Shown here: positions 1 through 64,000 of the stretch, one piece after another
Numbering within the stretch: the stretch's first letter is position 1
Layout: each line of letters opens with the position of its first letter
Notes under the pieces: generated by a model
Told to the model about the DNA's origin: nothing
Databases searched by the model: none
Seen by the model: only the letters and a program-made list of their open reading frames with translations
Program-made: the position numbers and the translations under genes
Assembly: GCF_000334895.1 (NCBI RefSeq)
Contig: NZ_BAFM01000016.1
Span: 1 to 64,000, forward strand
Length of the DNA stretch: 64,000 bases
Source: Halococcus agarilyticus
Lineage (GTDB): Archaea > Halobacteriota > Halobacteria > Halobacteriales > Halococcaceae
Direction of reading: 5' to 3'

Positions 1-139
1 CCGCAGTTCCAACCTGGCCAAGACCTGCCGACAACCCCAGACCACTGATGCTTGCCGCCCCCACCGTCCGGAGATAATTCCGTCTCGTTGCACTATTGAA
101 TCGTTCTGAATTGGAATTTGTGTTACTCGAATCTCCCAT
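1..139 (-). CDS. N-terminus of a Tat-exported protein, cut by window edge
   Basis: Reading the minus strand from the ATG at 139, the frame stays open for 46 codons to the window edge. Residues 18-26 read TRRNYLRTV, a good twin-arginine (Tat) motif. It is preceded by a polar Ser/Asn-rich n-region and followed by a Gly/Ala/Ser hydrophobic stretch. The product is therefore probably exported in folded form by Tat, as most haloarchaeal secreted proteins are. No lipobox cysteine appears in the visible part. The start is preceded by an AT-rich stretch suited to a promoter. The mature domain lies outside the window, so its function cannot be stated. Confidence 0.7.
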   Translation of the reverse strand, partial: MGDSSNTNSNSERFNSATRRNYLRTVGAASISGLGLSAGLGQVGTA

Positions 140-598
140 CAATAAATGACACCTGAATTACATATGAATGGTCCAACACGAAATGCAATAAGCTTTGTGT
201 AATACCGTTCACAATGGTTTTGTAGGTGTCTGAAGTATCGTTGTGAGTGCAGGTTGATATTATATTGAGGAGTCGGTCATGGGAGCCTAAGAGGCAAGCG
301 AACACACGCATGCGCCCCCTTGAAAACGATAAGGGGCAGTATCTCGTTAGGCAAGCAGTCCCCCACCTGCAGGCGTCAGCGAGAGTGATTCACCGAGAGT
401 CGACGACCAGGCGAGTTTCGTCGGTACCAATGTGCAATCGGTCGTCATCGATCCACGATCCGGCGTGTTGGTGGAGCCACGAGAGTCGAGACCGTCAGTC
501 GATCGGTGGCTGAACTCGTCACGACCGTCTTCCTCGACGGCGATCTCGCCTCGCGACCGTGTGAGCACGCTTAAGCCCCGGCGTCCGTTCGTTCCGGT
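140..598. other. Intergenic region between divergent genes
   Basis: This gap separates the divergent Tat-protein gene and hisC. The left part (about 140-300) is clearly richer in A and T than the rest of the window and should hold the promoter of the leftward gene. A GCCCC...GGGGC inverted repeat lies at about 312-338. No convincing protein was found on either strand; the short open frames here lack any recognisable motif. Confidence 0.5.
568..576 (+). promoter_or_regulatory. TATA-like box of hisC
   Basis: The AT-containing CGCTTAAGC stretch lies about 25 bp before the hisC ATG, the usual spacing for a leaderless haloarchaeal transcript. Confidence 0.4.
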
Positions 599-1690
599 AT
601 GCAGACACGGGATCTCTCCGCGCACGCCGTCTACCGGGCCGGCGAGGGGGCAGAGGAGGTCGCGCGCGAACTCGGACTCGATCCCGACGACCTCGTGAAG
701 CTCTCCTCGAACGAGAACCCCCACGGCCCGAGCCCGAAGGCGATCGAGGCGATCCGTGAGGCCGCGAGCGAGGTCCACGTCTACCCCAAATCCGCCCACA
801 CCGACCTCGTCGCGGCGATCGCCGCGGAGTGGGAACTCGATCCGGCTCAGACCTGGCTCGCGAACGGCGGCGACGGCGCGCTCGATTACCTCTCGCGCGC
901 GCTGCTCGATCCCGGGGACCGGGTGCTCGTTCCCGAACCGGGGTTCGCCTACTACGGGATGAGCGCACGCTATCACCACGGCAAGGTGGGCACCTACTCG
1001 CTCCGGGCCGAGGACGGCTTCGCGCAGGACGCCGATCGGGTGCTCGATGCCTACGACGGCGAGCGGATCGTCTACCTCACCAGCCCGCACAACCCGACCG
1101 GAACGGTCGTGGACCTCGCGGACGTCGAACGGATCGCCGACGGCACGGACGGGGACACGCTCGTGGTCGTCGACGAGGCCTACGGCGAGTTCGCCGAAAC
1201 GCCGAGCGCCGTCCGGCTAATCGAGGGCCGCGACGGGTGGGACGCTCGCGAGGACGTCGCGGTACTCCGCACGTTCTCGAAGGCCCACGGCCTCGCGGGG
1301 CTCCGGCTGGGCTACGCGATCGTTCCCGAGCCGTGGGCCGACGCCTACGCACGGGTGAACACGCCGTTCGCGGCGAACACGGTCGCCTGTCGGGCCGGTC
1401 TCGCCGCGCTCGACGATCGCGACCACGTCGAGCGCACGGTCGAGTCGGCGGTGTGGGCGCGCGAGTACCTCGACAGCGAACTCGATGCAAGGACCCACGA
1501 GAGCTCGGGCAACTTCGTGCTCGCCGACGTCGGCGACGCGACCGCGGTCGCCGAGGCGACCCAGCGCCGTGGCGTGATCGTTCGGGACTGTACGAGCTTC
1601 GGGCTTCCCGACTGTATCCGGCTCTCGTGTGGCACCCGGGAGGAAACCGAGCGGGCAGTCGAGGTGTTGAACGAGGTGCTCGTGGGGTGA
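599..1690 (+). CDS. hisC: Histidinol-phosphate aminotransferase
   Basis: PLP-dependent class I/II aminotransferase that converts imidazole-acetol phosphate and glutamate to histidinol phosphate in histidine biosynthesis. The 363-residue length is normal for HisC. Visible motifs are the substrate-end SSNENPHGPSP (about 36-46), SPHNPTG with Asn165, DEAY with Asp192 and Tyr195 for the pyridine ring, and TFSKAHGLAGLRLGY with the PLP-binding Lys228. The ATG sits about 25 bp after a TATA-like box. The stop codon overlaps the GTG start of the next gene (GTGA), so the two are probably co-transcribed and translationally coupled. Aminotransferases of this clade can also accept aromatic substrates, but HisC is the best call. 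Confidence 0.9.
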   Translation: MQTRDLSAHAVYRAGEGAEEVARELGLDPDDLVKLSSNENPHGPSPKAIEAIREAASEVHVYPKSAHTDLVAAIAAEWELDPAQTWLANGGDGALDYLSRALLDPGDRVLVPEPGFAYYGMSARYHHGKVGTYSLRAEDGFAQDADRVLDAYDGERIVYLTSPHNPTGTVVDLADVERIADGTDGDTLVVVDEAYGEFAETPSAVRLIEGRDGWDAREDVAVLRTFSKAHGLAGLRLGYAIVPEPWADAYARVNTPFAANTVACRAGLAALDDRDHVERTVESAVWAREYLDSELDARTHESSGNFVLADVGDATAVAEATQRRGVIVRDCTSFGLPDCIRLSCGTREETERAVEVLNEVLVG

Positions 1691-2241
1691 GGGTCGCCGT
1701 CACCGGAACGCCGGGCACCGGCAAGACGACCGCGACCGATCGACTCACCGAGAACCGCGAAAACGCCGACACGATCGACGCAGCCGATGGCCTCGACGTC
1801 GTCCACCTGAACGAGGTCATCCGCGAGGAGGGGCTGTCGACCGGGACCGATACGGAGCGCGACAGCCTCGTGGCGGATCTCGATGCGGTCGACGCGTGGC
1901 TCGACGAACGGACGACGAACGCACGGGTCACGCTCGTCGAATCCCACCTCGCCCACCGGCTCGATGCCGATCGCGTGATCGTCCTTCGATGTGATCCCGC
2001 CGAACTCGAAGACCGCCTCGCCACACGTGGGGAACCCGACGCGAGTATCGCGGAAAACGCGGAGAGCGAAGCGCTCGACGTGATCCTCGGCGAAGCGGTC
2101 GAGCGCCACGGCCGAGAGGCAGTGTACGAGATCGACGCGACCGACCGCGCGCCCGAAGACGTTGCGGGCGAGATCGCGGCCGTCGTCGCTGGCGAGCGCG
2201 AGCCGAGCGCCGGAACCGTCTCGTTCGTCGAGTATCTCTGA
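1687..2241 (+). CDS. Adenylate kinase family protein, AK6/Fap7-like
   Basis: A 184-residue P-loop NTPase starting at a GTG that overlaps the hisC stop by 4 bp. Residues 7-14 read GTPGTGKT (Walker A). The HLNEVIREEG, VESHLAH and VLRCDP segments and the C-terminal ENAESEALDVI match the Fap7/AK6 family. In eukaryotes and archaea this family acts with ribosomal protein uS11 in small-subunit maturation and has adenylate kinase and ATPase activity. The coupling to hisC is probably positional rather than functional. GTG was chosen because the P-loop begins only six residues in and no ATG is available upstream in a sensible position. Confidence 0.85.
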   Translation: MRVAVTGTPGTGKTTATDRLTENRENADTIDAADGLDVVHLNEVIREEGLSTGTDTERDSLVADLDAVDAWLDERTTNARVTLVESHLAHRLDADRVIVLRCDPAELEDRLATRGEPDASIAENAESEALDVILGEAVERHGREAVYEIDATDRAPEDVAGEIAAVVAGEREPSAGTVSFVEYL

Positions 2242-2260
2242 CCATGCATCTCGATCAGCC

Positions 2261-2878
2261 ATGACACTCGATGGGTATCGCTCGACCGCGGATCGGCTGC
2301 TGGAGCCGTTCGTCGGCCTCGCGGTCCGGGCGGGACTGACGCCGAACGCCGTGAGCGTCGTCGCGTTCGGCTTCGCGGTCGTGGCGGGCGTAGCGTACGT
2401 CCTCGCGGGCGGTGAGCCGCTGTGGTATCTCGTCGGCGCGGTCTGTGTGGGGTGCAACGGCACGCTGGACCTGCTCGACGGCGCGCTCGCGCGCCGGCTC
2501 GGGACCGCCTCGCCCGCGGGCGACCTCCTCGACCACGTCCTCGATCGGTACGCCGACCTCGTGTTGGTGGTGGGGCTCGCGCTCGGCGTCTCGCGTCCCA
2601 CGCTGGGGCTCGCCGCCGTGACGGGCGTCCTGCTGACCTCCTATCTCGGCACCCAGGCGCAAGCCGTGGGTCTCGATCGGGTGTACGGGGGCTTGCTCGG
2701 ACGGGCCGACCGGCTCGCACTGATCGGGATCGTGACCGGACTCGCGGCGTTCGTCCGGCCCGAAATCGTGGATTTGGGTCCCGTGGGCTGGCTGCTCGTC
2801 GTCTTCGCGGTCGTCGGCCACCTCACCGCGTTCCAGCGGCTCTACTACGCGCTCGAAGCGCTCGCTGCCGACGGGTGA
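2261..2878 (+). CDS. CDP-alcohol phosphatidyltransferase family membrane protein
   Basis: A 205-residue integral membrane enzyme that transfers a phospho-lipid group from a CDP-activated lipid to an alcohol. The full family signature is present: DLLDGALAR (Asp70, Asp73, Gly74, Arg78), then Gly87, Asp91 and Asp95. About six hydrophobic segments are visible. In haloarchaea such enzymes make archaetidyl-type polar lipids (archaetidylglycerol-, -serine- or -inositol-phosphate); the head group cannot be told from sequence alone. The ATG at 2261 lies 19 bp after the kinase stop and gives the expected short N-terminus. A longer in-frame start at 2162 would overlap the kinase by 80 bp and is less likely. 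Confidence 0.85.
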   Translation: MTLDGYRSTADRLLEPFVGLAVRAGLTPNAVSVVAFGFAVVAGVAYVLAGGEPLWYLVGAVCVGCNGTLDLLDGALARRLGTASPAGDLLDHVLDRYADLVLVVGLALGVSRPTLGLAAVTGVLLTSYLGTQAQAVGLDRVYGGLLGRADRLALIGIVTGLAAFVRPEIVDLGPVGWLLVVFAVVGHLTAFQRLYYALEALAADG

Positions 2879-2893
2879 ACCGGGTGGCGGACG

Positions 2894-2901
2894 TTTTATA
2901 C
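2894..2901 (+). promoter_or_regulatory. TATA box of the MBF1 gene
   Basis: TTTTATAC lies 24-31 bp before the ATG at 2925, a strong match to a haloarchaeal TATA box. Confidence 0.6.
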
Positions 2902-2924
2902 GCACCGACGGCCTCCGTCGAGGC

Positions 2925-3461
2925 ATGGTCCAGTGTGAGATGTGCGGTGCGGAGACCGATTCTCCGACGACGGTGAAGATCGAGGGTGCGGAGATCGACG
3001 TCTGCGACGACTGCGCCGAGTTCGGGACCGAGGTGCGCCAGCCCGCGTCCGAGAGCACGTCCACCAAGTACTCGACGGGGTCCTCCGACGGCGAGTCGAG
3101 CGCGTCCTCCGGTGGGAGCGGGGCGAGCGGATCGAGCGGTGGTGGCTCGACCTCGCGCGGGCCGGACATGTTCGACGACATGGAGGAGGTCGCCCAGGAC
3201 TACGACGAGCGCATCCGGAGTGCGCGCGAGGCGAGCGGGCTGAGCCAGGAGGAGCTCGCGAAGGAGCTGAACGAGAAGGCGAGCCTCATCCGGAAGCTCG
3301 AACGCGGGTCGATGCTGCCGAGCGACAGCGTCCAGAGCAAGCTCGAACGCCGGCTCGACATCGCACTCACGGAGGGCGGCGTCGAGGACACCGACTGGGA
3401 GGGTGGCTCCGCGAGCGGCGAGTACACCCTCGGCGACGTGGTGCAGCGAAAGGACTCCTGA
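2925..3461 (+). CDS. Archaeal MBF1-type transcription factor (zinc ribbon plus HTH)
   Basis: A 178-residue archaeal multiprotein bridging factor. An N-terminal zinc ribbon has Cys4, Cys7, Cys27 and Cys30. A flexible Ser/Gly-rich acidic linker (about 40-85) follows, then a Cro/XRE helix-turn-helix at about 93-150 containing the typical RSAREASGLSQEELAKELN segment. Archaeal MBF1 is associated with translation and general transcription; eukaryotic MBF1 bridges TBP and activators. The Gly/Ser linker is longer than in many homologues. A strong TATA box sits directly upstream, so it is probably a single-gene unit. Confidence 0.9.
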   Translation: MVQCEMCGAETDSPTTVKIEGAEIDVCDDCAEFGTEVRQPASESTSTKYSTGSSDGESSASSGGSGASGSSGGGSTSRGPDMFDDMEEVAQDYDERIRSAREASGLSQEELAKELNEKASLIRKLERGSMLPSDSVQSKLERRLDIALTEGGVEDTDWEGGSASGEYTLGDVVQRKDS

Positions 3462-3518
3462 GAGGACCTGAGCCGAACGCGAGCGCCGACAGCCCGTTCG
3501 GTCGCGGTGATCGCACAA

Positions 3519-3527
3519 CCTATTTGA
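3519..3527 (+). promoter_or_regulatory. TATA box of tpiA
   Basis: CCTATTTGA lies 23-31 bp before the tpiA ATG at 3550. Confidence 0.55.
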
Positions 3528-3549
3528 TGGGGGCGCACCCCGACTCGGT

Positions 3550-4197
3550 ATGTTCGTCCTCGTCAACCTGAAGGCGTACCCGTCCGATCCCCTCGAAGTC
3601 GCGACCGCAGCGCGCGACGTCGCCGAGGAGTCGGACGTTCGGATCGCTGTCGCGCCACAGGTCGCAGACATCGGACGCGTGGCCGAGACGGGCGTCGAGA
3701 CGTGGGCCCAGCACGTCTCGCCCGTGGAACACGGCAGTCACACCGGCAGCACGCTCGCCGAGGCGGTCGCGGACGCGGGCGCGGTCGGCACGCTCGTGAA
3801 CCACTCCGAACGCCGGCTCCGGCTCGCCGACATCGACGGTGCGCTCGACGCGGCCGATCGCGCCGGCCTCGAAACCATCGTCTGTGCGAACAACCCCGAT
3901 CAGATCGGCGCGGCGGCGGCGCTCGGTCCCGACGGCGTGGCGGTCGAACCACCCGCACTCATCGGCGGCGACGTCTCGGTGAGTCAGGCCGATCCCGAAA
4001 TCGTGGAGGGAGCGGTCGAGGCCGCTGCGGCAGTCGACGATGCCGTGGACGTGCTCTGTGGCGCAGGCATCTCCTCGGGCGAGGACCTCGCGGCCGCCGG
4101 CGACCTCGGCGCGACTGGCGTCTTGCTCGCGAGCGGCGTGGCGAAGGCCGACGAACCAGAGGAAGCGCTCGTCGATCTGGTCGAACCGCTCGCGTAG
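3550..4197 (+). CDS. tpiA: Triosephosphate isomerase
   Basis: Interconverts glyceraldehyde-3-phosphate and dihydroxyacetone phosphate in central carbon metabolism. At 215 residues it is the short archaeal form, compared with about 250 in bacteria. Catalytic residues can be placed: Lys8 in VNLKAY, His85 in NHSERR and Glu133 in EPPALIG. A phosphate-binding [10 protein letters not shown] segment follows near the C-terminus. The start lies about 25 bp behind a clear TATA box. Haloarchaeal pgk is elsewhere in the window (17.7-18.9 kb), so these glycolytic genes are not in one operon. Confidence 0.95.
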
Positions 4198-4280
4198 GGC
4201 CGGATGGCTGAAACGGGAACGCGAGCCGTGGCGCGAAATCAACACCATGATTGATTAGGGACGTGGACGGTGGTCGAGAC

Positions 4281-5996
4281 ATGGCAGCACACAACCTGTC
4301 CGATTACGAAACCACACGCGAGGAGTTCGCGTGGGACGATATCTACGCCGAGGCCGACTGGGACGCGCCCAGCGAGCTGAACGTCGGCCACGAGGTCTGT
4401 GATCGACACGCCGACGGTACTGGTCGAACTGCGCTCCAGTACGCCGGCACCGACGGCGAGCGCGAGACGATGTCCTTCGACGAACTCGCGGAGCGCTCGA
4501 ACCGGTTCGCGAACGTGCTCGAAAATCAAGGCGTCGAGCGGGGCGATCGGGTGTTCACCTACATGCCCCGAATCCCCGCTCACTACGTCGCGCTGATCGG
4601 CACGCTGAAGCGCGGGGCGGTGTTCGGCGGCGTCAACGAGCGCTTCGGCCCCGACGGCATCGCCTACCGGCTCGACGACTGCGACGCGACCGCCGTGCTG
4701 ACGACCGCGGCCAACCGCGAGACCGTCGAGCGCGCGCTGGAGGACGCGCCATCCGTGGCGACAGTCATCACGGTCGAACGGGACGACGGTGCTGGTGAGG
4801 GAGACGGCGACGATAGCGATGAGGACGCCATCGCCGACGGCGACGTGCAGTACGCCGACGCGATGGCCGACGCGAGCGCCGAGTACGAGGCCGCCAGGAC
4901 GAACGGCGAGGACGACGCGCTGCTCTACTACACCAGCGGGACCACGGGCCCCGCGAAGGGCGTCCGCCACAAACACCGGTGGGTCGCGGGGGTCGCGGCC
5001 ACCCAGCGGTTCGCGGTCGATCTCACCGACGACGATCTCTACTGGTCGACCGCCGATCTCGGCTGGCTGACCGGCCCGATCAACGTCCTCGGGGCGTGGT
5101 TCTGGGGCACGAGTCAGTTCACCTACGAGGACGAGTTCGATCCCGAGGCATGGGCTACCCTGCTCGACGAGTTCCCGATTTCCGTCCTTTTCAGCGTGCC
5201 GACGGCCTACCGGATGCTCCGGACGAACGAGGCCGTGCTCGACGGCGTGGATCTCGATCTGCGCCACGCGCTCTCGATCGGCGAACCCCTCTCGGCGGGT
5301 GTGGTCGAGTGGGGCGAGGCTTCGCTCGGCGTCACGATCCTCGACACCTACGGCCAGACCGAGACCGGCAACATGGTCATCAACAACTACCCGACGATGG
5401 AGCTCCGGCCGGGGAGCATGGGCAAACCTCTGCCGGGTATCGAGTCGGCCATCGTCGATCCCGAGACCGGCGAGGTGCTTTCACCCGGTGAAACCGGCGA
5501 GATCGCCCACCGTGGCGAATTCCCGTGCTTTTTCGCCGGCTACTGGGAGAACCAGAAGAAAACCGACGCGTGTTTCGTCGACGGGCCGAACGGCGAGTGG
5601 TATCTCTCGGGCGACCTCGCGCACAGGGACGAGGACGGCTACTTCTGGTTCGAGGGGCGTGCCGACGACGTGATCCTCTCCTCCGGCTACCGGATCGGCC
5701 CCTTCGAGGTCGAGTCCTCGCTGGGTGAACATCCTGCAGTAACCGAGGCCGCTGTCGTCCCGAAACCACACCAGGAGCGCGGCAACATCGTCAAGGCGTA
5801 CGTCGTGCTCACCGACGGCCACGACGCCAGCGACGAACTCGCCGAGGAGCTCAAGACTCACGTCCGCGAGGAGCTCTCAGCCCACGAGTACCCGCGGGAA
5901 GTGGAGTTCGTCGACGACCTCCCGAAGACCGTCACCGGAAAGATCCGCCGGACCGAGCTCCGCGATCAAACTGTCGACCCGACCGCGGACGACTGA
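4281..5996 (+). CDS. Acyl-CoA synthetase (acetyl/medium-chain type, AMP-forming)
   Basis: A 571-residue member of the ANL superfamily that activates a carboxylic acid to acyl-AMP and then acyl-CoA. The phosphate-binding loop YYTSGTTGPAKGV lies at about 216-228, TYGQTETGN forms the adenine-binding A5 region, YLSGDLAHRDEDGYFWFEGRADD-type residues give the hinge, and the catalytic lysine is in TVTGKIRR near the C-terminus. The closest match by feel is the acetyl/propionyl or medium-chain acyl-CoA synthetase group; substrate is not certain. An acidic insert (about 165-185) is a likely salt-adaptation loop. The ATG at 4281 was preferred over an in-frame ATG at 4251 because it starts at the conserved MAxHNL-like N-terminus. 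Confidence 0.85.
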   Translation: MAAHNLSDYETTREEFAWDDIYAEADWDAPSELNVGHEVCDRHADGTGRTALQYAGTDGERETMSFDELAERSNRFANVLENQGVERGDRVFTYMPRIPAHYVALIGTLKRGAVFGGVNERFGPDGIAYRLDDCDATAVLTTAANRETVERALEDAPSVATVITVERDDGAGEGDGDDSDEDAIADGDVQYADAMADASAEYEAARTNGEDDALLYYTSGTTGPAKGVRHKHRWVAGVAATQRFAVDLTDDDLYWSTADLGWLTGPINVLGAWFWGTSQFTYEDEFDPEAWATLLDEFPISVLFSVPTAYRMLRTNEAVLDGVDLDLRHALSIGEPLSAGVVEWGEASLGVTILDTYGQTETGNMVINNYPTMELRPGSMGKPLPGIESAIVDPETGEVLSPGETGEIAHRGEFPCFFAGYWENQKKTDACFVDGPNGEWYLSGDLAHRDEDGYFWFEGRADDVILSSGYRIGPFEVESSLGEHPAVTEAAVVPKPHQERGNIVKAYVVLTDGHDASDELAEELKTHVREELSAHEYPREVEFVDDLPKTVTGKIRRTELRDQTVDPTADD

Positions 5997-6051
5997 TCGC
6001 CGCTCGCCGTCGGGGAGAAACGACTTGTAGCTTCGGCTCGCACGGCCGGGC

Positions 6052-6777
6052 ATGATATCGCTCGACGAGGCCGTGACGGCGCGCCTCGAATCCCACGGCG
6101 CGCGTTTCGAGGTCCTGGTCGATCCCGACGCCGCACTCGCGATCAAACGCGGCGAGTTCGAGGGCGACCTCGAGGACGTGATCGCCGCCGAGGACGTCTT
6201 CGAGAACGCCTCGCGCGGGGATCGACCCGCCGAATCCGACGTCAAGGAGGTGTTCGGGACGACCGAACCCCTCGACATCATCCCCGAGGTGATCCAGGAA
6301 GGCGAGATCCAGATCACCGCCGAACAGCGCCGCGAGATGCAAGAACAGAAGCGACGCCAGCTCATCAACACCATCGCGCGCAACGCCGTCAACCCTCAAA
6401 TGGATGGCGCACCTCACCCGCCGGACCGGATCGAATCCGCCCTCGAAGAGACCGACTTCCGGATCGATCCGATGGAGCCGGCCGACAGCCAGATCGACGA
6501 GGCGCTCGACGCGCTTCGTCCTGTCATCCCGATCCGATTCGAGGAGGTCACGATGGCCGCCCAGATCCCCGCCGACCACGCCGGCAGCGCACAGGCCCAG
6601 ATCCGGCAGTTCGGCGATCTCGTTCGCGAGGAGTGGCAGAACGACGGCTCGTGGATCGGGGTGGTGGAGTTCCCGGCGGGCCTCCAGAACGACTTCTACG
6701 AACTCGTCAGCGAACAGTCCGGTGGCGAGGGCGAGACCAAGAAGATCAGGGACGAAGAGGACCTCCGAACGCGATAG
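6052..6777 (+). CDS. Ribosome assembly factor SBDS family
   Basis: A 241-residue orthologue of the Shwachman-Bodian-Diamond protein (yeast Sdo1), which helps release the anti-association factor IF6 from the large ribosomal subunit. The three-domain layout is visible: an N-terminal FYSH domain (about 1-90, with FEVLVDPDAAL and EDVFENASRGD), a middle helical domain (INTIARNAVNPQM, about 105-165), and a C-terminal ferredoxin-like domain (RFEEVTMAAQIPADHAG onward). Length is typical for archaea. It stands alone with 55 bp upstream of the start. Confidence 0.92.
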   Translation: MISLDEAVTARLESHGARFEVLVDPDAALAIKRGEFEGDLEDVIAAEDVFENASRGDRPAESDVKEVFGTTEPLDIIPEVIQEGEIQITAEQRREMQEQKRRQLINTIARNAVNPQMDGAPHPPDRIESALEETDFRIDPMEPADSQIDEALDALRPVIPIRFEEVTMAAQIPADHAGSAQAQIRQFGDLVREEWQNDGSWIGVVEFPAGLQNDFYELVSEQSGGEGETKKIRDEEDLRTR

Positions 6778-6859
6778 TCGGCGGCGTTTCGCTCTCGATG
6801 CGGGCGTGTCAGGAAACGCTTCCCGCAGTCTCCGAAGCGGTAGATGCGAGCGCGGCCCC

Positions 6860-7285
6860 TCAGGACTGTCGGATCCGATGTACCGCATACCCAAGCAGAC
6901 CAGCGGCCACCGCCAACCACCACTGCCACGGGATTCGATACTCGATGATGCCGGCGAGGACCGCCACGCTGTACACGAGGAAAACGAATGCGACCCCGAG
7001 TTGCGCTTCAAGTGGGATTCGGTAAAACGAACGGTCCTCCGAAACTGCTGCATCGGTCGAGCCGGTTCGGGATGGATCGTTCTCGGGAAACCTGAGATAA
7101 TGCACCAGATAGCCGAACGCGCCAGCGGCCACCGCGATCGATACAACTGCTGGCATTCGGTATACGATGACGTCCGCGAGACCTGCTGCACTGTACACGG
7201 CAACAACGAGTCCGAACCCGAGGAACGCCTCGAACGGAATGTGGAGAAACGAACCGCTCCGAGAGTCCGTTGTATCGGTTGGCAT
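6860..7285 (-). CDS. Four-helix membrane protein made of two repeated halves
   Basis: A 141-residue hydrophobic protein of unknown function. Residues about 11-62 and 82-138 are clear copies of each other. Each half starts with SF-x-x-IP-[FL]-EA-x-LG, continues through VYS-A-LA-[DG]-[VI]-I-YR-[MI]P and ends in VAAG-GY-VH-[YI]. Each half should hold two membrane-spanning helices, giving four in total. The two halves are joined by a polar linker. The start at 7285 was chosen because an upstream extension would be Arg-rich, polar and non-conserved. It is convergent with SBDS and divergent from hflX. Internal duplication of a two-helix unit suggests a dual-topology ancestor. Confidence 0.75.
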   Translation of the reverse strand: MPTDTTDSRSGSFLHIPFEAFLGFGLVVAVYSAAGLADVIVYRMPAVVSIAVAAGAFGYLVHYLRFPENDPSRTGSTDAAVSEDRSFYRIPLEAQLGVAFVFLVYSVAVLAGIIEYRIPWQWWLAVAAGLLGYAVHRIRQS

Positions 7286-7497
7286 GATTCTATGTCGATC
7301 GTTTCGGAGCCACGATTTCGTGGCGGAAAATAATACCGATTCGCGCGTGCGCCTGGTCCACGATCGAGTAGTTCGATAGCTCACTCTTCGCGAACGGTCT
7401 GGAGACATTGCGGTGACGTCCGCGAACGGAGGCCGGGATTGAAGACGCTCGGCGGCGTAGCGCCGGACGATCGACGCGACAGCGCGTCGGACACCAC

Positions 7498-8787
7498 ATG
7501 AAGGCCATCATCGCAAAGCGGGTCGACACTGGCACCGCCGACACCGGGGAGATCACCGACCTCGCGAGAGCAGCCGACTACGAGGTCGTCGGGGTGATCA
7601 CCCAGACGAGGACCGAGGACGCCGGGCTCCACTTCGGCGAGGGGAAGGTCGACGACCTCGCGGCGCTCGTCACCGAGACCGGCGCTGGAACCGTGATCTT
7701 CGACAACCGGCTCGGACCTTATCAAACCTACAACCTCGGTGGACGACTCCCCGACGACACCGCGGTGATCGATCGCTTCCGACTCATCCTCGAGATCTTC
7801 GGCCAGCGCGCACGCACCCAGAAGGCTCAGTTGCAGGTCGAACTCGCGGAGCTCCGGTACGAACTCCCGCGCGCGGAGGCGAAGACCAGCCTCGCCAAAC
7901 GTGACGAACGCCCCGGGTTCATGGGACTCGGCGAGTACGACGAGTCGCGCGAACAGGACATCAAAGCCCAGATCAGCGCGATCCGCGAGGAGCTCGACGG
8001 GATCGAGGAGACCGAACAACACCGGCGAGAGCAGCGTCGGGAGTCGGGGTTCGACCTCGTGGCGCTCGCGGGCTACACCAACGCCGGGAAGTCGACGCTC
8101 CTCCGACAGCTGGCGGCCGACGTGGCGGTCGACGAGAACGAGGATCTCCACCCGGATCTCGAACCCACCGCCGAGTCCGAGGACCGGCTGTTCACGACGC
8201 TCGGAACCACGACTCGCCGGGCGGCGATGGACAGACCAGTCCTGGTGACCGACACGGTCGGGTTTATCGCTGATCTCCCTCACTGGCTGGTCGAGTCGTT
8301 CAAGTCCACCCTCGACTCGGTGTATCGGGCGGATCTCGTCCTGCTGGTGGTGGACGCGAGCGAGTCGGTCGAGGAGATGCGCGAGAAGCTCGTCACCGCC
8401 CACGACACGCTCTACGAGCGCAACGAGGCCCCGATCGTCACGGTGTTGAACAAGACCGATCTCGTGCATCCCGACGAACTGGCCGAAAAGCGCGACGCGC
8501 TGTCGTCGCTCGCGCCGAACCCTATTACTGTGAGCGCTGCCGAGGCCGACGGGATCGACGGCCTCCTCGATCGGATCGAGCGCGATCTCCCCGACTACGA
8601 GCGAGAGCGCCTCGTGCTCCCGATGACCGACGAGACGATGAGCCTCGTCTCGTGGATCCACGACCACGCCCGGGTCGAGGACGTCTCCTACGGCGACCAG
8701 GTCACCGTCTCGTTCGCGGCGCGACCGGCCGTGATCGAGCGCTCGCGCGACAGGGCCGGCGACCTCCCAGTCCCGGAGTCCGCCTGA
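7498..8787 (+). CDS. hflX: GTPase HflX
   Basis: A 429-residue ribosome-associated GTPase of the HflX/Obg-HflX group, known to bind the 50S subunit and to rescue or split stalled ribosomes. An N-terminal HflX nucleotide-binding-like domain (about 1-105) is followed by a coiled helical linker rich in Glu/Arg (about 105-182). The G domain has GYTNAGKST (G1, 192-200), DTVGFIADLP (G3) and NKTD (G4). The G domain has a haloarchaeal acidic insert (DENEDLHPDLEP) after G1. It has an upstream gap of about 210 bp and no obvious partner gene. Confidence 0.92.
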   Translation: MKAIIAKRVDTGTADTGEITDLARAADYEVVGVITQTRTEDAGLHFGEGKVDDLAALVTETGAGTVIFDNRLGPYQTYNLGGRLPDDTAVIDRFRLILEIFGQRARTQKAQLQVELAELRYELPRAEAKTSLAKRDERPGFMGLGEYDESREQDIKAQISAIREELDGIEETEQHRREQRRESGFDLVALAGYTNAGKSTLLRQLAADVAVDENEDLHPDLEPTAESEDRLFTTLGTTTRRAAMDRPVLVTDTVGFIADLPHWLVESFKSTLDSVYRADLVLLVVDASESVEEMREKLVTAHDTLYERNEAPIVTVLNKTDLVHPDELAEKRDALSSLAPNPITVSAAEADGIDGLLDRIERDLPDYERERLVLPMTDETMSLVSWIHDHARVEDVSYGDQVTVSFAARPAVIERSRDRAGDLPVPESA

Positions 8788-8850
8788 CCCACCGCACCGG
8801 CGGATCGGTCCCACGACCTGTCTTCTCCGGGAACCGCACCATTCATCAGA

Positions 8851-8860
8851 AAAGTTTATG
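8851..8860 (+). promoter_or_regulatory. TATA box upstream of the small zinc-finger gene
   Basis: The AAAGTTTATG stretch lies about 36-45 bp before the ATG at 8896 and is the only AT-rich element in this gap. Confidence 0.45.
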
Positions 8861-8895
8861 CCGTACTGCCGCAGCAACGTATGTGAGTTCGTCTC

Positions 8896-9066
8896 ATGAC
8901 CGAAGAGTCACGTTCCGCGGCGGGGATCGACCTGGCGGATCTCGGGCGGTGTCGGCTCCACGGACTGCTGTTCGACCGAGCCGTCACCGACGAGTGTCCG
9001 CTCTGTGAGTACGAGCGTGCGGAACGGGTGGCGCGATCGCGTCACGACGGACACGGATCCCGCTGA
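8896..9066 (+). CDS. Small zinc-finger protein, 56 residues
   Basis: A short reading frame of 56 codons with codon use like its neighbours. Cys19-x2-His22 and Cys34-x2-Cys37 (in CPLC) make a plausible single zinc site. This fits the many tiny zinc-finger proteins typical of haloarchaea, most of unknown role and some linked to stress or biofilm regulation. A TATA box lies upstream. The C-terminus is basic and His/Arg-rich, unusual for this acidic proteome, and could contact nucleic acid. It precedes the hyu operon by about 120 bp with a separate promoter between, so it need not belong to it. Confidence 0.65.
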   Translation: MTEESRSAAGIDLADLGRCRLHGLLFDRAVTDECPLCEYERAERVARSRHDGHGSR

Positions 9067-9128
9067 GCGTCGCCGACGGGGATCACGGTGGCCGAGCACG
9101 GTTCGTCGGCAGCCTAGGTACAAATACC

Positions 9129-9157
9129 CCCAACAGGGGTTGGGAGAACGCTTACGC
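9129..9157 (+). promoter_or_regulatory. Palindrome and TATA-like box of the hyu operon
   Basis: CCCAAC and GTTGGG (9129-9134 and 9139-9144) form a 6-bp inverted repeat with a 4-base centre. A TATA-like CGCTTACGC follows at about 9149-9157, roughly 35-40 bp before the hyuA ATG. A palindrome directly upstream of TATA is the usual place for an activator site in archaea. The Bat-like regulator at the far end of the operon is a natural candidate to bind it, but this is inference. Confidence 0.4.
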
Positions 9158-9189
9158 GGCGACGACGACTTGGAGTGATACGATTTCAC

Positions 9190-11253
9190 ATGGCATCCAA
9201 CCTCGGAGTGGACGTCGGCGGCACCTTCACCGACGTCATCGTGTTCGACAAGGACACGCACGAGCTCACGATCGACAAGGTGTTGTCGACGCCGGCGAAC
9301 CCGTCGGAGGGCGTACTCGCCGGCGTGGAGGAGGCGACCGGGAAGGCCGGTGCGTCGGTGGCCGATCTGGAACTGCTCTTTCACGGAACGACGGTCGTGA
9401 CGAACATGCTGCTCGAGGAGACCGGCTCGCGCGTCGGCCTCATCACCTCGGACGGCCACGAGGACATCCTCCACCTCGCACGGGCGTGGACGCCAGGTCC
9501 GCTGTACGGCTGGATGGACATGGAAAAGCCCGATCCGCTCGCCGACCTCGTGGACACGCGCGGGGTTTCGGGTACGATCAGTTCGCCCGAGGGAGAGGTG
9601 ACCGAGCCGCTCGACGAGGCCGCGGTCCGCGAGACGGTGCGCGACCTCGCCGACTCGGGAATCGAATCGCTGACCGTCGCGCTGCTCAACTCGTATCTCA
9701 ACCCGGCACACGAGGAACGCGTTCGGGAGATCGTGGCGGAGGAAGCCCCGGAGCTGCCGGTGTCGATCTCGGCGGAGATCGTTCCCGAGTACGGCGAGTA
9801 CGAGCGGACGCTCACGACGGTCATCAACGACTACGCCCGCCCGCACGTCATCGACTACCTCGACGAGCTCGACGCCGCGCTCGAAAGTGCTGGCTCGACG
9901 GCGACGATGAACGTCGTCCGCTCGGACGGCGGACTGATGAGCTCCGGGGCGGCGAAGAACCATCCCGTCGAGCTCGCGCTCTCGGGCCCGAGCGGTGGCG
10001 TGGTCGGCGCGGCGACCATCGCGGAGAAGAAGGGCGTTCCCGACGTTCTGACGCTCGACATGGGCGGCACCTCGACGGACGTCTCGCTCGTCGAGGACTA
10101 CACGGCCGAGACGACCCGCCAGACCAAGGTCGGCTATCGCGAGTTCAAGTCCCGGGCCGTCGACGTGAACACCGTCGGGGCCGGCGGCGGCTCGATCGCG
10201 CGCATCCAGCTCAGCGGCTCGCTCCAGGTCGGCCCGGAGAGTTCCGGTGCGAACCCCGGCCCGGCCTGCTACGGCCAGGGCGGCGATGAGCCGACGGTGA
10301 CCGACGCCAACGTCGTTCTCGGGCGCATCCCGCCGATGGTCCAGCTCGGCGGCACGATGGAGCTCGACCGCGAGGCCGCCCACGAGGTCATTGAGGACAT
10401 CGCCGACGAACGCGAGAGTTCGGTCGAGGAGGCCGCACAGGCCATCCTCGACATCGTGAACGAGAACATGCACAGCGCGCTCCGGGTCGTCTCGGTCGAA
10501 CGTGGCTACGACCCGCGCGAGTTCGGTCTCGTCGCCTTCGGCGGTGCCGGCCCGATGCACGCCAACGCGCTCGCCGACGTGATGGGTGCCTATCCACTGG
10601 TCGTCCCGCCGGGACCGGGCGTGATGAGCGCCTTCGGCTTCCTCACGAGCGACGTCCAGAACGAGTTCTCCGAGACCTACCTCGAAACCGACCGCGACGT
10701 CGACGGCGACGACGTCCACGCCGAACTGCTGGCGCTCCGCGAGGAGGCGACCGACTGGCTCGACTCGGAGGGCGTCGACGAGACCGACCACGTCTTCGAG
10801 TACTACGCCGACTGCCGGTACTTCCGCCAGGACATCCAGATGTCGATCCCCATCGATCTCGACAACCTCCGGAGCGAGACGGGCCTCGCCGAGATCAAGG
10901 CCGACTTCGAGGCACGCCACGACAGGCGGTTCGGCTTCTCGCTCGACGCCCCCCTCGAAATCGCCAACCTCCGCGTCATCGGGAAGGGTACCGTCGAGGG
11001 CGTCACCATCGAAGAACACGACCTGACCGAGGAGGTCCCGAGCGCGGCGAAGGTCGACACCGACGAGGTCTACTTCGACGGCGAGTACCACGAGACCGGG
11101 ATCTACGACCGGGCGGAGCTGCTGCCGGGCAACGAACTCGACGGTCCGGCGATCGTGGTCGCGGACGACGCGACCATCGTGGTGCAGCCCGATCACGTCG
11201 CGACCGTCGACCGCTACGCCAACGTCGAGATCAACCGAGGTGATGGTCAATGA
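9190..11253 (+). CDS. hyuA: Hydantoinase/oxoprolinase subunit A
   Basis: A 687-residue ATP-binding subunit of the HyuA family (N-methylhydantoinase, 5-oxoprolinase, caprolactamase and acetone/acetophenone carboxylase relatives). The N-terminal DVGGTFTD phosphate loop, the FHGTTVVTN segment and the LDMGGTSTDVSL second phosphate motif are all present. With HyuB it is expected to use ATP to open a cyclic amide in the cytoplasm. It overlaps hyuB by 4 bp (ATGA), implying coupled synthesis of a heteromeric enzyme. The ATG at 9190 puts the phosphate loop at the usual distance from the N-terminus. Substrate is not decided by sequence. Confidence 0.9.
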   Translation: MASNLGVDVGGTFTDVIVFDKDTHELTIDKVLSTPANPSEGVLAGVEEATGKAGASVADLELLFHGTTVVTNMLLEETGSRVGLITSDGHEDILHLARAWTPGPLYGWMDMEKPDPLADLVDTRGVSGTISSPEGEVTEPLDEAAVRETVRDLADSGIESLTVALLNSYLNPAHEERVREIVAEEAPELPVSISAEIVPEYGEYERTLTTVINDYARPHVIDYLDELDAALESAGSTATMNVVRSDGGLMSSGAAKNHPVELALSGPSGGVVGAATIAEKKGVPDVLTLDMGGTSTDVSLVEDYTAETTRQTKVGYREFKSRAVDVNTVGAGGGSIARIQLSGSLQVGPESSGANPGPACYGQGGDEPTVTDANVVLGRIPPMVQLGGTMELDREAAHEVIEDIADERESSVEEAAQAILDIVNENMHSALRVVSVERGYDPREFGLVAFGGAGPMHANALADVMGAYPLVVPPGPGVMSAFGFLTSDVQNEFSETYLETDRDVDGDDVHAELLALREEATDWLDSEGVDETDHVFEYYADCRYFRQDIQMSIPIDLDNLRSETGLAEIKADFEARHDRRFGFSLDAPLEIANLRVIGKGTVEGVTIEEHDLTEEVPSAAKVDTDEVYFDGEYHETGIYDRAELLPGNELDGPAIVVADDATIVVQPDHVATVDRYANVEINRGDGQ

Positions 11254-13106
11254 GCACCGAAACCCCCGAGTTCGTCGGCGAGCACGACATCGACGCGACG
11301 ACGCTCGACATCGTCGAGAGCACGCTCGAAAACACGCGCCACGAGATGGACCGCGTGCTGGAGACGACGGCGATCAGCCCCGTCATCCGCGAGCAGTCCG
11401 ACCAGTTCCCGCTCATCGCCGACCCGGAGGGTCGGATGGTGATGGGGCAGTTCGGCTCCGCCATCGAGACCATCATCGACAACGCCAGCTTCGGCTGGGA
11501 GGACCTGGAGGACGGCGACGTCGTCGCCACCAACGACCCCTACATGTGCGCGGGCGCGATGTCACACACCCCCGACATGCTCCTCCTGCGCCCGATCTTC
11601 TACGAGGGCGAGCGCGTCGGCTTCGCCAGCCAGTGGGGCAATCTGATGGACGTCGGCGGCAAGACCCCCGGCAGCATGCCCGTCGAGGCGACCACCATCT
11701 TCGAGGAGGGGATGCGCCTCCCACCGGTCAAACTCTACAAGGAGGGTGAACTCGACGAGGGGCTCCTCGAAACCTTCGCCCACAACACCCGCCTCCCGGA
11801 CCACGCTGAGGCCGACATCAAGGCGCTCGCGGCGGGGACCGCGGCCGCCGAGGAGCGCGTTCAGGAGCTCTGCGAGCGGTTCGGGCCGGAGACCTATCTG
11901 GAGGGATGTGACGCGGTGCTCGATCGGACCCGCGACGGGATGATCGACCTCATCCGGGAGTTCGTCCCCGAGGGCGAGCGCTACACCTTCGAGGACCGCG
12001 TCGACGACGACGGGATGGGCAACGGCCCGATCAAGCTCCACCTCGAGATCTACCGCGAGGGCGACACCGTCCACCTCGATTGGGAGGGGACCGACGACCA
12101 GGTGCCCGGGACCGTGAACTTCCTCCTGAACGAGAAGATGTTCAAGATGTTCACCGGGGTCTTCCTCATCATGGCGTTCGACCCGCTCCTGACGTTCAAC
12201 GACGGCTACTACGACCTCTTCGAGGTGAACCTCCTCGAGGGGACCGTCGTCCAGCCGGAGTTCCCGGCGGCGCTCGGCAACCGGCTGCCGCTGATGGCGC
12301 GGCAGTTCGACGTGCTCCAGGCCACCTTCTCGAAGCTCATCGACGGGTTCTCGGTCGCCGGCAGCTACGGCACCTCGCCCAACTTCGTCTACGCCGGCGT
12401 CGACGCCGAGGGCAACCAGTTCCAGATGCTCGAGATCCTCTACGGCGGGATTCCCGCGAGGCCGGGTGGCGACGGGCTCGACGGCCACTCGTGGTGGCCG
12501 CTGTTCCGAACGGTGCCCGCCGAGTACCAGGAGGCGTACTACCCGCTGACCATCGACGAGTACAGCACCCGCGCGGACACCGGCGGGGCTGGTCGCCACC
12601 GCGGCGGCCACGGCATCTCGAAGGTGTACACCTTCGAGGAAGACGGCGCGATCACGTTCCAGGACGACCGTGCCCACACCTACCCGTGGGGCGTCGACGG
12701 CGGGACGCACGGCGGAACGAGCGAGAAGACACTCGTCCGCACCGATGGCACCGAGCTGGAACTCCCCTCGAAGGCCGAGAACGTCCCCGTCGAGCCTGGC
12801 GACAAGCTCGTCTTCAGCACCGCCGGTGGTGGCGGCCTCGGCGACCCCCTGGAGCGCGATCCCGAACTCGTGGCCCGAGAGGTCCGTCGCGGCCTCGTCA
12901 CCGAGGCGGCCGCCCGCGAGGAGTACGGCGTGGTTCTCGACGAGGACGGCAGCGTCGATCGAACGGCCACCGAAGACCAGCGCGAGGACGTCCGCGAGAA
13001 CCGCGACGAGCTCGCAGCGTTCGACTACGGGCCGCTGCCGGACGACGACGAGCTCGAAGCACGGATCGCCGAGGAACGCCGCGAGTTCGACCAGCGCGAC
13101 GGTTGA
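11250..13106 (+). CDS. hyuB: Hydantoinase/oxoprolinase subunit B
   Basis: A 618-residue HyuB-family partner of the preceding subunit. Family marks include REQSDQFPLIADPEGRM-type residues near 45-65, the NDPYMCAGAMSHTPDM loop (about 95-110), the HWEGTDDQVPGTVN-like segment, and the C-terminal GGTG-type glycine motif followed by AGGGGLGDP, which is nearly invariant in the family. The protein is a little longer than many HyuB proteins because of an acidic C-terminal tail. It starts inside hyuA by an ATGA overlap and is followed 38 bp later by the isochorismatase-like gene. Confidence 0.9.
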   Translation: MSTETPEFVGEHDIDATTLDIVESTLENTRHEMDRVLETTAISPVIREQSDQFPLIADPEGRMVMGQFGSAIETIIDNASFGWEDLEDGDVVATNDPYMCAGAMSHTPDMLLLRPIFYEGERVGFASQWGNLMDVGGKTPGSMPVEATTIFEEGMRLPPVKLYKEGELDEGLLETFAHNTRLPDHAEADIKALAAGTAAAEERVQELCERFGPETYLEGCDAVLDRTRDGMIDLIREFVPEGERYTFEDRVDDDGMGNGPIKLHLEIYREGDTVHLDWEGTDDQVPGTVNFLLNEKMFKMFTGVFLIMAFDPLLTFNDGYYDLFEVNLLEGTVVQPEFPAALGNRLPLMARQFDVLQATFSKLIDGFSVAGSYGTSPNFVYAGVDAEGNQFQMLEILYGGIPARPGGDGLDGHSWWPLFRTVPAEYQEAYYPLTIDEYSTRADTGGAGRHRGGHGISKVYTFEEDGAITFQDDRAHTYPWGVDGGTHGGTSEKTLVRTDGTELELPSKAENVPVEPGDKLVFSTAGGGGLGDPLERDPELVAREVRRGLVTEAAAREEYGVVLDEDGSVDRTATEDQREDVRENRDELAAFDYGPLPDDDELEARIAEERREFDQRDG

Positions 13107-13144
13107 GCCCTCGGCACCATTTCGCTACATCCCACACAGACACA

Positions 13145-13801
13145 ATGACAGATACGGACTGGATCGAAGATACTGAACAGTTGTACGCCGATCGCGACTT
13201 CGGCGGCACGGTCGGCATCGGCGAGCGGCCCGCGCTGCTCGTCATCGACCTCATCAACGCCTTCACCGATCCCGAAAGCGATCTCGGCTCGGACGTCGAA
13301 TCCGTGCTCGCCCGGACCGAAGGGTTGCTGGACGCGTTCCGCGAGCACGACCTGCCCCGGTACTTCACCACCGTCGCCTACGAGGAGTCCTACGGCGACG
13401 CCGGGCAGTTCATCGAGAAGGTGCCAGCGCTCCGCGAACTCGAACGTGGGACCGACGCGGTGGCGGTCGACGACCGGATCGCCCCGATCGGCGACGAACG
13501 GGTGATCCTCAAGAAGTACGCGAGCGCGTTCTTCGGGACCGATCTCGAAACCGAACTCACCACCCACCGCGTCGACACGCTGGTGCTCGCGGGCGTGACG
13601 ACCAGCGGGTGCGTTCGCGCGACCGCCGTCGACAGCCTCCAGCACGGCTACCGCACCATCGTCCCCGCCGACGCCGTCGGGGACCGTGCCGAGGGCCCGC
13701 ACGAAGCCAATCTCTTCGACATCGACGCGAAGTACGGCGATGTCGTCACGACCGAGACGGTACTGGAGTCGCTCGACGATGACCAGAGGAGCACACCATG
13801 A
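13145..13801 (+). CDS. Isochorismatase-like cysteine hydrolase
   Basis: A 218-residue hydrolase of the isochorismatase/N-carbamoylsarcosine amidase family. The catalytic triad can be placed as Asp35 (LLVIDLINAF), Lys124 (LKKYASAFFGT) and Cys156 (GVTTSGCVRAT), the last preceded by the cis-peptide region typical of the family. Members hydrolyse N-carbamoyl compounds, maleamate, nicotinamide or similar amides. Beside HyuAB, an N-carbamoyl amidase is the most sensible role: HyuAB would open a hydantoin ring to an N-carbamoyl amino acid, which this enzyme would split to amine, CO2 and ammonia. The stop overlaps the next start by ATGA. Confidence 0.85.
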   Translation: MTDTDWIEDTEQLYADRDFGGTVGIGERPALLVIDLINAFTDPESDLGSDVESVLARTEGLLDAFREHDLPRYFTTVAYEESYGDAGQFIEKVPALRELERGTDAVAVDDRIAPIGDERVILKKYASAFFGTDLETELTTHRVDTLVLAGVTTSGCVRATAVDSLQHGYRTIVPADAVGDRAEGPHEANLFDIDAKYGDVVTTETVLESLDDDQRSTP

Positions 13802-15015
13802 CCGCACGCGAACGCCAGGGTCCGCTCGACGGCCTGCGGGTCATCGACATGTCGGGGATGATCAGCGGTGCCTTCGCGACGACGCTGCTGGGCGATTTCG
13901 GTGCCGACGTGGTGATGATCGAGCATCCCGAGGTCGGCGATCCGATCCGGGAGTGGCCACAGAAGACCGAGGACGGAGTCTCGCTGTCCTGGAAGTCCCT
14001 CGGCCGGAACAAGCGGTGTGTCACGCTCGATCTCGGCTCCGAGCGCGGCCGCGAGATCGCCCTCGATCTCGTCGCGGACGCCGACGCCGTCTACGAGAAC
14101 TTCCGCCCCGGGACGATGGAACGGTGGGGACTCGGCCCCGACGATATCCACGAGATCAACGAGGAAGCCATCATGGTCCGGCTCTCGGGCTACGGACAGA
14201 CCGGCCCGAAGTCCCAGAAGCCGGGTTTCGGCACCATCGCCGAGGGGGTCTCGGGCTGGGCGCACGCCAATGGGTTCCCCGATCGTGAACCCTTACTTCC
14301 GCCGGTCAGCCTCGCGGACATCCAGGCCGCCCAGTTCGCGCTCCAGGCGACGCTGATGGCGATCTTCGAGCGCGATATCGGTCGCGGCGGCAGCGGCGAG
14401 GGCCAGGTCATCGACGTCTCGCTGACCGAGCCGCTGTGGCGGATCTTCTTCGGCGAGGTCGAGGCCTACGACCGGATGGGGCACGTCCGCGAACGCACCG
14501 GGAACCAGCACCCGAACACCGCCCCGAGGAACATCTACGAGACCGCGGACGGCTACCTGACGATGTCGGCCTCGAACCAGAAGATCTTCGAGCGGGTCGC
14601 CGAGACGATCGACAAGGAGTGGCTGATCGACGACGAGCGCTTCGCGGACAACGCCACCCGCGTCGCGAACAGCGAGCCGCTCAACGCCGCAATCGAGGAG
14701 TGGACGAGAGAGCGAACCACCGACGAGGCCATCGAGATCCTCGAAGCCAACGACGCCATCGTCGGGCCGGTCTACGATATGCACGACATCTTCGAAGACG
14801 AGCAGTTCGAGGCACGCGACGACATCGTCGAGGTCGACGATCCCGACGTCGGCGCGATCAAGACGTTCGGCCTCGTCCCGAAGTTCTCGCGCACGCCCGG
14901 CGAGGTCGAGTTCCTCGGCCCACGCCACGGCGAGCACAACCGCGAGGTCTACCACGGCGATCTCGGGCTCTCGGAGGCAGAGCTGGCCGAACTCCGTGAC
15001 GAGGGGATCATCTGA
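13798..15015 (+). CDS. Class III (CaiB/BaiF) CoA-transferase
   Basis: A 405-residue family III CoA-transferase that moves CoA between carboxylic acids through a glutamyl/aspartyl anhydride intermediate. The N-terminal LDGLRVIDMSG and LGDFGADVVMIEHP, the middle LSGYGQTGP and the nucleophilic Asp174 in VSLADIQAAQ all match the family. Residues near 200-215 hold the GEGQVIDVSLTEP element. Donor and acceptor cannot be read from the sequence. It is translationally coupled to the hydrolase before it and abuts the next gene with no spacer, so a shared pathway is very likely. Confidence 0.88.
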   Translation: MTARERQGPLDGLRVIDMSGMISGAFATTLLGDFGADVVMIEHPEVGDPIREWPQKTEDGVSLSWKSLGRNKRCVTLDLGSERGREIALDLVADADAVYENFRPGTMERWGLGPDDIHEINEEAIMVRLSGYGQTGPKSQKPGFGTIAEGVSGWAHANGFPDREPLLPPVSLADIQAAQFALQATLMAIFERDIGRGGSGEGQVIDVSLTEPLWRIFFGEVEAYDRMGHVRERTGNQHPNTAPRNIYETADGYLTMSASNQKIFERVAETIDKEWLIDDERFADNATRVANSEPLNAAIEEWTRERTTDEAIEILEANDAIVGPVYDMHDIFEDEQFEARDDIVEVDDPDVGAIKTFGLVPKFSRTPGEVEFLGPRHGEHNREVYHGDLGLSEAELAELRDEGII

Positions 15016-16107
15016 ATGCAGTTGACCGACGTCACGCTCCGCGAGGGCGACCAGATGTCCGGACGAGAGTTCACCGCCGATGCCAAGATCGAGTGCGCTC
15101 GGGCGCTCGACGACCTGGGGGTGCCGTTCGTCCAGCCTGGCTTTCCCGCGACCGGCGAGAAGGATCGGGAAGTCATCAGTGAACTCGCCGGGACGACCGA
15201 CGCCGATGTCGTCGCGCTCGCGCGCGCTCTCGAAAGCGACATCGACGCCGCCCTCGAAAACGACGCCGACGTGGTCGAGACGTTCGTCTCGGCCTCCAAC
15301 CGTCACCTCGAACACCTGCTCGGCGTCTCCAGGAACGAGATGCTGTCGATGCTCGGCGAGGCCGTCGACTACGTCCACGACCACGGCGTTACCGTCCACG
15401 TCACGCTCGCCGATGCGTTCCGGACCGACCGCGATCACCTCGTCGAGATCGTCGAGACGGTGCCGGACGCGGCGTTCGTGTCGCTGGCCGACACCGTCGG
15501 CGCGCGCACCCCCGAAACCGTCGAGGAGTGCCTCGACGGGCTCGCCGGCCGCGTTGCGTTCGATCGACTCGGCGTCCACTTCCACGACGACATGGGGTGT
15601 GCGACGGCCAACGCGCTCGCGGCCTACCGCGCGGGCGTCGGGAAGGTGGACGTCAGCGTCGGGGGCCTCGGCGAGCGCGCGGGCAACACCCCGCTCGAAG
15701 AGCTTGCGGTCGCCTGCGCTATCGACCACGACGACGATCTCGGCCTCGCGACCGACGCGCTCGTCCCGACCTGTCGTGGCGTGTTGGACACGCTCGGAGA
15801 GCCCTACGGCGATCGCAAGGCGGTCCTCGGCACGGCGATCGCCGAACACGAGTCGGGCATCCACACCGCGGCGATGCTCTCGGACCCTGCGACGCTCGAA
15901 CCGTTCGACCCCGGACGGTTCGGCGGGGAGCGACGCCTGGTGTTCGGGAAGTCGACCGGCGAGGGCGGCGCACGCCGGCTCCTCGAACGGGCGGGTGTCG
16001 ATCCCGACGGCGAAACCGTGGCTGCGTACCTCGACACCCTGGCTGCGGCGGGCCCGCTCGATCTCGACGCGGCGCTCGCACTCGCCGAGCGGGAGTTCGG
16101 TTCGTAG
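15016..16107 (+). CDS. DRE-TIM metallolyase, homocitrate/isopropylmalate-synthase-like
   Basis: A 363-residue (beta/alpha)8 enzyme of the HMG-CoA-lyase/LeuA superfamily. TLREGDQMSG gives the metal and catalytic residues (Arg9, Glu10, Asp12), and His188 and His190 in GVHFHDD are the metal ligands. The EHESGIH segment and the FGKSTG stretch near 300-320 resemble single-domain homocitrate synthases (NifV/AksA) rather than HMG-CoA lyase. No C-terminal LeuA regulatory domain is present. The start directly abuts the CoA-transferase stop. In this catabolic operon the enzyme could condense an oxo-acid with acetyl-CoA or run the reverse cleavage; the direction is unknown. Confidence 0.8.
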   Translation: MQLTDVTLREGDQMSGREFTADAKIECARALDDLGVPFVQPGFPATGEKDREVISELAGTTDADVVALARALESDIDAALENDADVVETFVSASNRHLEHLLGVSRNEMLSMLGEAVDYVHDHGVTVHVTLADAFRTDRDHLVEIVETVPDAAFVSLADTVGARTPETVEECLDGLAGRVAFDRLGVHFHDDMGCATANALAAYRAGVGKVDVSVGGLGERAGNTPLEELAVACAIDHDDDLGLATDALVPTCRGVLDTLGEPYGDRKAVLGTAIAEHESGIHTAAMLSDPATLEPFDPGRFGGERRLVFGKSTGEGGARRLLERAGVDPDGETVAAYLDTLAAAGPLDLDAALALAEREFGS

Positions 16108-16181
16108 CGTGGCCGGGATCGGATCGCGCACGAAACCTTATCCGTCGTTCCTGTAATGTGGAGCTACGGACCAGGGAGCAC

Positions 16182-16841
16182 ATGTTCGAAGCAGAACTCC
16201 ATCTCCAGCAACACAAGCCGTGTGTCGTCTCCCAGCTCGCGAGGGAGTTCGACACGGCGATCGAGATCGCGATCGAGGAGCTCCACGACGAGCTGGTGAC
16301 GTTCGTCATCGAACTCGACGAGCGGCTGACGGGCGTGCTGGACCGGCTGGCCGACTCCGAGCAGGTGCACCACGCCGAGGGGCTCGGCGACGGCAACTTC
16401 CTCGTCACCAAGACTTCCTGTGGTGCGTACTCGGCCATCGAGCGGAACCACGGCATTCTCCGCCGACCCAACGTCGTCGACGCCAACTCCCGAGTGTACA
16501 CCGTCCTCTTCTTCCGCCGCGAGGACCTGCGCGCCATGATCGAGGCGTTCCGGGAGATCGGCACCGTGACCCTCGGGAAGGTCGCGCCGTTCGAGGACGG
16601 CGGCGTCCAGCTCACCGACCGACAGTACGAGGTCATCGAGCATGCGCTCGCCGCGGGCTACTTCGAGTGGCCACGCGACGTCACGAGCGACGAACTCGCT
16701 GCCGAACTCGACATTAGCCGCGCCACGCTCCTCGAACACCTCCGCAAGGCCGAGTCGAAGCTCCTCACCGACGCCCTCGATTCGATGACGACCGACACGG
16801 AGCAATCGAGCCGCTCGGAGCCCACGACGCCGCCGAAGTGA
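16182..16841 (+). CDS. Bat-like transcriptional regulator with HTH_10 domain
   Basis: A 219-residue member of the bacterio-opsin-activator-like family. The N-terminal half (about 1-145) is the Bat-associated sensor-like domain. The C-terminal HTH_10 DNA-binding domain (about 148-203) shows LTDRQYEVIEHALAAGYFEWPR and ELDISRATLLEHLRKAE. A Ser/Thr/Glu-rich tail ends the protein. It lies 74 bp downstream of the five-gene hyu operon in the same direction, so it may be a local regulator of that operon. The ATG at 16182 fits the conserved MFEAELHL-type N-terminus. Confidence 0.85.
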   Translation: MFEAELHLQQHKPCVVSQLAREFDTAIEIAIEELHDELVTFVIELDERLTGVLDRLADSEQVHHAEGLGDGNFLVTKTSCGAYSAIERNHGILRRPNVVDANSRVYTVLFFRREDLRAMIEAFREIGTVTLGKVAPFEDGGVQLTDRQYEVIEHALAAGYFEWPRDVTSDELAAELDISRATLLEHLRKAESKLLTDALDSMTTDTEQSSRSEPTTPPK

Positions 16842-16924
16842 CGCCGCTCGGAACTTCGGTTCCCGCGTGACTCGCGCCGTCCAGATGCCCGTTTGCTCGG
16901 AGAAGAGCCCTCGAAGCCTTCGAA

Positions 16925-17018
16925 GCAGAGGGAACAAGCCAGGGGTGGGATTCGAACCACCTGAACTTCGCTCGCTAGCGCTCGCTCGTTCCGTACTTCG
17001 AATCCCACGTCGGCTCTC
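16925..17018. repeat. Partial copies of the tRNA-Thr 3' end (one direct, one inverted)
   Basis: Downstream of tRNA-Thr, 16937-16958 is a 22-bp exact direct copy of the tRNA 3' end (17049-17070); a shared GCAGAG at 16925 and 17043 extends it. A second, inverted copy at 16997-17018 matches the T-arm (TTCGAATCCCAC) and, after a short diverged gap, the tRNA end plus trailer (GGCTCTC). The direct and inverted copies form a 12-bp perfect inverted repeat (16945-16956 with 16997-17008) around a 40-base loop rich in GCTCGCT. No protein is coded here. Confidence 0.8.
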
Positions 17019-17048
17019 ACCGACCTCACCTTCGTTTGGACGGCAGAG

Positions 17049-17122
17049 AGCCAGGGGTGGGATTCGAACCCACGAATTCTCGATTACAAATCGAGTGCTT
17101 GCACCGCCCAAGCTCCCCTGGC
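17049..17122 (-). tRNA. tRNA-Thr (anticodon TGT)
   Basis: A 74-base cloverleaf on the minus strand. The acceptor stem is GCCAGGG/CCCTGGC with an unpaired T as discriminator, the D-arm is GCTT/AAGC, the anticodon stem CTCGA/TCGAG encloses TTTGTAA (anticodon TGT), and the T-arm is GTGGG/CCCAC with loop TTCGAAT. No intron is present and CCA is not encoded. Position 8 is G rather than the usual T. Confidence 0.93.
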
Positions 17123-17133
17123 GCGCTCGTCCC

Positions 17134-17679
17134 TTACCCACCCTCGGGTTTGTCGGTGTCGCTTTCGAGCGGCTTTTCGAGGTCGATCCGATGGGGGGTG
17201 TATCCGGCCCGGCGGTAGAACCGTCGGGCCGCCTCGTTGTCCGCAAGTACCGAGAGCCCGACGGCCTCGTAGCCCGCCTCCTGGAGCGCCGATTCGGCCG
17301 CCGCGAGCAGTTCGGTCCCGATCCCCTCGTTCCGGCGCTCGGGGGCCACGACGACGTTCCGGACGATCCCGCGCGAGACGTCTTGCTCGTAGCGCTCGCC
17401 TTCCGGGCCGAACATCACGAATCCCACGATCCCGTCCGTGTCCGTCGCGTCCGCACTCGCTCCACCCACGTTCGCTTCATCCGCAGTCGTCTCGTCCGGG
17501 TCGGCACGGGCGACCAGCAGTTCGCCGGCGACGATGTGGCGCACGATCGCCTCGCGGATCGTCGCCCGGTTTCGCTCGGCGAGGAGATGCGAGCCGAACG
17601 CGCGTTGCTCGCGTGCGAGTGCGATCCACTGATCGGCGACGTCGTCGGCGTCGTCGGTGGTGGGCGATTCGATCCGCAC
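17134..17679 (-). CDS. GNAT-family N-acetyltransferase
   Basis: A 181-residue GCN5-related acetyltransferase. Motif A (VRNVVVAPERRNEGIGTELL, about 108-127) binds acetyl-CoA, and GLSVLADNEAARRFYRRAGY (about 141-160) is motif B. An acidic Asp/Thr/Ala insert at about 59-80 is a typical haloarchaeal surface loop. The start is a GTG whose last base, read on the minus strand, shares one base with the pgk stop codon, so it is probably the second gene of a pgk operon. The substrate (protein N-terminus, small amine or antibiotic) is unknown. Confidence 0.8.
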   Translation of the reverse strand: MRIESPTTDDADDVADQWIALAREQRAFGSHLLAERNRATIREAIVRHIVAGELLVARADPDETTADEANVGGASADATDTDGIVGFVMFGPEGERYEQDVSRGIVRNVVVAPERRNEGIGTELLAAAESALQEAGYEAVGLSVLADNEAARRFYRRAGYTPHRIDLEKPLESDTDKPEGG

Positions 17680-18866
17680 TACCGGAGCGCCTCGACCGCG
17701 GGGAGCGCGTCGCCGGTCAGGAGCGTGAGCGCCGCGCCGCCGCCGGTGCTGACGTGATCGAACCCCTCGATACCCAACTGACGGACCGCCGCCGCGGTGT
17801 CGCCGCCGCCGACGATGCTCTGTTCGGCCCGCGTCGCGGCCTCGTAGAGTCCCCGCGTCCCTTCGGCGAACGCCGCCTCCTCGAAGACGCCCGCCGGTCC
17901 GTTCAGGATCACCGTGCCTGCGCTCTCGATGATCCCGCCGTAGGTCGCGATCGTCCGACTTCCGACGTCCATCGCAGGGGCGTCAGTTTCGGCCGGGAGG
18001 TCCGCGACCGCGACCTCGTGGCGATCGCCGTCGCGCTCGATCGCGACGTCCTCCGGAACCTCGATCCGGTCGTACGAATCGAGCAGATCGCCCGCGCGGT
18101 CGATCTCGTCCCAGTAGCCCGCGTCGTAGACGAACTCCGCGGTCGCGTCGCCGAGTTCGGCCCCGCCGGCGAGCAGGCAGACGTTGCCGATCACGCCCGC
18201 CGTGAGGACGGTGTCGGCGAGATCGCGTTCGAGCACGCTCTCGGCCACGCCGATCGAGTCGCCGACTTTCGCGCCGCCGAGCACGTACACCCGGGGCGTG
18301 GGCGTCTCCTCGATCGCATCCAGCACGTCGAGTTCGCGCTCCATCACCCGGCCAGCGTAGCTCGGCAAGCGTGGGGGAAAGCCGACGAGCGAGGGTTGTG
18401 AGCGGTGGGCGGCCGCGAACGCGTCGTTGACGTAGGCGTCGAGCGCGGGCGCGAGCCCACGGACGAGGTGGGTGTCGGCGGCGCGTTCGGGGTCGAACTC
18501 CATGTACTCCTCGGCGTAGAACCGGGTGTTTTCGAGGACGACGGCCTCGCCCGAATCGAGCGCCGCGACACGATCGCGCGCCGCCACGGAGAAGGTGGCG
18601 TCGCAGTAGTCGACGGGGCGGTCGAGCAGTTCGTCGAGCCGATCGGCGTGGGCGGCGAGCGTGGCGAAATCGTCGCCGCCGGGTCGGCCCTGGTGGGCGA
18701 GGATCGCCACCCGCGCGCCGCGGTCGAGCAGCTCCGCGAGCGTGTCGACGTGCGCGCGGAGCCGGGCGTCGTCGGCGAGCTCGCCCCCCGAGACCGGGCT
18801 GTTGATGTCGATGCGGACCCCGACGGCGACGCCCTCACAATCGAGGTCGTCGAGGGTTCGTATCAT
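17679..18866 (-). CDS. pgk: Phosphoglycerate kinase
   Basis: A 395-residue cytoplasmic enzyme of glycolysis and gluconeogenesis that transfers a phosphate between 1,3-bisphosphoglycerate and ADP. The N-terminal RIDINSPV replaces the usual R-x-D-x-N-V-P. Substrate-site AHQGRPGG (about 55-62), the VLENTRFY segment, and the C-terminal nucleotide site GGGDTAAAV and STGGGAAL are present. The ATG at 18866 follows a short gap with an AT-rich stretch about 27 bp upstream. Its TAG stop shares a base with the start of the acetyltransferase gene. Confidence 0.95.
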   Translation of the reverse strand: MIRTLDDLDCEGVAVGVRIDINSPVSGGELADDARLRAHVDTLAELLDRGARVAILAHQGRPGGDDFATLAAHADRLDELLDRPVDYCDATFSVAARDRVAALDSGEAVVLENTRFYAEEYMEFDPERAADTHLVRGLAPALDAYVNDAFAAAHRSQPSLVGFPPRLPSYAGRVMERELDVLDAIEETPTPRVYVLGGAKVGDSIGVAESVLERDLADTVLTAGVIGNVCLLAGGAELGDATAEFVYDAGYWDEIDRAGDLLDSYDRIEVPEDVAIERDGDRHEVAVADLPAETDAPAMDVGSRTIATYGGIIESAGTVILNGPAGVFEEAAFAEGTRGLYEAATRAEQSIVGGGDTAAAVRQLGIEGFDHVSTGGGAALTLLTGDALPAVEALR

Positions 18867-19011
18867 CGTTCGTCCTATTCCTGCGCCCCGGCAAATCCCT
18901 TTCTGTCCCGGCGGTGCGCGCCGGACGGTCACACGGGACTCGCCCTCGTTCGCGCGCTCGTCGGTGCGTACGCCCGTCGTCACCGCCCGACAGTGGCTAG
19001 GTGTGGCAAAG

Positions 19012-19019
19012 TTTATTAC
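19012..19019 (+). promoter_or_regulatory. TATA box of the liv operon
   Basis: TTTATTAC lies about 36 bp before the livH ATG and is the only strong TATA match in the divergent pgk-livH gap. Confidence 0.55.
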
Positions 19020-19054
19020 CGTCTCACCACCCCCACCTCACGTGGAACACTATC

Positions 19055-20158
19055 ATGGGCATCTCTGAGACGTACGATCGTGGCCGGAGCTTCGTCGTCG
19101 ACCAGCCGCTTGGGGTCGTCGCCGGCGTGGTCGGCGTGCTGTTGATCGTCGATCTCGCCACCAAGCTGGCGAACGGCTCGCTGTCGGTTCTCAGCCTCGC
19201 ACTCTTCCTGAAGGACGGGCTGATTCAGGGGCTCGTGATCGCACTCGCGGGTGTCGGCCTCTCGATGACGTACTCGCTGCTGGGCTTCGCGAACTTCGCC
19301 CACGGCGATTACATCACGGCGGGAGCCTTCGCGGGCTGGGCGACGACGTACATCATCGGCGGGCTCGGCGCGCTCCCGGTCGGCGATCTCTTCTTGCTGG
19401 GCGTCAGCGGCGAGGCCAACGCGGGTACCGTCGGAGTGAGCATCGTCTCGACGCCGATCGCCGTTCTCCTGGGACTCGTCGTCGCGATCGCCTTCACCGC
19501 CGGCCTCGCCCTTCTCATCGACCGACTCGTCTACAAACCGATGCGCAATCAGGAGGGGATCGCGCTGCTCATCGCGAGCATCGGAGTCGCACTCGCGCTC
19601 CGCTATCTGCTCGCCTTCGTCTTCGGCACCAGTCGGCCGGGTGTCACCGGCGGCGACATTCCGGGGTTCGAGGTGCCAGTCCTCGGCATCCGGCTGAACG
19701 CCCACGAGATCGCGCTCGCGGTCGGCGCGGTCGTGTTGATGGTCGGCGTCCACCTCCTGCTCCAGTACACCAAGCTCGGCACCGCGATGCGGGCGATGGC
19801 TGACAACCGCGACCTCGCGCGCGTCACCGGGATTCCCACGGAGCGGGTCGTGCGCGCGACGTGGGTCATCGGCGGCGGGCTGACCGGCGCGGCGGGCTAC
19901 CTCGTCACGCTCGAAACGGGCACGATCGCGTTCGACTTCGGCTGGATCCTCCTGCTGCTCATCTTCGCTGCGGTCATCCTCGGCGGGATCGGATCGATCT
20001 ACGGCGCGATGTTCGGCGGGCTCACGATCGGCGTGGCGAGCACCGTCTCGCTGGTCTGGCTCCCCTCGGAGTTCACCACCGCCGCCGCCTTCGCGGTGAT
20101 GATCCTGATCCTCGTGCTGAAACCCTCCGGGCTGTTCGGCGGGGTGACGACCGCATGA
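19055..20158 (+). CDS. livH: Branched-chain-type ABC transporter permease LivH
   Basis: A 367-residue polytopic membrane protein of the LivH family, one of the two permeases of a hydrophobic amino acid/urea/short-amide type importer. Eight or more hydrophobic segments are visible, with the family motif LLGFANFAHGDY (about 82-93) and the cytoplasmic EAA-like loop RAMADNRDLARVTGI (about 248-262). The ATG at 19055 follows a TATA box. Overlapping starts link it to the downstream liv genes. Substrate class (branched amino acids, amides or urea) is not fixed by the permease. Confidence 0.9.
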   Translation: MGISETYDRGRSFVVDQPLGVVAGVVGVLLIVDLATKLANGSLSVLSLALFLKDGLIQGLVIALAGVGLSMTYSLLGFANFAHGDYITAGAFAGWATTYIIGGLGALPVGDLFLLGVSGEANAGTVGVSIVSTPIAVLLGLVVAIAFTAGLALLIDRLVYKPMRNQEGIALLIASIGVALALRYLLAFVFGTSRPGVTGGDIPGFEVPVLGIRLNAHEIALAVGAVVLMVGVHLLLQYTKLGTAMRAMADNRDLARVTGIPTERVVRATWVIGGGLTGAAGYLVTLETGTIAFDFGWILLLLIFAAVILGGIGSIYGAMFGGLTIGVASTVSLVWLPSEFTTAAAFAVMILILVLKPSGLFGGVTTA

Positions 20159-20277
20159 CTCGCCCCCACGATCAGACGGCGGCGGAACCTGATCGAACTC
20201 CGGGGGCGAGAGTCGCCACGAGAGCGAGGACGGTCGGACAGCGGGAAACGATCCGGGTTCGGGAGGCGGGCCGATGA
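20155..20277 (+). CDS. Possible 40-residue coupling ORF between livH and livM
   Basis: An ATG at 20155 overlaps the livH stop (ATGA) and the 40-codon frame ends in a TGA that overlaps the livM ATG (ATGA). The predicted peptide is hydrophilic, Arg/Thr-rich and lacks any known motif. The double 4-bp overlap is what one expects if ribosomes are passed from livH to livM through this short frame. It could equally be a chance frame in a spacer; no family is recognised. Confidence 0.35.
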   Translation: MTRPHDQTAAEPDRTPGARVATRARTVGQRETIRVREAGR

Positions 20278-21677
20278 GCACCGCCGACCGGCTGTCCGAA
20301 CGGCTCGGCAACTCCGACGCCGGGTTGATTCTCGCCGTGATGGCCGGGCTCTACCTGCTGTTCATCGTCTTCGGTCTGCTGCTCGGTCTCGACGTCGGCG
20401 GGATCGCGAGCACCCTCCAGCGGCTCACCTTCCTCACGGCAGTGTACGCGCTGCTCGCGCTCGCGCTGAACCTCCAGTGGGGGTACGCGGGCCTCTTTAA
20501 TATCGGCGTCGCCGGCTTCATGGCGGTCGGCGCGTACACGATGGCGATGTTGACCGCACCGGTCGATCCCCAGGTCGGCGGGATCCCAGGGCTCGGTCTC
20601 CCGCTGTGGGCCGGGGTCGTCGGTGGAATGCTCGCGGCCGCGCTGGTCGGCGGGATCACGGCGCTGCCCGCGCTCCGGCTCCGGGCGGACTACCTCGCGA
20701 TCGTCACGCTCGCGCTCTCGGAGATCATCCGGCTGATCTACAACTCGACGACGTTCCAGTCGTTTTCGATTGGCCCCTTCGAACTCGGGCCGATCTCGAT
20801 CGGCGGTGTCGAACTCGGCACCGGCGGCGCGAGCGGTATCCCCGGCCCGATCAACCCCGTGCGCGATCTCTACTACACCGACCCGGCGAGTTCGGCGTCG
20901 CCGCCGACCGCGTTCGGCCAGGCGATGTTCGACTTCTTCGGCGGGTTCGGGCTCGACGGCCCGACCGTGGTCGACTGGACGTACACGCTCGTGCTCGTGG
21001 TGTTCGTCGGCCTCTTCTACCTCCTCCTGACGCGGGTCGGCAACTCGCCGTTCGGCCGGGTGCTGAAGGCGATCCGCGAGGACGAGATCGTGGCGAGCTC
21101 GCTCGGGAAGAACACCCGGTGGTTCAAGATCAAGGTGTTCATGCTCGGGTGTGCGCTGATGGGGCTCGCCGGCATCCTCTGGCAGGGCAGCCAGGCGCTG
21201 ATCACGCCCGCCCTGTTCCTCCCGATCGTCACCTTCTACGTGTTCATCGCGCTGATGGTCGGCGGATCGGGATCGAACACCGGGAGCGTCATCGGCGGCG
21301 CGCTGTTCGCCGGTCTGCTCTTTCTCGGCCCGACGTTCGTGGGACGGATCGTCGACAGCTCGTTCAGCCTCGGGAACGCCCCGAACACGTTCACCGCCGC
21401 GATCGGTGCGCTCGGCTCGCTCGACATCACGCCGCTGGTCGCGTACACGCTCGACAACATCAGCGTGCTCCGGTTCGTGCTCCTCGGGGTCGTGCTGGTC
21501 GTCCTGATGCAGCGTCGCCCGGAGGGGCTGCTCGGCCACCGGAAGGAGACGGCGGCCGCCGTCGATCTCTCCCGGCGGAGCGTGTCGGGAGGCGAAGCGA
21601 CCGGAGCAACCCGGGCCGACGGTGGTGTGTCGGAGACGACCGAAGCGCCCGACGGCGAACGGGGTGACGACGAATGA
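20274..21677 (+). CDS. livM: Branched-chain-type ABC transporter permease LivM
   Basis: A 467-residue second permease of the importer. LQWGYAGLFNIGVAGFMAVGAY (about 63-84) is the LivM version of the family motif, and the EAA-like loop is RVLKAIREDEIVASSLGKN (about 262-280). Ten or so hydrophobic segments are seen. The protein is longer than bacterial LivM (about 300-420) because of an extended periplasm-side loop near 165-220 and a hydrophilic C-terminal tail (about 425-467). The stop overlaps the livG ATG by 4 bp. Confidence 0.9.
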   Translation: MSTADRLSERLGNSDAGLILAVMAGLYLLFIVFGLLLGLDVGGIASTLQRLTFLTAVYALLALALNLQWGYAGLFNIGVAGFMAVGAYTMAMLTAPVDPQVGGIPGLGLPLWAGVVGGMLAAALVGGITALPALRLRADYLAIVTLALSEIIRLIYNSTTFQSFSIGPFELGPISIGGVELGTGGASGIPGPINPVRDLYYTDPASSASPPTAFGQAMFDFFGGFGLDGPTVVDWTYTLVLVVFVGLFYLLLTRVGNSPFGRVLKAIREDEIVASSLGKNTRWFKIKVFMLGCALMGLAGILWQGSQALITPALFLPIVTFYVFIALMVGGSGSNTGSVIGGALFAGLLFLGPTFVGRIVDSSFSLGNAPNTFTAAIGALGSLDITPLVAYTLDNISVLRFVLLGVVLVVLMQRRPEGLLGHRKETAAAVDLSRRSVSGGEATGATRADGGVSETTEAPDGERGDDE

Positions 21678-22576
21678 GCGACACCGACTCGACGACCCGC
21701 ACTGACACCCGGAACGCCATCGAGGGCGAGGACGGCCCCGAGAACATCGACGAGATCGACCCCGACGACGAGTCCGACGTCGAGCGCGCGGCGCGCGAGA
21801 CGCCGCCCGGCCGCCCGCTCCGGGTCACGAACCTCCGGAAGGAGTTCGGCGGGCTGACCGCGGTCGACGACGCGAGCTTCGACGTCGAAGCGGGGTCGCT
21901 CACCGGACTGATCGGCCCCAACGGCGCGGGGAAGTCGACCACGTTCGACTGTATTACGGGTGTCCATCACCCCACCAGCGGCTCGGTCCACCTCCACGAC
22001 GAGGAGATCACCGGCCTCCAGCCCTACCAGATCGCCGATCGTGGGCTGGTCAGGACCTTCCAGATCGCGCGCGAGCTGGAGGAGATGACCGTGCTCGAGA
22101 ACATGATGCTCGCGCCACGGGCCCAGCGCGGCGAGTCGCTCTGGCGGTCGGTGCTGCCCGGCGCGCGGGGGGGCGTTCGCGACCAGGAACGCGAACTCCG
22201 CGAGCGGGCGTGGGAGACGCTCGATTTCTTCGAGATCGACCACCTCGCCGAGGAATATGCAGGAAACCTCTCGGGCGGCCAGCGAAAGCTCCTCGAGATG
22301 GCGCGGGCGCTACTCACCGATCCCGAGGTCGTCCTGCTCGACGAACCGCTCGCGGGGGTGAACCCTACCCTGGAGGCAAAGCTCCTCGATCGGATCCACG
22401 ACCTCCGCGAGCAGGGGTACACCTTCCTGCTGGTCGAACACGACATGGACGTCATCATGGAGAACTGCGAGCGCGTCATCGTGATGCACCGCGGGCGGGT
22501 GCTCGCCGACGACGCGCCCGCGGCGATCAGGGAGAACGAACAGGTCATCGACGCCTACCTCGGAGCGAACGTATGA
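21674..22576 (+). CDS. livG: ABC transporter ATP-binding protein LivG
   Basis: A 300-residue ATPase of the liv importer. Walker A GPNGAGKST is at about 77-85, the signature LSGGQRKLLEMARAL near 198, Walker B VVLLDEPLAGVNP just after, and the H-loop EHD near 256. The first 45 residues are an acidic extension not found in bacterial LivG. Overlaps on both sides (ATGA) place it firmly in the operon. It would pair with LivF on the cytoplasmic face of LivHM. Confidence 0.92.
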   Translation: MSDTDSTTRTDTRNAIEGEDGPENIDEIDPDDESDVERAARETPPGRPLRVTNLRKEFGGLTAVDDASFDVEAGSLTGLIGPNGAGKSTTFDCITGVHHPTSGSVHLHDEEITGLQPYQIADRGLVRTFQIARELEEMTVLENMMLAPRAQRGESLWRSVLPGARGGVRDQERELRERAWETLDFFEIDHLAEEYAGNLSGGQRKLLEMARALLTDPEVVLLDEPLAGVNPTLEAKLLDRIHDLREQGYTFLLVEHDMDVIMENCERVIVMHRGRVLADDAPAAIRENEQVIDAYLGANV

Positions 22577-23499
22577 GCAACGACACCGACGAGACGGCGA
22601 GTGACGAACCCCGAACCGAGGAGACCGCAGCCGACGAAACCGCGACCGACGAGACGACGGCCGACGCGAGCGACGGGGCCACGGCGAACGGAACGGAAAC
22701 CGACGGGAACGCGACCGGGACTGCGGCGACCGGCGGCACCGACGAAGCGACGGACGCGACCACTGCCGGGGCGAGTACGTCCACCGATCACCCGGACGGC
22801 CTGCTCGCGGTGTCGAACCTCGACGCGGGCTACGGCGAGCTCCAGATCCTCGACGACGTCGACCTCGACGTGGGCGACGGCGAGTACGTCACCATCGTCG
22901 GCCCGAACGGCGCGGGGAAGTCGACGGTGATGAAGGCGGTTTTCGGGCTGGCGACGTACATGGACGGCCAGATCGCCTTCGACGGCGAGGACATCAGCGG
23001 TAACGCCCCGGAAACGGTCATCCGACGTGGCCTGAGCTACGTCCCCCAGAACGACAACGTGTTCGCGGGGCTCTCGGTCCGCGAGAACCTCGAAATGGGG
23101 GCGTACATCCTCGACTCGGTGCCCGACGAGGCCTTAGAGGACGTCTTCGAGCGGTTCCCGATCCTCGAGGAGCGCCAGTCACAGCGCGCAGGAACTCTCT
23201 CGGGCGGCCAACAGCAGATGCTGGCGATGGGACGGGCGCTGATGCTCGATCCCGACCTCCTGCTGCTCGACGAGCCGTCGGCGGGGCTCGCGCCGGATCT
23301 CGTCGACGAGATGTTCGACCGGGTCGACGCGATCAACGACGCCGGGACCGCCGTGCTGGTCGTCGAGCAGAACGCGAAGGAGGCCCTCAGGCGGTGCGAT
23401 CGGGGGTACGTCCTCGTCCAGGGGGCGAATCGCTACACCGACACCGGCGACGCGCTGCTCGGCGACGAGCAGGTCCGTCGGGAGTTCCTCGGTGGTTGA
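22573..23499 (+). CDS. livF: ABC transporter ATP-binding protein LivF with acidic N-terminal extension
   Basis: A 308-residue ATPase. Walker A GPNGAGKST lies at about 111-119, the signature is LSGGQQQMLAMGRALM, and Walker B is LLLLDEPSAGLAP. The catalytic core is preceded by about 75 residues made almost wholly of Thr, Asp, Glu, Ala and Gly. This tail is absent from bacterial LivF (about 235 residues) and may be disordered. The ATGA overlap with livG fixes the start at 22573; if a later start were used the tail would be lost. The gene converges on livJ with 36 bp between stops. Confidence 0.88.
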   Translation: MSNDTDETASDEPRTEETAADETATDETTADASDGATANGTETDGNATGTAATGGTDEATDATTAGASTSTDHPDGLLAVSNLDAGYGELQILDDVDLDVGDGEYVTIVGPNGAGKSTVMKAVFGLATYMDGQIAFDGEDISGNAPETVIRRGLSYVPQNDNVFAGLSVRENLEMGAYILDSVPDEALEDVFERFPILEERQSQRAGTLSGGQQQMLAMGRALMLDPDLLLLDEPSAGLAPDLVDEMFDRVDAINDAGTAVLVVEQNAKEALRRCDRGYVLVQGANRYTDTGDALLGDEQVRREFLGG

Positions 23500-23508
23500 A
23501 AAACAAAA
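23499..23508 (-). terminator. T-rich terminator of the livJ-like gene
   Basis: On the minus strand this reads TTTTGTTTTT, about 28 bp after the stop of the binding-protein gene. Runs of T are the usual archaeal termination signal. It overlaps the livF stop codon, so the two convergent transcripts share very little sequence. Confidence 0.5.
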
Positions 23509-23535
23509 CGCACTTTCCGTTCGGTGACGGTCCGA

Positions 23536-25044
23536 CTATCCGCTGCTGTTGTTGCCGGCGCTGCTGTTGCCACCGCCGCCACCGCCACCGCTGCCGCCGA
23601 ACTGAACGGTGTCTGACTGTTCGATGCTGCCGTCCTCGGTGTACGTGAACACCTCGTAGGTCGCGGCGGCGATGTCGCCGTTGTCGTCGAACGTGAGGTT
23701 GCTCGACGCCCCTTGGTAGTTGATCTCCTCGCCGCTCGCGGCCATCCCGATCGCCTCGGCGAGGTTCTCCGGGCCGACCTCCGTCCCGGGCGGGTTGGCG
23801 ACCGCGTCCATGTTCTCCTGGACCGCCGGGCCGCTGTTCTCGCCGCCGGCGGCGTTCGCGAGGATCTGGACCGCGGTGGCGTCGTACGCCTGCGAGGTGA
23901 ACACGCCGGGTTCGCTGCCGTACTCGTCCTGGAACGCCTGGGTGAAGAAGTCCCGTGCCGGACCGGCCGCGAGCGGGGCCGTGCCGAGGACGTTGGTCAG
24001 CGGCTGGCCGACGTTGCCCGGCAGCTCGGAGTCGCGCAGGCCGTCGGTCACGAGGATCGTGGTGTCGCGGCTGTAGTTCGAGTAGTAGTCCCGGAACAGC
24101 TGGTTGCCGCTCTCGGGGTAGCCGATCACCAGCAGTGCGCCCGGACCCGAGGACATCGCCTCCTGGAGCTTCGAGGTGTAGGAGGACTGGGCCTTCTCGA
24201 AGGACACCTGTGCCGGCACCTCGCCGCCGAACGCCGACGCGAACGCGTCGGCGAGCGCCTGGCCGTAGGAGTTGTTGACGTACATCACCGACACCGACGA
24301 AGCCTCGACGCGCTCGCTCGCGACCTGGGCGAGCACCTCGCTCTGGAGCGCGTCGCTCGGCGGCGTCCGGTAGACGTAGCCGTTGTCCTGCAGCTCCGTG
24401 ATCGCGGGCGAGGTGCTCGCGGGCGAGGTCAGCACGACCTCGTTCGGGATGGTGACGTTCTGGGCCACCTGGATCGTGGTCTCCGAGGAGGCCGCCCCCG
24501 TGATGGCGGGATAGCCCGCGTCGACCAGCGCCTGAGCGGCACTGATGCCAGCCTGCGGGTCGGTCTGGGTGTCCTCCGCCTGCGTGTTGATCGTGAACGC
24601 CATGTCAGCGTCCTCGAGCTGGACCGCCGGGAGCAACGCGGCGTCGCGGATCGGCTCGCCGACCGACGCGAGATCGCCCGTCGTCGGCTGGAGGACGCCG
24701 ACCATGATCTCCCGTCCTTCGGCGCTGCCGCCACCGCCGCCGGTCTCGTTGCCGCTCTCGGTGGTCTCGCCACCCTCGGTGGTTTCCATCCCCCCCTCGG
24801 TGGTTTCCCCGCCTTCGGTCGTTTCCATGCCACCTTCAGTGGTCTCGCCGCCCTCGGTGGTTTCGTCGCCACCGCTGGCCTCGGTGTCGGTGGCTTCGCC
24901 ACCGCCGCCGGATTCGGTGGTATCGCCGCCACCAGTATCGTTGCCGCCGTCGCCGTTGCCACCGCCCGAACATCCGGCTACGCCGGCGATAGCAGCCGTG
25001 CCGACGGCAGCCAGGAACTCGCGTCGCTTGGGTTCGTGTCCCAT
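23536..25044 (-). CDS. Tat-exported lipoprotein, ABC substrate-binding protein (LivJ-like)
   Basis: A 502-residue type-1 periplasmic-binding-fold protein for the adjacent importer. Residues 6-11 (KRREFL) form a Tat motif and AGC at 23-25 a lipobox, so Cys25 would be lipid-anchored outside the cell. Residues about 26-110 are a low-complexity linker with repeated ETTEGG units. The ligand-binding domain follows (from about 113, IMVGVLQPTTGDLASVG) with SAAQALVDAGYPAITGAASS and YVNNSYGQAL segments typical of LivJ. The C-terminus is a Gly/Asn/Ser tail. It lies convergent to livHMGF and has its own TATA box, so dosage is set separately. Confidence 0.88.
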   Translation of the reverse strand: MGHEPKRREFLAAVGTAAIAGVAGCSGGGNGDGGNDTGGGDTTESGGGGEATDTEASGGDETTEGGETTEGGMETTEGGETTEGGMETTEGGETTESGNETGGGGGSAEGREIMVGVLQPTTGDLASVGEPIRDAALLPAVQLEDADMAFTINTQAEDTQTDPQAGISAAQALVDAGYPAITGAASSETTIQVAQNVTIPNEVVLTSPASTSPAITELQDNGYVYRTPPSDALQSEVLAQVASERVEASSVSVMYVNNSYGQALADAFASAFGGEVPAQVSFEKAQSSYTSKLQEAMSSGPGALLVIGYPESGNQLFRDYYSNYSRDTTILVTDGLRDSELPGNVGQPLTNVLGTAPLAAGPARDFFTQAFQDEYGSEPGVFTSQAYDATAVQILANAAGGENSGPAVQENMDAVANPPGTEVGPENLAEAIGMAASGEEINYQGASSNLTFDDNGDIAAATYEVFTYTEDGSIEQSDTVQFGGSGGGGGGGNSSAGNNSSG

Positions 25045-25071
25045 ATCAACGATGGTGTTGGTTGAAGAGGG

Positions 25072-25079
25072 GATAAGTC
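25072..25079 (-). promoter_or_regulatory. TATA-like box of the livJ-like gene
   Basis: On the minus strand GACTTATC lies about 28-35 bp before the ATG at 25044. Confidence 0.5.
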
Positions 25080-25122
25080 TTGCCCCTCCATGCCGGGGAA
25101 CCCGTAGCCGCCACCGGGTTCG

Positions 25123-25659
25123 TTACGTCTCGCGACAGTTCGGACAGACGAGCTGTCCGTTCACGCTCACGAGATCGCGGGCGAGCGCGCCACAGGCCTC
25201 ACAGATCCCCTGGGTGTCGTACTCCGCCTCGGGATCGGTCGCTGTCGACGCCGGCCCGGTTCCGGTGTCGGCCTCGGGCACCAGCGTCGAGGCGACCACG
25301 ACGTCGTGGGCGGTCACCACGCCGACCGGGTCCTCCTCCTCGATCGCGAGGAGCCACCGGACACCCTCGCGCTCCATCGTTCCCGCCGCCGCCGCGAGCG
25401 ACTCTCCGGAGGAGACCTGAACCACGCCGTCGGACATGACGTCCGCGACGGTCGTCGCCGCCGGGTCGGTGTCGCTCGCCACCAGCGAGAGCGCGTCGCG
25501 TTCGCTCAGCATGCCGAGCGCGTCGCGACCCCGGAGCACGATCGCACACTCCGCGCCCTCCTCGAGCAGGAGCTCGACCGTCTCGACCACCCCGTCGCTC
25601 TCGCTCACCCCCACGAACTCGCGGGTCATCACGTCGCGCACGGTGACAGCACTACTCAT
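25123..25659 (-). CDS. Two-CBS-domain protein with C-terminal zinc ribbon
   Basis: A 178-residue cytoplasmic protein. The two CBS motifs span about 6-58 (VRDVMTREFVGV at its start) and 72-125 (VADVMSDGVVQV). They should pair into one Bateman module that binds adenosine nucleotides. The C-terminal part has C-x2-C twice (CEACG and CPNCR, about 150-175), a zinc ribbon. Such proteins are common in haloarchaea, and their partner is usually unknown. A strong TATA stretch (GTTTTTACTC, minus strand, about 25 bp upstream) supports the ATG at 25659. Confidence 0.85.
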   Translation of the reverse strand: MSSAVTVRDVMTREFVGVSESDGVVETVELLLEEGAECAIVLRGRDALGMLSERDALSLVASDTDPAATTVADVMSDGVVQVSSGESLAAAAGTMEREGVRWLLAIEEEDPVGVVTAHDVVVASTLVPEADTGTGPASTATDPEAEYDTQGICEACGALARDLVSVNGQLVCPNCRET

Positions 25660-25744
25660 ACCAGGGAGTTCCGACCGCGCGGAGTAAAAACTACCCCCGA
25701 CACGGTTAAGCCCGACGGGAGCCTCAGTTCTCGGTCCGCAGCCG

Positions 25745-26506
25745 TCAGTCGTCGATCACGACCGCCCGACCGTCGTGGCGACACGCTTCAAGGGCGTGTT
25801 TCGCGTCCATCCCCGCCTCGTGGGCGGTGGCTCCTTCCCCGACGCCGACTTTGAGCTCGACGTCGACCGTCTCGCGGACGTGCGAGACCGCGTCGCGGTA
25901 CTCCTCGGCAGTCATCCCCGCACAGACCGCGATGACGTTGTCGCCACCGACGAAGAAGGAAAGGGAGTCGTGGGCCCGCCGCATGTACCGCATCAGCTCG
26001 GCGTACCCCTGTTCGATGTTGATGAACGTGTCGAACTCGTTGAGCTCGTCGGTGTACTGGCCGGTGGCGTCGTTCACGTCGAAGTGGGCGATCCGGAGGT
26101 CGTCGTCCGTCCGGTCGGCGTCGGCGAGCGGATCGCCACGGAGCACGGATCGGCGATCCTTGTCCTGGGCGCTGCCAGCGTCTTGGAGCTGGTCCGTCGC
26201 GGTCCCGAGCGCCGCGATCGGCGCGGGATCGGCCGCGATGCTCAGGCTCACCGTCACCGGATACCGGTTGGCGACCGACTCCTGGATCAGGGCGTGGTCG
26301 TCGGTGTCGAGCCCGTTGGTGACCGCGATCATGTTGTCGAACCGCGAGAAGAAGACGTAGCCGTCGCGGTTGCCGAACAGCTGGGAGAGATCGGCGTACA
26401 GCCGGGACTGCATCGTCTGGAGGTCGACCTCGCGGCGCGGTTCGGGCGTGACCGTCCACGGCCCGTAGTTGTCGAGCTGGATGAGCGTCACCTGCGTGTT
26501 CGTCAT
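25745..26506 (-). CDS. gch3: GTP cyclohydrolase III
   Basis: A 253-residue archaeal GTP cyclohydrolase III, which turns GTP into 2-amino-5-formylamino-6-ribosylamino-pyrimidinone 5'-phosphate for riboflavin and F420 synthesis. The opening VTLIQLDNYGPWTVTPEPRREVDLQTMQ-type residues (about 6-33), FFSRFDNMIAVTNG (about 51-64) and the second-half FFVGGDNVIAVC (about 192-203) show the two palm-like subdomains with their metal-binding FDN/GDN motifs. A TATA-like AGTAAAATAC (minus) lies about 30 bp upstream. It is next to the pterin-like cluster, but FAPy formation and PTPS chemistry are different branches. Confidence 0.92.
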   Translation of the reverse strand: MTNTQVTLIQLDNYGPWTVTPEPRREVDLQTMQSRLYADLSQLFGNRDGYVFFSRFDNMIAVTNGLDTDDHALIQESVANRYPVTVSLSIAADPAPIAALGTATDQLQDAGSAQDKDRRSVLRGDPLADADRTDDDLRIAHFDVNDATGQYTDELNEFDTFINIEQGYAELMRYMRRAHDSLSFFVGGDNVIAVCAGMTAEEYRDAVSHVRETVDVELKVGVGEGATAHEAGMDAKHALEACRHDGRAVVIDD

Positions 26507-26642
26507 CGAGTACCCGATCTCTCGGGTCGAACCCGTATTTTACTTTGGTTATGGGAAACGGTCCGCCGACCGCGACCAGTCGGGTACTGCCCAACACTCG
26601 TCGGCTCCTCTGACGAACGCTGACGGTCAGAGTCCCATCGGT

Positions 26643-27446
26643 TTACCACCGTGTGTCGTCCGATCGAAGTCCGGCGAACGCCCCACGGATTCGCTGCCAC
26701 AGCGGTTCCAGGACCGGGTTCGCCCCGATACCGAGATACGCGCGCTGCGGGCGGTACTCGCCGGTTCGGAGCAGGTGCAGCGCGACCGCGGTCGCGCGGT
26801 GGTTGCCGTCGGCGATCGCCGGCGGTCCGCTGCCGCGGCGTTTCGTGAGCACGAGCGGCACCAGGCGGTCGGCGTCGGCGAGCGTCTCGGCCATCGAACA
26901 TGCCCGCTCGACGTCCACCCCCGTCTCGGCTTCGAGCGCCGCCCGATCGCCCGCCGCGATCCGTCGTGCCCCGTCCATCACGTTGCCGCTCGGCGCGAGC
27001 GCGTGCCAGGCGAGGCCGTCGGGACCGTCGACGAACCGCAGCCGCTCGAACTCCCCCCGACGGAGTGCGATGCGCGACCACTCGACCGGTCGCGCCCGCC
27101 AGAGGAAGGCGGCGGCTCCGGGCTTCCGCCGGAGCAGCGCGTCGAGCGCCTCGTCGTCGTCGAGCGCGTCGACCGCGTCTTCGATCGTTTCGCTCCCGTC
27201 GGGCGCGGTGGCGCTCCATTTCGATAGGGGAGTTCGATCGCCGTCGAGTGCTCCGGTCGCCGGGTCGTCGGACGGCTGCTCCCGGCGGCCGTCGGGCGTG
27301 TCCGCCCGTCGATCGTCGCGCGTGCCGCCTGGTTCGTCCTCGGTCACGAAGTCGGCCCCCTTCCGGACTTCGGCGGCGAGCCAGTGAGTTATCACTATCC
27401 GCTCCGCGACTCGCTCGCCCGCCCACGCCGCGCCGTCGGACGCCAC
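26643..27446 (-). CDS. Uncharacterised protein with ParB/sulfiredoxin-like motif
   Basis: A 267-residue protein, probably starting at a GTG 27 bp after the methyltransferase stop. The segment PPAIADGNHRATAVALHLL (about 208-226) resembles the nucleotide-binding DG-x-HR motif of ParB/Srx-fold proteins. An acidic low-complexity stretch (about 38-75) interrupts the N-terminal part. No catalytic assignment is safe. It is the last gene of the same-strand run that holds the PTPS, glycosyltransferase and methyltransferase genes, so it may act in that pathway, for example as a kinase- or nucleotidase-like step. Confidence 0.6.
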   Translation of the reverse strand: MASDGAAWAGERVAERIVITHWLAAEVRKGADFVTEDEPGGTRDDRRADTPDGRREQPSDDPATGALDGDRTPLSKWSATAPDGSETIEDAVDALDDDEALDALLRRKPGAAAFLWRARPVEWSRIALRRGEFERLRFVDGPDGLAWHALAPSGNVMDGARRIAAGDRAALEAETGVDVERACSMAETLADADRLVPLVLTKRRGSGPPAIADGNHRATAVALHLLRTGEYRPQRAYLGIGANPVLEPLWQRIRGAFAGLRSDDTRW

Positions 27447-27473
27447 GACCCCGATTTTGGCCCTCGGCGGTCT

Positions 27474-28382
27474 TCAACGCTCCGCCGGGACGCGACCGAG
27501 CACGTCGAGCTGATGGGCGACGTAGGTCAGTTCGCCCCGATCGATCTGGCGGTGGCGTGCCGCGACCCAGCCGGCGAGCGTCCTCGGTTCGAACTTCCCT
27601 GTTTCATTGAGCGCGCCCGCGATCGTGTCCACGATGTATCTGAGGAAGAACGCCTCGTCGTCGGGGTACGCCCCCGATCGGGGATGGACAACCCAGTCGG
27701 AGCCGCCGGCGGCGAGCACCGTGTCCGTCTCGCTTGCACGGGCGAGGAGGTGGCGGCCGGCGTGGCTGTCGCCGCCGTCGTCGATGTGGGCGTGAAAGGC
27801 CCGCTCGATCCTCGTGTCGAGTTCGGGATCCACAGGTGGGGAGAGGATCGTTCCGCCGTCGAAGGTGATCGGGAAGTACCAGCAGCCGCCGGGACGGAGC
27901 CCATCGCGGAGGGCGTCGAACGCGTTCCGGGTATCGAACAGGTCGAGGAACGCCTGGCCGACCAGCAGGTCCCACGTGTCGCGCTCGACGTACTCGAAGG
28001 CGTCCGCAGTAACCGGTTCGATCTCGATTCGTCGGTCGTCGTTCTCGATGCGAAGCTCGTCGTCGATCGCGGTGACGTCGTGGCCCGCGTCGGCGGCCCA
28101 GCGCGACAGGCGTTCGCGTGCGGCGTCGACGTTCGCCGTCTGGTGGTCGACCAGCGTGTACTCGACGGCGTCCGGGAGCACGTCGCGCTCGACGAGGCGT
28201 TCGAGCGTCGCCCCCGTTCCCGCACCGACATCGAGCACGCGGAGCGCTCGCGCGCCCGCTTCGTCATCGAGTCTCGCCGCCGCGGTGGCCAGCCGATCGA
28301 GCACCTGACGGTCGAGCGCGCGGTCGTCGACCGTCCGCTTCGCGGCGAGATACCGCTGGAACCGCCCGTCAGGGCCCGACAT
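27474..28382 (-). CDS. Class I SAM-dependent methyltransferase
   Basis: A 302-residue methyltransferase. VLDVGAGTGATLERL (about 49-63) is SAM motif I, YTLVDHQTANVDAARERL the acidic loop region, and WDLLVGQAFLDLFD (about 137-150) motif IV. The C-terminal half is an extra domain of about 120 residues. Its ATG overlaps the end of the glycosyltransferase gene by 14 bp, indicating co-transcription and a shared pathway. The methyl acceptor is unknown; a pterin or sugar is suggested only by context. Confidence 0.82.
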   Translation of the reverse strand: MSGPDGRFQRYLAAKRTVDDRALDRQVLDRLATAAARLDDEAGARALRVLDVGAGTGATLERLVERDVLPDAVEYTLVDHQTANVDAARERLSRWAADAGHDVTAIDDELRIENDDRRIEIEPVTADAFEYVERDTWDLLVGQAFLDLFDTRNAFDALRDGLRPGGCWYFPITFDGGTILSPPVDPELDTRIERAFHAHIDDGGDSHAGRHLLARASETDTVLAAGGSDWVVHPRSGAYPDDEAFFLRYIVDTIAGALNETGKFEPRTLAGWVAARHRQIDRGELTYVAHQLDVLGRVPAER

Positions 28383-29508
28383 GATTCGGCCTCCCGGAGG
28401 GATTTCGGTGCTGTGGTCGTTCCATCGGTTCGGCACTGTCCGCAACGACCCCGTCGAGAAACGCTCGAACCCGGTCGGTGGTCTCGGCCCACGTCGGCCA
28501 CGCCGTGTAGCGTTCGCGGGCCGCCGTTCCCATCTCGGCCAGGCGTTCGCGATCGGCTTCGAGCGTTCGGACGGCGCGCGCCACCGTGCCGGGATCGCCG
28601 GGGCGGAGCAAGAATCCGGTCTCGCCGTGGGTGACGACCGCTCGCGCCCCGCCGGCGGTCGTGGCGAGCGCCGGCAGGCCGAAGCTCATCCCTTCGAGGT
28701 ACGCGATCCCGAACCCCTCGTGGGTCGAGGGCATCGCGAGCACGTGACTCCTGCTGAGAGCGTCCCGGAGCGCGCCGTCAGGGAGTTCGCCCGCGAACGT
28801 CACGCGGTCGTCGACGCCGAGCCCGGCGACCAGCCGACGGATCGACGAGGCGTATCTCGGGTTCGCGTCCGGGCTCCCGACGACGTGGAGCCGCCAGCGT
28901 TCGTCGGGGAGCCGCGACAGCCCCTCGATCAGGGTGTGGAGTCCCTTTCGGGGAACGAGACTTCCGACGAAGACCACGCGGAGCGGGCCCGATTCCCGGA
29001 CACGGGCCTCGATCGCGGCCGGGTCGATGACGGGGTCGAACCGATCGCCCGCCGGCGGCGCGACCGTCGTCTCGACCGTGGCGAGGTCTTCGACCGTTTC
29101 GCGTGTCGCCTCGCTGTTGCAGATCGCGCCATCGACGCCGGCGAGGTAGCGGCGCTCGACCGCGCGGTACAGCCCCTTTGCGGGGAGTGGGTGGGCCTCG
29201 CTGCTGCGGAGGTGGTGGACGATAGTGACGATCGGGATGTCGCGCCTGGCGCGCAGCCGCGCATTGAGCCCGACGAGTGAGGGATGTGCAAGTTCGTCCT
29301 GGAGCAGGACATCGACGGGAGCGTCGATCCGGTCGAGCAGCCGTGTCGAGAGGCCGTCGAGCAGCCCACGTGCGTAGTCGCGCCACGGGAGTTCGATCAC
29401 CTCGACGCGATCGCCGCGTTCGCGCAGGCCCTCGACGAGCTTGCGGTCGTACCGGAACCCGCCGGTGTTGGTGTCGAGGTCGCCGTAGCACACGAGGCCG
29501 ACGTTCAT
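28369..29508 (-). CDS. GT4-type glycosyltransferase
   Basis: A 379-residue GT-B-fold glycosyltransferase of family 4. The N-terminal domain opens with VGLVCYGDLDTNTGGFRYDR and VIELPWRDYARGL. The C-terminal domain has VVFVGSLVPRKGLHTLIEGL (about 173-192) and the nucleotide-sugar motif STHEGFGIAYLEGMSFGLP (about 262-280, with the E-x7-E glutamates). No membrane helix is apparent. The gene follows PTPS by 19 bp and overlaps the methyltransferase, so the acceptor may be a small cytoplasmic molecule made by PTPS rather than a cell-surface glycan. Confidence 0.88.
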   Translation of the reverse strand: MNVGLVCYGDLDTNTGGFRYDRKLVEGLRERGDRVEVIELPWRDYARGLLDGLSTRLLDRIDAPVDVLLQDELAHPSLVGLNARLRARRDIPIVTIVHHLRSSEAHPLPAKGLYRAVERRYLAGVDGAICNSEATRETVEDLATVETTVAPPAGDRFDPVIDPAAIEARVRESGPLRVVFVGSLVPRKGLHTLIEGLSRLPDERWRLHVVGSPDANPRYASSIRRLVAGLGVDDRVTFAGELPDGALRDALSRSHVLAMPSTHEGFGIAYLEGMSFGLPALATTAGGARAVVTHGETGFLLRPGDPGTVARAVRTLEADRERLAEMGTAARERYTAWPTWAETTDRVRAFLDGVVADSAEPMERPQHRNPSGRPNHVGP

Positions 29509-29527
29509 CGTTCCGGGTTCGTGGCGC

Positions 29528-29905
29528 TCACACCGACTCCTCGTAGGCGGCCCACGCGTCGTCGTCCTCCCAGATGGTGACCGTGAGCGTCGAGAGGTGG
29601 TCGGTGTCGAGTTCGTCGGCCGCGAGCCCCCAGACGACGCGCGCGAAGTGCTCGACGCTCGGGTTGTGGCCCTCAAATTTCGGGCGTTCGTTGAGCAGTT
29701 CGTCCTCGTAGCGCGCTCGGATCTCGGCGAGCACCCCTTCGACCGCTTCGATATCGACGAGGTAGTCGTACTCGTCGAGTTCGGGACCCGAAAGCGTGAG
29801 TTCGGCCTCGTAGTGATGGGAGTGGACCTCGCCTTCGGGCCCGGGATCGGGCACCGTGAGGTAGTGCTGGGCGACGAAATCCGCCATCACGCTGACCGTG
29901 TACAT
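29528..29905 (-). CDS. PTPS/QueD-family protein without catalytic cysteine
   Basis: A 125-residue T-fold enzyme of the 6-pyruvoyl-tetrahydropterin synthase family, acting on dihydroneopterin triphosphate or a relative. Zinc ligands are His14 (VAQHYL), His28 and His30 (VHSHHYEAEL). EGHNPSVEHFA (about 78-88) is the family's pterin-end motif. The protein contains no cysteine at all. Glu24 sits four residues before His28, where QueD has its catalytic cysteine, recalling PTPS-III enzymes that use glutamate. The ATG at 29905 follows an AT-rich ATAAATATC box (minus strand). An ATG six codons later is a weaker alternative start. Confidence 0.82.
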   Translation of the reverse strand: MYTVSVMADFVAQHYLTVPDPGPEGEVHSHHYEAELTLSGPELDEYDYLVDIEAVEGVLAEIRARYEDELLNERPKFEGHNPSVEHFARVVWGLAADELDTDHLSTLTVTIWEDDDAWAAYEESV

Positions 29906-29958
29906 ACCACTCGCACGACTGCCTGACATAAATATCGTCGCGCCGCGGAAGCGGCCGC

Positions 29959-30077
29959 GGTGGCGGTTGCGGAGCGGTGGCGGTTGCGGAGCGGTGGCGG
30001 TTGCGGAGCGGTGGCGGTTGCGGAGCGGTGGCGGTTGCGGAGCGGTGGCGGTTGCGGAGCGGTAGCGGTTGCGGGGC
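29959..30077. repeat. 17-bp tandem repeat, seven copies
   Basis: The unit GGTGGCGGTTGCGGAGC is repeated six times without a mismatch from 29959 to 30060. A seventh copy at 30061-30077 has two changes. The unit length is not a multiple of three, so the array is unlikely to be coding. It lies 54 bp upstream of the PTPS start, just behind its TATA box. Confidence 0.9.
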
Positions 30078-30092
30078 GGGCCTCGGCGGATG

Positions 30093-30275
30093 AAGGGCGA
30101 GGCGAACGAGCGAAGCGAGTGAGCCGAGGGCTTCGGTGGTGCTGTGTGTGGCGGGTGTGGAGAACGTCCGTGCGAGCGAAGCGAGCACGGTTCACCGTGA
30201 GCGAACGAAGTGAGCGAGCGGGTGTTTTTAGTCCAGGTTTTTGGAAGGGGTTCGAGTGCGAGCGGAGCGAGCACG
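30093..30275. repeat. Cluster of GCGAAGC-centred short palindromes
   Basis: Several quasi-palindromes of the form GAGCGAAGCGA or GAGCGGAGCGA follow one another (about 30103-30124, 30169-30189, 30200-30220, 30256-30274). The one at 30169 has outer arms CGTGC/GCACG. Such units recur in the gaps at 42.8-43.0 kb and 44.4-44.7 kb. No transposase is present. The stretch separates the PTPS promoter from the dehydrogenase terminator. Confidence 0.7.
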
Positions 30276-30287
30276 AGGACCCCTTGT

Positions 30288-30293
30288 AAAAAA
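30288..30293 (-). terminator. T-run terminator after the Zn-dehydrogenase gene
   Basis: Six T residues on the minus strand start 7 bp after the dehydrogenase stop. They are flanked by CCCC/GGGG arms that could form a small hairpin. This would end the dehydrogenase transcript before the repeat block. Confidence 0.55.
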
Positions 30294-30300
30294 GTGGGGC

Positions 30301-31311
30301 TTAGTAGGTGAGGAGCACCCCGATCGCCTCTCTCGGGCGTTCGTCGAGGAGGCGATAGGCGTCGTCGGCCCGCTCGATCGGGACCCGATGGGTGATGAAC
30401 CGTTCGGCGTCGATCCGTTCGAGGAGTCGGCAGGCCTCGCCTAACCGGCGTTCCTTCGACCACCGGCCGCGGTCGACGGGATCGACGGTGCTGACCTGGC
30501 TGCTCTGGAGGCGGATCCGACTCCGGTGGAAGGTCCCCCCGAGATCGAGATTCATGGGTTTCGTGCCGTACCACGACCCGATGACCACCTGACCGGCGGT
30601 GCCCACGACGCCGATGGCGTCGTCGAGCGCGTCGGGCTGGCCCGAGAGTTCGTAGGCGAGATCCGCGCCGCGAGGTGGCTCGTGACCGTCGAAGCGCGCG
30701 TCGAGGTCGTCGTCCGGATCGATCGCGGCGTCGGCTCCGAGCGACATCGACAGCGCCCGCCGGCGCTCGTAGCCGTCGACGGTGACCAGCGTTTCGAGCG
30801 GGAGGTCGGCGAGCAACGCGGTGGTGAGGAGGCCGACGACGCCCTGGCCGAACACCGCGACGCGCTCGCCGATCGCGGGCCGGCCATCCAAGAGGAAGTT
30901 GACGGCGGCCTCGGCGTTCGCCAGCAGCGCGGCCTCGGCGTCCGAGAGGGCCTCGGGAACCTCGCGGAGTGCCGCCGGCGTGGTGACGAAGTGGCTCTCG
31001 TGGGGGTTGAACCCGAACACCCGACGATCGAGCCACGCGTCGTCGACGTCGCTGCCGACGGCCGTCACCCGGCCGACGGCTGCGTAGCCGTACTGGAGCG
31101 GGTACTCGAAGTCGCCGTCGAGCGCGTCGATCGACTCGTCGGCCGCCATCGATTCCGGCACCTCGCCGCGGTACACCAGCAGCTCCGTGCCGGCGCTGAT
31201 GGCCGACGCCGCCGTGCGGACTCGCACCTCCTCGTCGGCCGGTTCCGGGACCGCCGTCTCGCGGAGTTCGAGCGCGCTCGGATCGGTGAAGTACAGCGAG
31301 CGCGCCGTCAT
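30301..31311 (-). CDS. Zn-dependent alcohol dehydrogenase-like oxidoreductase
   Basis: A 336-residue medium-chain dehydrogenase/reductase. The N-terminal catalytic domain has SAISAGTELLVYRG (about 36-49) in place of the usual Cys-containing zinc site, and YGYAAVGRVTAVG follows. The Rossmann domain carries VAVFGQGVVGLLTT (about 151-164) and LVTVDGYERRRALSMSLGADAAID. The normal C-G-S-D catalytic zinc cysteine is absent, so the metal may be missing or bound differently. This variant is the sort found beside PTPS and glycosyltransferase genes. In such a set it could reduce a pterin side chain, but this is inference. Confidence 0.8.
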   Translation of the reverse strand: MTARSLYFTDPSALELRETAVPEPADEEVRVRTAASAISAGTELLVYRGEVPESMAADESIDALDGDFEYPLQYGYAAVGRVTAVGSDVDDAWLDRRVFGFNPHESHFVTTPAALREVPEALSDAEAALLANAEAAVNFLLDGRPAIGERVAVFGQGVVGLLTTALLADLPLETLVTVDGYERRRALSMSLGADAAIDPDDDLDARFDGHEPPRGADLAYELSGQPDALDDAIGVVGTAGQVVIGSWYGTKPMNLDLGGTFHRSRIRLQSSQVSTVDPVDRGRWSKERRLGEACRLLERIDAERFITHRVPIERADDAYRLLDERPREAIGVLLTY

Positions 31312-31538
31312 CAGTGTTCCCGATCACGGCCGAGCGCCTGGCCTCGCGACGAGCCAGCGAGTGTCAGGGGTGCAGCGCTTCGTCCTGCGCTGGCGTTGCC
31401 CATACACGTCATCACGTCACACGAGAGGAAGTATCTGTGCGTGGCGGAAACACACGGCTGACATGTTCGACGGTCGATGATCGCGGCAGCGAGCGGATCA
31501 CCGCAGTTGCGGCCTCTTCCAGTCGATGTGGAGCTGTC

Positions 31539-32639
31539 TCAGATCCGCTTGAACACGCCCTTCACGAGCGCGAGCGCACCCTGATCCCACGCGACTCGGT
31601 GGTCCAGCCCCGTGGCGTCGTCCTCGCGTTCGGGCTCCTCGTAGTTGTCGAGATACCACTCGTAGGTCTCGACGAGCGCCTCCTTGTTCGAGTAGTTGGG
31701 CTCCCAGCCGAGCGATTTCAGCTTCTCGACCGACACGTAGGAGTCCTCATGGGCGGTCTCGTACACCCACGGGTACAGCGGCGAGAGGTTCAGCTTTTCG
31801 AGGACGCGGAGCGCGAACACGGTGAGCGGCGTGGGCGTCCCGATCGTGCGCTTGCCGGTGCCTGCATAGTCGATCGGGGCCTGAAAGTCCTCCTTCATCG
31901 TGCCGAACTCGTCGGCACCGACGTTGAAGACGGTGTTCACGTCCGCTTCGTCCTTCGCGAACATGAACTCCATCGCGCGGACGAGGTCGTAGACGTGCAT
32001 GAGCTGGTACTTGTTCGTCCCCCACCCGACCATCGGGACGTTCGCGCCCGATTCGATCCAGTCGAAGAGGACCTGGAAGACCCCGAGGCGCTGGGGACCG
32101 ATGAACGTCTTCGGGCGGAGCACGGAGACACACTCGCCCATCCGGCGGAAGTCCTCGCAGATCTTCTCGGCCTCGATCTTCGCCTCGCCGTACGCCCCGA
32201 CGCCGTCGAGCGGCGACTCCTCGGTGATCGGATGGGAGTCGTGCGTGCCGTAGACCGCCGTCGAGGAGACATAGACAACGCGATCGACGCCCTCCTCCTT
32301 CGCGGCCCAGAGGGTGTTCCGGGTGCCGTCGATGGTGGTCTCGCGGATGCGCCGGTCGTCCCACAGCGGGAGCGCGGCGGCGGTGTGAACCACCGCGTCC
32401 GCGCCGGTCGTCTCGATCGCCTCGCGGATGCTCTCCTCGTCGCGGACGTCGCCCTCGATGTACTCGACGCCCTCGATCTCGTCCTCGTCCTTGAACGGCT
32501 TGAGATCGAGCGCGGTCACGTCCCAGCCACGTTCCTTGAAATACTGGCAGGTGTGGAGTCCGAGGAAGCCGGTGCCGCCGGTGACCAGCATCGACCCTGG
32601 CTCCACGAGTCGCTCGTCGCCTTCGGAGGGAGATGACAT
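31539..32639 (-). CDS. NAD-dependent sugar epimerase/dehydratase family protein
   Basis: A 366-residue extended short-chain dehydrogenase/reductase. VTGGTGFLG (19-27) binds NAD(P), SSTAVYG and YGEAK provide the catalytic Ser/Thr, Tyr and Lys, and RPKTFIGPQRLGVF is the substrate-side segment. The C-terminus (about 300-366) is longer than in GalE. Nucleotide-sugar or polyprenyl-linked sugar epimerisation is possible given the neighbouring UbiA, PHP and glycosyltransferase genes. It is divergent from the UbiA gene, with a TATA-like GATAGTTGAAACC (minus) about 25-37 bp upstream of the ATG. Confidence 0.82.
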   Translation of the reverse strand: MSSPSEGDERLVEPGSMLVTGGTGFLGLHTCQYFKERGWDVTALDLKPFKDEDEIEGVEYIEGDVRDEESIREAIETTGADAVVHTAAALPLWDDRRIRETTIDGTRNTLWAAKEEGVDRVVYVSSTAVYGTHDSHPITEESPLDGVGAYGEAKIEAEKICEDFRRMGECVSVLRPKTFIGPQRLGVFQVLFDWIESGANVPMVGWGTNKYQLMHVYDLVRAMEFMFAKDEADVNTVFNVGADEFGTMKEDFQAPIDYAGTGKRTIGTPTPLTVFALRVLEKLNLSPLYPWVYETAHEDSYVSVEKLKSLGWEPNYSNKEALVETYEWYLDNYEEPEREDDATGLDHRVAWDQGALALVKGVFKRI

Positions 32640-32770
32640 TATGTCGGGGTTGACGACCCGGTTTCAACTATCTACCGATACGGCTTCGAGCACTCGTTCG
32701 GTGGTTTCACCGTTCGACCGCCCGACGGGGGCACGAAACGATCCGGAACGGTGCGGATCGATCGGTCAGG

Positions 32771-32777
32771 TTTATGA
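32771..32777 (+). promoter_or_regulatory. TATA box of the UbiA operon
   Basis: TTTATGA lies 24-30 bp before the ATG at 32801, which fits a leaderless transcript and decides between this start and an in-frame ATG that overlaps the box itself. Confidence 0.5.
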
Positions 32778-32800
32778 CTCGCAACCTCCCACGGGGGACA

Positions 32801-33721
32801 ATGGCCGAGGCACAGACACATCAGGCGAGCCTCGCGCAGACGGCCGCCGGGCTCGCCCGCGAGATCCGCCCGTGGCAGTGGTACAAGCAGGCGGTGCTCC
32901 TGATCGCGATCGTGTTCTCAGGCCGGCTGTTCGATCCCCTCGCGTGGGGACAGGTCGCGATCGGCGTCGCGGCGTTCTGTGCGGTCGCCGGCGCGACCTA
33001 CATCTTCAACGACATCAGCGACGTCGAGGCCGATCGCCGCCACCCCGAAAAGCGAAAACGCCCGATCGCCAGCGGCCAGGTGAGCGTGCCGACCGCGGCC
33101 GCGTTCGGCGTCGGCCTCCTCCTGTTCGGGTTCGCGCTGTCGTACGCCCTTGGGGGATTGTTCGTGCTGATCGTGGCGACGTATCTCGTCCAGAACGCCG
33201 CGTACTCGCTGTACCTGAAGGACGTGGTGCTCGTCGACGTGCTCCTGATCGCCATCGGGTTCGTGCTCCGGGCGGTCGCGGGCGTGGTCGCGATCGGGGT
33301 CAAGCTCAGCCCGTGGCTCGTGGTCTGTACCTTCCTCGCCGCACTCCTGCTCGCGCTCGGCAAGCGCCGCCACGAGTTCGCGGCGAGCGCGAACCCGGCC
33401 GAGACCCGCGCGACGCTCGACGAGTACACGCCCGAAACGCTCGACCAGCTGCTCGTGGTCGTCATCTCCACGCTCCTCATCTCCTATTCGATCTACACCT
33501 TCACGGGCGCGAAGCTCGCGATGATGCTCACGCTCCCCTTCGCCTTCTTCGGCGTCTTTCGATACCACCACCTCGTTCACACCACGAACGGGGTCGCCGC
33601 GTCGCCGGGATCACTACTCTTCGACCGCCAGTCGCTGCTCAACCTCGCGCTCTGGGGGATCGTCGCGGTCGTCGTGCTCTACGGACGCCCGCGGGCGTGG
33701 CTCGTCGGGCTGGTCGGATGA
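32801..33721 (+). CDS. UbiA-family prenyltransferase, DPPR-synthase type
   Basis: A 306-residue integral membrane prenyltransferase with eight or nine helices. The first Asp-rich motif NDISDVEADRRHPEKRKRP (about 69-87) and the ending RPIASG are characteristic of decaprenyl-phosphate phosphoribosyltransferase (DPPR synthase) rather than of menaquinone or geranylgeranylglyceryl-phosphate UbiA enzymes. The second motif YSLYLKDVVLVDV (about 138-150) also fits. The likely reaction joins polyprenyl phosphate and PRPP to give polyprenyl-phosphoryl-5-phosphoribose. It overlaps the PHP gene by ATGA. Confidence 0.82.
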   Translation: MAEAQTHQASLAQTAAGLAREIRPWQWYKQAVLLIAIVFSGRLFDPLAWGQVAIGVAAFCAVAGATYIFNDISDVEADRRHPEKRKRPIASGQVSVPTAAAFGVGLLLFGFALSYALGGLFVLIVATYLVQNAAYSLYLKDVVLVDVLLIAIGFVLRAVAGVVAIGVKLSPWLVVCTFLAALLLALGKRRHEFAASANPAETRATLDEYTPETLDQLLVVVISTLLISYSIYTFTGAKLAMMLTLPFAFFGVFRYHHLVHTTNGVAASPGSLLFDRQSLLNLALWGIVAVVVLYGRPRAWLVGLVG

Positions 33722-34374
33722 GTCGGTCGCGCTCGCGGTACGACCTCCAGGTCCACACCGACGCCTCGCCGTGCTCGGCGACGTCACCCGCAGCGGTCGC
33801 CCGCGCAGCCGAGAAGGCCGATCTCGACGGGATCGTCGTCACCGATCACGACACGCTCGCAAACGTCGATCGCGTTCGATCGTGCGCACCTGACGATCTC
33901 GATGTCGTCTCGGGCGTCGAAGTCACGACCACTCAGGGCCACCTCCTCGGGATCGACGTCGAGCGCGCACCTCCCCAAACCGATCCGCTCTCCGTGATCG
34001 ACGACATCCACGACCAGGACGGACTGACGGTGCTCTCCCATCCGTTCGACGCGCTCCGCCAGATCTACGACACCGATCTCGCCGAACTCGCGGCGGCGGT
34101 CGACGGCGTCGAAGCGATCAACGCACGGTGTGTTCGCGAGTCGTTCAACCGCGAAGCCCAGGCGTTCGCCGCCCACCACGACCTCGCGACGACCGGCGGC
34201 AGCGATGCGCACTTCCCGATGGAGGTCGGGCGCGCGTACACCGAGTGTGAGGGATCGCTCCGCGAGGCCATCCGATCCGGCACGACCGTTCCGCAGGGTC
34301 GCGGCCGATATCTCTCGGGCCACGTCGCCACCAAGCTGCACCAAGCACGCCGCGCGGTCGCGGGGTGGCGGTGA
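33718..34374 (+). CDS. PHP-domain phosphoesterase
   Basis: A 218-residue polymerase-and-histidinol-phosphatase domain protein. The metal-binding motifs are YDLQVHTDASPCS (His14), VVTDHDTLANV (Asp-His-Asp near 42), the SHPFDA motif and the closing GGSDAHFP. It is likely a phosphatase or phosphodiesterase with two or three metal ions. Its ATG overlaps the UbiA stop and its own stop overlaps the next ATG (TGATG), so all three are one operon. In mycobacteria the product of DPPR synthase must lose a 5-phosphate; this enzyme is a candidate for that step here. Confidence 0.82.
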   Translation: MSRSRSRYDLQVHTDASPCSATSPAAVARAAEKADLDGIVVTDHDTLANVDRVRSCAPDDLDVVSGVEVTTTQGHLLGIDVERAPPQTDPLSVIDDIHDQDGLTVLSHPFDALRQIYDTDLAELAAAVDGVEAINARCVRESFNREAQAFAAHHDLATTGGSDAHFPMEVGRAYTECEGSLREAIRSGTTVPQGRGRYLSGHVATKLHQARRAVAGWR

Positions 34375-35408
34375 TGGCGGAGTACCGCGAGGCGAGCGGC
34401 GACCGACCCGGTGGCGCGGATCCCGGCGACGACGCCGACGATCAGTCCGGCCGGCTTCGGCGATGGGTGAGCGAGCACGGCGTCCAGGCCACCGCGGTGC
34501 TCACACTCGTGGTGTTCGGCGCGCTCTTCCTCTACGCCGACGCCGGTGCGGTCGTCGATGCCTTCTCCCGGTTCGAGTGGCCCGCCTTCGCCGCGGTGAT
34601 CGGGCTCACTACTGTGGGCTATGCCTTCCGGTTCGGAAAGTGGGAGTTCTACCTTCGGGAGCTCGGGGTCGACATCCCTCTGAAGACCAGCCTCACGGTG
34701 TTTTTCAGCGGGCTGATGATGGTCGTCACCCCCGGAAAGGCCGGTGAGGTCTGGAAGGCGTGGCTGCTGCGCGACATGGAGGGGACCCCAGCGAGCCTCA
34801 CGACCTCGGTGGTCGGAGCCGAGCGCGTGACCGACCTGATTTCCCTCTCGATGCTCGCCGGAGTCGGCGTCGTTGCGTACGGCCGCTCGCCCGCGGTCCT
34901 GATCGCACTCGCGGTCGCCTTCGCCGCCGGAATCGGGCTGCTCCAGTGGCGCGCGGGCTGCCTCCGACTGCTCGACGCCGCCGCATCGCTCCCGGTCGTC
35001 GGCCAGTACGCCACGTCGCTCGAACGGTTCTACGAGAGCACCTACGCCCTCTTCCGACTCCGCCCGCTCTCGGTGGCCACCCTGCTGGGGATCGTCGCGT
35101 GGGGGCTCGAAGGCGTCGCACTCTGGATCGTGCTCGCGGGGTTCGGTGTCGAGGCCGCGCTGCTCGTGGGAGTGTTCGTCTTCGCGCTCGGCTCCGTGAT
35201 CGGTGCGGTCAGCATGCTCCCGGGGGGGCTCGGCGCGGCCGAGGCGAGCATGGCCGGTCTCCTGCTCACCTTCGGGATCGCCGAATCGGTGGCGGCGGGC
35301 GCGACGATGGTGATCCGGGTCGGCACGCTCTGGTACGCGGCGGTCCTCGGGTTCGTCGTATTCTCGGTGCACAAGTACCGCGCCGACGAGTCGGGTCCCG
35401 ACGTGTGA
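34374..35408 (+). CDS. Flippase-like membrane protein (LPG synthase TM / UPF0104 type)
   Basis: A 344-residue protein with about eight transmembrane helices. FFSGLMMVVTPGKAGEVWKAWLL (about 106-128) and the late SMLPGGLGAAEASMAGLL (about 279-296) are family signatures of the MprF-like flippase domain. The catalytic lysyl-transferase domain of MprF is absent, so it is expected to move or bind a lipid. The first 35 residues are polar and acidic. Coupled to the UbiA and PHP genes, it may flip the polyprenyl-linked sugar to the outer face. Confidence 0.8.
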   Translation: MAEYREASGDRPGGADPGDDADDQSGRLRRWVSEHGVQATAVLTLVVFGALFLYADAGAVVDAFSRFEWPAFAAVIGLTTVGYAFRFGKWEFYLRELGVDIPLKTSLTVFFSGLMMVVTPGKAGEVWKAWLLRDMEGTPASLTTSVVGAERVTDLISLSMLAGVGVVAYGRSPAVLIALAVAFAAGIGLLQWRAGCLRLLDAAASLPVVGQYATSLERFYESTYALFRLRPLSVATLLGIVAWGLEGVALWIVLAGFGVEAALLVGVFVFALGSVIGAVSMLPGGLGAAEASMAGLLLTFGIAESVAAGATMVIRVGTLWYAAVLGFVVFSVHKYRADESGPDV

Positions 35409-35449
35409 GCGACTCGCCGACCGTCGGCCGAAGGCTGATACGTAATCCG

Positions 35450-35713
35450 ATGAGAAACCGTCGCATGTTCGAGAACAGCCGACGCGTTTCCGTCCTGCTG
35501 TTCGTTCTCTATGCGTTCGTGATACTGCTGGACTTGGATGACGGCGAAACACTGCTGGCAGTCGGGTGGACGATCAGTGGGGGCCCTACTGCTCTCCGGT
35601 CGCTGGTGGCTGAGACGAGAGCAGACGGACGAGTGAGCTTTTCGCGCCGGTCACTTCCTGACGAACTCAGCATAGACCACACCCGGAGCTACTGTGCCGC
35701 TCACCAGAGGTAG
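35450..35713 (+). CDS. Small hypothetical membrane protein
   Basis: An 87-residue frame 41 bp after the flippase-like gene. A basic start (RNRR) is followed by one clear hydrophobic helix (VSVLLFVLYAFVILLDL, about 13-29) and perhaps a second weak one. The rest is polar. A second ATG five codons in (35465) is equally possible. No family is recognised. The last 12 bp overlap the end of the convergent membrane-protein gene. Confidence 0.45.
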   Translation: MRNRRMFENSRRVSVLLFVLYAFVILLDLDDGETLLAVGWTISGGPTALRSLVAETRADGRVSFSRRSLPDELSIDHTRSYCAAHQR

Positions 35714-37092
35714 TCGCCGACGAGCTGCATCGCGAGCGCCTGGCCGAACACCGCGGCCGCGAGCAGCGCCTCGCGTCGTCTCGTCGGATCGGCAGCTCGG
35801 AGCGCGGCGGCGACCGGCAGCATGAGGAACGGGTAGATGAACATCGCGCCGCGGGCGGTCTCACCGGTGTGGTAGACTCCCACTACAAAGAGTCCGAGCA
35901 GTGATCCGGTCGCGAGCCCGAAGACGACGAGCGGCTCGCGGTCGATCCTGCTGAGCCCGCGTGCAGACCGCCACAGCACACCCACCCCGCGAACCGCGAG
36001 CACGGCGAGCATCGGCGTGAAGAAGAGGGCGATCTCGGCGACGTTCTCCACCCGCGTGGTGAGGTAGCGCAGCGGCTCGGCGAGCGGAAAGAACCCGTTC
36101 GGGTTCTGCTGGTGGGAGGCGGTCAGGAACGAAGCGATGTAGTCGTAGCCGAGGACGACGTTCACGAGGGCGTAGATCCCGAGCGACGCAACGCCGATCA
36201 CGAAGAGCGGCGCGATCCGGTCGCGGTCTAAGAGGGCGAGTCCGACGAGCACCGGTCCCAGAAACACGGTCATGAACGTCTGCGAGGCGGCGACGAACAG
36301 GCAGGCGAGCGTGCCGAACGTCGCGACGATCGGCGAGTCGCGGGTGAAGCAGTAGATCGCGCCGAGCGCCGCGACGGTGATCAGCGCGTCGAGGGTCGTG
36401 AGGTAGTAGATCTGGACCGCGGGCAGGAGCACGAACAGGTAGGTGGTGTACTGGGCGACGTCGCGCGGGTAGTACGTCGCGAGCAGTCGGTGAAGAAGGA
36501 GCGTCGAGAGCGCGAGCGAGCCGATACCGACGACGAGCGAGACGGCGCGCGTCGACGGCAGGAGCGTATCGAACACCCAAAACGAGAGGACGGCTCCCGG
36601 GGGATGGGTTCGAGCGTGGAGCGGTAGCTGGAGCTGGTTCGCCTCGAACGTCGTGACGAACGCGACCGGATCGGTGACGCCGACTGCCGCGCGGTAGTAC
36701 GACCCGCCGTTGTCGATGGGCCTGATGAGCCCGGCTCCCTGGCCCTGTGTGAGCGTGGTGAGCACGAGCAGCACCGCCCCGGCGACGGCGACCGGCCACA
36801 CGCTCGTGCGATCGATCCATAGAAGATAGGCAGTCGCGACCGCGAAGACGACGATCGCGAGGGCAGCCAGCACCGCGACGCGCGAGACGTCGAGGCGGCC
36901 GAGCCGGACCGCGAACTTGCTGATCGGCCAGTGGATCGGCACGCCGACGTCGTTGCCGAGGATCTCCCGATAGAACAGCCGGACGACGACGTTGAAGGTG
37001 ATGAGCGATGCGATCGTCACCCAGACCGCCAGAAGGATCTCGCGGAGCGAGAACAGCCCCGCCTGCGACCGCGCGTCGGTGCCGCCAGCCAT
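35701..37092 (-). CDS. Polytopic membrane protein, GT-C-like
   Basis: A 463-residue protein with about eleven or twelve hydrophobic segments. The loop after the third or fourth helix holds DNGGSYYRAAVG and then ARTHPPGAVLSFWVFD, where the acidic and His residues face the outer side. This layout resembles GT-C glycosyltransferases and related proteins that use polyprenyl-phosphate sugars, but the classic Asp-Asp pair in the first loop is not obvious. It ends in a polar 30-residue tail. It is convergent with the UbiA operon. Exact substrate is unknown. Confidence 0.7.
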   Translation of the reverse strand: MAGGTDARSQAGLFSLREILLAVWVTIASLITFNVVVRLFYREILGNDVGVPIHWPISKFAVRLGRLDVSRVAVLAALAIVVFAVATAYLLWIDRTSVWPVAVAGAVLLVLTTLTQGQGAGLIRPIDNGGSYYRAAVGVTDPVAFVTTFEANQLQLPLHARTHPPGAVLSFWVFDTLLPSTRAVSLVVGIGSLALSTLLLHRLLATYYPRDVAQYTTYLFVLLPAVQIYYLTTLDALITVAALGAIYCFTRDSPIVATFGTLACLFVAASQTFMTVFLGPVLVGLALLDRDRIAPLFVIGVASLGIYALVNVVLGYDYIASFLTASHQQNPNGFFPLAEPLRYLTTRVENVAEIALFFTPMLAVLAVRGVGVLWRSARGLSRIDREPLVVFGLATGSLLGLFVVGVYHTGETARGAMFIYPFLMLPVAAALRAADPTRRREALLAAAVFGQALAMQLVGDYLW

Positions 37093-37203
37093 ATCGATCC
37101 GTCCGGTCGATGGGGTTTAGGCGCTTCCGTCTCGCCGCCCACAGTGTCGCCCGAACGAGGGAGTTGGTTTTCGGTGGGCTCGGGGGCGTTCGGAGCGGCG
37201 CGT

Positions 37204-37527
37204 TCAGGCCCCGCCGCGGTTCGTCGCGTCGGAACCGGGCGTGTACTCCCAGAACCCGTTCGCACGCATCGCCTCGCCGACCCGCCGGTGCATCGTCTGG
37301 ATGTCGTCGATCTCCTCGTCCTCGATCCCGTCGAAGATCTCGCGGAGGCTCACGACCCGTTCGTGGTTGAGCCGGATCGGGTCGTCGCCGTGCGCGTCGA
37401 CGAACGCGGCGACGTCGAGCGGGAAGTCCTCCTCGTCGTCGACCTTCTTCGCGACGATCGCCTGCCCGTACTTGCGCATCCCCTCGCTTCCCTCCTCGTC
37501 GTCGGGATCGTGCGGCCAGTCAGCCAT
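37204..37527 (-). CDS. Small acidic conserved haloarchaeal protein (possibly DUF5785)
   Basis: A 107-residue soluble acidic protein with MRKYGQAIVAKKVDDEEDFPLDV (about 17-39) and a helical DPIRLNHERVVSLREIFDGI region. It matches my memory of a family restricted to haloarchaea (DUF5785), but this was not searched. No catalytic motif is visible. It has its own start 111 bp upstream of the preceding gene's promoter region and is not overlapped by neighbours. Confidence 0.7.
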   Translation of the reverse strand: MADWPHDPDDEEGSEGMRKYGQAIVAKKVDDEEDFPLDVAAFVDAHGDDPIRLNHERVVSLREIFDGIEDEEIDDIQTMHRRVGEAMRANGFWEYTPGSDATNRGGA

Positions 37528-37618
37528 ACCGACCGATTGATCGGTCGGCGCAAAAGCGTTGTTGCTCGCCGCCCAGGCGGCGAGACGGGTGGACAGTCAG
37601 GACATGTGAAGCCCCGGT

Positions 37619-38893
37619 TCAGTCGTCGGCCGTCGCCGTCTCGCTCTCCACGTCGTCCTCGAACGGGGTCCAACTGTACTCGTCCGCCGATTCCCGAACG
37701 AGGCGCTCGGTGCCGTCGTGATCCGCGATCGCACCGGGTTCGAGCTCCGGGTGCTCGGCTTCGATTTCCGCCGGGGAAACCTTCTCCGTGACCTCGAAGC
37801 GTTCGATCGGCCGAACGATTCCCCACAACGCCCCGATGGCGTGAAACAGCGCCGCAAGTGGGGTCAGCACCACGAACACCGGCCACAGCACGGGGTGTTT
37901 CCGGTAGCCGACGAGGCCCGCGAGCATGTAGACGAAGAGGATGCCGAACAGCCCGATCGAGAGCATCGCGTACAGCCATCGGTACGGGAACGTGCTCGGG
38001 AGCAGCGTTGTCACGACGACGAGCACGGGCACGAGCGGCGAGAATCCCCACGCAACCGCTCTGGTGAGGTAGAGCGGGCGGTAGCGCCTCGGGAGAAGGC
38101 CACCATCCCGAACCGTCCCGGACATCCACCGCCGCCGCTGCTTGATCATCGCCCGAAGCGAGGGCGGTGCCTGGTTCCGGAATCGGGCGTCGACCAGGCG
38201 ATAGCTGATCGCGCCCCGATCGGCGGCCCGCCAGATGAAGTTCGTGTCCTCCGTGATGGTGGCGACGTCCCACGTGATCGCCCTCTCGATCGAGTGGCGA
38301 ACCGCGACCCCGCCACCCCACGCGTACAGCGGGTACGAGAGCCGGTGGAAACCGTACTGCTCGAACTGATAGCCCACGCGGAACACCTCACAGCAATACG
38401 TCAGCCACGACCCCGTGTAGAGCGGTTTCTCGGTGAACTGGACGATGTCCGCGTCCGGAATCCCGGTGAACCCGGTCACGAGCGTGTCCTCGTCGAGGTA
38501 GAGCACGTACTCTCGCCCGCACTCGACGTTGCGCCGCGCCCATTCGAGCGCCCGTCCCTTGTTGGTGGCCGTACACTCGAACGACTCCGGGACGACGTGG
38601 ACGGTCGCACCGTCGATGTCGATCTTTCGCTCGCTCACCACCCGAACGTCGTCGATCCCGTCGGGGATCGAATCCACCGTCCCCTGGACGACCGCCTCCG
38701 CGCCGATGGTGAGCACCCGGACCTGGACGTCCTCGACGCCCCACGTTCGGTCCCCACCATCGCCCCGCCAGCCCCACGAGAGGACGATGGTCTCGACGAG
38801 CCACCACAGCGCCGAGAGACCGTAGAGCCCGAGGACGAACCACAGCGAGGCCACTACCGCGAGGAACGGCACGTCTTCGGGGACGAACACCAT
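37619..38893 (-). CDS. Processive family 2 glycosyltransferase
   Basis: A 424-residue membrane glycosyltransferase. Two hydrophobic segments at the N-terminus (about 8-40) are followed by the GT-A domain with YVLYLDEDTLVTGF (DxD, about 148-161), ATITEDTNFIWR (about 230-241) and IKQRRRWMSGT (QxxRW, about 261-271). At least four helices follow (about 285-370) and then an acidic soluble tail. The D, D, D, QRRRW set is that of processive enzymes such as cellulose or hyaluronan synthases, so it may extrude a polysaccharide. It probably starts at the ATG at 38893 with an AT-rich upstream. Confidence 0.87.
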   Translation of the reverse strand: MVFVPEDVPFLAVVASLWFVLGLYGLSALWWLVETIVLSWGWRGDGGDRTWGVEDVQVRVLTIGAEAVVQGTVDSIPDGIDDVRVVSERKIDIDGATVHVVPESFECTATNKGRALEWARRNVECGREYVLYLDEDTLVTGFTGIPDADIVQFTEKPLYTGSWLTYCCEVFRVGYQFEQYGFHRLSYPLYAWGGGVAVRHSIERAITWDVATITEDTNFIWRAADRGAISYRLVDARFRNQAPPSLRAMIKQRRRWMSGTVRDGGLLPRRYRPLYLTRAVAWGFSPLVPVLVVVTTLLPSTFPYRWLYAMLSIGLFGILFVYMLAGLVGYRKHPVLWPVFVVLTPLAALFHAIGALWGIVRPIERFEVTEKVSPAEIEAEHPELEPGAIADHDGTERLVRESADEYSWTPFEDDVESETATADD

Positions 38894-39042
38894 ACAGCAA
38901 AACGAACATCCGGTCGCCTAATATTAAACCGTGTCCATCGTGAGGGTTGCTCGGAACGGTCGGAGCCGTCTTCAGTACGAAAGCCTGGTAGTGCTGCTCG
39001 ACCACACCGTCTGCCCGATGTAAACGGCGAGGAGTACACTAC

Positions 39043-39348
39043 TCAGGAGCAGGATACGGCCGTGTCCGCCGTCACCACGTTCGGAACCTCTACTGCACTC
39101 GTCGTCGTAGCGACTGTGACCACGACGACGCCTAGAACCGTGCCGTACAGCCCGAGAATGCTGTACTCGGCAGGCCGGAGATTCCCGCGATGGACCGCGT
39201 GGAGGAGAACGGCGATTCCAGCTACGACAGGGAGAAAGCGAGCTTTGGCCGTCGGGTCGGCAATCAAAACGGTTGAACCGATAATCATTGTCACCGCGTA
39301 GACGGTGATCTTGAGGACGAGAAGTAGCGAGCCTGGCCCGCGATCCAT
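39043..39348 (-). CDS. Small hypothetical membrane protein
   Basis: A 101-residue frame starting at ATG 39348 with three hydrophobic segments (about 7-30, 35-55 and 62-85). The AT-rich upstream sequence (about 39370-39385) could hold a promoter. No family is recognised. Codon use is somewhat less GC-biased than the average gene here, and it lies between the repeat copies of tRNA-Ser and the GT2 gene, so it may be a recent arrival. Confidence 0.5.
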   Translation of the reverse strand: MDRGPGSLLLVLKITVYAVTMIIGSTVLIADPTAKARFLPVVAGIAVLLHAVHRGNLRPAEYSILGLYGTVLGVVVVTVATTTSAVEVPNVVTADTAVSCS

Positions 39349-39403
39349 ACCAAATCGTGTCGAGGTTGACAATTGTAAAATTTTCCATCAGAGGTGAAGA
39401 GGC

Positions 39404-39522
39404 TCGCAAGCAAACTGGGGATGGGATTCGAACCACGGCCAGACGTTCCTGCTCGCTCACTTCGTTCGCTGTGCGGGCTGCGACTGGTCTACTTCGAATC
39501 CCAACGTGTCTCGATTGCTTGC
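39404..39522. repeat. Partial copies of the tRNA-Ser 3' end (one direct, one inverted)
   Basis: 39404-39434 is an imperfect direct copy of 39562-39594. It shares TCGCAAGCAA from the trailer and 19 bp of the tRNA 3' end (39416-39434 with 39576-39594). An inverted copy at 39493-39522 has TTCGAATCCCA, a diverged 8-base stretch and CGATTGCTTGC, matching the tRNA T-arm and trailer. The inverted copy pairs with the native trailer (10 bp, 39513-39522 with 39564-39573) or with the direct copy (11 bp, 39422-39432 with 39493-39503). No protein is coded here. Confidence 0.8.
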
Positions 39523-39572
39523 TCACGCGGTTGCTCGCGCACAGGGCGCTCGCAGGTGTGTTCGCAAGCAAT

Positions 39573-39655
39573 CGGTGGGGATGGGATTCGAACCCATGAG
39601 GCCATAGGCCACCTGTTTTCAAGACAGGCGCGATAGTCCACTCTGCCACCCCACC
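39573..39655 (-). tRNA. tRNA-Ser (anticodon TGA)
   Basis: An 83-base class II tRNA on the minus strand. Acceptor stem GGTGGGG/CCCCACC with G as discriminator, anticodon stem CCTGT/ACAGG around CTTGAAA (anticodon TGA), a 14-base variable arm able to form GGCC/GGCC, and T-arm ATGGG/CCCAT with loop TTCGAAT. No intron and no encoded CCA. Confidence 0.93.
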
Positions 39656-39788
39656 GCGTCTTGATCTACTGGTCTGCGCATCTAATTGCTGTCGGTTCAT
39701 CTTCTACCAATTCAGCTACATAAACCCGGCCGATTTCCGAGTCGGGGCTATAAAATACTGCTAACTAAATAGTGTATTTTCCCTAATT

Positions 39789-40670
39789 TCACCAGAATAA
39801 GCCGATTGGATATATCACGTTTGCAGGCCCCATCAGAGTCAGATCCTCCTCTTGCAAAATCACATCCATCCCTTTTGCTGCTTCTTGCAGACCTTTGTTG
39901 AAATCGTCTATACCCTCTTCAGCATCATGTGCGAATTCGCCTGTTAATCTCATCATATCGACTGGGTGCCACTTCTTCCCGCGCTCGATTTTTTCTTCTA
40001 CACGGCCGAAGAGTGTGTATTCGCGCGCTTGCGCGAACGCATGTTTTGTTGGCACCCGTAGATAGTTGCGTTTCAATACTGTTGCGTAGGAGTGGCCTCT
40101 GTCGGTATCCAATCTTACTGGCACTCTATTTCCAATCACATTCTCAGACATTTCTATGAATGCTTCCGAGGCATCAATCTCTTCCTCCGACACGTTTTCT
40201 TCTCCTGAATTATCATCAGTTATCACTTCTCCGGCTTTTTTCGATTCTTCAGTAAGTGTATTTATAGCACCCGCAGCCAGTTCCAACCTGAACAAGGACA
40301 TTGGCTTAACAGTTCCGCTGATCTCTATGACGTCACCGCGTTCCACATCTTCTATGTCGGGATCTTTTATTTCGCTAATCCCGTCAATCTGTCTAAGCAA
40401 TTCCTGAAAACGATAGGGAACAGTAATATCTATCTGCTGTTCAGTCCCTTCACGATCCGTACTTCGATGCCGGCCACCGCCTCCTATGTTCGTCCAAGGA
40501 GTCGGAATCGTGGCTGAGAAGTGACTTTCTGACTCATTCTCATCTTCGGCTGTTTTCGTTCTACTCGTCTGTAATCCAACTCCTAGTGACGAAAGATGTC
40601 CATTGATGCTTTCATCGTCGAGATAAATGAATTCGCGCAATTGATACGCTGAGTCATCATTCTTTGTCAT
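39789..40670 (-). CDS. AT-rich orphan gene, DUF6414-like protein
   Basis: A 293-residue soluble protein, probably starting at ATG 40670. The opening REFIYLDDESINGHLSSLGVG (about 9-29) recalls the DUF6414 family from memory; this was not searched. A middle ERGDVIEISGTVKPMSLFRLELAAG segment (about 110-134) looks like a small beta domain. An acidic Ser/Glu linker (about 145-170) follows. The gene and its surroundings are much richer in A and T than the rest of the window and use AT-ending codons, which points to horizontal acquisition. It lies on the 5' side of tRNA-Ser. Function is unknown; a defence or mobile-element role is possible. Confidence 0.65.
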   Translation of the reverse strand: MTKNDDSAYQLREFIYLDDESINGHLSSLGVGLQTSRTKTAEDENESESHFSATIPTPWTNIGGGGRHRSTDREGTEQQIDITVPYRFQELLRQIDGISEIKDPDIEDVERGDVIEISGTVKPMSLFRLELAAGAINTLTEESKKAGEVITDDNSGEENVSEEEIDASEAFIEMSENVIGNRVPVRLDTDRGHSYATVLKRNYLRVPTKHAFAQAREYTLFGRVEEKIERGKKWHPVDMMRLTGEFAHDAEEGIDDFNKGLQEAAKGMDVILQEEDLTLMGPANVIYPIGLFW

Positions 40671-40710
40671 CTCGGCCAATTATTCTCCTACGGTGGTGTA
40701 GCGTTTTCGC

Positions 40711-41508
40711 TTATCCGAGCGTCAAATTCAGGCCATCCCTGCTCTTGATGAGTTCCACCCCGAGATCGTCGAGACACGCGGCGGTTCGCGTCGGCACCTC
40801 GCGACCGGCGCGCCGGCGCGCCCGGATCAACGAGAGCGCGCCGATCAGGTCCTCACGCGTCTCCACGATCGGGTGCATCGGACCGAAATCGACGTCGTGA
40901 CCCGCGTCGTGTGCGCGATCTGTCAGCGTCCCGATCGCGGGCGGTGCGTCGGCCTCTTCGAAGTCCACGGACGAGGCGAACCCGGCGTAGTGGACCCGGC
41001 CGCCCGAGGTCGGCCCGAGCACGACGTCGCTCCGGCGGAGCTTCATCGCCATCCCGTCGAGATCGCCGCGCGCGAGGAACGGGGCAGTGGGTTCGACCAC
41101 CGCCACCGAAGTCTCGTCCTCGGTGTCGAGCAGGTGGGTCACGGTGTTTCCCATGCGGGCCGCGAACGTCGAACCGACCTGGACCTCGTAGCGGGCCGCC
41201 CCAGGATCGTCGAGCGCCGCGTCCGCGAGTGCCCGCACCGCGCTCTCGGCGTCCTGCTCGTTCCGACCGTCCCCGTCGGTCGGTTCGTCCGGTTTGTCTC
41301 GCTCGTCTGCCTCGTCTGGCAGGGCCTCGTCGGGCCGGTAGTTGACGAGCAGGTCGCTCGCGCTGGCCTCGACCGCCCGGAGCACGTCGGCGCACATCGC
41401 GGCGTAGAGATCGGCGACGTCGGCCGTCGAGAGCGGGGTCGTTGCCGCGAGGTCGGCCAGCACGACCCCTTCGCGCGGCGGATCACAGAGGACGGCAGCG
41501 GTGGGCAT
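40711..41508 (-). CDS. Nucleotidyltransferase-fold protein (DUF2064/CofC-like)
   Basis: A 265-residue protein with the layout of the DUF2064 glycosyltransferase-A-like family. The VAVVEPTAPFLARGDLDGMAMKL and SDVVLGPTSGGRVHYAGF segments (about 148-188) correspond to the typical P-FL-...-DVVLGP-GG motif. The usual N-terminal RVKTRLA loop is weak here, so activity is uncertain. An acidic insert (about 65-90) is a haloarchaeal surface loop. It is divergent from the DUF7344-like gene. Confidence 0.65.
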   Translation of the reverse strand: MPTAAVLCDPPREGVVLADLAATTPLSTADVADLYAAMCADVLRAVEASASDLLVNYRPDEALPDEADERDKPDEPTDGDGRNEQDAESAVRALADAALDDPGAARYEVQVGSTFAARMGNTVTHLLDTEDETSVAVVEPTAPFLARGDLDGMAMKLRRSDVVLGPTSGGRVHYAGFASSVDFEEADAPPAIGTLTDRAHDAGHDVDFGPMHPIVETREDLIGALSLIRARRRAGREVPTRTAACLDDLGVELIKSRDGLNLTLG

Positions 41509-41650
41509 GCGTCGCTATCGGCGGCGTGGCCCCTTCAACGGCGCGGGTCGGTGGCGACGACGGCGCGCCGATCGTGCTCGACCCGTTGACCGGCGACGCG
41601 TTCCGGGCGTTGTCGGCACGAACGACGGCGGTTTTCGACGGACCGCGACG

Positions 41651-41658
41651 CTTATCAG
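41651..41658 (+). promoter_or_regulatory. TATA-like box of the DUF7344-like gene
   Basis: CTTATCAG lies about 30-37 bp before ATG 41688 and supports that start over an in-frame ATG at 41661. Confidence 0.4.
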
Positions 41659-41687
41659 CGATGGCCGTGTCGAATCGCGTGAACACA

Positions 41688-42152
41688 ATGGTCTCCGACA
41701 ACGCGGCCGGTTCGTCGTGGGGCGTCCCCCAGTGGCTCCTCTCGGGACTCGACGCCGCCGACGGGACCGACGGCCCCGCCGGGTCGATCCCGCTCTCGAC
41801 CGAGACCGTCTGCGAGCTGATCAGCAACGCCCGCCGGCGGGCGGTCATCCGTCACGTCGCGGCGCTCGACGCCGATGAGAGCGTCCGAATGGGCGAGCTC
41901 GCGCGAACGATCGCGGGCGAGGAGAACGACATCGCGCCGACGGCAGTCTCGGCCGAACAGCGAAAGACCGTCTACGTCTCCCTGCTCCAGAACCACCTCC
42001 CGAAGCTCGATTCGGCCGGTGTGGTCGACTGGAACGACCGCTCGGGCGACATCGCCCACGGCACCTCGGTCGACGAACTCGCGGCCCTCGTCGAGTCGAT
42101 CGAACACGCCTGCGAGCCGGAGCCGGAACGCGAACACGAACCGGTTGCCTGA
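41688..42152 (+). CDS. Winged-helix HTH protein of the DUF7344 type
   Basis: A 154-residue haloarchaeal regulator-like protein. The helical ISNARRRAVIRHVAALDADESVRMGELARTIAGEEN stretch (about 40-75) and QRKTVYVSLLQNHLPKLDSAGVVDWN (about 86-111) make a winged-helix domain typical of the DUF7344 group. Such proteins are numerous in haloarchaea and presumed DNA-binding. The N-terminal 35 residues are low in structure. The C-terminus is Glu/Pro-rich. A small membrane-protein gene follows 21 bp downstream. Confidence 0.75.
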   Translation: MVSDNAAGSSWGVPQWLLSGLDAADGTDGPAGSIPLSTETVCELISNARRRAVIRHVAALDADESVRMGELARTIAGEENDIAPTAVSAEQRKTVYVSLLQNHLPKLDSAGVVDWNDRSGDIAHGTSVDELAALVESIEHACEPEPEREHEPVA

Positions 42153-42173
42153 TCGCCCCCGACAGTATCCACA

Positions 42174-42371
42174 ATGCGCGCTTCAGGACTCGTCGCCGCC
42201 CTCGTGCTCGCCGCGACGCTGCTCGTGGGGGTGGGTGCGCTCACGACGCTCGCCCTCTCCTCGCTCCGGCTCGCGACCGTGCTCGTCGTGGCGCTCGCCC
42301 TCCTGTACGTCGTGGCCGCGAGCGCGCTCGGGAGCCGCTCGCGGCGGTGGCTTTCGAACCCGTACTGGTAG
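42174..42371 (+). CDS. Small two-helix membrane protein
   Basis: A 65-residue protein with two hydrophobic segments (about 5-28 and 32-52) and a basic RSRRW end. It starts 21 bp after the regulator gene and is probably co-transcribed. Small membrane partners downstream of DUF7344-like regulators are common, but function is unknown. Confidence 0.6.
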   Translation: MRASGLVAALVLAATLLVGVGALTTLALSSLRLATVLVVALALLYVVAASALGSRSRRWLSNPYW

Positions 42372-42451
42372 AACCGCCCGACAGAACGGGCGCACTCGCC
42401 CCGGCATCTGCGGGCAGGCTGCTTACGAGTGGCGAGCACCAAGCGACGAGC

Positions 42452-42691
42452 GTGAGGACACCCCAGGCGCTGCGATCCGTCGACCGCCAGGCCGCCGTGG
42501 TCACCGAGTACGAACACGCCGATGGGAGCCGCATCGCCGTGGACTTCGGGGCCGCTCACGGCGATCTCGCCGTCGACGTTCTCGACGACACGGCGATCGT
42601 GATCGCCGGCGGCGAGCAGTTCGAGTTCGGCCTCCCGAGCGAGGCGAACGAGGTCACGGCCAACAACGGCGTGCTCACGATCGCGGAGTGA
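42452..42691 (+). CDS. Small Hsp20-like beta-rich protein
   Basis: A 79-residue frame from a GTG at 42452. The C-terminal half resembles the end of an alpha-crystallin domain (FGLPSEANEVTANNGVLTIAE). The first half has YEHADGSRIAVDFGAAHGDLAVDVLDDTAIVIAGG. A TATA-like GCTTACGAG about 25-30 bp upstream supports this start. A longer frame from 42347 overlaps the preceding gene and is less likely. It is too short for a full small heat-shock protein, so it may be a stand-alone domain. Confidence 0.55.
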   Translation: MRTPQALRSVDRQAAVVTEYEHADGSRIAVDFGAAHGDLAVDVLDDTAIVIAGGEQFEFGLPSEANEVTANNGVLTIAE

Positions 42692-43151
42692 GGTGGCGAC
42701 GAACGGGAAGTCGTCCGTACGCGGGAAGGCGTGGTCGGTAGCTGTTTTCGATGGCGTTTCGCTCGCAGCCACCGAGTTCGGCACGCTCGCGCGAGGTGCA
42801 GTATCCGCTGGTGTCGGTTGAGCGTCCACCGTCGGGGCGGTTGGCGCGCGGGAGCGCACGAAGTGCGCGACCCGCGCGAGGGATGAACGGAGCGAGCAGT
42901 GGGCGGCGCGAGCGTAGTGAGGGCCGCCAAGCGAACGGGGAGCGAAAGCGACCCGTGAGCAGCGCGAGCGGAGTGAATCGGTTGGGGAGGCGTGTGGCGA
43001 TCGCGGTGCGGTGGCGGAAGGTGCGGTTTCTCGTTTGCACCGGCAGTCGCGGTCCATTTTCCGGCTCAGCCCCACGTCAGATAGACAAGCTAAGCGGGAA
43101 GAACATGAGATACCGTCCTCGTGATCCGCGATCTTCGTTTTCAGGGGACCG
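42692..43151. repeat. Intergenic block with dispersed repeat (left copy flanking aroC)
   Basis: This gap has no convincing protein. It contains GAGCGNAGCGAG-type palindromes (about 42840-42975, including GGGAGCGAAAGCGACCC) followed by AATCGGTTGGGGAGG and GTGTGG, GGTGCGGT and GGTGCGG elements (42976-43027). The same ordered elements occur in opposite orientation at 44595-44634 on the far side of aroC. The last part (about 43060-43150) is plainer and holds the 3' flank of aroC. Confidence 0.65.
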
Positions 43152-44342
43152 CTACTCGTCGGTCGACTCCGCGCTCGTCGGCGCGTCCGCGGGATCGTTC
43201 TCCGGACTGCTCGGGTGGTAGTCGGTGTCGTACTCCCCCACGTTTCCGTCGAGCCGATCGGGGTTGATCCGTCCCCCAAGGAGCATGAAGTCCACCATCG
43301 TGAGCGCGCACATCGCCTCGACCACGGGGACGCCCCGCGGCGGGAGGACGGGATCGTGCCGGCCGATGACCTGGGCGGTCTTCTCCTCGCCGGTCTCCCA
43401 GTCGACGGTGGTCTGCTCTTTCGGGATCGACGTCGGCGCGTGGAGGATCACCTCGCCACGGATGGCCTGGCCGGTCGTGATCCCGCCCTGGAGACCACCG
43501 TGGTCGTTGCCCACGGGGACGGGATCACCGTTCTCGTCGAATTTCCAGTCCTCGTTGCGCTCGCTGCCCCGATACCGACGGGCCTCCTTCCCCAAGCCGA
43601 ATTCGAAGCTCGTGGCGGCTGGCACGCTCAGCATCGCCTGGCCGAGCCGCGCCGGCACGGAGTCGAACCGGGGTGCGCCCAAGCCTCGGGGCGCGCCGCG
43701 GATCTCGAAGGCGATCGAGCCGCCGATCGAGTCGCCCGCTTCCTGGTACTCGTCGATCTTCTCGCGCATCCGTTCGGCGGTCTCGGGGTGGGCACACCGG
43801 ACCTCGTTCTCTTCGACGTGCTCGCCCATCTCCTCGAAACTCACGTCGGGAGCCTCGATCTCGCCGATCCCGTTGACGTGCGCTCTGATCTCGATTCCCT
43901 CGCTCGCGAGGATCTGTTTTGCGATCGCGCCGGCGGCGACCCAGTTCGCGGTCTCGCGGGCGGAGGAGCGCCCGCCGCCGCCCCAGTTTCTGGTGCCGAA
44001 CTTCGCCGAGTAGGTGAAGTCGCCGTGAGAGGGGCGGGGGGCGGTGATGAACGGCTCGTACTTCCCCGAGCGCGCGTCCTTGTTCTGGATCACCATGCCG
44101 ATGGGCGTCCCGGTGGTGTAGCCGTCCTGAAGACCGGATTTGATGGAGACGGCATCGGGCTCGCCCCGGCTGGTCGTGATCTGTGACTGGCCCGGTTTCC
44201 GTCGGTCGAGCTCGGCCTGCACCGTCTCCTCGTCGAGTTCCAATCCTGCCGGACAGCCCGACACCGTGACCCCCATCGCCTCACCGTGGCTTTCGCCGAA
44301 GGTGGTGACCCGAAAGAGCCGCCCGAACTCGTTGCCGTTCAT
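43152..44342 (-). CDS. aroC: Chorismate synthase
   Basis: A 396-residue enzyme that makes chorismate from 5-enolpyruvylshikimate-3-phosphate using reduced flavin. Family signatures visible: GESHGEAMGVTVSGCPAG (about 16-33), RSSARETANWVAAGAIAKQ (about 127-145) and the GGLQGGITTGQAIRGEV and DPVLPPRGVPVVEAMCALTMVDF segments near 285-350. The C-terminus has an acidic tail (about 375-396) beyond the bacterial length. The gene is isolated between two repeat-rich gaps and not in an operon with aroA, which lies about 1.8 kb upstream. Confidence 0.95.
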   Translation of the reverse strand: MNGNEFGRLFRVTTFGESHGEAMGVTVSGCPAGLELDEETVQAELDRRKPGQSQITTSRGEPDAVSIKSGLQDGYTTGTPIGMVIQNKDARSGKYEPFITAPRPSHGDFTYSAKFGTRNWGGGGRSSARETANWVAAGAIAKQILASEGIEIRAHVNGIGEIEAPDVSFEEMGEHVEENEVRCAHPETAERMREKIDEYQEAGDSIGGSIAFEIRGAPRGLGAPRFDSVPARLGQAMLSVPAATSFEFGLGKEARRYRGSERNEDWKFDENGDPVPVGNDHGGLQGGITTGQAIRGEVILHAPTSIPKEQTTVDWETGEEKTAQVIGRHDPVLPPRGVPVVEAMCALTMVDFMLLGGRINPDRLDGNVGEYDTDYHPSSPENDPADAPTSAESTDE

Positions 44343-44791
44343 GGGTCGGGGTTGGCGCGCAGGGATTTGAAGGTTGCAATCCCAACGGTGTTTTGCGACG
44401 AGGACAGAACCGGACGAACAACCGCGAACCTCTCGCTCTCGGTTTTGCGACGACGAACACTACCCCCGAAGCCCTCAACCGGACGACTCGCGCCGCTCGC
44501 TGCGCTCCTCGCCTCGCTCACTCTGTTCGCTCGGCTGCGGTGCTTGCTTCTCGGTGCTTCGTCCTCCGGTCTCGCCCTTCGAGTCCACCAAGGGCCGCAC
44601 CTACCGCACCGCCCACACACCTCCCCAACCGATTCCTTCGCTCACTCCCGGTGGTCGCTCGCTCAGTCATCCCTCGCACGGGAGTTGCGCGCCGACAAGC
44701 GGCGTCTGCTCACGGGCGCAGAGCGCCCGTTCGCACGGCCAGCGGGACGGCGACGCCGTCCCGCTCGGCGCAGCCGCGCGCCACCGGGGGT
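44343..44791. repeat. Intergenic block with dispersed repeat (right copy flanking aroC)
   Basis: No convincing protein is seen. The stretch holds CGCTCGCTGCGCTCCTCGCC-like palindromes (about 44480-44520), the inverted copy of the aroC-flanking repeat (44595-44634), and several further small palindromes such as GGACGGCGACGCCGTCC (about 44747-44763). The aroC promoter should lie at the left end, just upstream of 44342. Confidence 0.6.
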
Positions 44792-46057
44792 TCAGTCCTG
44801 CAACGAATCGACCGTGGCGGCCGCGAACGGCACGAGCATCTCGTCGGGGTGCATCCCGCCGTGCATGCCGACGTAGGACAGCGCCTCGTCGGTCACGTCG
44901 GCGAACCCGTCGCGCGGGACTGCGAGCACGTCCGGACACCGCCGCTCGAACCGGTCGCTCGGCTCGCGGTCACCGAACAGGTCCGCCTCGAGAAGTTCCT
45001 CACGGGTCATCACCACCGGGTCCAGCGGGTCGAGACCCGATTCGATCGCCTCGACGAGCGCGTCGCGGTGGCCCTCGCGGGCGTGGAACTGGAGGTTGCG
45101 GGGCCCGCCGAGCGGTCGCAGCGGATCGCCGTTCGCGTCCCGGCGGAGGTGTTCGTCGAGGGCGACGTCTCGAAGATCGACGGTCGTCTCGGGCGTCGCG
45201 TCGACCTCGCCGTGGTCGGCGGTCACGACGAGCAGCGTCTGCTCGGCCACGGCCGGATCGAGCAGCTCGACCACCTCTCGTTCCAGTGCATCGAGAACGG
45301 AGCCGAGCTGGGCGTCGGTCTCGGGATGGCCGACGCCGGCGTGGTGGGCCAGCGAGTCGACGCTCGGCATGTAGAGATAGCAGTACGTCGGCTCGGTCGC
45401 CGCTTCGAGTTCCTCGCGGACACGGTAGGCACCCTGGGCGACGTTGCGGTAGTCGCGGTGGCGCGCGCCGCGGGTCGCCTGGCGGGAGTACGACGAGTCC
45501 ACCTGGCCCGCCGGCGCGACGACCACCGAATCGCCGGACAGCCGGTCGTACACCGGTCGCTCGTCGACCAGCACCGACGCGTCGGTGTCGTGGCGTTGTG
45601 CGATCGGGTCGTCGTCCGCGTCGGCGAACGGAAGCGTCTGCATCGTCGTCCCGAGTTCATCGAGATACGCCCACCAGCCGAGCACACCGTGCTCGCAGGG
45701 CTGGGTCGCGGTGTTGTGCGCGGTGATCGCCGCCGCCGTCTCCGAGGGGTAGATGCTCGTCAGCGGCGTGACCGTCGCCCGCTCGGCGAGCGTGTCGAGG
45801 AACGGGTGATCGGACCGGACGCGCCGGAAGTGGTTCCAGCCGAACCCGTCGACCAGCGCGACGACGACGTGCTCCACCGCGTCGGTGTCGACGCCGTCGA
45901 ACACGTCCTCGGGGAGCGGCCGCCTCGCGTCGTCGCCGAACAGCGACAGCACGGTGTCGCCGACGTTGCCGAAGCAGTAGTCCTCCCACGCGGGACGAAC
46001 GAGGCCCGGCGCGAGTTCGTCCTCGCGGAGGGTGGCGGCGAGATCGGTTCGGAGCAC
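44792..46057 (-). CDS. Alkaline phosphatase-superfamily phosphodiesterase
   Basis: A 421-residue cytoplasmic protein of the type I phosphodiesterase/nucleotide pyrophosphatase group. VVVALVDGFGWNHF (about 87-100) gives the first metal Asp. TSIYPSETAAAITAHNT (about 117-133) contains the likely Thr nucleophile region. YLYMPSVDSLAHHAG (about 227-241) and VVTADHGEVD (about 277-286) supply the remaining Asp/His ligands. The start is a GTG at 46057. It lies 71 bp after aroA on the same strand and may be co-transcribed with it. The substrate is unknown. Confidence 0.82.
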   Translation of the reverse strand: MLRTDLAATLREDELAPGLVRPAWEDYCFGNVGDTVLSLFGDDARRPLPEDVFDGVDTDAVEHVVVALVDGFGWNHFRRVRSDHPFLDTLAERATVTPLTSIYPSETAAAITAHNTATQPCEHGVLGWWAYLDELGTTMQTLPFADADDDPIAQRHDTDASVLVDERPVYDRLSGDSVVVAPAGQVDSSYSRQATRGARHRDYRNVAQGAYRVREELEAATEPTYCYLYMPSVDSLAHHAGVGHPETDAQLGSVLDALEREVVELLDPAVAEQTLLVVTADHGEVDATPETTVDLRDVALDEHLRRDANGDPLRPLGGPRNLQFHAREGHRDALVEAIESGLDPLDPVVMTREELLEADLFGDREPSDRFERRCPDVLAVPRDGFADVTDEALSYVGMHGGMHPDEMLVPFAAATVDSLQD

Positions 46058-46128
46058 AAGTCGGCATCACCTCGGTGGACAAAGAAGACACCGATCGGAC
46101 AGGTGACGCTGCCGTCCGCCCTCACTGC

Positions 46129-47421
46129 TCACCCCGTGGTCTGCACGTCCGCTCCCAGGCCCGCCAGCACCTCGAAAAAGTCGGGGAAGGAGACGTCGAC
46201 GTGCTCCGCGCCCGCGACGGTCGTCGTGCCGTCGGCGATCAGCCCGGCGACCGCGAGCGCCATCACGATCCGGTGGTCGCCGCGGCCGTCGACGTGCGCC
46301 CCTCGGAGATCGGTGTCGCCGCCGTGGACGGTGAGCGAGCCAGGCGTCTCTTCGACCCGCGCGCCCATCTCCTCCAACTCCTCGGCCATCGCGCTCACCC
46401 GATCGGTCTCCTTGTACCGGACGTGCTCGGCGTTCACGAGACGCGTCTCGCCGTCGGCCGCGGCCCCGAGCACCGCGAGCGTCGGGAGGAGGTCGGGCGT
46501 GTCGCCCACGTCGACCTCGACGCCCGAGAGTTCGGATCGCTCGACCGTGATGACGCCCGCCTCGCGATTCCACCCCACGGCAGCGCCCATCCGATCGAGG
46601 ATCTCGACGATCGCGGCGTCGCCCTGAGCGCTCGGGTACGCGCCGTGAACTTCGAGTCCGTCGTCGGCCGCGAGCGCGCCCGCCGCGAGCAGGTACGACA
46701 TCGAGGAGAAGTCGCCAGGCACGCGATACCGACCGTCCGCCGCCGCGTAGGACTGGCCGCCAGCGACCGCAAATCCTGCGTCCGACGACCGGGTGTCGAC
46801 GCCGAAGTCGGCGAGTACCTCACGGGTGATTGCGACGTAGGGCGCGGACTTGAGTTCGGTTTCGAGGTCGATCTCGATCCCTCCTTCCGTGTGTGCGCCG
46901 GTCATCAGGAGCGCGGTCACGAACTGCGATGAGACGTCGCCAGGCATCGCGACCGTCCCGCCCTCGATCGGCCCGCCGACGACGAGCGGTGCCTGGCCGT
47001 TCGCGCGCGTGCTCTCGGCCCGACCCCCGAGATCCTCGATCGCCGAGAGGAGCGGGCCGTGCGGGCGCGAGCGCAACGATTCGTCGCCGGTGAGCACGGT
47101 GAGGCCGTCGCCGAGCGCCGCGGCCGCGGTCACGAGCCGGATCGTCGTGCCGCTGTTGGCGCAGTCGATCACGTCCGCAGGCGTTTCGGGGACGCCGCCG
47201 AACCCCTGGATCGAGAGTTCGTCGTCGGTTTCTTCGACCGCCCCGCCGTAGGCATCGACGGCGCGCATCGTGGCCCGAGTGTCGGCGCTCACGAGCGGGC
47301 GTTCGACCACGGTCTCCCCGTCGGCGTAGCCCGCGGCGAGGATCGCCCGGTGGGTGTAGCTCTTCGACGGCGGCGCGTCGACCCGTCCCCCGACCGTGGA
47401 TTCGCGGATTTCGGCGTCCAT
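46129..47421 (-). CDS. aroA: 3-phosphoshikimate 1-carboxyvinyltransferase (EPSP synthase)
   Basis: A 430-residue enzyme that joins shikimate-3-phosphate and phosphoenolpyruvate. Key motifs: [19 protein letters not shown] (about 18-36, phosphate site), [17 protein letters not shown] (about 88-104), [12 protein letters not shown] (about 160-171) and [19 protein letters not shown] (about 335-353). The ATG at 47421 matches the short N-terminus of the family; a longer start at 47460 would add a Pro-rich stub containing the TATA-like element. It is likely first in a transcript with the phosphodiesterase gene. Confidence 0.95.
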
Positions 47422-47593
47422 GATCGCCCGCACGGACGGGGGTGGTATAGGGATTGGCAACAGAATTCATACTCTGCTCTGTGTGCTCTTCAGTGGTTGT
47501 CAGAAACGTTGTACAATATACAGGGCGCGTATCGGCAATAGAGGAATATAGAATTCGCAACCGCATATTATCCTCTGGAACTATTCGTACCGG

Positions 47594-48307
47594 CTAATTA
47601 GTGCGCTGTACTTCGTTTCTCGTTTGAAGCAGGACATTGGCGACATGAGTAGCTTCCGAGGACATTTCTTCTAATTCTTCATCCTGCATTTCGTGTTCTA
47701 TTGAGTGTGCCATTGCGTCCCCATTACCTTTGAAATCCCATATGTCTTGAATGAGCGCATTGGTTAAACTTCCAGAATACTGGCCTAGATCTACTCTACT
47801 ATCATCGAACTCCGAGATGAGGACTGAAAATCGATGGAATTGGCTGTGATCTTCATTGTAAAATTTCTCAATACTATCCGTTCCGTAGTGTCCTCTGAGT
47901 ATCTCAATAATAACGTTTTCCAATAATTTCCGATATAAGACCAAAACTGCGCTATTGGCTCCAACCCGGTAACAGCGATTGATTTCTTCAATTGTCTGGC
48001 GATCAAACGGACCGTTGGTGTAATCATCATCGATAAAAACACCTTCTCGTATCATCATCCCGTCACTACCTACCCAAGGAAAAGCAGCACCACAACTGCG
48101 ACAGAACAAATCTAGATCGTTGCGGGTGACTTCTTCGGTTGTTACATTTTGCTGTGACGCGATTATTTTCTGACTATCACACTCTGAACATTCGATAAGA
48201 CCCTCCGCTCCGCAGTCTTGACAAAAATCGTCATCCCTGATGTATTCCGGGTTTGGACTCGTGTTGAGAATGTGTCCATTTTCACACACCTGAGCATAAG
48301 TTGTCAT
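47594..48307 (-). CDS. AT-rich orphan gene, DUF2321-like zinc ribbon plus DUF4145-like domain
   Basis: A 237-residue protein. The N-terminal YAQVCENGHILNTSPNPEYIRDDDFCQDCGAEG segment (about 4-36), with further CSECD and CRSCG pairs, resembles DUF2321-type double zinc ribbons. The helical C-terminal half (RVGANSAVLVLYRKLLENVIIEIL, about 114-137) resembles DUF4145-like domains often joined to restriction or defence proteins. Both assignments are from memory. Base composition is far more AT-rich than either neighbour, a sign of transfer. The ATG at 48307 starts the ribbon; an upstream start at 48409 would add an unrelated stub. Confidence 0.65.
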   Translation of the reverse strand: MTTYAQVCENGHILNTSPNPEYIRDDDFCQDCGAEGLIECSECDSQKIIASQQNVTTEEVTRNDLDLFCRSCGAAFPWVGSDGMMIREGVFIDDDYTNGPFDRQTIEEINRCYRVGANSAVLVLYRKLLENVIIEILRGHYGTDSIEKFYNEDHSQFHRFSVLISEFDDSRVDLGQYSGSLTNALIQDIWDFKGNGDAMAHSIEHEMQDEELEEMSSEATHVANVLLQTRNEVQRTN

Positions 48308-48588
48308 CCGATGCAATCGTCGAGATCCGTCAGTAAATAGATTTTGAAAACCAAGAAACAATTGTGTAGGTGCGGGGTACACGCTCTGTTTCTTACACGT
48401 CAATTTCAATGAGTCGCAATTCGGGATGCTGGAACAGCCGAAAACTGCCTAACCCCCACATTTCCATCTCCGACTGCCAACCACGACAACCATGGTGATT
48501 CCGACAACTGCGGCGATCCCGATAGACGTTCTCGCTGACCGTGTCGTGTTCCCGGCAGGGTTTTCACCGCCCGAAGTCACGTCCGGAC

Positions 48589-49752
48589 ATGGACCCAGAC
48601 CTCTCCGCGCTCGACGAAGCGCTCGACGAGGCCGGCGTCGACGGCTACCTCCTCGACGCCGACTCCGACGTGCCGGACCAGCGCTACCTCTCGGGATTCG
48701 ACGCGCCCGACCCCTTCGTGACCCTCTACGACGGCGACACGCACCTCCTGGTCTCGGCGCTCGAATACGGCCGCGCGACGACCGCGAGCCGGGCCGACAC
48801 CGTCGCGCGCCACAGCGATTACACCGAGGGCGCGGGCAGTCGCGAGGCCGCCGGCGAGGTGCTCGCGGCGTTCCTCGACGATCACGACGTTTCGTCGGTG
48901 CTCGTCCCGCCGCGCTTCCCGGTCGGGGTCGCCGACGACCTCCGCGAGCGCGATGTCGCGGTGACCAGCGAGGACGACGGCGCGGGCGTCCTCACCGACA
49001 TCCGGGCCGTCAAGACCGACGAGGAGATCGAGCACGTCCGGACGGCCCAGCGCGCCAACGAGCACGCGATGGCCGCCGCCGAGGACCTCCTGCGCGAGGC
49101 CACGATCGACGGCGACCGACTCGTCCACGACGGCGAGACGCTCACCGCCGAGCGCATCAAGACCGAGATCGAGACCACGCTCCTCCACGAGGGCTGTGCG
49201 CTCTCGGAGACCATCGTCGCGAGCGGCGCGGACGCCGCCGATCCCCACGACCGCGGCAGCGGCCCGATCGCGCCCGGCGAGGCGGTCATCGTCGACATCT
49301 TCCCGCGGGACAACGAGACGGGCTACCACGCCGACATGACCCGGACGTTCGTGAAGGGTGAACCGAGCGACGCGATCGAAGAGTGGTACGATCTGACCCA
49401 CGAGGCCTTCGAGGCGGCGCTCGACGCCGTCGAACCGGGTGCGACCGGAGCCGAGGTTCACGATATGGTCTGTGACGTCTACGAGGATGCCGGCGAGCCA
49501 ACCCTCCGAGACGACCCAGAGACCGAGACGGGGTTCATCCACGGCACGGGCCACGGCGTGGGGCTCGCGGTCCACGAGCTGCCGAGCCTGAGCTTCGAGG
49601 GCGGCGAACTCGAACCCGGCAACGTCGTCACGATCGAACCGGGGCTCTACGATCCCGACGTCGGCGGCGTGCGGATCGAGGACTTCGTGGTCGTCACGGA
49701 GGACGGCTACGAGAACCTGACCGACTACCCGAAGGCGCTCCGGATCGAGTAG
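48589..49752 (+). CDS. M24-family Xaa-Pro peptidase
   Basis: A 387-residue metallopeptidase with a creatinase-like N-terminal domain (about 1-135) and a pita-bread catalytic domain. Metal ligands are visible as Asp in VDIFPRDNET, Asp in GYHADMTRTF, His in FIHGTGHGVGLAVHE, Glu in VTIEPGLY and Glu in VRIEDFVVV. It probably removes residues before proline from peptides in the cytoplasm (aminopeptidase P or prolidase). The ATG at 48589 gives the usual MDPDLSALDEAL start. Confidence 0.9.
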   Translation: MDPDLSALDEALDEAGVDGYLLDADSDVPDQRYLSGFDAPDPFVTLYDGDTHLLVSALEYGRATTASRADTVARHSDYTEGAGSREAAGEVLAAFLDDHDVSSVLVPPRFPVGVADDLRERDVAVTSEDDGAGVLTDIRAVKTDEEIEHVRTAQRANEHAMAAAEDLLREATIDGDRLVHDGETLTAERIKTEIETTLLHEGCALSETIVASGADAADPHDRGSGPIAPGEAVIVDIFPRDNETGYHADMTRTFVKGEPSDAIEEWYDLTHEAFEAALDAVEPGATGAEVHDMVCDVYEDAGEPTLRDDPETETGFIHGTGHGVGLAVHELPSLSFEGGELEPGNVVTIEPGLYDPDVGGVRIEDFVVVTEDGYENLTDYPKALRIE

Positions 49753-49809
49753 TCCGAGGCAGTCCGCCGACCGGAATTCTTTTTCATATGTGCTGACGGG
49801 ACAGAAACA

Positions 49810-50619
49810 ATGCGACGTCCGTCGTTCGTCTGGTTCGATCTCGCGCTCGGTCTCTACGGGGGGACGATCGCACTCGTCGCTGCGGCGGCGCTCACCGGAT
49901 CGACGCTCTTCGACTGGCTGATCGTCGGCACCGGCGTCGCCGTTTCGCTCGTCGTGACGGTTTTCGCAGCGAGCCGATCGAATCTCGTTTCGTGGTTCGT
50001 ACAGCGCCGACTCCACACCCTGGTCGCGGTCGTTTCGGTGGCTCTGGTGGCGTTCAACCTCGTTGCGGACTCGGCCGATATCGTTTCAGTGACCGTCACT
50101 ACCGATGGGCTCTGGAGTATCGTTCTCCTCATCGTTGCTGGGATGATCGTCCACATCACGGCGATCCGAGGGTACGCCGTACGGATGCACGAACACGGTC
50201 ACGTTCTCGCCGAGTGGACGGCCCCGCCGGACAGGAGGTACGTGTGGATGGTTCGGGTTGCGTCGCTCGTCGGCGGTATCGTGTTCGTGGTCGGCGGGCT
50301 CGGATTCGCCATCGAGTTCCATCTGCCGACGCTTTTCACGACGATGGCCGGGAGCGTCGGCGGGATACTGCTCGCCCACGCGTTCGTCGTAGGGCGTGAT
50401 CGACACTACACGTTGCTCGAAAGCGGCCTCGTCACCCAGCGAGCGAAGACGATCAACAAGCAGTTCGTGCCCGCCGCACAGCTCCGGACGGTCGCACGCT
50501 CCGATCGGGCGCTGACGATCCGCCGGGGACTGCCGTGGCCGATCCCGTTTCGCTGCTCGGTCACGCTCATCCAGGAGCCCGACACGATCGAGTCGGTGCT
50601 GCGCGAGCGGCTCGGATAG
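49810..50619 (+). CDS. Membrane protein with cytoplasmic PH-like C-terminus
   Basis: A 269-residue protein with about six hydrophobic segments in pairs (about 10-55, 70-118, 150-190) and a soluble C-terminal part (about 193-269). The latter, with YTLLESGLVTQRAKTINKQFVPAAQLRTV and a following beta-strand pattern, resembles the bPH/PH-like domain found in many archaeal membrane proteins. No enzyme motif is visible. It sits 57 bp after the peptidase and 42 bp before tyrA on the same strand. Confidence 0.65.
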   Translation: MRRPSFVWFDLALGLYGGTIALVAAAALTGSTLFDWLIVGTGVAVSLVVTVFAASRSNLVSWFVQRRLHTLVAVVSVALVAFNLVADSADIVSVTVTTDGLWSIVLLIVAGMIVHITAIRGYAVRMHEHGHVLAEWTAPPDRRYVWMVRVASLVGGIVFVVGGLGFAIEFHLPTLFTTMAGSVGGILLAHAFVVGRDRHYTLLESGLVTQRAKTINKQFVPAAQLRTVARSDRALTIRRGLPWPIPFRCSVTLIQEPDTIESVLRERLG

Positions 50620-50661
50620 CGGTCGGACAGGCTTTTGCCGCCCGCCGGGGAATGGCGAGCA

Positions 50662-51468
50662 ATGAAACTCCTCGTCGTCGGCGCGGGAACGATGGGTCGG
50701 TGGTTCGCCGAGACCGTCGCCACGGAGCGGACGGCGGACAGCGACGTCGCCTTCGCCGACGCCGATCACGACGCCGCGACGGCCGCCGCCGACGCGATCG
50801 GCGGCCGGGCAGTCCCGCTCGACACTGACGAGCACTTCGATGCGGTCTGTCTCGCGGTCCCGATCTCGGCGATCGAGGAAAGTATCGCCACGCACGCCCA
50901 GAAAGGCGATCGCGCGATGCTCGACGTCACGGGAGTGATGGCTGATCCCGTGACAGCAATGGCCGAGCACGCCCCCGATCGCGAGCGGGTGAGCCTACAT
51001 CCCTTGTTCGCGCCCGAGAATTCGCCAGGCACCGTCGCCGTGGTTGCCGACGCGCCTGGTCCGACCACCGACGAGATCCGGGCGGCACTCGGGGCCGAAA
51101 ACGATCTCTTCGAAACCACCCCGGACGAGCACGACGAGGCGATGGCCACAGTGCAAGCCCGCACCCACGCCGCGGTGCTCGCCTACGCGCTCGCCGCCGA
51201 GGACGTTCGCGAGGAGTTCCACACCCCGATCTCCGGCCCGCTCACGGACCTCGCGGAGCAGGTTCTTTCGGGGTCGCCACACGTCTACAGCGAGGTCCAG
51301 GCCGCGTTCGACGGTGCGGAGGCGGTCGCCGCTGCGGCCGAACGGATCGCCGATGCCGACGGCGAGGAGTTCAAGCGGCTCTATCGAGCGGCACGCGACG
51401 CCCGCGCTGGGAGGTCGGACGACGAACCGAACGACGACCCGGCCGGCGGCCGTGGGGTCGAGCGATGA
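50662..51468 (+). CDS. tyrA: Prephenate dehydrogenase
   Basis: A 268-residue NAD(P)-dependent TyrA-type enzyme for tyrosine biosynthesis. VVGAGTMGRWFAETVA (about 5-20) is the dinucleotide-binding loop, the LAVPISAIEESI segment and VTGVMADPVTAM follow, and LHPLFAPENSPG (about 113-124) corresponds to the prephenate-binding SHPMFGP region. The C-terminal dimer domain is all-helical. The ATG at 50662 is supported by the loop position and a T-rich box about 30 bp upstream. The stop overlaps the next start by ATGA. A terminal acidic tail has no known role. Confidence 0.85.
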   Translation: MKLLVVGAGTMGRWFAETVATERTADSDVAFADADHDAATAAADAIGGRAVPLDTDEHFDAVCLAVPISAIEESIATHAQKGDRAMLDVTGVMADPVTAMAEHAPDRERVSLHPLFAPENSPGTVAVVADAPGPTTDEIRAALGAENDLFETTPDEHDEAMATVQARTHAAVLAYALAAEDVREEFHTPISGPLTDLAEQVLSGSPHVYSEVQAAFDGAEAVAAAAERIADADGEEFKRLYRAARDARAGRSDDEPNDDPAGGRGVER

Positions 51469-52940
51469 ACGACGAGCAGCGCGAGGCGATCCGCTCGAAC
51501 GCGAAGTACCTCCGCGAGGTCCGCCCAATCGATCCCGAGGAGATCCACGAGTATGTCGACGGCCAGCCCCACCCCGCCGTCGTTCGGACCGTACTCCGCG
51601 AGTCGGCGGTCGATCTCGGACTCGTCGAGCGCTCGGATGGGACCTTCGTTCCGGTCTCCGAGGAGCCGATTGCTCTCGACTTCGACGGCGTCGAGCGCTT
51701 TCCCGAGTCCCACGCCAGGCGACTCGAAGACATGCTGGTCGAGCGGTACGGGCCGGGATGGCCCGATGGTGGATCTGGCGACGATCTCCGCGAGCGCATC
51801 CGGACGTTCAAGGAGTCGTACTTCGCGGGCGCACCGGTAGAGTACGACGCCGAGACGGCACTCGCGTACGCGATCTACCACCTTCCGGACTACTACGCCG
51901 CGATCCAGTACGTGCTCGCCGACCTCGCCGCCGACGGGCTGCTGTCCCGCCGGCTGCGCGTTCTCGACGTGGGCGCTGGCGTCGGTGGCCCCGCCCTCGG
52001 CCTCGCTGATCTCCTTCCCGACGACGCCCTCGTGGAGTATCATGCTGTCGAGCCGAGTCCCGCTGCCGACGTGCTCGACGCGCTGCTCAACGGGACGGGG
52101 AAGAACTTCCGTCCGACGATCCACCGCACCCCGATCGAGGGGTTCGCGTTCGACGACGAGTACGATCTCGTGCTGGCGGCGAACGTCCTGAGCGAGCTCG
52201 ACGAACCGACCGAAATCGTCGAGCGCGCGCTCGATGCGCTCGCGGCCGACGGCTCGCTGGTCGCGCTCGCCCCCGCCGACCGCGAGACGTCGATCGGTCT
52301 GCGGGAGATCGAGCGAAGCGTGGCCGACGAGGGGCCAGCGTCGATCTACGCGCCGACGGTGCGGCTGTGGCCGGGCCACGCGCCCACCGACCGTGGCTGG
52401 TCGTTCGACGTGAAATCCGATCTCGCCGTGCCGCCGTTTCAGCAGCGGCTGGACAGCGGGGTGCGAAGCACCCCGGAACGGATGAGCGGGGAGCGGAGCG
52501 ACCCGCGAGACGAGGCAACCAGCGGTCCCGACGCCGAACCAGGCGAGTTCGTGAACGTCGACGTCCAGTTCTCCCACACGATACTCCGGGCCGACGGCCG
52601 GCGACGGATCGAGTTCACGCCCGACGCCGGCCGCACGGCGAAGATGGCGGATGCCGAACGTCACGTTTCCGAGCGGGTCGACCTCGTGGCCGCGAAGCTC
52701 AGCCACTCGCTCGCGGCGGGCGACAACCCCCTGTTCAAGATCAGCGACGGCAGCGAGCGAATCGATCACTATGCAGTCTGCGTGCGCGAGTCGTCGCTCA
52801 ACCGTGACCTGCTCGCGGCGGAGTACGGCGCACTCCTCCGGTTCGAGAACGGTCTCTTGCTCTGGAACGACGACGAGGACGCCTACAACCTCGTGGTCGA
52901 CGGCGAGACGGTCGTCGATCGGATTCCCGTCCGTTCGTGA
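51465..52940 (+). CDS. Rsm22-like SAM-dependent methyltransferase
   Basis: A 491-residue protein of the Rsm22/Mtt type, linked in eukaryotes to mitochondrial small-ribosomal-subunit assembly. LRVLDVGAGVGGPALGLADLL (about 165-185) is SAM motif I, and DEYDLVLAANVLSELDEP (about 226-243) motif IV. The N-terminal half has YFAGAPVEYDAETALAYAIYHLPDYYAAI, typical of the family. Between about 328 and 360 a Gly/Arg/Ser/Glu-rich stretch is coded by two palindromes that look like the intergenic repeats elsewhere in the window. It is coupled to tyrA by ATGA. Confidence 0.8.
   Translation: MNDEQREAIRSNAKYLREVRPIDPEEIHEYVDGQPHPAVVRTVLRESAVDLGLVERSDGTFVPVSEEPIALDFDGVERFPESHARRLEDMLVERYGPGWPDGGSGDDLRERIRTFKESYFAGAPVEYDAETALAYAIYHLPDYYAAIQYVLADLAADGLLSRRLRVLDVGAGVGGPALGLADLLPDDALVEYHAVEPSPAADVLDALLNGTGKNFRPTIHRTPIEGFAFDDEYDLVLAANVLSELDEPTEIVERALDALAADGSLVALAPADRETSIGLREIERSVADEGPASIYAPTVRLWPGHAPTDRGWSFDVKSDLAVPPFQQRLDSGVRSTPERMSGERSDPRDEATSGPDAEPGEFVNVDVQFSHTILRADGRRRIEFTPDAGRTAKMADAERHVSERVDLVAAKLSHSLAAGDNPLFKISDGSERIDHYAVCVRESSLNRDLLAAEYGALLRFENGLLLWNDDEDAYNLVVDGETVVDRIPVRS
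52458..52506. repeat. Two palindromic repeats inside the Rsm22-like gene
   Basis: GGGGTGCGAAGCACCCC (52458-52474) is a perfect palindrome with a GAA centre. GCGGG...CCCGC (52486-52506) encloses GAGCGGAGCGA. Both are like the intergenic palindromes at 30.1 kb and 42.9 kb, and the frame reads through them. Confidence 0.75.
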
Positions 52941-52982
52941 GCACCGTTCGGCGGCGTTTCGGGACGGGCGATCCGTGGCCGA

Positions 52983-53150
52983 TCACTCCGGGCGCGTCCG
53001 GAACCCCTCCTTTTCGACGAGTTCCTCGGAGCCGCAGTTCGGACACTCCGCGCGAGCCTCGTCCGTCCGCTCGCCGCACGACGCGCATTCCAGCACGACA
53101 CCCGGTTCCGGGCCGGCCACCATCTGTTTGAGTCGTTGGAGAAGCCCCAT
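52983..53150 (-). CDS. Small zinc-ribbon protein, 55 residues
   Basis: A 55-codon frame from ATG 53150. CASC (about 22-25) and CPNC (about 36-39) form a four-cysteine zinc site after a short basic amphipathic start (GLLQRLKQMV). Charged residues follow (EELVEKEGFRTRPE). It converges on the Rsm22-like gene and diverges from the nucleoside hydrolase. A longer frame exists upstream but would run into the promoter region of the next gene. Typical of haloarchaeal micro-zinc proteins; function unknown. Confidence 0.7.
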   Translation of the reverse strand: MGLLQRLKQMVAGPEPGVVLECASCGERTDEARAECPNCGSEELVEKEGFRTRPE

Positions 53151-53283
53151 CGCGAGTTCATTGCGAGTGTCGGACACAAAAAATCCCGACACCGTTTCAC
53201 ACATCCGTGCACGATCCGTGGCGTCGTCGGTGGGTCGGGGTCGGCACTGGTCGCCCGCAAACGGTCCGGACGATTGCCCTACA

Positions 53284-53291
53284 GTATTTAC
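53284..53291 (+). promoter_or_regulatory. TATA box of the nucleoside hydrolase gene
   Basis: GTATTTAC lies 24-31 bp before the ATG at 53315. Confidence 0.6.
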
Positions 53292-53314
53292 CCGATGGTC
53301 CACGAGAGCGGGGC

Positions 53315-54238
53315 ATGACCCGGAAGGTCCTCTTCGACACCGATCCCGGCTGCGACGACGCCGTCGCGCTCGCGATCGCGCTCGCGAGCGACGAGATCGA
53401 GGTCGTCGGCGTGAGCACCGTCGCCGGCAACACCGCCGTCGGGAACACCACCCACAACGCGCTCTCGATCCTCGAACTGTTCGACCGGACCGACGTGCCC
53501 GTGGCGCGGGGGTGTGCCGGCCCGCTGTGTCGCGACCTCGAAACCGCAGAAGAGATCCACGGGCCGGGCGGGATCAGGGGCGATCCACCCGAACCGACGA
53601 GCGAGCCCGTGAGCCAGCACGGCGTCGAGTTCATCCGCGATCAGGTAGGTGAGTACGGCGACGACCTCTCGATCGTCGCGATCGGCCCCCAGACCAACCT
53701 CGCGACCGCGCTCGCGATCGACGAGGACCTCCCCGCGACCGTCGACGATATCTACCTGATGGGCGGCGCGGCGCTGTGTCCCGGCAACGTGACCCCGGCG
53801 GCGGAGTTCAACTTCTACGTCGATCCCGAAGCCGTCTCTCGGGTGGTCCGCGGCGCGACGCCCAAGGTGGTCGGCCTCGACGTCACGGAGGCAGCCACGG
53901 TCCCGGCGACGACGATCGAGGAACTCGCGGTGGAAGACGAACCCCAGCGCACGCTCGCCGCGTGGCTCGGGTACAGTGAGATCGACGCGATCCGCGACGG
54001 TGCGCTCGCCGGCGACCAGGCGATCCACGACGCGACGGTGATCGTCGACCTGCTCGACGACGTGCTCGACTATCGGGAGGTTCCGGTCGCGGTCGGCACC
54101 GGCGACGGCGACTTTCGCGGGGCGATCGCCCCCGACGTCGAGGGAGCGTCCGACGACCTCCCGACCGCGCAGATCGCGCTCGATGTCGACGAGTCGAGCC
54201 ACCGCGACCGGATCGTCGACGCGATTCGCGGGCTGTGA
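53315..54238 (+). CDS. Inosine/uridine-preferring nucleoside hydrolase
   Basis: A 307-residue calcium-dependent hydrolase that splits ribonucleosides into base and ribose. The N-terminal FDTDPGCDDAVAL (about 7-19) is the hallmark metal site; IVAIGPQTNLA (about 120-130), IYLMGGAALCPGNVTPAAEFNFYVDPEA (about 146-173) and the final DVDESSHRDRIVDAI complete the family pattern. It is likely a cytoplasmic nucleoside salvage enzyme. The longer in-frame start (53207) overlaps the opposite-strand promoter and is not needed. Confidence 0.9.
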   Translation: MTRKVLFDTDPGCDDAVALAIALASDEIEVVGVSTVAGNTAVGNTTHNALSILELFDRTDVPVARGCAGPLCRDLETAEEIHGPGGIRGDPPEPTSEPVSQHGVEFIRDQVGEYGDDLSIVAIGPQTNLATALAIDEDLPATVDDIYLMGGAALCPGNVTPAAEFNFYVDPEAVSRVVRGATPKVVGLDVTEAATVPATTIEELAVEDEPQRTLAAWLGYSEIDAIRDGALAGDQAIHDATVIVDLLDDVLDYREVPVAVGTGDGDFRGAIAPDVEGASDDLPTAQIALDVDESSHRDRIVDAIRGL

Positions 54239-54312
54239 GCGGTCGTTCGTCGGTGTAGCTGCGGAGGACGATTCAGCGGTGCGCTTTTGCGACCCCCGCC
54301 CGGATGCGGCGC

Positions 54313-55095
54313 ATGCACGTCCTCCTGACGAACGACGATGGGATCGAGAGCACGGGTTTCCGGGTGCTCTACGACGCCCTCGACGAAACCTGTGAGGTCA
54401 CGGTCGTCGCGCCCGCCGACGATCAGAGCGCGGTCGGGCGCACGCTCTCGAACCGGGTCACCGTCGAGGAACACGAACTGGGTTACGCGGTCGACGGAAC
54501 GCCCGCCGACTGCGTCGTAGTGGGGGTTGGCTCGCTCTGTCCCGATGTCGATCTCGTGGTCTCGGGCTGCAACCAGGGCGCGAATCTCGGCGAGTACGTT
54601 CTCGGCCGTTCCGGGACTGTCAGCGCCGCGGTCGAGGCCACCTTCTTCGACGTGCCCGCGATCGCCGTCTCGCTCTACATCCCCGGCGGCGACATCGACT
54701 TCCGGGAGTACGCCGCCCGCGAGGCCGAGTACGACGAGGCAGTCCGCGCGACGACCCACCTCGTCGACAACGCCGCCGGCGACGGCGTGTTCGAGCACGC
54801 CGACTACCTCAACGTGAACGCGCCGATCCCCGCACGCTCGACCGGCGACCGCGCCGCGATGGAGACCACCCATCCCTCGACGGTCTACGAGATGGACGCC
54901 GTCCGCGACGGGTCGACCATCACCCTCAGCGACCACATCTGGCAACGGATGGACGAAGGGGACGTGCCCGACCCGGAGGGCACCGATCGCCGCGCGGTGG
55001 TCGAGGGTCGGGTGAGTGTCTCGCCGCTGACCGCGCCCCACACCACCGAACACCACGACACGCTCGATAGGGTGTGCGAAGCGTACGGCGAGTGA
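54313..55095 (+). CDS. surE: 5'/3'-nucleotidase SurE
   Basis: A 260-residue metal-dependent phosphatase of the SurE family, hydrolysing nucleoside monophosphates. LLTNDDGIES (about 4-13) is the metal-binding loop with two Asp residues, and VVSGCNQGANLGEYVLGRSGTVSAA (about 85-109) the second metal and phosphate site. The ATG at 54313 is three codons after another ATG; it was chosen since the family starts directly before the NDDG loop. It follows the nucleoside hydrolase by 74 bp, which together suggests nucleotide salvage. Confidence 0.92.
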   Translation: MHVLLTNDDGIESTGFRVLYDALDETCEVTVVAPADDQSAVGRTLSNRVTVEEHELGYAVDGTPADCVVVGVGSLCPDVDLVVSGCNQGANLGEYVLGRSGTVSAAVEATFFDVPAIAVSLYIPGGDIDFREYAAREAEYDEAVRATTHLVDNAAGDGVFEHADYLNVNAPIPARSTGDRAAMETTHPSTVYEMDAVRDGSTITLSDHIWQRMDEGDVPDPEGTDRRAVVEGRVSVSPLTAPHTTEHHDTLDRVCEAYGE

Positions 55096-55141
55096 GACAC
55101 TACCGAAAGTGCGAACGGTTCGGCAGCACGCTCGACGCGAG

Positions 55142-55516
55142 TCAGTGCAGCCGCCGAGAGATCTCCGAGATGCTCGTGAACGAATCGGACGATTCCCCGC
55201 GAGTGTTCCTCCAGTGCGTGTACGCCACTATCGACCGGGAAAGGACGACGTAGCCGAGCCAGAAGGCGAGTCTCGCGGCGAGCAAGCCGATCACGAAAAA
55301 CAGTAGCTGGTTTCGGAGGAACCGCGGGACGACCGTCACGAACCACGTGACCGAAACGCCGACGATCACGATACAGCACAGGCGCACCAGAACCGTCCGT
55401 GGATCCAATCCGCGGAGCGATCGTTCGGTCGCTCCGTGACGCAGTTCGCCGGTCAGGACGAACCCGGCCACCCACATGAGGAGAAGCCGTCCCAGATCTG
55501 TGACTCTCCGTAACAT
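55142..55516 (-). CDS. Hypothetical small membrane protein
   Basis: A 124-residue protein from ATG 55516 with three hydrophobic stretches (about 8-23, 43-62 and 68-95) and a polar Ser/Arg tail. It overlaps no gene and is convergent with surE. A TATA-like CACTTACAG (minus) is about 28 bp upstream. No family recognised. Confidence 0.5.
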   Translation of the reverse strand: MLRRVTDLGRLLLMWVAGFVLTGELRHGATERSLRGLDPRTVLVRLCCIVIVGVSVTWFVTVVPRFLRNQLLFFVIGLLAARLAFWLGYVVLSRSIVAYTHWRNTRGESSDSFTSISEISRRLH

Positions 55517-55849
55517 GGCAGTGTCGTTCGGGCACTCGCCGATCCTGTAAGTGTTTTTTGGCTCGGCAGGCCATGTTGCCTGAAGCAGATCGGCCTCCTG
55601 GGAACGGGGTGCGTCGGTCTCCACGCCAGGCGAGCATGGAGACGTCCCCGCACCTCTCGACGACCGACGCTCAGCCGGGACGTGTGTTTCCGGGCTACGG
55701 CGAAGCGTCGTGACCCTCATTGGAAACGACGGTTCGATGGAATGGTGGTCCACGGTAACGACTACTGTGATAGCTACCGTCGGTACGAACGCGTTCCCGA
55801 CGAGGCCAGCGGGCGGTGGCGTCGAACGGAGCGCAACGGAGGCGTGACA
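55517..55849. other. Gap between the small membrane gene and a pseudogene
   Basis: The left end holds a possible promoter for the leftward membrane gene (CTTACAG with a T6 run near 55552). The rest carries short frames with no recognisable motif. An open frame from about 55741 runs into the pseudogene that follows, so part of this may be a degraded 5' flank. Confidence 0.4.
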
Positions 55850-56267
55850 ATGTCAACGACAGAAACGAACACCGAGCTCATCCGACGTTATCTGAACGCG
55901 TTCAACGAACGGGACGAGGACGCGCTTTCGGAGCTCCTCGCGGAGGACGTCGTCGAGCACGAGCACACGGCCACGAGGAGATCCTCGCGTACCTCGACGC
56001 ACACTTCGAGACGTTCCCGGACTACTCGGGGACGACCGACGTCGTGATCGCAGAAGACGATACGGTCGCCGTCCGATACACGGTCAGCGGGACCCACATG
56101 GCGAGTATCGGGAGACCGAGCCGACGGGCCACACGGCCGAGTGAACCGGGATGGCCACCGACCGGATCGACGGCGACGAGATCGCGGAGATCTGGCTCGA
56201 AGAGGATCGGCTCGGTCTGCTCGAACAGCTCGAGGTCGTCGATCCGCCCGCACATCTGCGGATCTGA
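55850..56267 (+). pseudogene. SnoaL-like (NTF2-fold) cyclase, broken
   Basis: The three reading frames together spell one SnoaL/ester-cyclase-like protein. Frame one runs from ATG 55850 (ELIRRYLNAFNERDEDALSELLAEDVVEH). A frameshift near 55965-55972 moves to HGHEEILAYLDAHFETFPDYSGTTD. A second near 56097-56101 moves to GEYRETEPTGHTAE. A TGA at 56142-56144, where the family has Trp, then interrupts before TGMATDRIDGDEIAEIW and the stop at 56265. Two frameshifts and one nonsense mutation make expression of a full product very unlikely. Confidence 0.8.
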
Positions 56268-56364
56268 CTTCTCACTCGCGGCTACTCCGTGGGAGTCGAA
56301 TCCGCCCTCGGTGAAGGACTCCCGCGACGCCGCCGATCGCTGCTGTGACGGACGGTGGTCGGCG

Positions 56365-56631
56365 TCATCGGTTGTCGCGCTGTTCGACCTTGTTGAGCTC
56401 GATCAACAGCCGGAAGGTCGCCTTCACGAGGTTGTCGTCGACGCCGAAGCGCCTGGCGTTCTCACCGGCACGCTGCATCACCCGTTCCTCCTGGCGCTCG
56501 TCGGTCGTCGGGAGGTCGCGTTCGCGCTTGACGTCGGCGACCGTCTCGGCCACATAAGTGCGCCGCGCGATGAGCTCGACCAGCTCGCGGTCGATGGTCT
56601 CGATCTCCCCGCGGAGTTCGTCGAGACTCAT
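56365..56631 (-). CDS. Chorismate mutase (AroQ fold)
   Basis: An 88-residue all-helical chorismate mutase, turning chorismate into prephenate for Phe and Tyr synthesis. ELRGEIETIDRELVELIARRTYVAETVADVKRER and ERQEERVMQR hold the Arg, Lys and Glu active-site residues of the AroQ group. The ATG at 56631 overlaps the shikimate kinase stop (ATGA), so the genes are coupled. An in-frame ATG at 56670 would overlap the kinase by 43 bp and add an acidic stub, and is less likely. Confidence 0.88.
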   Translation of the reverse strand: MSLDELRGEIETIDRELVELIARRTYVAETVADVKRERDLPTTDERQEERVMQRAGENARRFGVDDNLVKATFRLLIELNKVEQRDNR

Positions 56632-57515
56632 CTCGTCCGTGCGCCGTCGGCCCTCGTCGTCGTCAGCCATGTGTGTCCCTCGTACTCGTCCCACGCCTCT
56701 TGTACCTTCTCGATGCCGGATCGCTCGCCGACCGCGACGTAGCTCGGGCCAGTCCCCGAAAGCGAGACGCCTTCGACGTCCGCGAGCGCCGCGATCGCCG
56801 GCTCGGTCGGGAAGTCGAGCGCTGCACAGAACGCGAGACCATTGATGGACATAGCACGCTCGTACTCGCTCGCGAGCGCGAGATCGGTGGCCACCCTCAC
56901 GACGGGCGCGACCCGCTCGCACCGCGCGGTGTCGGCGTCGGCGCTGAACGCGCGCTCGTCGGGCGTCCAGACCGCAACCGTCCACTCGACCGTCTCACGT
57001 GCGAGGAGTTCGTCGCTCGTGTTGTCGGTGACGGTGACGCCGCCGAGCATGCTCGCGCTGGCGTCGTCGAACGCTCCTGTTACCGTGACCCCGACCTCGC
57101 GGGCGGCGCGCACGCCGAGCCTGGCGGCCGCCTCGCGTGACACTACCGCCTCACGCCCGTCGGCTGTGCGCCCGTCGTCGTCGATCGCCACGCCAAGCGC
57201 GTCGAGCGTCGCGAGCACGGCGGCGTTCGCGGCAGCGCTCGAACTCTTCAGCCCGGCAGCCATCGGGATCTCGCTCTCGGTTGTCACCCGTGCACCCCCG
57301 CCATCGCCGTACTCCGCGACGACGAGTTCGACACACCGTTCGATCAGTCGGGTGTCGGCGTCGGGTGCGCCATCGATCTCGCCGGTGACGCCCCCCTCGT
57401 CGTGGAGTTCGACCGTCGCGGTCGTCTCGCGGTCGATAGCGAACGCCGCGCCCCGGCCGGTGGCGAGCGCGTTGATCACTGTGCCCGCCGCCGGCGCGCT
57501 CGCGCGTCCCTGCAT
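56628..57515 (-). CDS. aroK: Shikimate kinase, archaeal GHMP type
   Basis: A 295-residue GHMP-superfamily kinase that phosphorylates shikimate, unrelated to the bacterial P-loop AroK. SEIPMAAGLKSSSAAANAAVLATLDALG (about 64-91) is the ATP-binding GHMP motif; the N-terminal SAPAAGTVINALATGRGAA and the C-terminal VSLSGTGPSYVAVGE segments complete the fold. The start at 57515 gives the normal archaeal N-terminus. It is coupled to the chorismate mutase gene and divergent from the DUF5796-like gene. Confidence 0.93.
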   Translation of the reverse strand: MQGRASAPAAGTVINALATGRGAAFAIDRETTATVELHDEGGVTGEIDGAPDADTRLIERCVELVVAEYGDGGGARVTTESEIPMAAGLKSSSAAANAAVLATLDALGVAIDDDGRTADGREAVVSREAAARLGVRAAREVGVTVTGAFDDASASMLGGVTVTDNTSDELLARETVEWTVAVWTPDERAFSADADTARCERVAPVVRVATDLALASEYERAMSINGLAFCAALDFPTEPAIAALADVEGVSLSGTGPSYVAVGERSGIEKVQEAWDEYEGHTWLTTTRADGARTR

Positions 57516-57601
57516 GAGTGGGGTTCTCGGACAATCACACTTACCGCTGCCGATCGGCGCGCGAGCACGCCGCTTTTGCTGGTGGCGGCGATATCGTCCG
57601 C

Positions 57602-58030
57602 ATGAGCCAGCGAAGCGAGTTCTCGCCCGACACCCTGCCGGTGGACCTCACCGAGGCGGGCATCGCGGTCGAGTACACCGACGGCCGCGAGGTGTTTTAC
57701 GGGGGGGTTCCCGAGAAAGTCACCGGCGAACTCACGACCGCGCCGGGCAAGGAAGTCCACGTCCTCGTCACCGACCCCACCGAAACCGAGGGCGTCCTCG
57801 TGTACGTCAACGACCGGACGACCGCCGACTCGATCATCGAGGACACCGGCGTCGGTCGAGTGCTCGTCGACCAGGGCGAGGAAACCACGCTGTTCCCCGG
57901 CGTGGCGGTGCGCGAGACGGGCTATCGGACGATCGTCGACGCCGATCCCGAGACCGCCCGCGGCCGAGTGTTCGTCTTCGAGGAGGACGACATGGGCGAG
58001 CGCGCGTTCGAGATCGTCGCCACCGAGTAG
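57602..58030 (+). CDS. Conserved haloarchaeal protein (DUF5796-like)
   Basis: A 142-residue acidic protein: LPVDLTEAGIAVEYTDGREVFYGGVPEKV (about 12-40) followed by a beta-rich middle with EVHVLVTDPTETEGVLVYVNDRTT. It corresponds, from memory, to a family found only in haloarchaea (DUF5796). No catalytic or metal motif is obvious. ATG 57602 is close behind the divergent aroK start. Confidence 0.75.
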   Translation: MSQRSEFSPDTLPVDLTEAGIAVEYTDGREVFYGGVPEKVTGELTTAPGKEVHVLVTDPTETEGVLVYVNDRTTADSIIEDTGVGRVLVDQGEETTLFPGVAVRETGYRTIVDADPETARGRVFVFEEDDMGERAFEIVATE

Positions 58031-58208
58031 CCCGTCGTGCGGCTTCGAGAGCGGCGTGGACGTGTCTGCTACCCAGCAGTGAAACGGCCGACGATGGTAG
58101 GTAGTGCCTCCGGCCGTTGCTCCCGACGGACGTATCGGCAATCGGTTCCATTTGTTGGTAGAGAGACTCAACCACGGTAGTGCGTCGACGGAACAAACAC
58201 GCAGAATG

Positions 58209-58218
58209 ATTATTATGA
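58209..58218 (+). promoter_or_regulatory. AT-rich promoter element of the truncated haemoglobin gene
   Basis: ATTATTATGA ends about 20 bp before the GTG start at 58238; it is the strongest AT-rich element in this part of the window. Confidence 0.5.
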
Positions 58219-58237
58219 ACTGATCCGAACCGAGGTC

Positions 58238-58714
58238 GTGTCCGAACCAGAAACGGGGGAGACCAAACCGGAGACGACGGAGGCGGGTGAGGGAGAATCG
58301 CTGTATGAACGACTCGGAGGTGCCTACGGCATTGCCGGGGCGGTGGACGATCTAGTCGACCGCCTGTATCACAACGACGCTCTCAATGAGAACCCTGCGG
58401 TGCGGGAGTTCCACGAAGAGGGTCAGACGGCCGGGTTCAAGTACCTCGTGACGGCGTGGTCGATCGAAGCGACCGGTGGACCGGAGGTCTATGGAGGCCG
58501 CAATATGGAGGAGGCACACGAACACCTCGACGTCACCGAACGCGAGTTCGACATGGTGTATACGGCGATCGAGCACAGCCTCAACCAAGTGGGCGTGCCC
58601 GAGCAGGAGACCGAGGAGTTCATGGACATCATCGAGAGCTACCGGGACATGGTGGTGGCCGACCGCGACTACGACGAGAAACCGGATTTCGTCGAGAGTC
58701 CAGCCGCTCATTAG
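58238..58714 (+). CDS. Group 1 truncated haemoglobin
   Basis: A 158-residue globin starting at a GTG. The first 20 residues are an acidic Glu/Thr tail. LYERLGGAYGIAGAVDDLVDRLYHNDAL (about 24-51) is the B/E region with the distal-pocket Tyr, and NMEEAHEHLDVTEREFDMVY (about 90-109) holds the proximal His (F8). It should bind haem and O2 or NO; the truncated 2-on-2 fold lacks much of the A and D helices. Role in oxygen or NO handling is plausible. The gene has its own promoter and no obvious partner. Confidence 0.87.
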   Translation: MSEPETGETKPETTEAGEGESLYERLGGAYGIAGAVDDLVDRLYHNDALNENPAVREFHEEGQTAGFKYLVTAWSIEATGGPEVYGGRNMEEAHEHLDVTEREFDMVYTAIEHSLNQVGVPEQETEEFMDIIESYRDMVVADRDYDEKPDFVESPAAH

Positions 58715-58956
58715 CGACGATCGGCCTCGACGAACGCTCCGTTGTGCGTTCGGAATCAGTTCGTCAGTCGAGACGCGATCGCCGGAATCCGATCGTACAG
58801 CGGTGGAACCGACGGAACGACGTGATGGTCGCGACTCACATAGTTCGAGATACGTTCGATCGGACCGGGCCACAGTCCAACTGGTAGCTGGGCGCTAAGC
58901 GGATGGCAAGAGACCGAGAAGTTGCGAGACGATCCGAAGGAGCGAGCTCGGACGGT

Positions 58957-59319
58957 TCAGACCCCGGGGATGCCGAGCGCGTCCGGCGTGACGAACCCGA
59001 CCGTCGCGAGCACGTACGCCACGACGAGGACCACGATCCACGCGACGAGGCCGATCCCGGCCGCGGCGACCCACCCGCCGGGATAGCGCCAGTTGATGAC
59101 GCCGACCCAGATGACGAGCATCAGCAGCGGCCCGAGAAGCGGGATCCAGCCGACGAAGAAGCTCACCAGCCCCCACACCAGCGCGCCGATCAGGGCCGTG
59201 ATCGCGGCGTTGACGTACCCGACGTCCCGATCGGCGACGAGTCGAACCCCGGCGTAGATGCCGATCGTGCCGAGGATCAAGCTGAGGAGAAAGAAGACGA
59301 CGCTGTCGAGAACCGCCAT
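58957..59319 (-). CDS. Small four-helix membrane protein
   Basis: A 120-residue highly hydrophobic protein with about four helices (about 5-25, 36-55, 58-76, 82-108). Its ATG shares a base with the stop of the amphi-Trp gene, so the two are co-transcribed. No enzyme motif. The pairing with an amphi-Trp protein may be meaningful since the latter is membrane-active in bacteria; this is inference. Confidence 0.65.
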   Translation of the reverse strand: MAVLDSVVFFLLSLILGTIGIYAGVRLVADRDVGYVNAAITALIGALVWGLVSFFVGWIPLLGPLLMLVIWVGVINWRYPGGWVAAAGIGLVAWIVVLVVAYVLATVGFVTPDALGIPGV

Positions 59320-59558
59320 CAGTCCGGCCTCCAGTCCATCTTGATCGTCACCGACTCGCGGCTCCCCCGGAGGATCGAGGAACTCTCGCGAGCCCCGACC
59401 TCGAACCCGATGACCGATGTCGGGCGGAGCGTGATCGTCTTGTTCCCGATGTCGACGTCGAACTCCTCGTCCGATTCGAGATCGTCCGCGATCTCGCGGA
59501 GGCGGTCTGCGGCTTCCGCACGGTCGAGTTCGCCTTCGTCGATGTTCTTTTCTGCCAT
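59319..59558 (-). CDS. Amphi-Trp domain protein
   Basis: A 79-residue protein of the small amphi-Trp family. RAEAADRLREIADDLESDEEFDVDIGNKTITLRP (about 13-46) and the end SVTIKMDWRP fit the pattern, with the single Trp near the C-terminus. It is acidic and likely soluble. It starts at ATG 59558, with the four-helix membrane protein overlapping its stop by one base. Confidence 0.78.
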   Translation of the reverse strand: MAEKNIDEGELDRAEAADRLREIADDLESDEEFDVDIGNKTITLRPTSVIGFEVGARESSSILRGSRESVTIKMDWRPD

Positions 59559-59686
59559 ACCTACGCTATGCGACGGTTCCGATTAAGTATTGTGTCTGAA
59601 AATACAGGTGATGGATCGTTTGCGGGCGGGCCGTCACCCGGCCGTCGGGGCGGTGTCTCCGAACGATCGACGCCCGTGACCCCGAT

Positions 59687-59821
59687 TCACTGGATGTAGC
59701 TCGGGTCCTCGGCGTCGCAGTTCGACTCGTGCTGTGTCGCGTCCTCGGTGTCGTCGAACATGAGCCCGCACTCCTCGCACTCGTACCACGTCGTGCCGTC
59801 GCGCTCGGTTTCGACCACCAT
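59687..59821 (-). CDS. 44-residue zinc-finger protein (DUF7128-like)
   Basis: A very short frame from ATG 59821. CEECG (Cys15, Cys18) and HESNC (His31, Cys35) give a C2HC zinc finger, flanked by an acidic tail ending in PSYIQ. It matches a small haloarchaeal family (DUF7128) from memory. It is divergent from cdc48 with a gap of 79 bp, a neighbourhood I recall as common in haloarchaea. Confidence 0.75.
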   Translation of the reverse strand: MVVETERDGTTWYECEECGLMFDDTEDATQHESNCDAEDPSYIQ

Positions 59822-59900
59822 GTCCGGATTTCGGTCGCCGACAATGAAATACGTTACTCCGGGTGGGAACGCTGAAGACGGTCGGTCCACAAGCCGTCGT

Positions 59901-62060
59901 ATGTCCGGTGCGGACGACGATGGCGTCGAACTCACGGTGACTGGCGCACGGAAACGCGACGCGGGGCGGGGGGTGGCGCGGCTCCCCGAACCCGCCCGGC
60001 GCGCGTTGGGCGTTCTCAGCGGCGACACCGTAGTGATCGTCGGCGAACGTGCCACGGTGGCGAAGGTCTGGCCCGCCGGCGGTGATCTCGCGGGCGACGC
60101 GGTCCGGGTCGACGCCGACACACGGACGAACGCCGGCGTGAACGTCGGCGATACTGTCCGTGTACAGCCGGTTTCGGTCGCGGACGCCGACCGGATCACG
60201 GTCGACGTCCCGGGTTCGGTCGACGCCGGGACCGCGGACGATCTCGCCGCGCTCGTCAAGCGCGCGCTGCTCGATCGACCGATCAAGGCGGGCGAACACT
60301 TCCGGATCGAGCGGCTCGGGCCGACGGCCTTCTCGATCGCCGCCACCCAACCGGAGGGGACCGTCCGCGTCACCAACGAAACGCAGGTCACGACCCACAC
60401 CGAGAGCACGGCGTCGAGCGAGCCCGCCCGGACGGGAACCACCGGTGACGCGGGAACGGCTCCCGCGACCGAGGCGACCGGCGGTGACGGCGCACCCCGT
60501 GTGGCCTACGAGGACATCGGCGGGCTCGACGACGAGCTCGACCAGGTCCGGGAGATGATCGAACTCCCGCTCTCGGAGCCCGAGCTGTTCCAGGAGCTGG
60601 GGATCGATCCCCCCTCCGGGGTCCTGCTCTACGGTCCGCCCGGAACGGGGAAGACGCTGATCGCGCGGGCGGTCGCGGGTGAGGTCGACGCCCACTTCTC
60701 GACGATTTCGGGGCCGGAAATCGTCTCGAAGTACAAGGGCGAATCCGAGGAGAAGCTCCGCGAGGCGTTCGACGCCGCGGCCGTGAACGAACCCGCCGTC
60801 GTCTTCATCGACGAGATCGACTCGATCGGCGGCGCGCGCGGCGACGACGCCGACATGGAGACCCGGGTGGTGGCCCAGCTGCTGACGCTGATGGACGGGC
60901 TGGAGGATCGCGGCCGGGTGGTCGTGATCGGCGCGACCAATCGAGTCGACGCGATCGATCCCGCGCTCCGGCGGGGCGGGCGGTTCGACCGCGAGATCGA
61001 GATCGGCGTGCCCGGCGAGGCGGGCCGGCGCGAAATCCTCGACGTCCACACCCGCTCGATGCCGCTGGCCGAGGACGTCTCGCTCGATCGGCTCGCCGGG
61101 CGAACACACGGATTCGTCGGCGCGGACCTCGAATCGCTCGCGGTCGAGGCCGCGATGGCCGCGCTCCGCAAGCGCGACGACCGCGACGAACTCGACGTCA
61201 CCCGGGCGGATTTCGAGCGCGCGATGGCCGCGGTCGACCCCTCGGCGATGCGCGAGTACGTCGCCGAAACTCCTGACGTGGGGTTCGACGACGTGGGCGG
61301 GCTCGACGCCGCGAAATCCACCCTCACTGAGGCGGTCGAGTGGCCGCTCTCGTACGGTGCGCTGTTCGAAGCGGCCGCGACCGATCCGCCAGCCGGTGTG
61401 TTGCTCTATGGACCGCCCGGAACAGGAAAGACGATGCTCGCTCGCGCGCTGGCCGGCGAGAGCGACGTCAACTTCATCTCGGTCGCGGGGCCCGAGATCC
61501 TCGATCGCTACGTGGGGGAGAGCGAGAAAGCGGTCCGGGAGGTGTTCGACCGAGCGCGCCAGGCCGCGCCCGCGATCGTCTTCTTCGACGAGATCGACGC
61601 GATCGCCGGCGGGCGCGGCGAGAAACACGAGGTCACCGAGCGCGTGGTCTCCCAGCTCCTGACCGAGATCGACGGGCTCGCCGAGAACCCGAACCTGATG
61701 GTGCTCGCCGCCACCAACCGCCGGGACGCGATCGATCCCGCGCTCCTCCGTCCAGGGAGAATCGAGTCCCACGTCGAGGTCCCCGCACCCGACGAGGCCG
61801 CGAGGCGCGCGATCCTCGACGTCCACACCCGCGAGAAGCCGGTCGCCGACGACGTCGATCTCGACGCGCTCGCCCCCGATCTCGTGGGCTTCTCGGGAGC
61901 TGACATCGAGGCGCTCTGCCGGGCGGCCTCGATGCGCGCGATCCGCGAGGTCGCGGGTGCGTACGACCCCGAGGAGGCCGAGACTCACGCCGACGAGATC
62001 TCCATTACCGAAGAGCACTTCGCGGCCGCACGCGAGTCCGTCGAGCCGACCTTCGAGTGA
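59901..62060 (+). CDS. cdc48: AAA ATPase of the CDC48/VAT family
   Basis: A 719-residue double-ATPase. The N-domain (about 1-165) is the double-psi barrel plus a second subdomain, followed by a Thr/Ala/Gly-rich linker (about 168-197). D1 has Walker A GPPGTGKT at 245-252 and Walker B VVFIDEIDS near 300-308. D2 has Walker A at 504-511 and IVFFDEIDA further on. The D1-D2 spacing is typical. It unfolds substrate proteins for the proteasome or frees complexes. Haloarchaea often carry several paralogues; the long disordered linker suggests a diverged one. The ATG at 59901 gives the canonical N-domain start. Confidence 0.93.
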   Translation: MSGADDDGVELTVTGARKRDAGRGVARLPEPARRALGVLSGDTVVIVGERATVAKVWPAGGDLAGDAVRVDADTRTNAGVNVGDTVRVQPVSVADADRITVDVPGSVDAGTADDLAALVKRALLDRPIKAGEHFRIERLGPTAFSIAATQPEGTVRVTNETQVTTHTESTASSEPARTGTTGDAGTAPATEATGGDGAPRVAYEDIGGLDDELDQVREMIELPLSEPELFQELGIDPPSGVLLYGPPGTGKTLIARAVAGEVDAHFSTISGPEIVSKYKGESEEKLREAFDAAAVNEPAVVFIDEIDSIGGARGDDADMETRVVAQLLTLMDGLEDRGRVVVIGATNRVDAIDPALRRGGRFDREIEIGVPGEAGRREILDVHTRSMPLAEDVSLDRLAGRTHGFVGADLESLAVEAAMAALRKRDDRDELDVTRADFERAMAAVDPSAMREYVAETPDVGFDDVGGLDAAKSTLTEAVEWPLSYGALFEAAATDPPAGVLLYGPPGTGKTMLARALAGESDVNFISVAGPEILDRYVGESEKAVREVFDRARQAAPAIVFFDEIDAIAGGRGEKHEVTERVVSQLLTEIDGLAENPNLMVLAATNRRDAIDPALLRPGRIESHVEVPAPDEAARRAILDVHTREKPVADDVDLDALAPDLVGFSGADIEALCRAASMRAIREVAGAYDPEEAETHADEISITEEHFAAARESVEPTFE

Positions 62061-62075
62061 GATCGGCTCGCCGTT

Positions 62076-62369
62076 TCAGTCGGCTGCCTGGCCGCTCGCA
62101 CTGCCGGTTTCGCTCGTTTCGTCCATTTCGATCGTTTCGTCCGTCCCGCCGCCCCGTTCCCGAACGAGTCGCGCTCCGATCCGCGCCAGCACGTACGCGC
62201 CGACCGCGAGTGTGCCGACACCCGCCGCGAGCAGCGGGTAGGTGATCGCCCACAGCACCGCCGGGACGAGCAGCGCCGCTCCGCCCACGACCGCCAGCTC
62301 GCCCCAGCCGATCGGTCTGTCCAGTCGCGGTTCCCCGGTCCGTCCGTGCCGAGTGGTTCGTCGCCTCAT
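62076..62369 (-). CDS. Small membrane protein
   Basis: A 97-residue protein with a basic Arg-rich N-terminus, two hydrophobic segments (about 22-42 and 46-66) and an acidic tail. It converges on cdc48 with 15 bp between stops. No family recognised. Confidence 0.55.
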   Translation of the reverse strand: MRRRTTRHGRTGEPRLDRPIGWGELAVVGGAALLVPAVLWAITYPLLAAGVGTLAVGAYVLARIGARLVRERGGGTDETIEMDETSETGSASGQAAD

Positions 62370-62500
62370 ACAGGTAGCAACACGGCCCCCACCCCGATAA
62401 GTATAATCTGAAAATCATTTCTGTAACGACGATTACTGAACTCGATTTCAGTAGCGATTGAGGTCGAACACACCGCGAAGCCAGAATCGGGCCGTGGCGA

Positions 62501-63382
62501 CTACGCGTCGGTGCGTCGAGTATCGACGAGCGCGAGGTCCTCGTCGAGGGTCGCGCGGAGGCGTTCGTCGCCGAGCGCGATATCGATCCCGAGCTCCCAC
62601 GGATCGGTCGAGCACACAGTCGTATGATCGTCGCTCACACACCAGTCGAGTCGCCAGTACGGCGTCGCGCCGAGATCGATCCCGTGATCCCGGTAGAAGG
62701 CCACGACGGGCGAGCGATCGAGCAGACTCAGCCCGATCGCCGAGCAGAGGCTGTGATCGCACTGCTCGCAGACGTGATCCGCGCGGAGCCCGACCCCGAG
62801 ACAGCACTCGCCCTCCTTCGAGATCGTCGTCCTCATTCGGCCGCTGCACTCGGGACAGACGCCGTCCTTGGCGAGACAGTGGAGGTGGCGCACCCGCTGG
62901 TCGAACGCGTCGAGCACCTCCTCGTTCGTGCGGTCGTGGAGCCCGCCGGGTGGGAAGGAGTATTCGCCGTGGGCGCGGCCACACTCCGGACAGTCGAGCG
63001 CCAGCATCTCGTCTGTGTAGCTCGCGACGAGCGGTTCGCCACATCGGGTGCAGCCGTCGTCGATCGCGAACGGTTCGAGCCGTGGGTGTTCGTTGAACGA
63101 CCCCGCGAGCACCGCCCGAACGACCTTCGCGCCGGCGTTCCGGAGCTCGTAGCCGTCGTCGGTCTTCCGGACGTACTGGTCGGTGAGCTTTCCCAGATGA
63201 TAGTTGAACTGTGCGCTGTCACGCATGCCGACCGCGTCGTTGAGCGTCGAAAACCGCACGGGCTCCTCGTCGGCGCGCCAGAGCGCTTCGAGGATCCCGA
63301 GTCGGGTCTCGTTCCCGACGAGCGCGAACGCGTCGGCCGGCGCGACGCACTCGACGCACTCCTGGATGTCCGGCTTGCTCAT
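62501..63382 (-). CDS. ArsR-type winged-helix regulator with zinc-ribbon C-terminus
   Basis: A 293-residue protein. VGNETRLGILEALWRADEEPVRFSTLNDAVGMRDSAQFNYHLGKL (about 22-66) is an ArsR-like winged helix. The C-terminal part has several C-x2-C pairs (CTRCG, CPECG, CPECSG, CEQCD), making at least two zinc ribbons. This design is common among haloarchaeal regulators. A TATA-like GTTTTTACCC (minus) lies about 25 bp upstream of ATG 63382. Target genes are not evident from the sequence. Confidence 0.82.
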   Translation of the reverse strand: MSKPDIQECVECVAPADAFALVGNETRLGILEALWRADEEPVRFSTLNDAVGMRDSAQFNYHLGKLTDQYVRKTDDGYELRNAGAKVVRAVLAGSFNEHPRLEPFAIDDGCTRCGEPLVASYTDEMLALDCPECGRAHGEYSFPPGGLHDRTNEEVLDAFDQRVRHLHCLAKDGVCPECSGRMRTTISKEGECCLGVGLRADHVCEQCDHSLCSAIGLSLLDRSPVVAFYRDHGIDLGATPYWRLDWCVSDDHTTVCSTDPWELGIDIALGDERLRATLDEDLALVDTRRTDA

Positions 63383-63480
63383 ACGCGGACTACTGGCAGA
63401 GAGGGTAAAAACTTTCTCGGGCAATCGATCGGGGACGACGAGATGCTGTCGTCGACGGTCGGTATCGCGCCAGCTCAGTG

Positions 63481-64000
63481 TCACCGACCGCGTTCCAGCC
63501 GGTAGCGGACGTTTCCGAGCGACCCCGCGACCCGCCGCTGGATGCGCCGGCGCTGATAGACACCCTCGCCGACGCCCCAGATCAACAGGACGCCCAGGCA
63601 GACCACCACGATCGAGAACGCCCAGATCGGCATCCACGTCGGCTTGAACCACGGCGAGACCCGCCGCCAGCTCTCGGCGAGACCCGTGATTCCGGCCGGT
63701 AGCGGCGTCTTCGCGACCACACCCCTGACGACGCTCGGGATCGTCGGCGCGCCGGCGACGCCCGTCTCGCTCCCGCCGTGGAGCGTGACGTTCCCCGAGG
63801 CGTGCTGGTCGGTGATGGTCGGTCCGCCCGGTTCGTCGCCGTGGGCGACCCGCTCGGCGTCGTAGGTCGCCCACGGCGCGTCCATCTCCCAGACCACTTC
63901 ACCGGCCGGCGTGACCTCGATCACCCGGTGGTTCATCGAGTCAACCACGAGCGTGTTGCCGTTCGGAAGGCGGTCGGCGTCGCGCGGCCAGTTCAGATCG
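63481..64000 (-). CDS. Arylsulfotransferase-like (ASST) membrane-anchored protein, 5' end cut
   Basis: The frame is open to the window edge, giving 173 visible codons of the C-terminal part. LNWPRDADRLPNGNTLVVDSMNHRVIEVTPAGEVVWE is the beta-propeller repeat typical of arylsulfotransferase (ASST)-like proteins. One membrane helix (WMPIWAFSIVVVCLGVLLIWGV) near the end and a basic tail anchor the propeller, probably facing outward. Whether it has sulfotransferase activity is unknown, as the catalytic His lies upstream if present. Confidence 0.75.
   Translation of the reverse strand, partial: DLNWPRDADRLPNGNTLVVDSMNHRVIEVTPAGEVVWEMDAPWATYDAERVAHGDEPGGPTITDQHASGNVTLHGGSETGVAGAPTIPSVVRGVVAKTPLPAGITGLAESWRRVSPWFKPTWMPIWAFSIVVVCLGVLLIWGVGEGVYQRRRIQRRVAGSLGNVRYRLERGR

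Follow-up and report, generated by a model that had tools for sequence, protein, structure and literature searches.

Archaeal tyrosine integrases of the SSV, pNOB8, SNJ2 and HSTV2 types leave attachment-site duplications at tRNA genes, in which a direct repeat of the tRNA 3′ end bounds the insert, the tRNA remains intact and the presence or absence of the insert is precise (PMC8371274, PMC3293823). Insertion into tRNA genes themselves is known from archaeal tRNA introns and from the disruption of tRNAs by mobile elements (PMC3293823). Haloarchaeal MITEs, SMRs (~110 bp) and IS605-related PATEs are small, gene-free and transposase-free sequences with hairpins near their ends (PMC3119063). REP/REPIN sequences are intergenic imperfect hairpins that are probably mobilised in trans (PMC3116915). 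Finally, the attC sites of integrons and CALIN arrays form imperfect hairpins from one strand, in which an internal loop is flanked by a conserved stem and the terminal structure varies, and they stand in tandem arrays with a boundary at a G|TT step. Integrons have been reported in archaeal MAGs of nine phyla (PMC9668308), and a text search of that report gave no mention of haloarchaea.

Here we describe a structured unit behind a tRNA-Thr gene of Halococcus agarilyticus, located in a stretch of 64,000 nt (positions 1 to 64,000 of contig NZ_BAFM01000016.1, hereafter the window), and its relatives at other tRNA genes. Like the integrase attachment-site duplications, these units are bounded by direct repeats of a tRNA 3′ end. 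However, only about 80-200 bp lie between the repeats, with an extra inverted T-loop and conserved hairpins and without an integrase; an integrase element or its remnant between the repeats was seen at one locus alone (L340). Unlike tRNA introns and disrupted tRNAs, the chromosomal units sit after a complete tRNA, although a tRNA-Cys on a Haloarcula plasmid is interrupted at the T-loop. The units resemble MITEs, SMRs and PATEs in size but are tRNA-specific and bounded by copies of the end of their target tRNA; in place of terminal inverted repeats they have direct tRNA-end copies, and the inverted T-loop is internal. REPs, in contrast, are not built from tRNA ends. The likeness to attC sites extends to a single-strand hairpin whose stems are conserved and whose terminal structure varies (covariation in two classes; 37 sense against 1 antisense motif matches), whereas the R′ core site GTTRRRY is replaced by a GTTCRAA boundary, and the units are tRNA-anchored, partly made of a tRNA end, with no cargo gene identified and no integrase linked. 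No earlier description of such units was found in the open-access literature searched, subscription papers being outside its scope, and they appear to form a family of small, tRNA-based insertion elements that has not been described before.

Results

The anchor of the unit is a minus-strand gene for tRNA-Thr (anticodon TGT) at 17048-17122, detected by ARAGORN and by Rfam RF00005 with 58.2 bits. A sequence-only reading of the window had noted that the last 22 bp of this gene recur downstream, and the repeat is indeed exact: the 22-mer AGCCAGGGGTGGGATTCGAACC is found at 17049-17070 and at 16937-16958, with a start-to-start spacing of 112. The proximal copy (17049-17070, minus strand; GGTTCGAATCCCACCCCTGGCT) is the 3′ end of the tRNA from G53 to the discriminator base N73, plus one shared G. 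The same limits emerged from a boundary analysis of 42 units, where the repeated segment runs from the G of GTTC to the discriminator base and identity falls off on both sides. The order of parts in the tRNA sense is constant: directly after N73 comes a trailer hairpin, followed by an antisense T-loop (GGATTYGAA), a core stem and the second G53-N73 copy.

At tRNA-Thr, the trailer hairpin (hairpin A; 33 nt, 17016-17048, minus strand) consists of 2-bp steps separated by G-A type mismatches and was recognised from its fold and from similar hairpins 3′ of other tRNAs. The inverted copy of the T-loop and T-stem, which the sequence-only reading had placed between the two direct copies, covers 12 nt at 16997-17008 (plus strand, TTCGAATCCCAC) without a mismatch to either 22-nt copy (100% complementarity) and gives the antisense T-loop GTGGGATTCGAA in the tRNA sense. 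As that reading had also described, it is followed by GGCTCTC (17012-17018, plus strand) after a diverged gap of 3 nt; this is the inverted discriminator end with the start of the trailer, and when the unit is folded its partner is the distal GGCT. The core stem-loop of hairpin B (16959-16996, minus strand) belongs to class B and, by fold and similarity, is paralogous to the tRNA-Lys(TTT) unit (78% match between the units, 84% over 76 nt). The distal direct copy (16937-16958, minus strand) closes hairpin B. The entire unit thus spans 112 nt (16937-17048, minus strand), with no gene identified inside. Folded on its own, it reached z = -5.7 with RNA and -3.3 with DNA parameters, and none of 200 shuffles was equally stable. 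In a profile search against Rfam 15, tRNA was the only family above the gathering score in the window, and the best non-tRNA matches remained below it. The tRNA-Thr is complete and lies upstream of the unit, which does not fit an archaeal tRNA intron.

The arrangement had been said to recur at tRNA-Ser, and the tRNA-Ser (anticodon TGA) found by tRNA search at 39572-39656 on the minus strand carries it. Its unit (39413-39572, minus strand) is longer, with 160 nt, and follows the same plan: a trailer hairpin, an inverted T-loop at 39493-39503, a class A core and a distal copy at 39413-39433 with 3 mismatches.

For the whole genome, 42 tRNAs were located and the 500 nt after each were read for a copy of the tRNA's own tail, defined as the 21 nt from G53 to the discriminator N73 with at least 17/21 matches. 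Such a copy was present downstream of 15 of the 42 detected tRNA genes and upstream, over the same distance, of 0; 21-mer probes from unlike tRNAs matched in 6 of 1448 cases. These controls bear out the view that chance is an improbable source of the pattern, which recurs at other tRNAs and, in the relatives, order-wide. An intron-containing tRNA-Trp (G000:C22, L084 about 5690-5820), missed by the Infernal tRNA search, also has its own unit, with a distal copy matching its 3′ end. The interval from tRNA to copy is ~80-200 nt, and no gene was noticed in it. Leu-GAG carries two identical 125-nt units in tandem, and Lys-TTT and Ser-CGA have two units each.

The idea that all copies come from the adjoining tRNA holds for one half of the repeat structure. 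The direct copy is tRNA-specific, the own tail being the best match among the 42 in 14 of 15 units. For the inverted copy, the own tRNA is uniquely best in just 3 of 15 units, including Thr; most of this copy is generic, its common part being the antisense T-loop GGATTYGAA. T-loop base 57 covaries with the direct copy (UA in 11 and CG in 10 of 22 sequences). Related cores occur at different tRNAs, each with the direct copy of its host tRNA (Thr/Lys-TTT 84%, Ala/Ser 90%). None of these pairs is recent, and no two different tRNAs were found to share near-identical (>95%) units, so that no recent transposition is documented. Downstream of tRNA-Lys(CTT) (L004/L084, G000), the trailer hairpin and inverted T-loop are kept, and AT-rich DNA, with 43% GC over the first kb, stands in place of the core and direct copy, which suggests a later insertion into the unit.

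A long imperfect hairpin, formed by the sense strand only, is closed by pairing between the antisense T-loop and the direct copy. In the class C core (22 sequences), 95.5% of cells are paired, and double-change cells number 35 against 10.9 in shuffled and at most 4 in slid alignments. The corresponding values for class A2 (24 sequences) are 96.5% paired and 38 double-change cells, against 10.8 shuffled and at most 12 slid. The double changes in these two classes therefore indicate that the core stem is maintained by compensatory change. The motif NN-GA-NN-GNA-NN-GA-NN was found 37 times in the sense strand of 48 units, once in the antisense strand and 0.015 times in shuffled sequence. With RNA parameters, the sense loops were C(GNA)G in 37 cases, C(GNAB)G in 8, C(GNYA)G in 6, GNRA in 2 and UNCG in 0; under DNA energy parameters, the GNA-loop and strand biases were weaker. 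GNRA and UNCG are the tetraloops typical of RNA, and GNA loops can form in RNA too. The loops found in the units fit DNA-stable motifs, namely d(cGNNAg) and d(cGNABg), which Nakano et al. 2002 give in their title (cited in PMC2984261, PMC5090098), and the GAA triloop of DNA (PMC5090098), which favours, short of proof, a folded DNA strand as the relevant form.

Among 41 relatives, the pattern GGATTYGAA-(40..70)-TTCRAATCC was present in 30, with 0 for the reversed control. With a stricter pattern, 29 of the 33 genomes from the same order gave matches, 0 of the 164 others from the phylum did, and the reversed control was again at 0. All 20 loci inspected have a tRNA gene near the hairpin. The tRNA neighbourhoods were sampled mainly in four genomes (G000, G002, G008 and G020), and several genomes are drafts. 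One relative has three units at Tyr, and several hairpins follow one tRNA-Ser. Named carriers include plasmids of Natronorubrum bangense and Haloarcula halophila as well as Halobium salinum, which gave the one match in a strict class C scan of genome contigs. DNA similarity identified two units in plasmid records and weak, partial matches only in phage records. In viral contigs, matches to the generic unit pattern were mostly due to chance among those listed, one clear unit (L480) came from the more specific class patterns, and none from that of class C.

Two loci from this survey have a particular gene context. In L339 (2860-4920, G022), two tRNA-Gly(GCC) genes lie 1.7 kb apart with a methyltransferase-like reading frame between them, and their units share an identical core. 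On the Haloarcula halophila plasmid (L251, NZ_CP119561.1, 3858-6993), an array of ~22 tRNAs is flanked by the genes for a type B DNA polymerase and for a TROVE-domain (Ro60-like) protein, and most of its tRNAs are missing from the listed annotation. One tRNA-Cys of this array is split by a ~70-nt core, precisely at G53|T54, and has a single 3′ half. This would fit insertion at the T-loop without duplication; precise deletion of one half is the alternative.

Close relatives differ in which tRNAs carry a unit. At Arg-CCG, the same-genus genomes G002 and G008 differ by exactly one 102-nt unit. At Asp-GTC, the same two genomes differ by one unit, and the flank after the distal copy is the flank of the unit-less tRNA. 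A third genome (G000) also has no Asp unit, at comparable spacing, which makes a gain in G002 the simpler reading of this difference. Recombination between the 21-nt repeats, leading to loss, could explain most of the presence/absence differences. Units at Arg-TCT, Ile, Phe and Tyr occur in nearly all genomes sampled, and most other tRNAs are patchy; the Thr-TGT unit was found in the window's genome only, among three same-genus genomes compared. The parts of a unit also change separately. In close species, trailer hairpin and core have been swapped independently of each other at Tyr, Asn and Lys-TTT, and the core at Ser-TGA is of class A in two species and of class C in two others. Distal copies sometimes retain an older tRNA sequence, as at Arg-TCT and Arg-CCT. 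These two cases were considered as proof that the element supplies a new tRNA end, and this was rejected, since mutation after duplication explains both equally well.

Discussion

Our tentative reading, held with somewhat less than even confidence, is that the feature at tRNA-Thr is one copy of a haloarchaeal family of miniature insertion cassettes, which carry no genes, are anchored at tRNAs, target the T-loop and are mobilised in trans. The element proper would consist of the trailer hairpin, the antisense T-loop and the core. With the help of a dedicated recombinase, it would enter the T-loop or 3′ end of a tRNA gene and leave the 21-nt end on both sides, keeping the tRNA intact. The antisense T-loop may be the arm that recognises the T-loop sequence common to tRNAs, and the one-strand hairpin may be the DNA form presented to a recombinase or transposase supplied in trans, by analogy with the hairpins of integron attC sites or of IS200/IS605-type elements. 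It counts against this reading that we know of no transposase for which a precise 21-nt duplication ending at N73 is typical. A more far-reaching version, which we regard as doubtful, is that the units represent a new site-specific DNA cassette system. Gene-free hairpin cassettes of single-stranded DNA would then recombine at tRNA T-loops, use the antisense T-loop as the target-recognition arm, regenerate the tRNA 3′ end at either side and form integron-like tandem arrays at tRNA genes.

It is also conceivable, if rather unlikely, that the unit is an RNA element, co-transcribed with the tRNA as a structured trailer that tunes 3′ processing or releases a small hairpin RNA. Several observations point this way. 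The unit ends, behind the N73 of either copy, are RNase Z positions; in the units examined, the orientation is always downstream and sense; the cores of classes C and A2 show compensatory pairing; and the Arg-TCT, Tyr, Phe and Ile units are near-universal in the genomes sampled. In addition, the proximal and distal 3′ ends can be rivals for pairing with the 5′ acceptor strand: when tRNA-Thr was folded as RNA together with its unit (z = -7.0), the acceptor strand paired with the distal copy and the proximal end was sequestered in hairpin A. However, on inspection, hairpin A did not seem to capture the acceptor end in units generally, the loops are of the C(GNA)G type and not the GNRA or UNCG typical of RNA, and no Rfam family besides tRNA scored above threshold. 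The hairpin class can change at one and the same tRNA, as with classes A and C at Ser-TGA. Most tRNAs are patchy, units are lost precisely between sister species, and a unit can be missing without any other change; it is therefore not essential for tRNA maturation. The sequence-only reading had suggested that the inverted copy pairs in RNA and thereby affects 3′ processing; the folds are compatible with this and stop short of establishing the mechanism, and the unit's patchiness between sisters weighs against it.

About as improbable is a passive origin, in which replication strand-switching at the quasi-palindromic T-loop, slippage, homologous recombination between tRNA 3′ ends and gene exchange would have produced the units without dedicated mobility, using intergenic G-A hairpins as raw material. 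TTCGAA is a palindrome, and the G-A hairpin motif is also abundant elsewhere between genes and thus not specific to the units, with the reservation that the gene calls near these motifs are crude. In the window's genome, the palindromic G-A motif (NNGANNGNANNGANN) is frequent between genes and often clustered between convergent ones, for example at 30106-30270 of the window and in L081-L100. A passive origin accounts for homogenisation and for the exchange of modules, such as the independent replacement of hairpins A and B at Tyr, Asn and Lys-TTT, and the older tRNA sequence kept in some distal copies (Arg-TCT, Arg-CCT) agrees with it. However, it does not readily explain the conserved two-hairpin order, the sharp boundaries at G53 and N73, a common core at many different tRNAs, or the restriction to one order.

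Very unlikely, in our view, is that the units are scars of conventional integrase-encoding viruses or plasmids that integrated in tRNA genes and were later deleted. The sequence-only reading had raised an integration scar, and the shape is right, since unit-sized segments are precisely present or absent between repeats and direct repeats of a tRNA 3′ end are the classic footprint of an integrase; the usual agent, however, was not found. One candidate was L340 (2775-6100, G226), a ~3-kb element at tRNA-Gly(TCC) between two near-identical 177-bp repeats, each made of 42 nt of tRNA and a complete unit. It encodes an HSTV2-type tyrosine integrase (~43% identical to the HSTV-2 protein), a DUF7342 protein and a 168-aa ORF without family match, and is the sole gene-bearing interval seen. 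Similarly, the viral contig IMGVR_UViG_3300027007_000028 (L480, 1-450) ends in the 3′ part of a tRNA-Gly(GCC) followed by unit-like hairpins, and is a provirus boundary at a unit-bearing tRNA. Nevertheless, integrase-element repeats at such tRNAs are 42-46 nt long, against 21 nt for units, and those of L340 and L480 start in the anticodon arm, which makes the units passengers.

The link to a tyrosine integrase that L340 led us to expect failed elsewhere. No unit hairpin was found within 1.5 kb in any of 36 tyrosine-integrase loci sampled at the level of the family PF00589 (0/36), and the same type of integrase as in L340 is present at a tRNA-Glu without a unit. Together with the passenger position of the units, these results do not support a linked tyrosine integrase. 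A scan of genome contigs for the L340 integrase gave no confirmed relative. In 20-kb stretches downstream of 20 tRNAs, there was no exact copy of the own tail farther than about 300 nt and no large island; a far-downstream near-match in these stretches turned out to be the missed intron-containing tRNA-Trp with its own unit. For the insertion cassettes that we favour, it is possible that the enzyme acts in trans. Chance similarity or an assembly artefact, for which the draft state of the genome alone could be adduced, has a negligible probability and is refuted by the own-tail and reversed-pattern controls and by independent genomes, complete single-contig ones included.

From a biological perspective, these units stand at about a third of the tRNA genes in the window's genome and at comparable fractions in the relatives sampled, and they occur in most genomes of a large archaeal order. 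If they are mobile, they would constitute a tRNA-targeted cassette family that uses one-strand hairpins and lies outside the archaeal integrons reported so far. If they function as RNA, they would form a widespread, tRNA-specific layer of tRNA maturation. Either way, the units confound the annotation of haloarchaeal tRNAs, the prediction of attachment sites and the calling of provirus boundaries.

Follow-up and report, generated by a model that had tools for sequence, protein, structure and literature searches.

A group of genes on the minus strand of the Halococcus agarilyticus DNA analyzed here (the window, a stretch of 64,000 nucleotides) probably turns GTP into a glycosylated, methylated small molecule. 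On balance, we favor the reading that these genes form a dedicated biosynthetic module, common to archaea and bacteria, that makes this molecule from ring-opened GTP. The set comprises a dehydrogenase (ADH; positions 30301 to 31311; PF00107, E = 5e-12), a PTPS-like tunnel-fold protein that we label the PTPS-IV type (29528 to 29905; PF01242, E = 3e-27), a GT4 retaining glycosyltransferase (28369 to 29508; PF00534, E = 1e-35), and a SAM-dependent methyltransferase (MT; 27474 to 28382; PF08242, E = 2.4e-8), followed by a gene for an accessory ParB-like protein (26643 to 27446). The five genes described in a sequence-only reading of this DNA were all confirmed, on the minus strand, with short gaps or an overlap from PTPS to the ParB-like gene; i.e., 19 nt separate PTPS from GT4, the GT4 and MT genes share 14 nt, and 27 nt lie between MT and the ParB-like gene. 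PTPS starts at the ATG at position 29905 (MYTVSV..., the family start) and is 125 amino acids long; the start of MT at 28382, also the family start, was set by homology, and the longest open reading frame begins at 28445. The 395-nt gap between ADH and PTPS contains a 17-bp tandem repeat of 7.2 copies (29957 to 30079, no strand assigned) and, directly ahead of PTPS, a TATA-like TTTATG, and thus ADH may have its own transcript, apart from PTPS onward. The set runs on past the limits drawn in that reading, on the same strand, to a predicted GTP cyclohydrolase III (ArfA; 25745 to 26506; PF05165, E = 8.4e-88; NF002587, E = 8.4e-125) and then to a CBS-domain gene (25123 to 25659; PF00571, E = 2.2e-16), which adjoins ArfA also in the closest relative (L002).

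The neighborhoods of 81 haloarchaeal PTPS-IV loci were tallied over 8 kb around PTPS, with 20 QueD loci as the control. ADH was found at 70 of the loci, GT4 at 67, and MT at 55, which bears out the proposed co-conservation of the four enzyme genes, although these counts are not independent, since related genomes inherit clusters by descent. A CDP-alcohol phosphatidyltransferase is present at 41 loci, with the catalytic motif intact in 41/41, and ArfA is present at 36, always on the same strand as PTPS (36/36). ArfA lies upstream of PTPS in 30 cases and downstream in 6; the arrangement has therefore been rearranged. QueC is linked to 2/81 PTPS-IV loci versus 19/20 control loci, and ArfA, GT4, and MT were each found at 0/20 of the latter. 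Of 40 genomes with ADH, 39 carry it next to PTPS-IV and one carries it elsewhere; ADH is dedicated to the PTPS cluster. Among the 20 haloarchaeal genomes without any PTPS that make up the co-loss tally (nine ADH-negative haloarchaeal genomes with an untyped PTPS were left outside it), ADH is missing in 19. ADH, PTPS, GT4, and MT are gained and lost together and stand as one conserved module; the ParB-like gene, which had been counted with them, was rejected as a core part, its profile relatives being near only 9/81 PTPS-IV loci, and it gave no Pfam match even at E = 0.1. The epimerase, UbiA, and flippase genes upstream of ADH in the window were also rejected, with homologues near only 1 to 2 of 80 clusters, and one seemingly common profile (f20) was discarded as a shadow open reading frame antisense to GT4.

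The PTPS-like protein belongs to the PTPS/COG0720 superfamily (PF01242, 95.4 bits versus a curated cutoff of 22.4), and its structure model (pLDDT 88.7) takes the shape of a tunnel fold with Z-scores of 12 to 15 against PTPS structures. The closest structure is that of Streptomyces coelicolor SCO6650 (PDB accession number 3d7j; Z-score = 14.7), which is also the best sequence match and which reportedly has neither zinc nor the catalytic triad. The position of the catalytic Cys is occupied by Glu in 106/106 haloarchaeal members, and the earlier description of a cysteine-less PTPS is correct at this position; the corresponding residue is Ala in 10/10 bacterial members and Cys in 19/19 QueD controls. 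The Asp-His dyad is found in 0/106 haloarchaeal members versus 19/19 QueD controls, and the substrate-anchoring Glu is kept despite the loss of the catalytic residues. The CxxxHGH motif of QueD (PTPS-I) is missing in 106/106, and in place of the ExxHGH motif of PTPS-III (folate) the window protein has EGEVHSH, with Glu four and two residues ahead of the first His and Gly three residues ahead of it. Because the bacterial copies lack one zinc-binding His (HGA), whereas the haloarchaeal copies retain all three, the two groups may not perform identical chemistry. In the tree, the PTPS of this cluster and the bacterial SCO6650-type proteins are split from QueD (support, 98/90), and haloarchaeal QueD is a separate clade from the window-type PTPS.

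ADH is a zinc-independent, BchC-like MDR dehydrogenase. It had been said to lack the usual cysteine zinc site, and indeed SxGTE and YGY stand in the positions of the Cys/His ligands of zinc-dependent alcohol dehydrogenases; the S, G, T, E, and Y-G-Y residues are invariant across 80 homologues, and the whole protein contains a single Cys. Its score against the BchC model TIGR01202 (E = 5.5e-25, 88.1 bits) is below the cutoff of 291.25. The E-x7-E motif of GT4 is present in 70/70 sequences having letters at that place, and motif I of MT is conserved.

In haloarchaea, the conserved GTP-consuming partner of these enzymes is GTP cyclohydrolase III (GCH III); bacteria and two other archaea have GCH II (RibA) in this role, and both cyclohydrolases open the GTP ring to give a pyrimidine. 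The predicted ArfA scores 294 bits against PF05165 (cutoff, 21.3) and 415.6 bits against NF002587 (cutoff, 306), is the sole copy in this genome, and is probably the first enzyme of the cluster. Since unrelated cyclohydrolases occupy one slot, the starting point is probably GTP with its ring opened (FAPy or APy) and not a ready-made pterin. In the archaeon L198, the order is MT-RibA-ADH-PTPS-GT4, with a creatininase in addition, and in the archaeon L199, RibA is fused to ADH. The residue of RibA at the E. coli Tyr position is Met in both Streptomyces clusters, each of which also has a creatininase; the Tyr is retained in seven alphaproteobacterial clusters, in which no creatininase was found. 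Met at this position is said, in work by Spoonamore from 2006, to make GCH II yield FAPy, i.e., the GCH III product, and SCO6655, a GCH II homologue in the SCO6650 neighborhood, reportedly makes FAPy. The RibA proteins of L198 and L199 have Tyr; their product should therefore be APy, not FAPy.

The sequence-only reading had proposed a glycosylated, methylated tetrahydropterin as the product. Such a compound, made from dihydroneopterin phosphate (the MptA/GCHY-1 product) with the ArfA linkage being incidental, is possible but doubtful. The PTPS fold with its pterin-anchoring Glu is consistent with it, as are the GCHY-1 gene of this genome, the location of this pterin-forming (dihydroneopterin) cyclohydrolase near the cluster in three of six non-haloarchaeal archaeal loci (L198, L200, and L201), and the pteridine glycosides known from cyanobacteria, Chlorobium, and Sulfolobus, the last represented by the cited glycosylated solfapterin (PMC3546692). 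However, GCHY-1 is near 0/80 haloarchaeal loci, the partner cyclohydrolases are instead GCH III or RibA, which give a pyrimidine and include the RibA-ADH fusion, and the catalytic Cys, Asp, and His of PTPS are all lost. The four-gene co-conservation and the exclusion of archaeosine/QueD chemistry hold, whereas the tetrahydropterin as worded is not supported. The remark that no pteridine glycosides had been described from haloarchaea is also doubtful, given sulfohalopterin-2, which Lin and White reportedly described from Haloarcula marismortui. The cyanobacterial BH4-glucoside/cyanopterin pathway (FolE, PTPS-II, SR, and PgtA) is similar in that a PTPS-fold protein, a reductase, and a glycosyltransferase act on a GTP-derived ring, but it begins with GCH I rather than GCH II/III, its PTPS-II has the catalytic Cys, and that paper (PMC3546692) describes neither a CDP-alcohol transferase nor a RibD as part of it.

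The ADH-PTPS-GT4-MT core is also found in Actinomycetota, Alphaproteobacteria, and Gammaproteobacteria, often alongside RibA, RibD_C, creatininase, and CDP-alcohol phosphatidyltransferase. These clusters, drawn from plasmid records of Streptomyces, Microbacterium, Rhizobiaceae, Methylosinus, Palleronia, and Thiodictyon, contain these four further genes and an LPG_synthase_TM flippase in varying combinations. Haloarchaea share with the Streptomyces clusters, which add RibA and creatininase, the four core genes in the same order and a PTPS clade apart from QueD; they differ from the SCO6650 system in the use of the unrelated GCH III (RibA being found in the non-haloarchaeal archaea L198 and L199), in three zinc-type His residues, and in Glu rather than Ala at the Cys position. 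This compact gene set is found repeatedly, from haloarchaea through Streptomyces to rhizobia, with one slot filled by unrelated GTP cyclohydrolases and with a RibA-dehydrogenase fusion. A literature search found no description of its product or function.

From the observed linkage, co-loss, family assignments, and loss of PTPS catalytic residues, we infer the substrates, step order, and product of the module as follows. GCH III (ArfA), or RibA in bacteria, would open GTP to FAPy, which ArfB, a deformylase of the creatininase type, and ArfC, a reductase of the RibD_C type, both encoded outside the cluster in this genome, would convert to a diamino-(ribitylamino)pyrimidinone phosphate. PTPS-IV would grip the 2-amino-4-oxopyrimidine ring by the conserved Glu and carry out either a non-PTPS side-chain reaction or pteridine ring closure; the zinc-free dehydrogenase would alter a side-chain alcohol or ketone, and GT4 and MT would supply a sugar and a methyl group. 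A CDP-alcohol phosphatidyltransferase, a MocA/AKR oxidoreductase, and a DUF7475 membrane protein, which are located on contig C1 here, may then attach the product to a lipid or polyol. The product would be a pterin or pyrimidine bearing sugar and methyl groups, perhaps attached to a lipid, and the cluster predicts which cells make this new, probably UV-absorbing, GTP-derived compound. A bolder and rather unlikely extension is a new membrane-anchored cofactor of archaea and bacteria, in which the sugar- and methyl-bearing pyrimidine or pteridine is joined to lipid via a polyol by the CDP-alcohol phosphatidyltransferase, is flipped outward in bacteria beside cytochrome b561, and serves as a redox carrier or photoprotectant. 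Several observations run counter to the model. ArfA, of which there is one genomic copy, also feeds riboflavin and F420, so that linkage is no proof of a dedicated step, and it lies within 8 kb at only the 36 loci noted above; creatininase and RibD_C are rare near haloarchaeal clusters (3/80 and 0/80, respectively); and the nearby GCHY-1 genes of other archaea and the Tyr of the L198 and L199 RibA also weigh against it.

A supporting role in the synthesis of F420 or riboflavin is unlikely. ArfA is common to the first steps of both archaeal pathways (ArfA, ArfB, and ArfC), to which RibA, creatininase, and RibD_C of the bacterial clusters correspond in step type, and deletion of HVO_1284 (ArfA) results in riboflavin auxotrophy (PMC8305020). 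The ArfA linkage fits such a role. So does the assignment of "PTPS-IV" to F420 synthesis by Zallot et al. (2016), who rely on unpublished results and list no motif for it (PMC5041015), if their PTPS-IV is the present subgroup. On the other hand, the flavin and F420 pathways are without PTPS, ADH, GT4, and MT, which here come after the ArfA chemistry, and the core synthesis of F420 involves neither a glycosyltransferase nor a methyltransferase. Moreover, the 20 PTPS-less haloarchaeal genomes keep CofH-like proteins (20/20) and ArfA (16/20), and the cluster varies inside one genus, being present in G000 and G044 and absent from G156.

It is similarly improbable that the module serves an envelope glycan or lipid, with PTPS and ADH working on a substrate other than a pyrimidine and with RibA and ArfA nearby by chance; CDP-alcohol transferase, flippase, sulfatase-like, and glycosyltransferase genes do surround the clusters, but RibA, GCH III, and RibD_C are found repeatedly in both domains, a RibA-ADH fusion exists, and PTPS keeps its ring-anchoring Glu. 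Archaeosine (preQ0) synthesis with PTPS as QueD was rejected as very improbable: relatives are automatically annotated as 6-carboxytetrahydropterin synthase and QueD shares the fold and anchoring Glu, but the Cys, the dyad, the CxxxHGH motif, the QueC linkage, and the clade are all against it, and this genome has no QueD, full QueC, or second PTPS. The widespread 6-carboxytetrahydropterin synthase annotation of these proteins is thereby corrected.

Five minus-strand genes had been grouped by the sequence-only reading as a modified-pterin set, and all are present: a zinc-independent MDR dehydrogenase (ADH; 30301-31311), a PTPS-like tunnel-fold protein (29528-29905), a GT4 glycosyltransferase (28369-29508), a SAM-dependent methyltransferase (MT; 27474-28382), and a ParB-like gene (26643-27446). 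It had also correctly noted that the PTPS lacks its catalytic cysteine and the dehydrogenase its zinc ligands. A GTP cyclohydrolase III (ArfA; 25745-26506, minus strand), which sits just beyond the 27474-31311 interval considered, was overlooked; a CBS-domain gene lies at 25123-25659 on the same strand. The gap between ADH and PTPS is filled by a near-perfect 17-bp tandem repeat (29957-30079, 7.2 copies, 98% match).

PTPS-IV-type loci were collected from 80 haloarchaeal genomes with 8-kb flanks (less at contig ends), and 20 loci centered on QueD, the second PTPS paralogue, served as the control. Neighbors were counted by comparing family profiles with six-frame translations. Among the 81 PTPS-IV loci (window included), ADH is found in 70, GT4 in 67, MT in 55, DUF7475 in 44, a CDP-alcohol phosphatidyltransferase in 41, ArfA in 36, a MocA-type oxidoreductase in 27, and a sulfatase-like gene in 22. 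With the same profiles, ArfA, GT4, and MT were found in none of the 20 QueD loci and ADH in 2; QueC is beside PTPS-IV in 2/81 loci versus 19/20 for QueD. The chance expectation for ArfA within 8 kb is below 1 in 200 (a single gene per ~3.4 Mb), although, given the shared descent of the loci, we attach no P value to it. In every case ArfA has the same orientation as PTPS, and it is upstream in 30 loci and downstream in 6; thus, the link has outlasted rearrangement. The ParB-like protein had no match in a Pfam search, but its DGNHRATA motif recalls ParB/sulfiredoxin-like folds; relatives of it occur near 9/81 clusters. The PTPS of Haloarcula marismortui ATCC 43049 (L056:9001-9324) has no annotated gene and matches only over residues 12-119; it may be damaged or overlooked in annotation.

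Gain and loss of the genes also coincide. Across a phylum-wide sample, ADH of the window type (E of 1e-30 or better) was found in 40 genomes, all of which have a PTPS of this type, adjoining in every genome except G052. Among haloarchaeal genomes with no PTPS of any kind, 20 were examined; this ADH is missing at 1e-20 from 19 of them, and the twentieth has a protein 29% identical to it. These 20 genomes keep ArfA in 16 cases and CofH-like proteins in all, the latter matches falling under the curated cutoff there and in the window genome alike. The four genomes G078, G088, G139, and G144, of one genus, lack any match to GTP cyclohydrolase III, in contrast to the 16 others tested. Within the window's genus, the set is present in G044 and absent from G156.

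A search of the window genome found no full QueC and no second PTPS. ArfA and the RibD_C-type reductase ArfC are single-copy, ArfC being on the same contig (C16:73518); the genome also encodes four creatininases and a single GCHY-1 cyclohydrolase. A block on contig C1 carries the CDP-alcohol phosphatidyltransferase, DUF7475, the MocA-type oxidoreductase, which is fused to an aldo/keto reductase in Haloarcula, and a small membrane protein, genes that adjoin the cluster in other haloarchaea.

The AlphaFold model of the PTPS is a confident PTPS fold (pLDDT 88.7). Its best structural match is Streptomyces coelicolor SCO6650 (3d7j; Foldseek 1.1e-7, Z 14.7), followed by QueD (Z 13.7, rmsd 2.5 over 111 residues). 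Glu takes the place of the catalytic Cys in every one of 106 haloarchaeal sequences, and none of them has the Asp-His dyad; 103-105 of the 106 retain the Zn-type His residues and 104 the ring-anchoring Glu, with Asp in the other two. The bacterial cluster PTPS has Ala at the Cys position and lacks the third His. Judging from the established PTPS mechanism, retention of the anchoring Glu should let the protein hold a 2-amino-4-oxopyrimidine ring, and loss of the catalytic residues should make ordinary PTPS chemistry impossible.

Plasmid records contain ADH-PTPS-GT4-MT in Thiodictyon, Streptomyces, Microbacterium, Methylosinus, Neorhizobium, Rhizobium, Allorhizobium, Peteryoungia, and Agrobacterium, and ADH-PTPS-MT in Palleronia and Rhodobacteraceae SC52. 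Their neighbors, in varied combinations, are RibA, RibD_C (reductase domain only), creatininase, CDP-alcohol phosphatidyltransferase, LPG_synthase_TM flippase, cytochrome b561, and sulfatase genes. A flippase of this family lies 3 kb upstream of the window set (34365-35408) and is not conserved beside haloarchaeal clusters. The haloarchaeal and bacterial cluster PTPS group together, separate from QueD (support 98/90), in a tree with a long branch to E. coli QueD.

The cluster cyclohydrolase is GCH III in haloarchaea and the non-homologous RibA (GCH II) in bacteria and two other archaea; both families open the GTP ring. One of these archaeal loci (L198) has the order MT-RibA-ADH-PTPS-GT4 and a creatininase close by; the other (L199:1990-3723) encodes RibA and the cluster ADH as one fused 577-aa protein. 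The E. coli Tyr position is Met in both Streptomyces cluster RibA proteins, whose clusters have a creatininase, and Tyr in seven alphaproteobacterial ones, beside which no creatininase was found; this correlation covers two bacterial groups, and L198 combines Tyr with a nearby creatininase. Met at this position reportedly makes SCO6655 stop at FAPy, the GCH III product, as Spoonamore et al. are said to have found in 2006. With FAPy as the RibA product, a deformylase would then be needed, and the creatininase-type ArfB fits.

A dedicated pathway is the best account of this linkage, co-loss, replacement and fusion of the cyclohydrolase, and loss of residues. We infer that ring-opened GTP would pass through a ribitylaminopyrimidine and end as a pyrimidine or pteridine that carries sugar and methyl groups and may be linked to a lipid. 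It counts against this account that the pterin-forming GCHY-1 is near the cluster in 3/6 non-haloarchaeal archaeal loci, so that a true pterin origin of the product is possible. Sulfohalopterin is reported from Haloarcula. Pteridine glycosides are known from cyanobacteria, Chlorobium, and Sulfolobus, among others (PMC3546692). ArfA also serves riboflavin synthesis (PMC8305020), which likewise counts against a dedicated pathway from ring-opened GTP. A role of PTPS-IV in F420 synthesis, mentioned from unpublished work on what may not be the same subgroup (PMC5041015), is unsupported here.

A literature search found no paper on the cluster. We take SCO6650 and SCO6655 to be the nearest studied parts. 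Solitary SCO6650-like PTPS genes occur on three Streptomyces plasmids (L052, L187, and L188) without ADH-GT4-MT partners, possibly representing another use of the same protein; their neighbors are cupin and MBL-fold genes, with MEKHLA-domain genes in L187 and L188.
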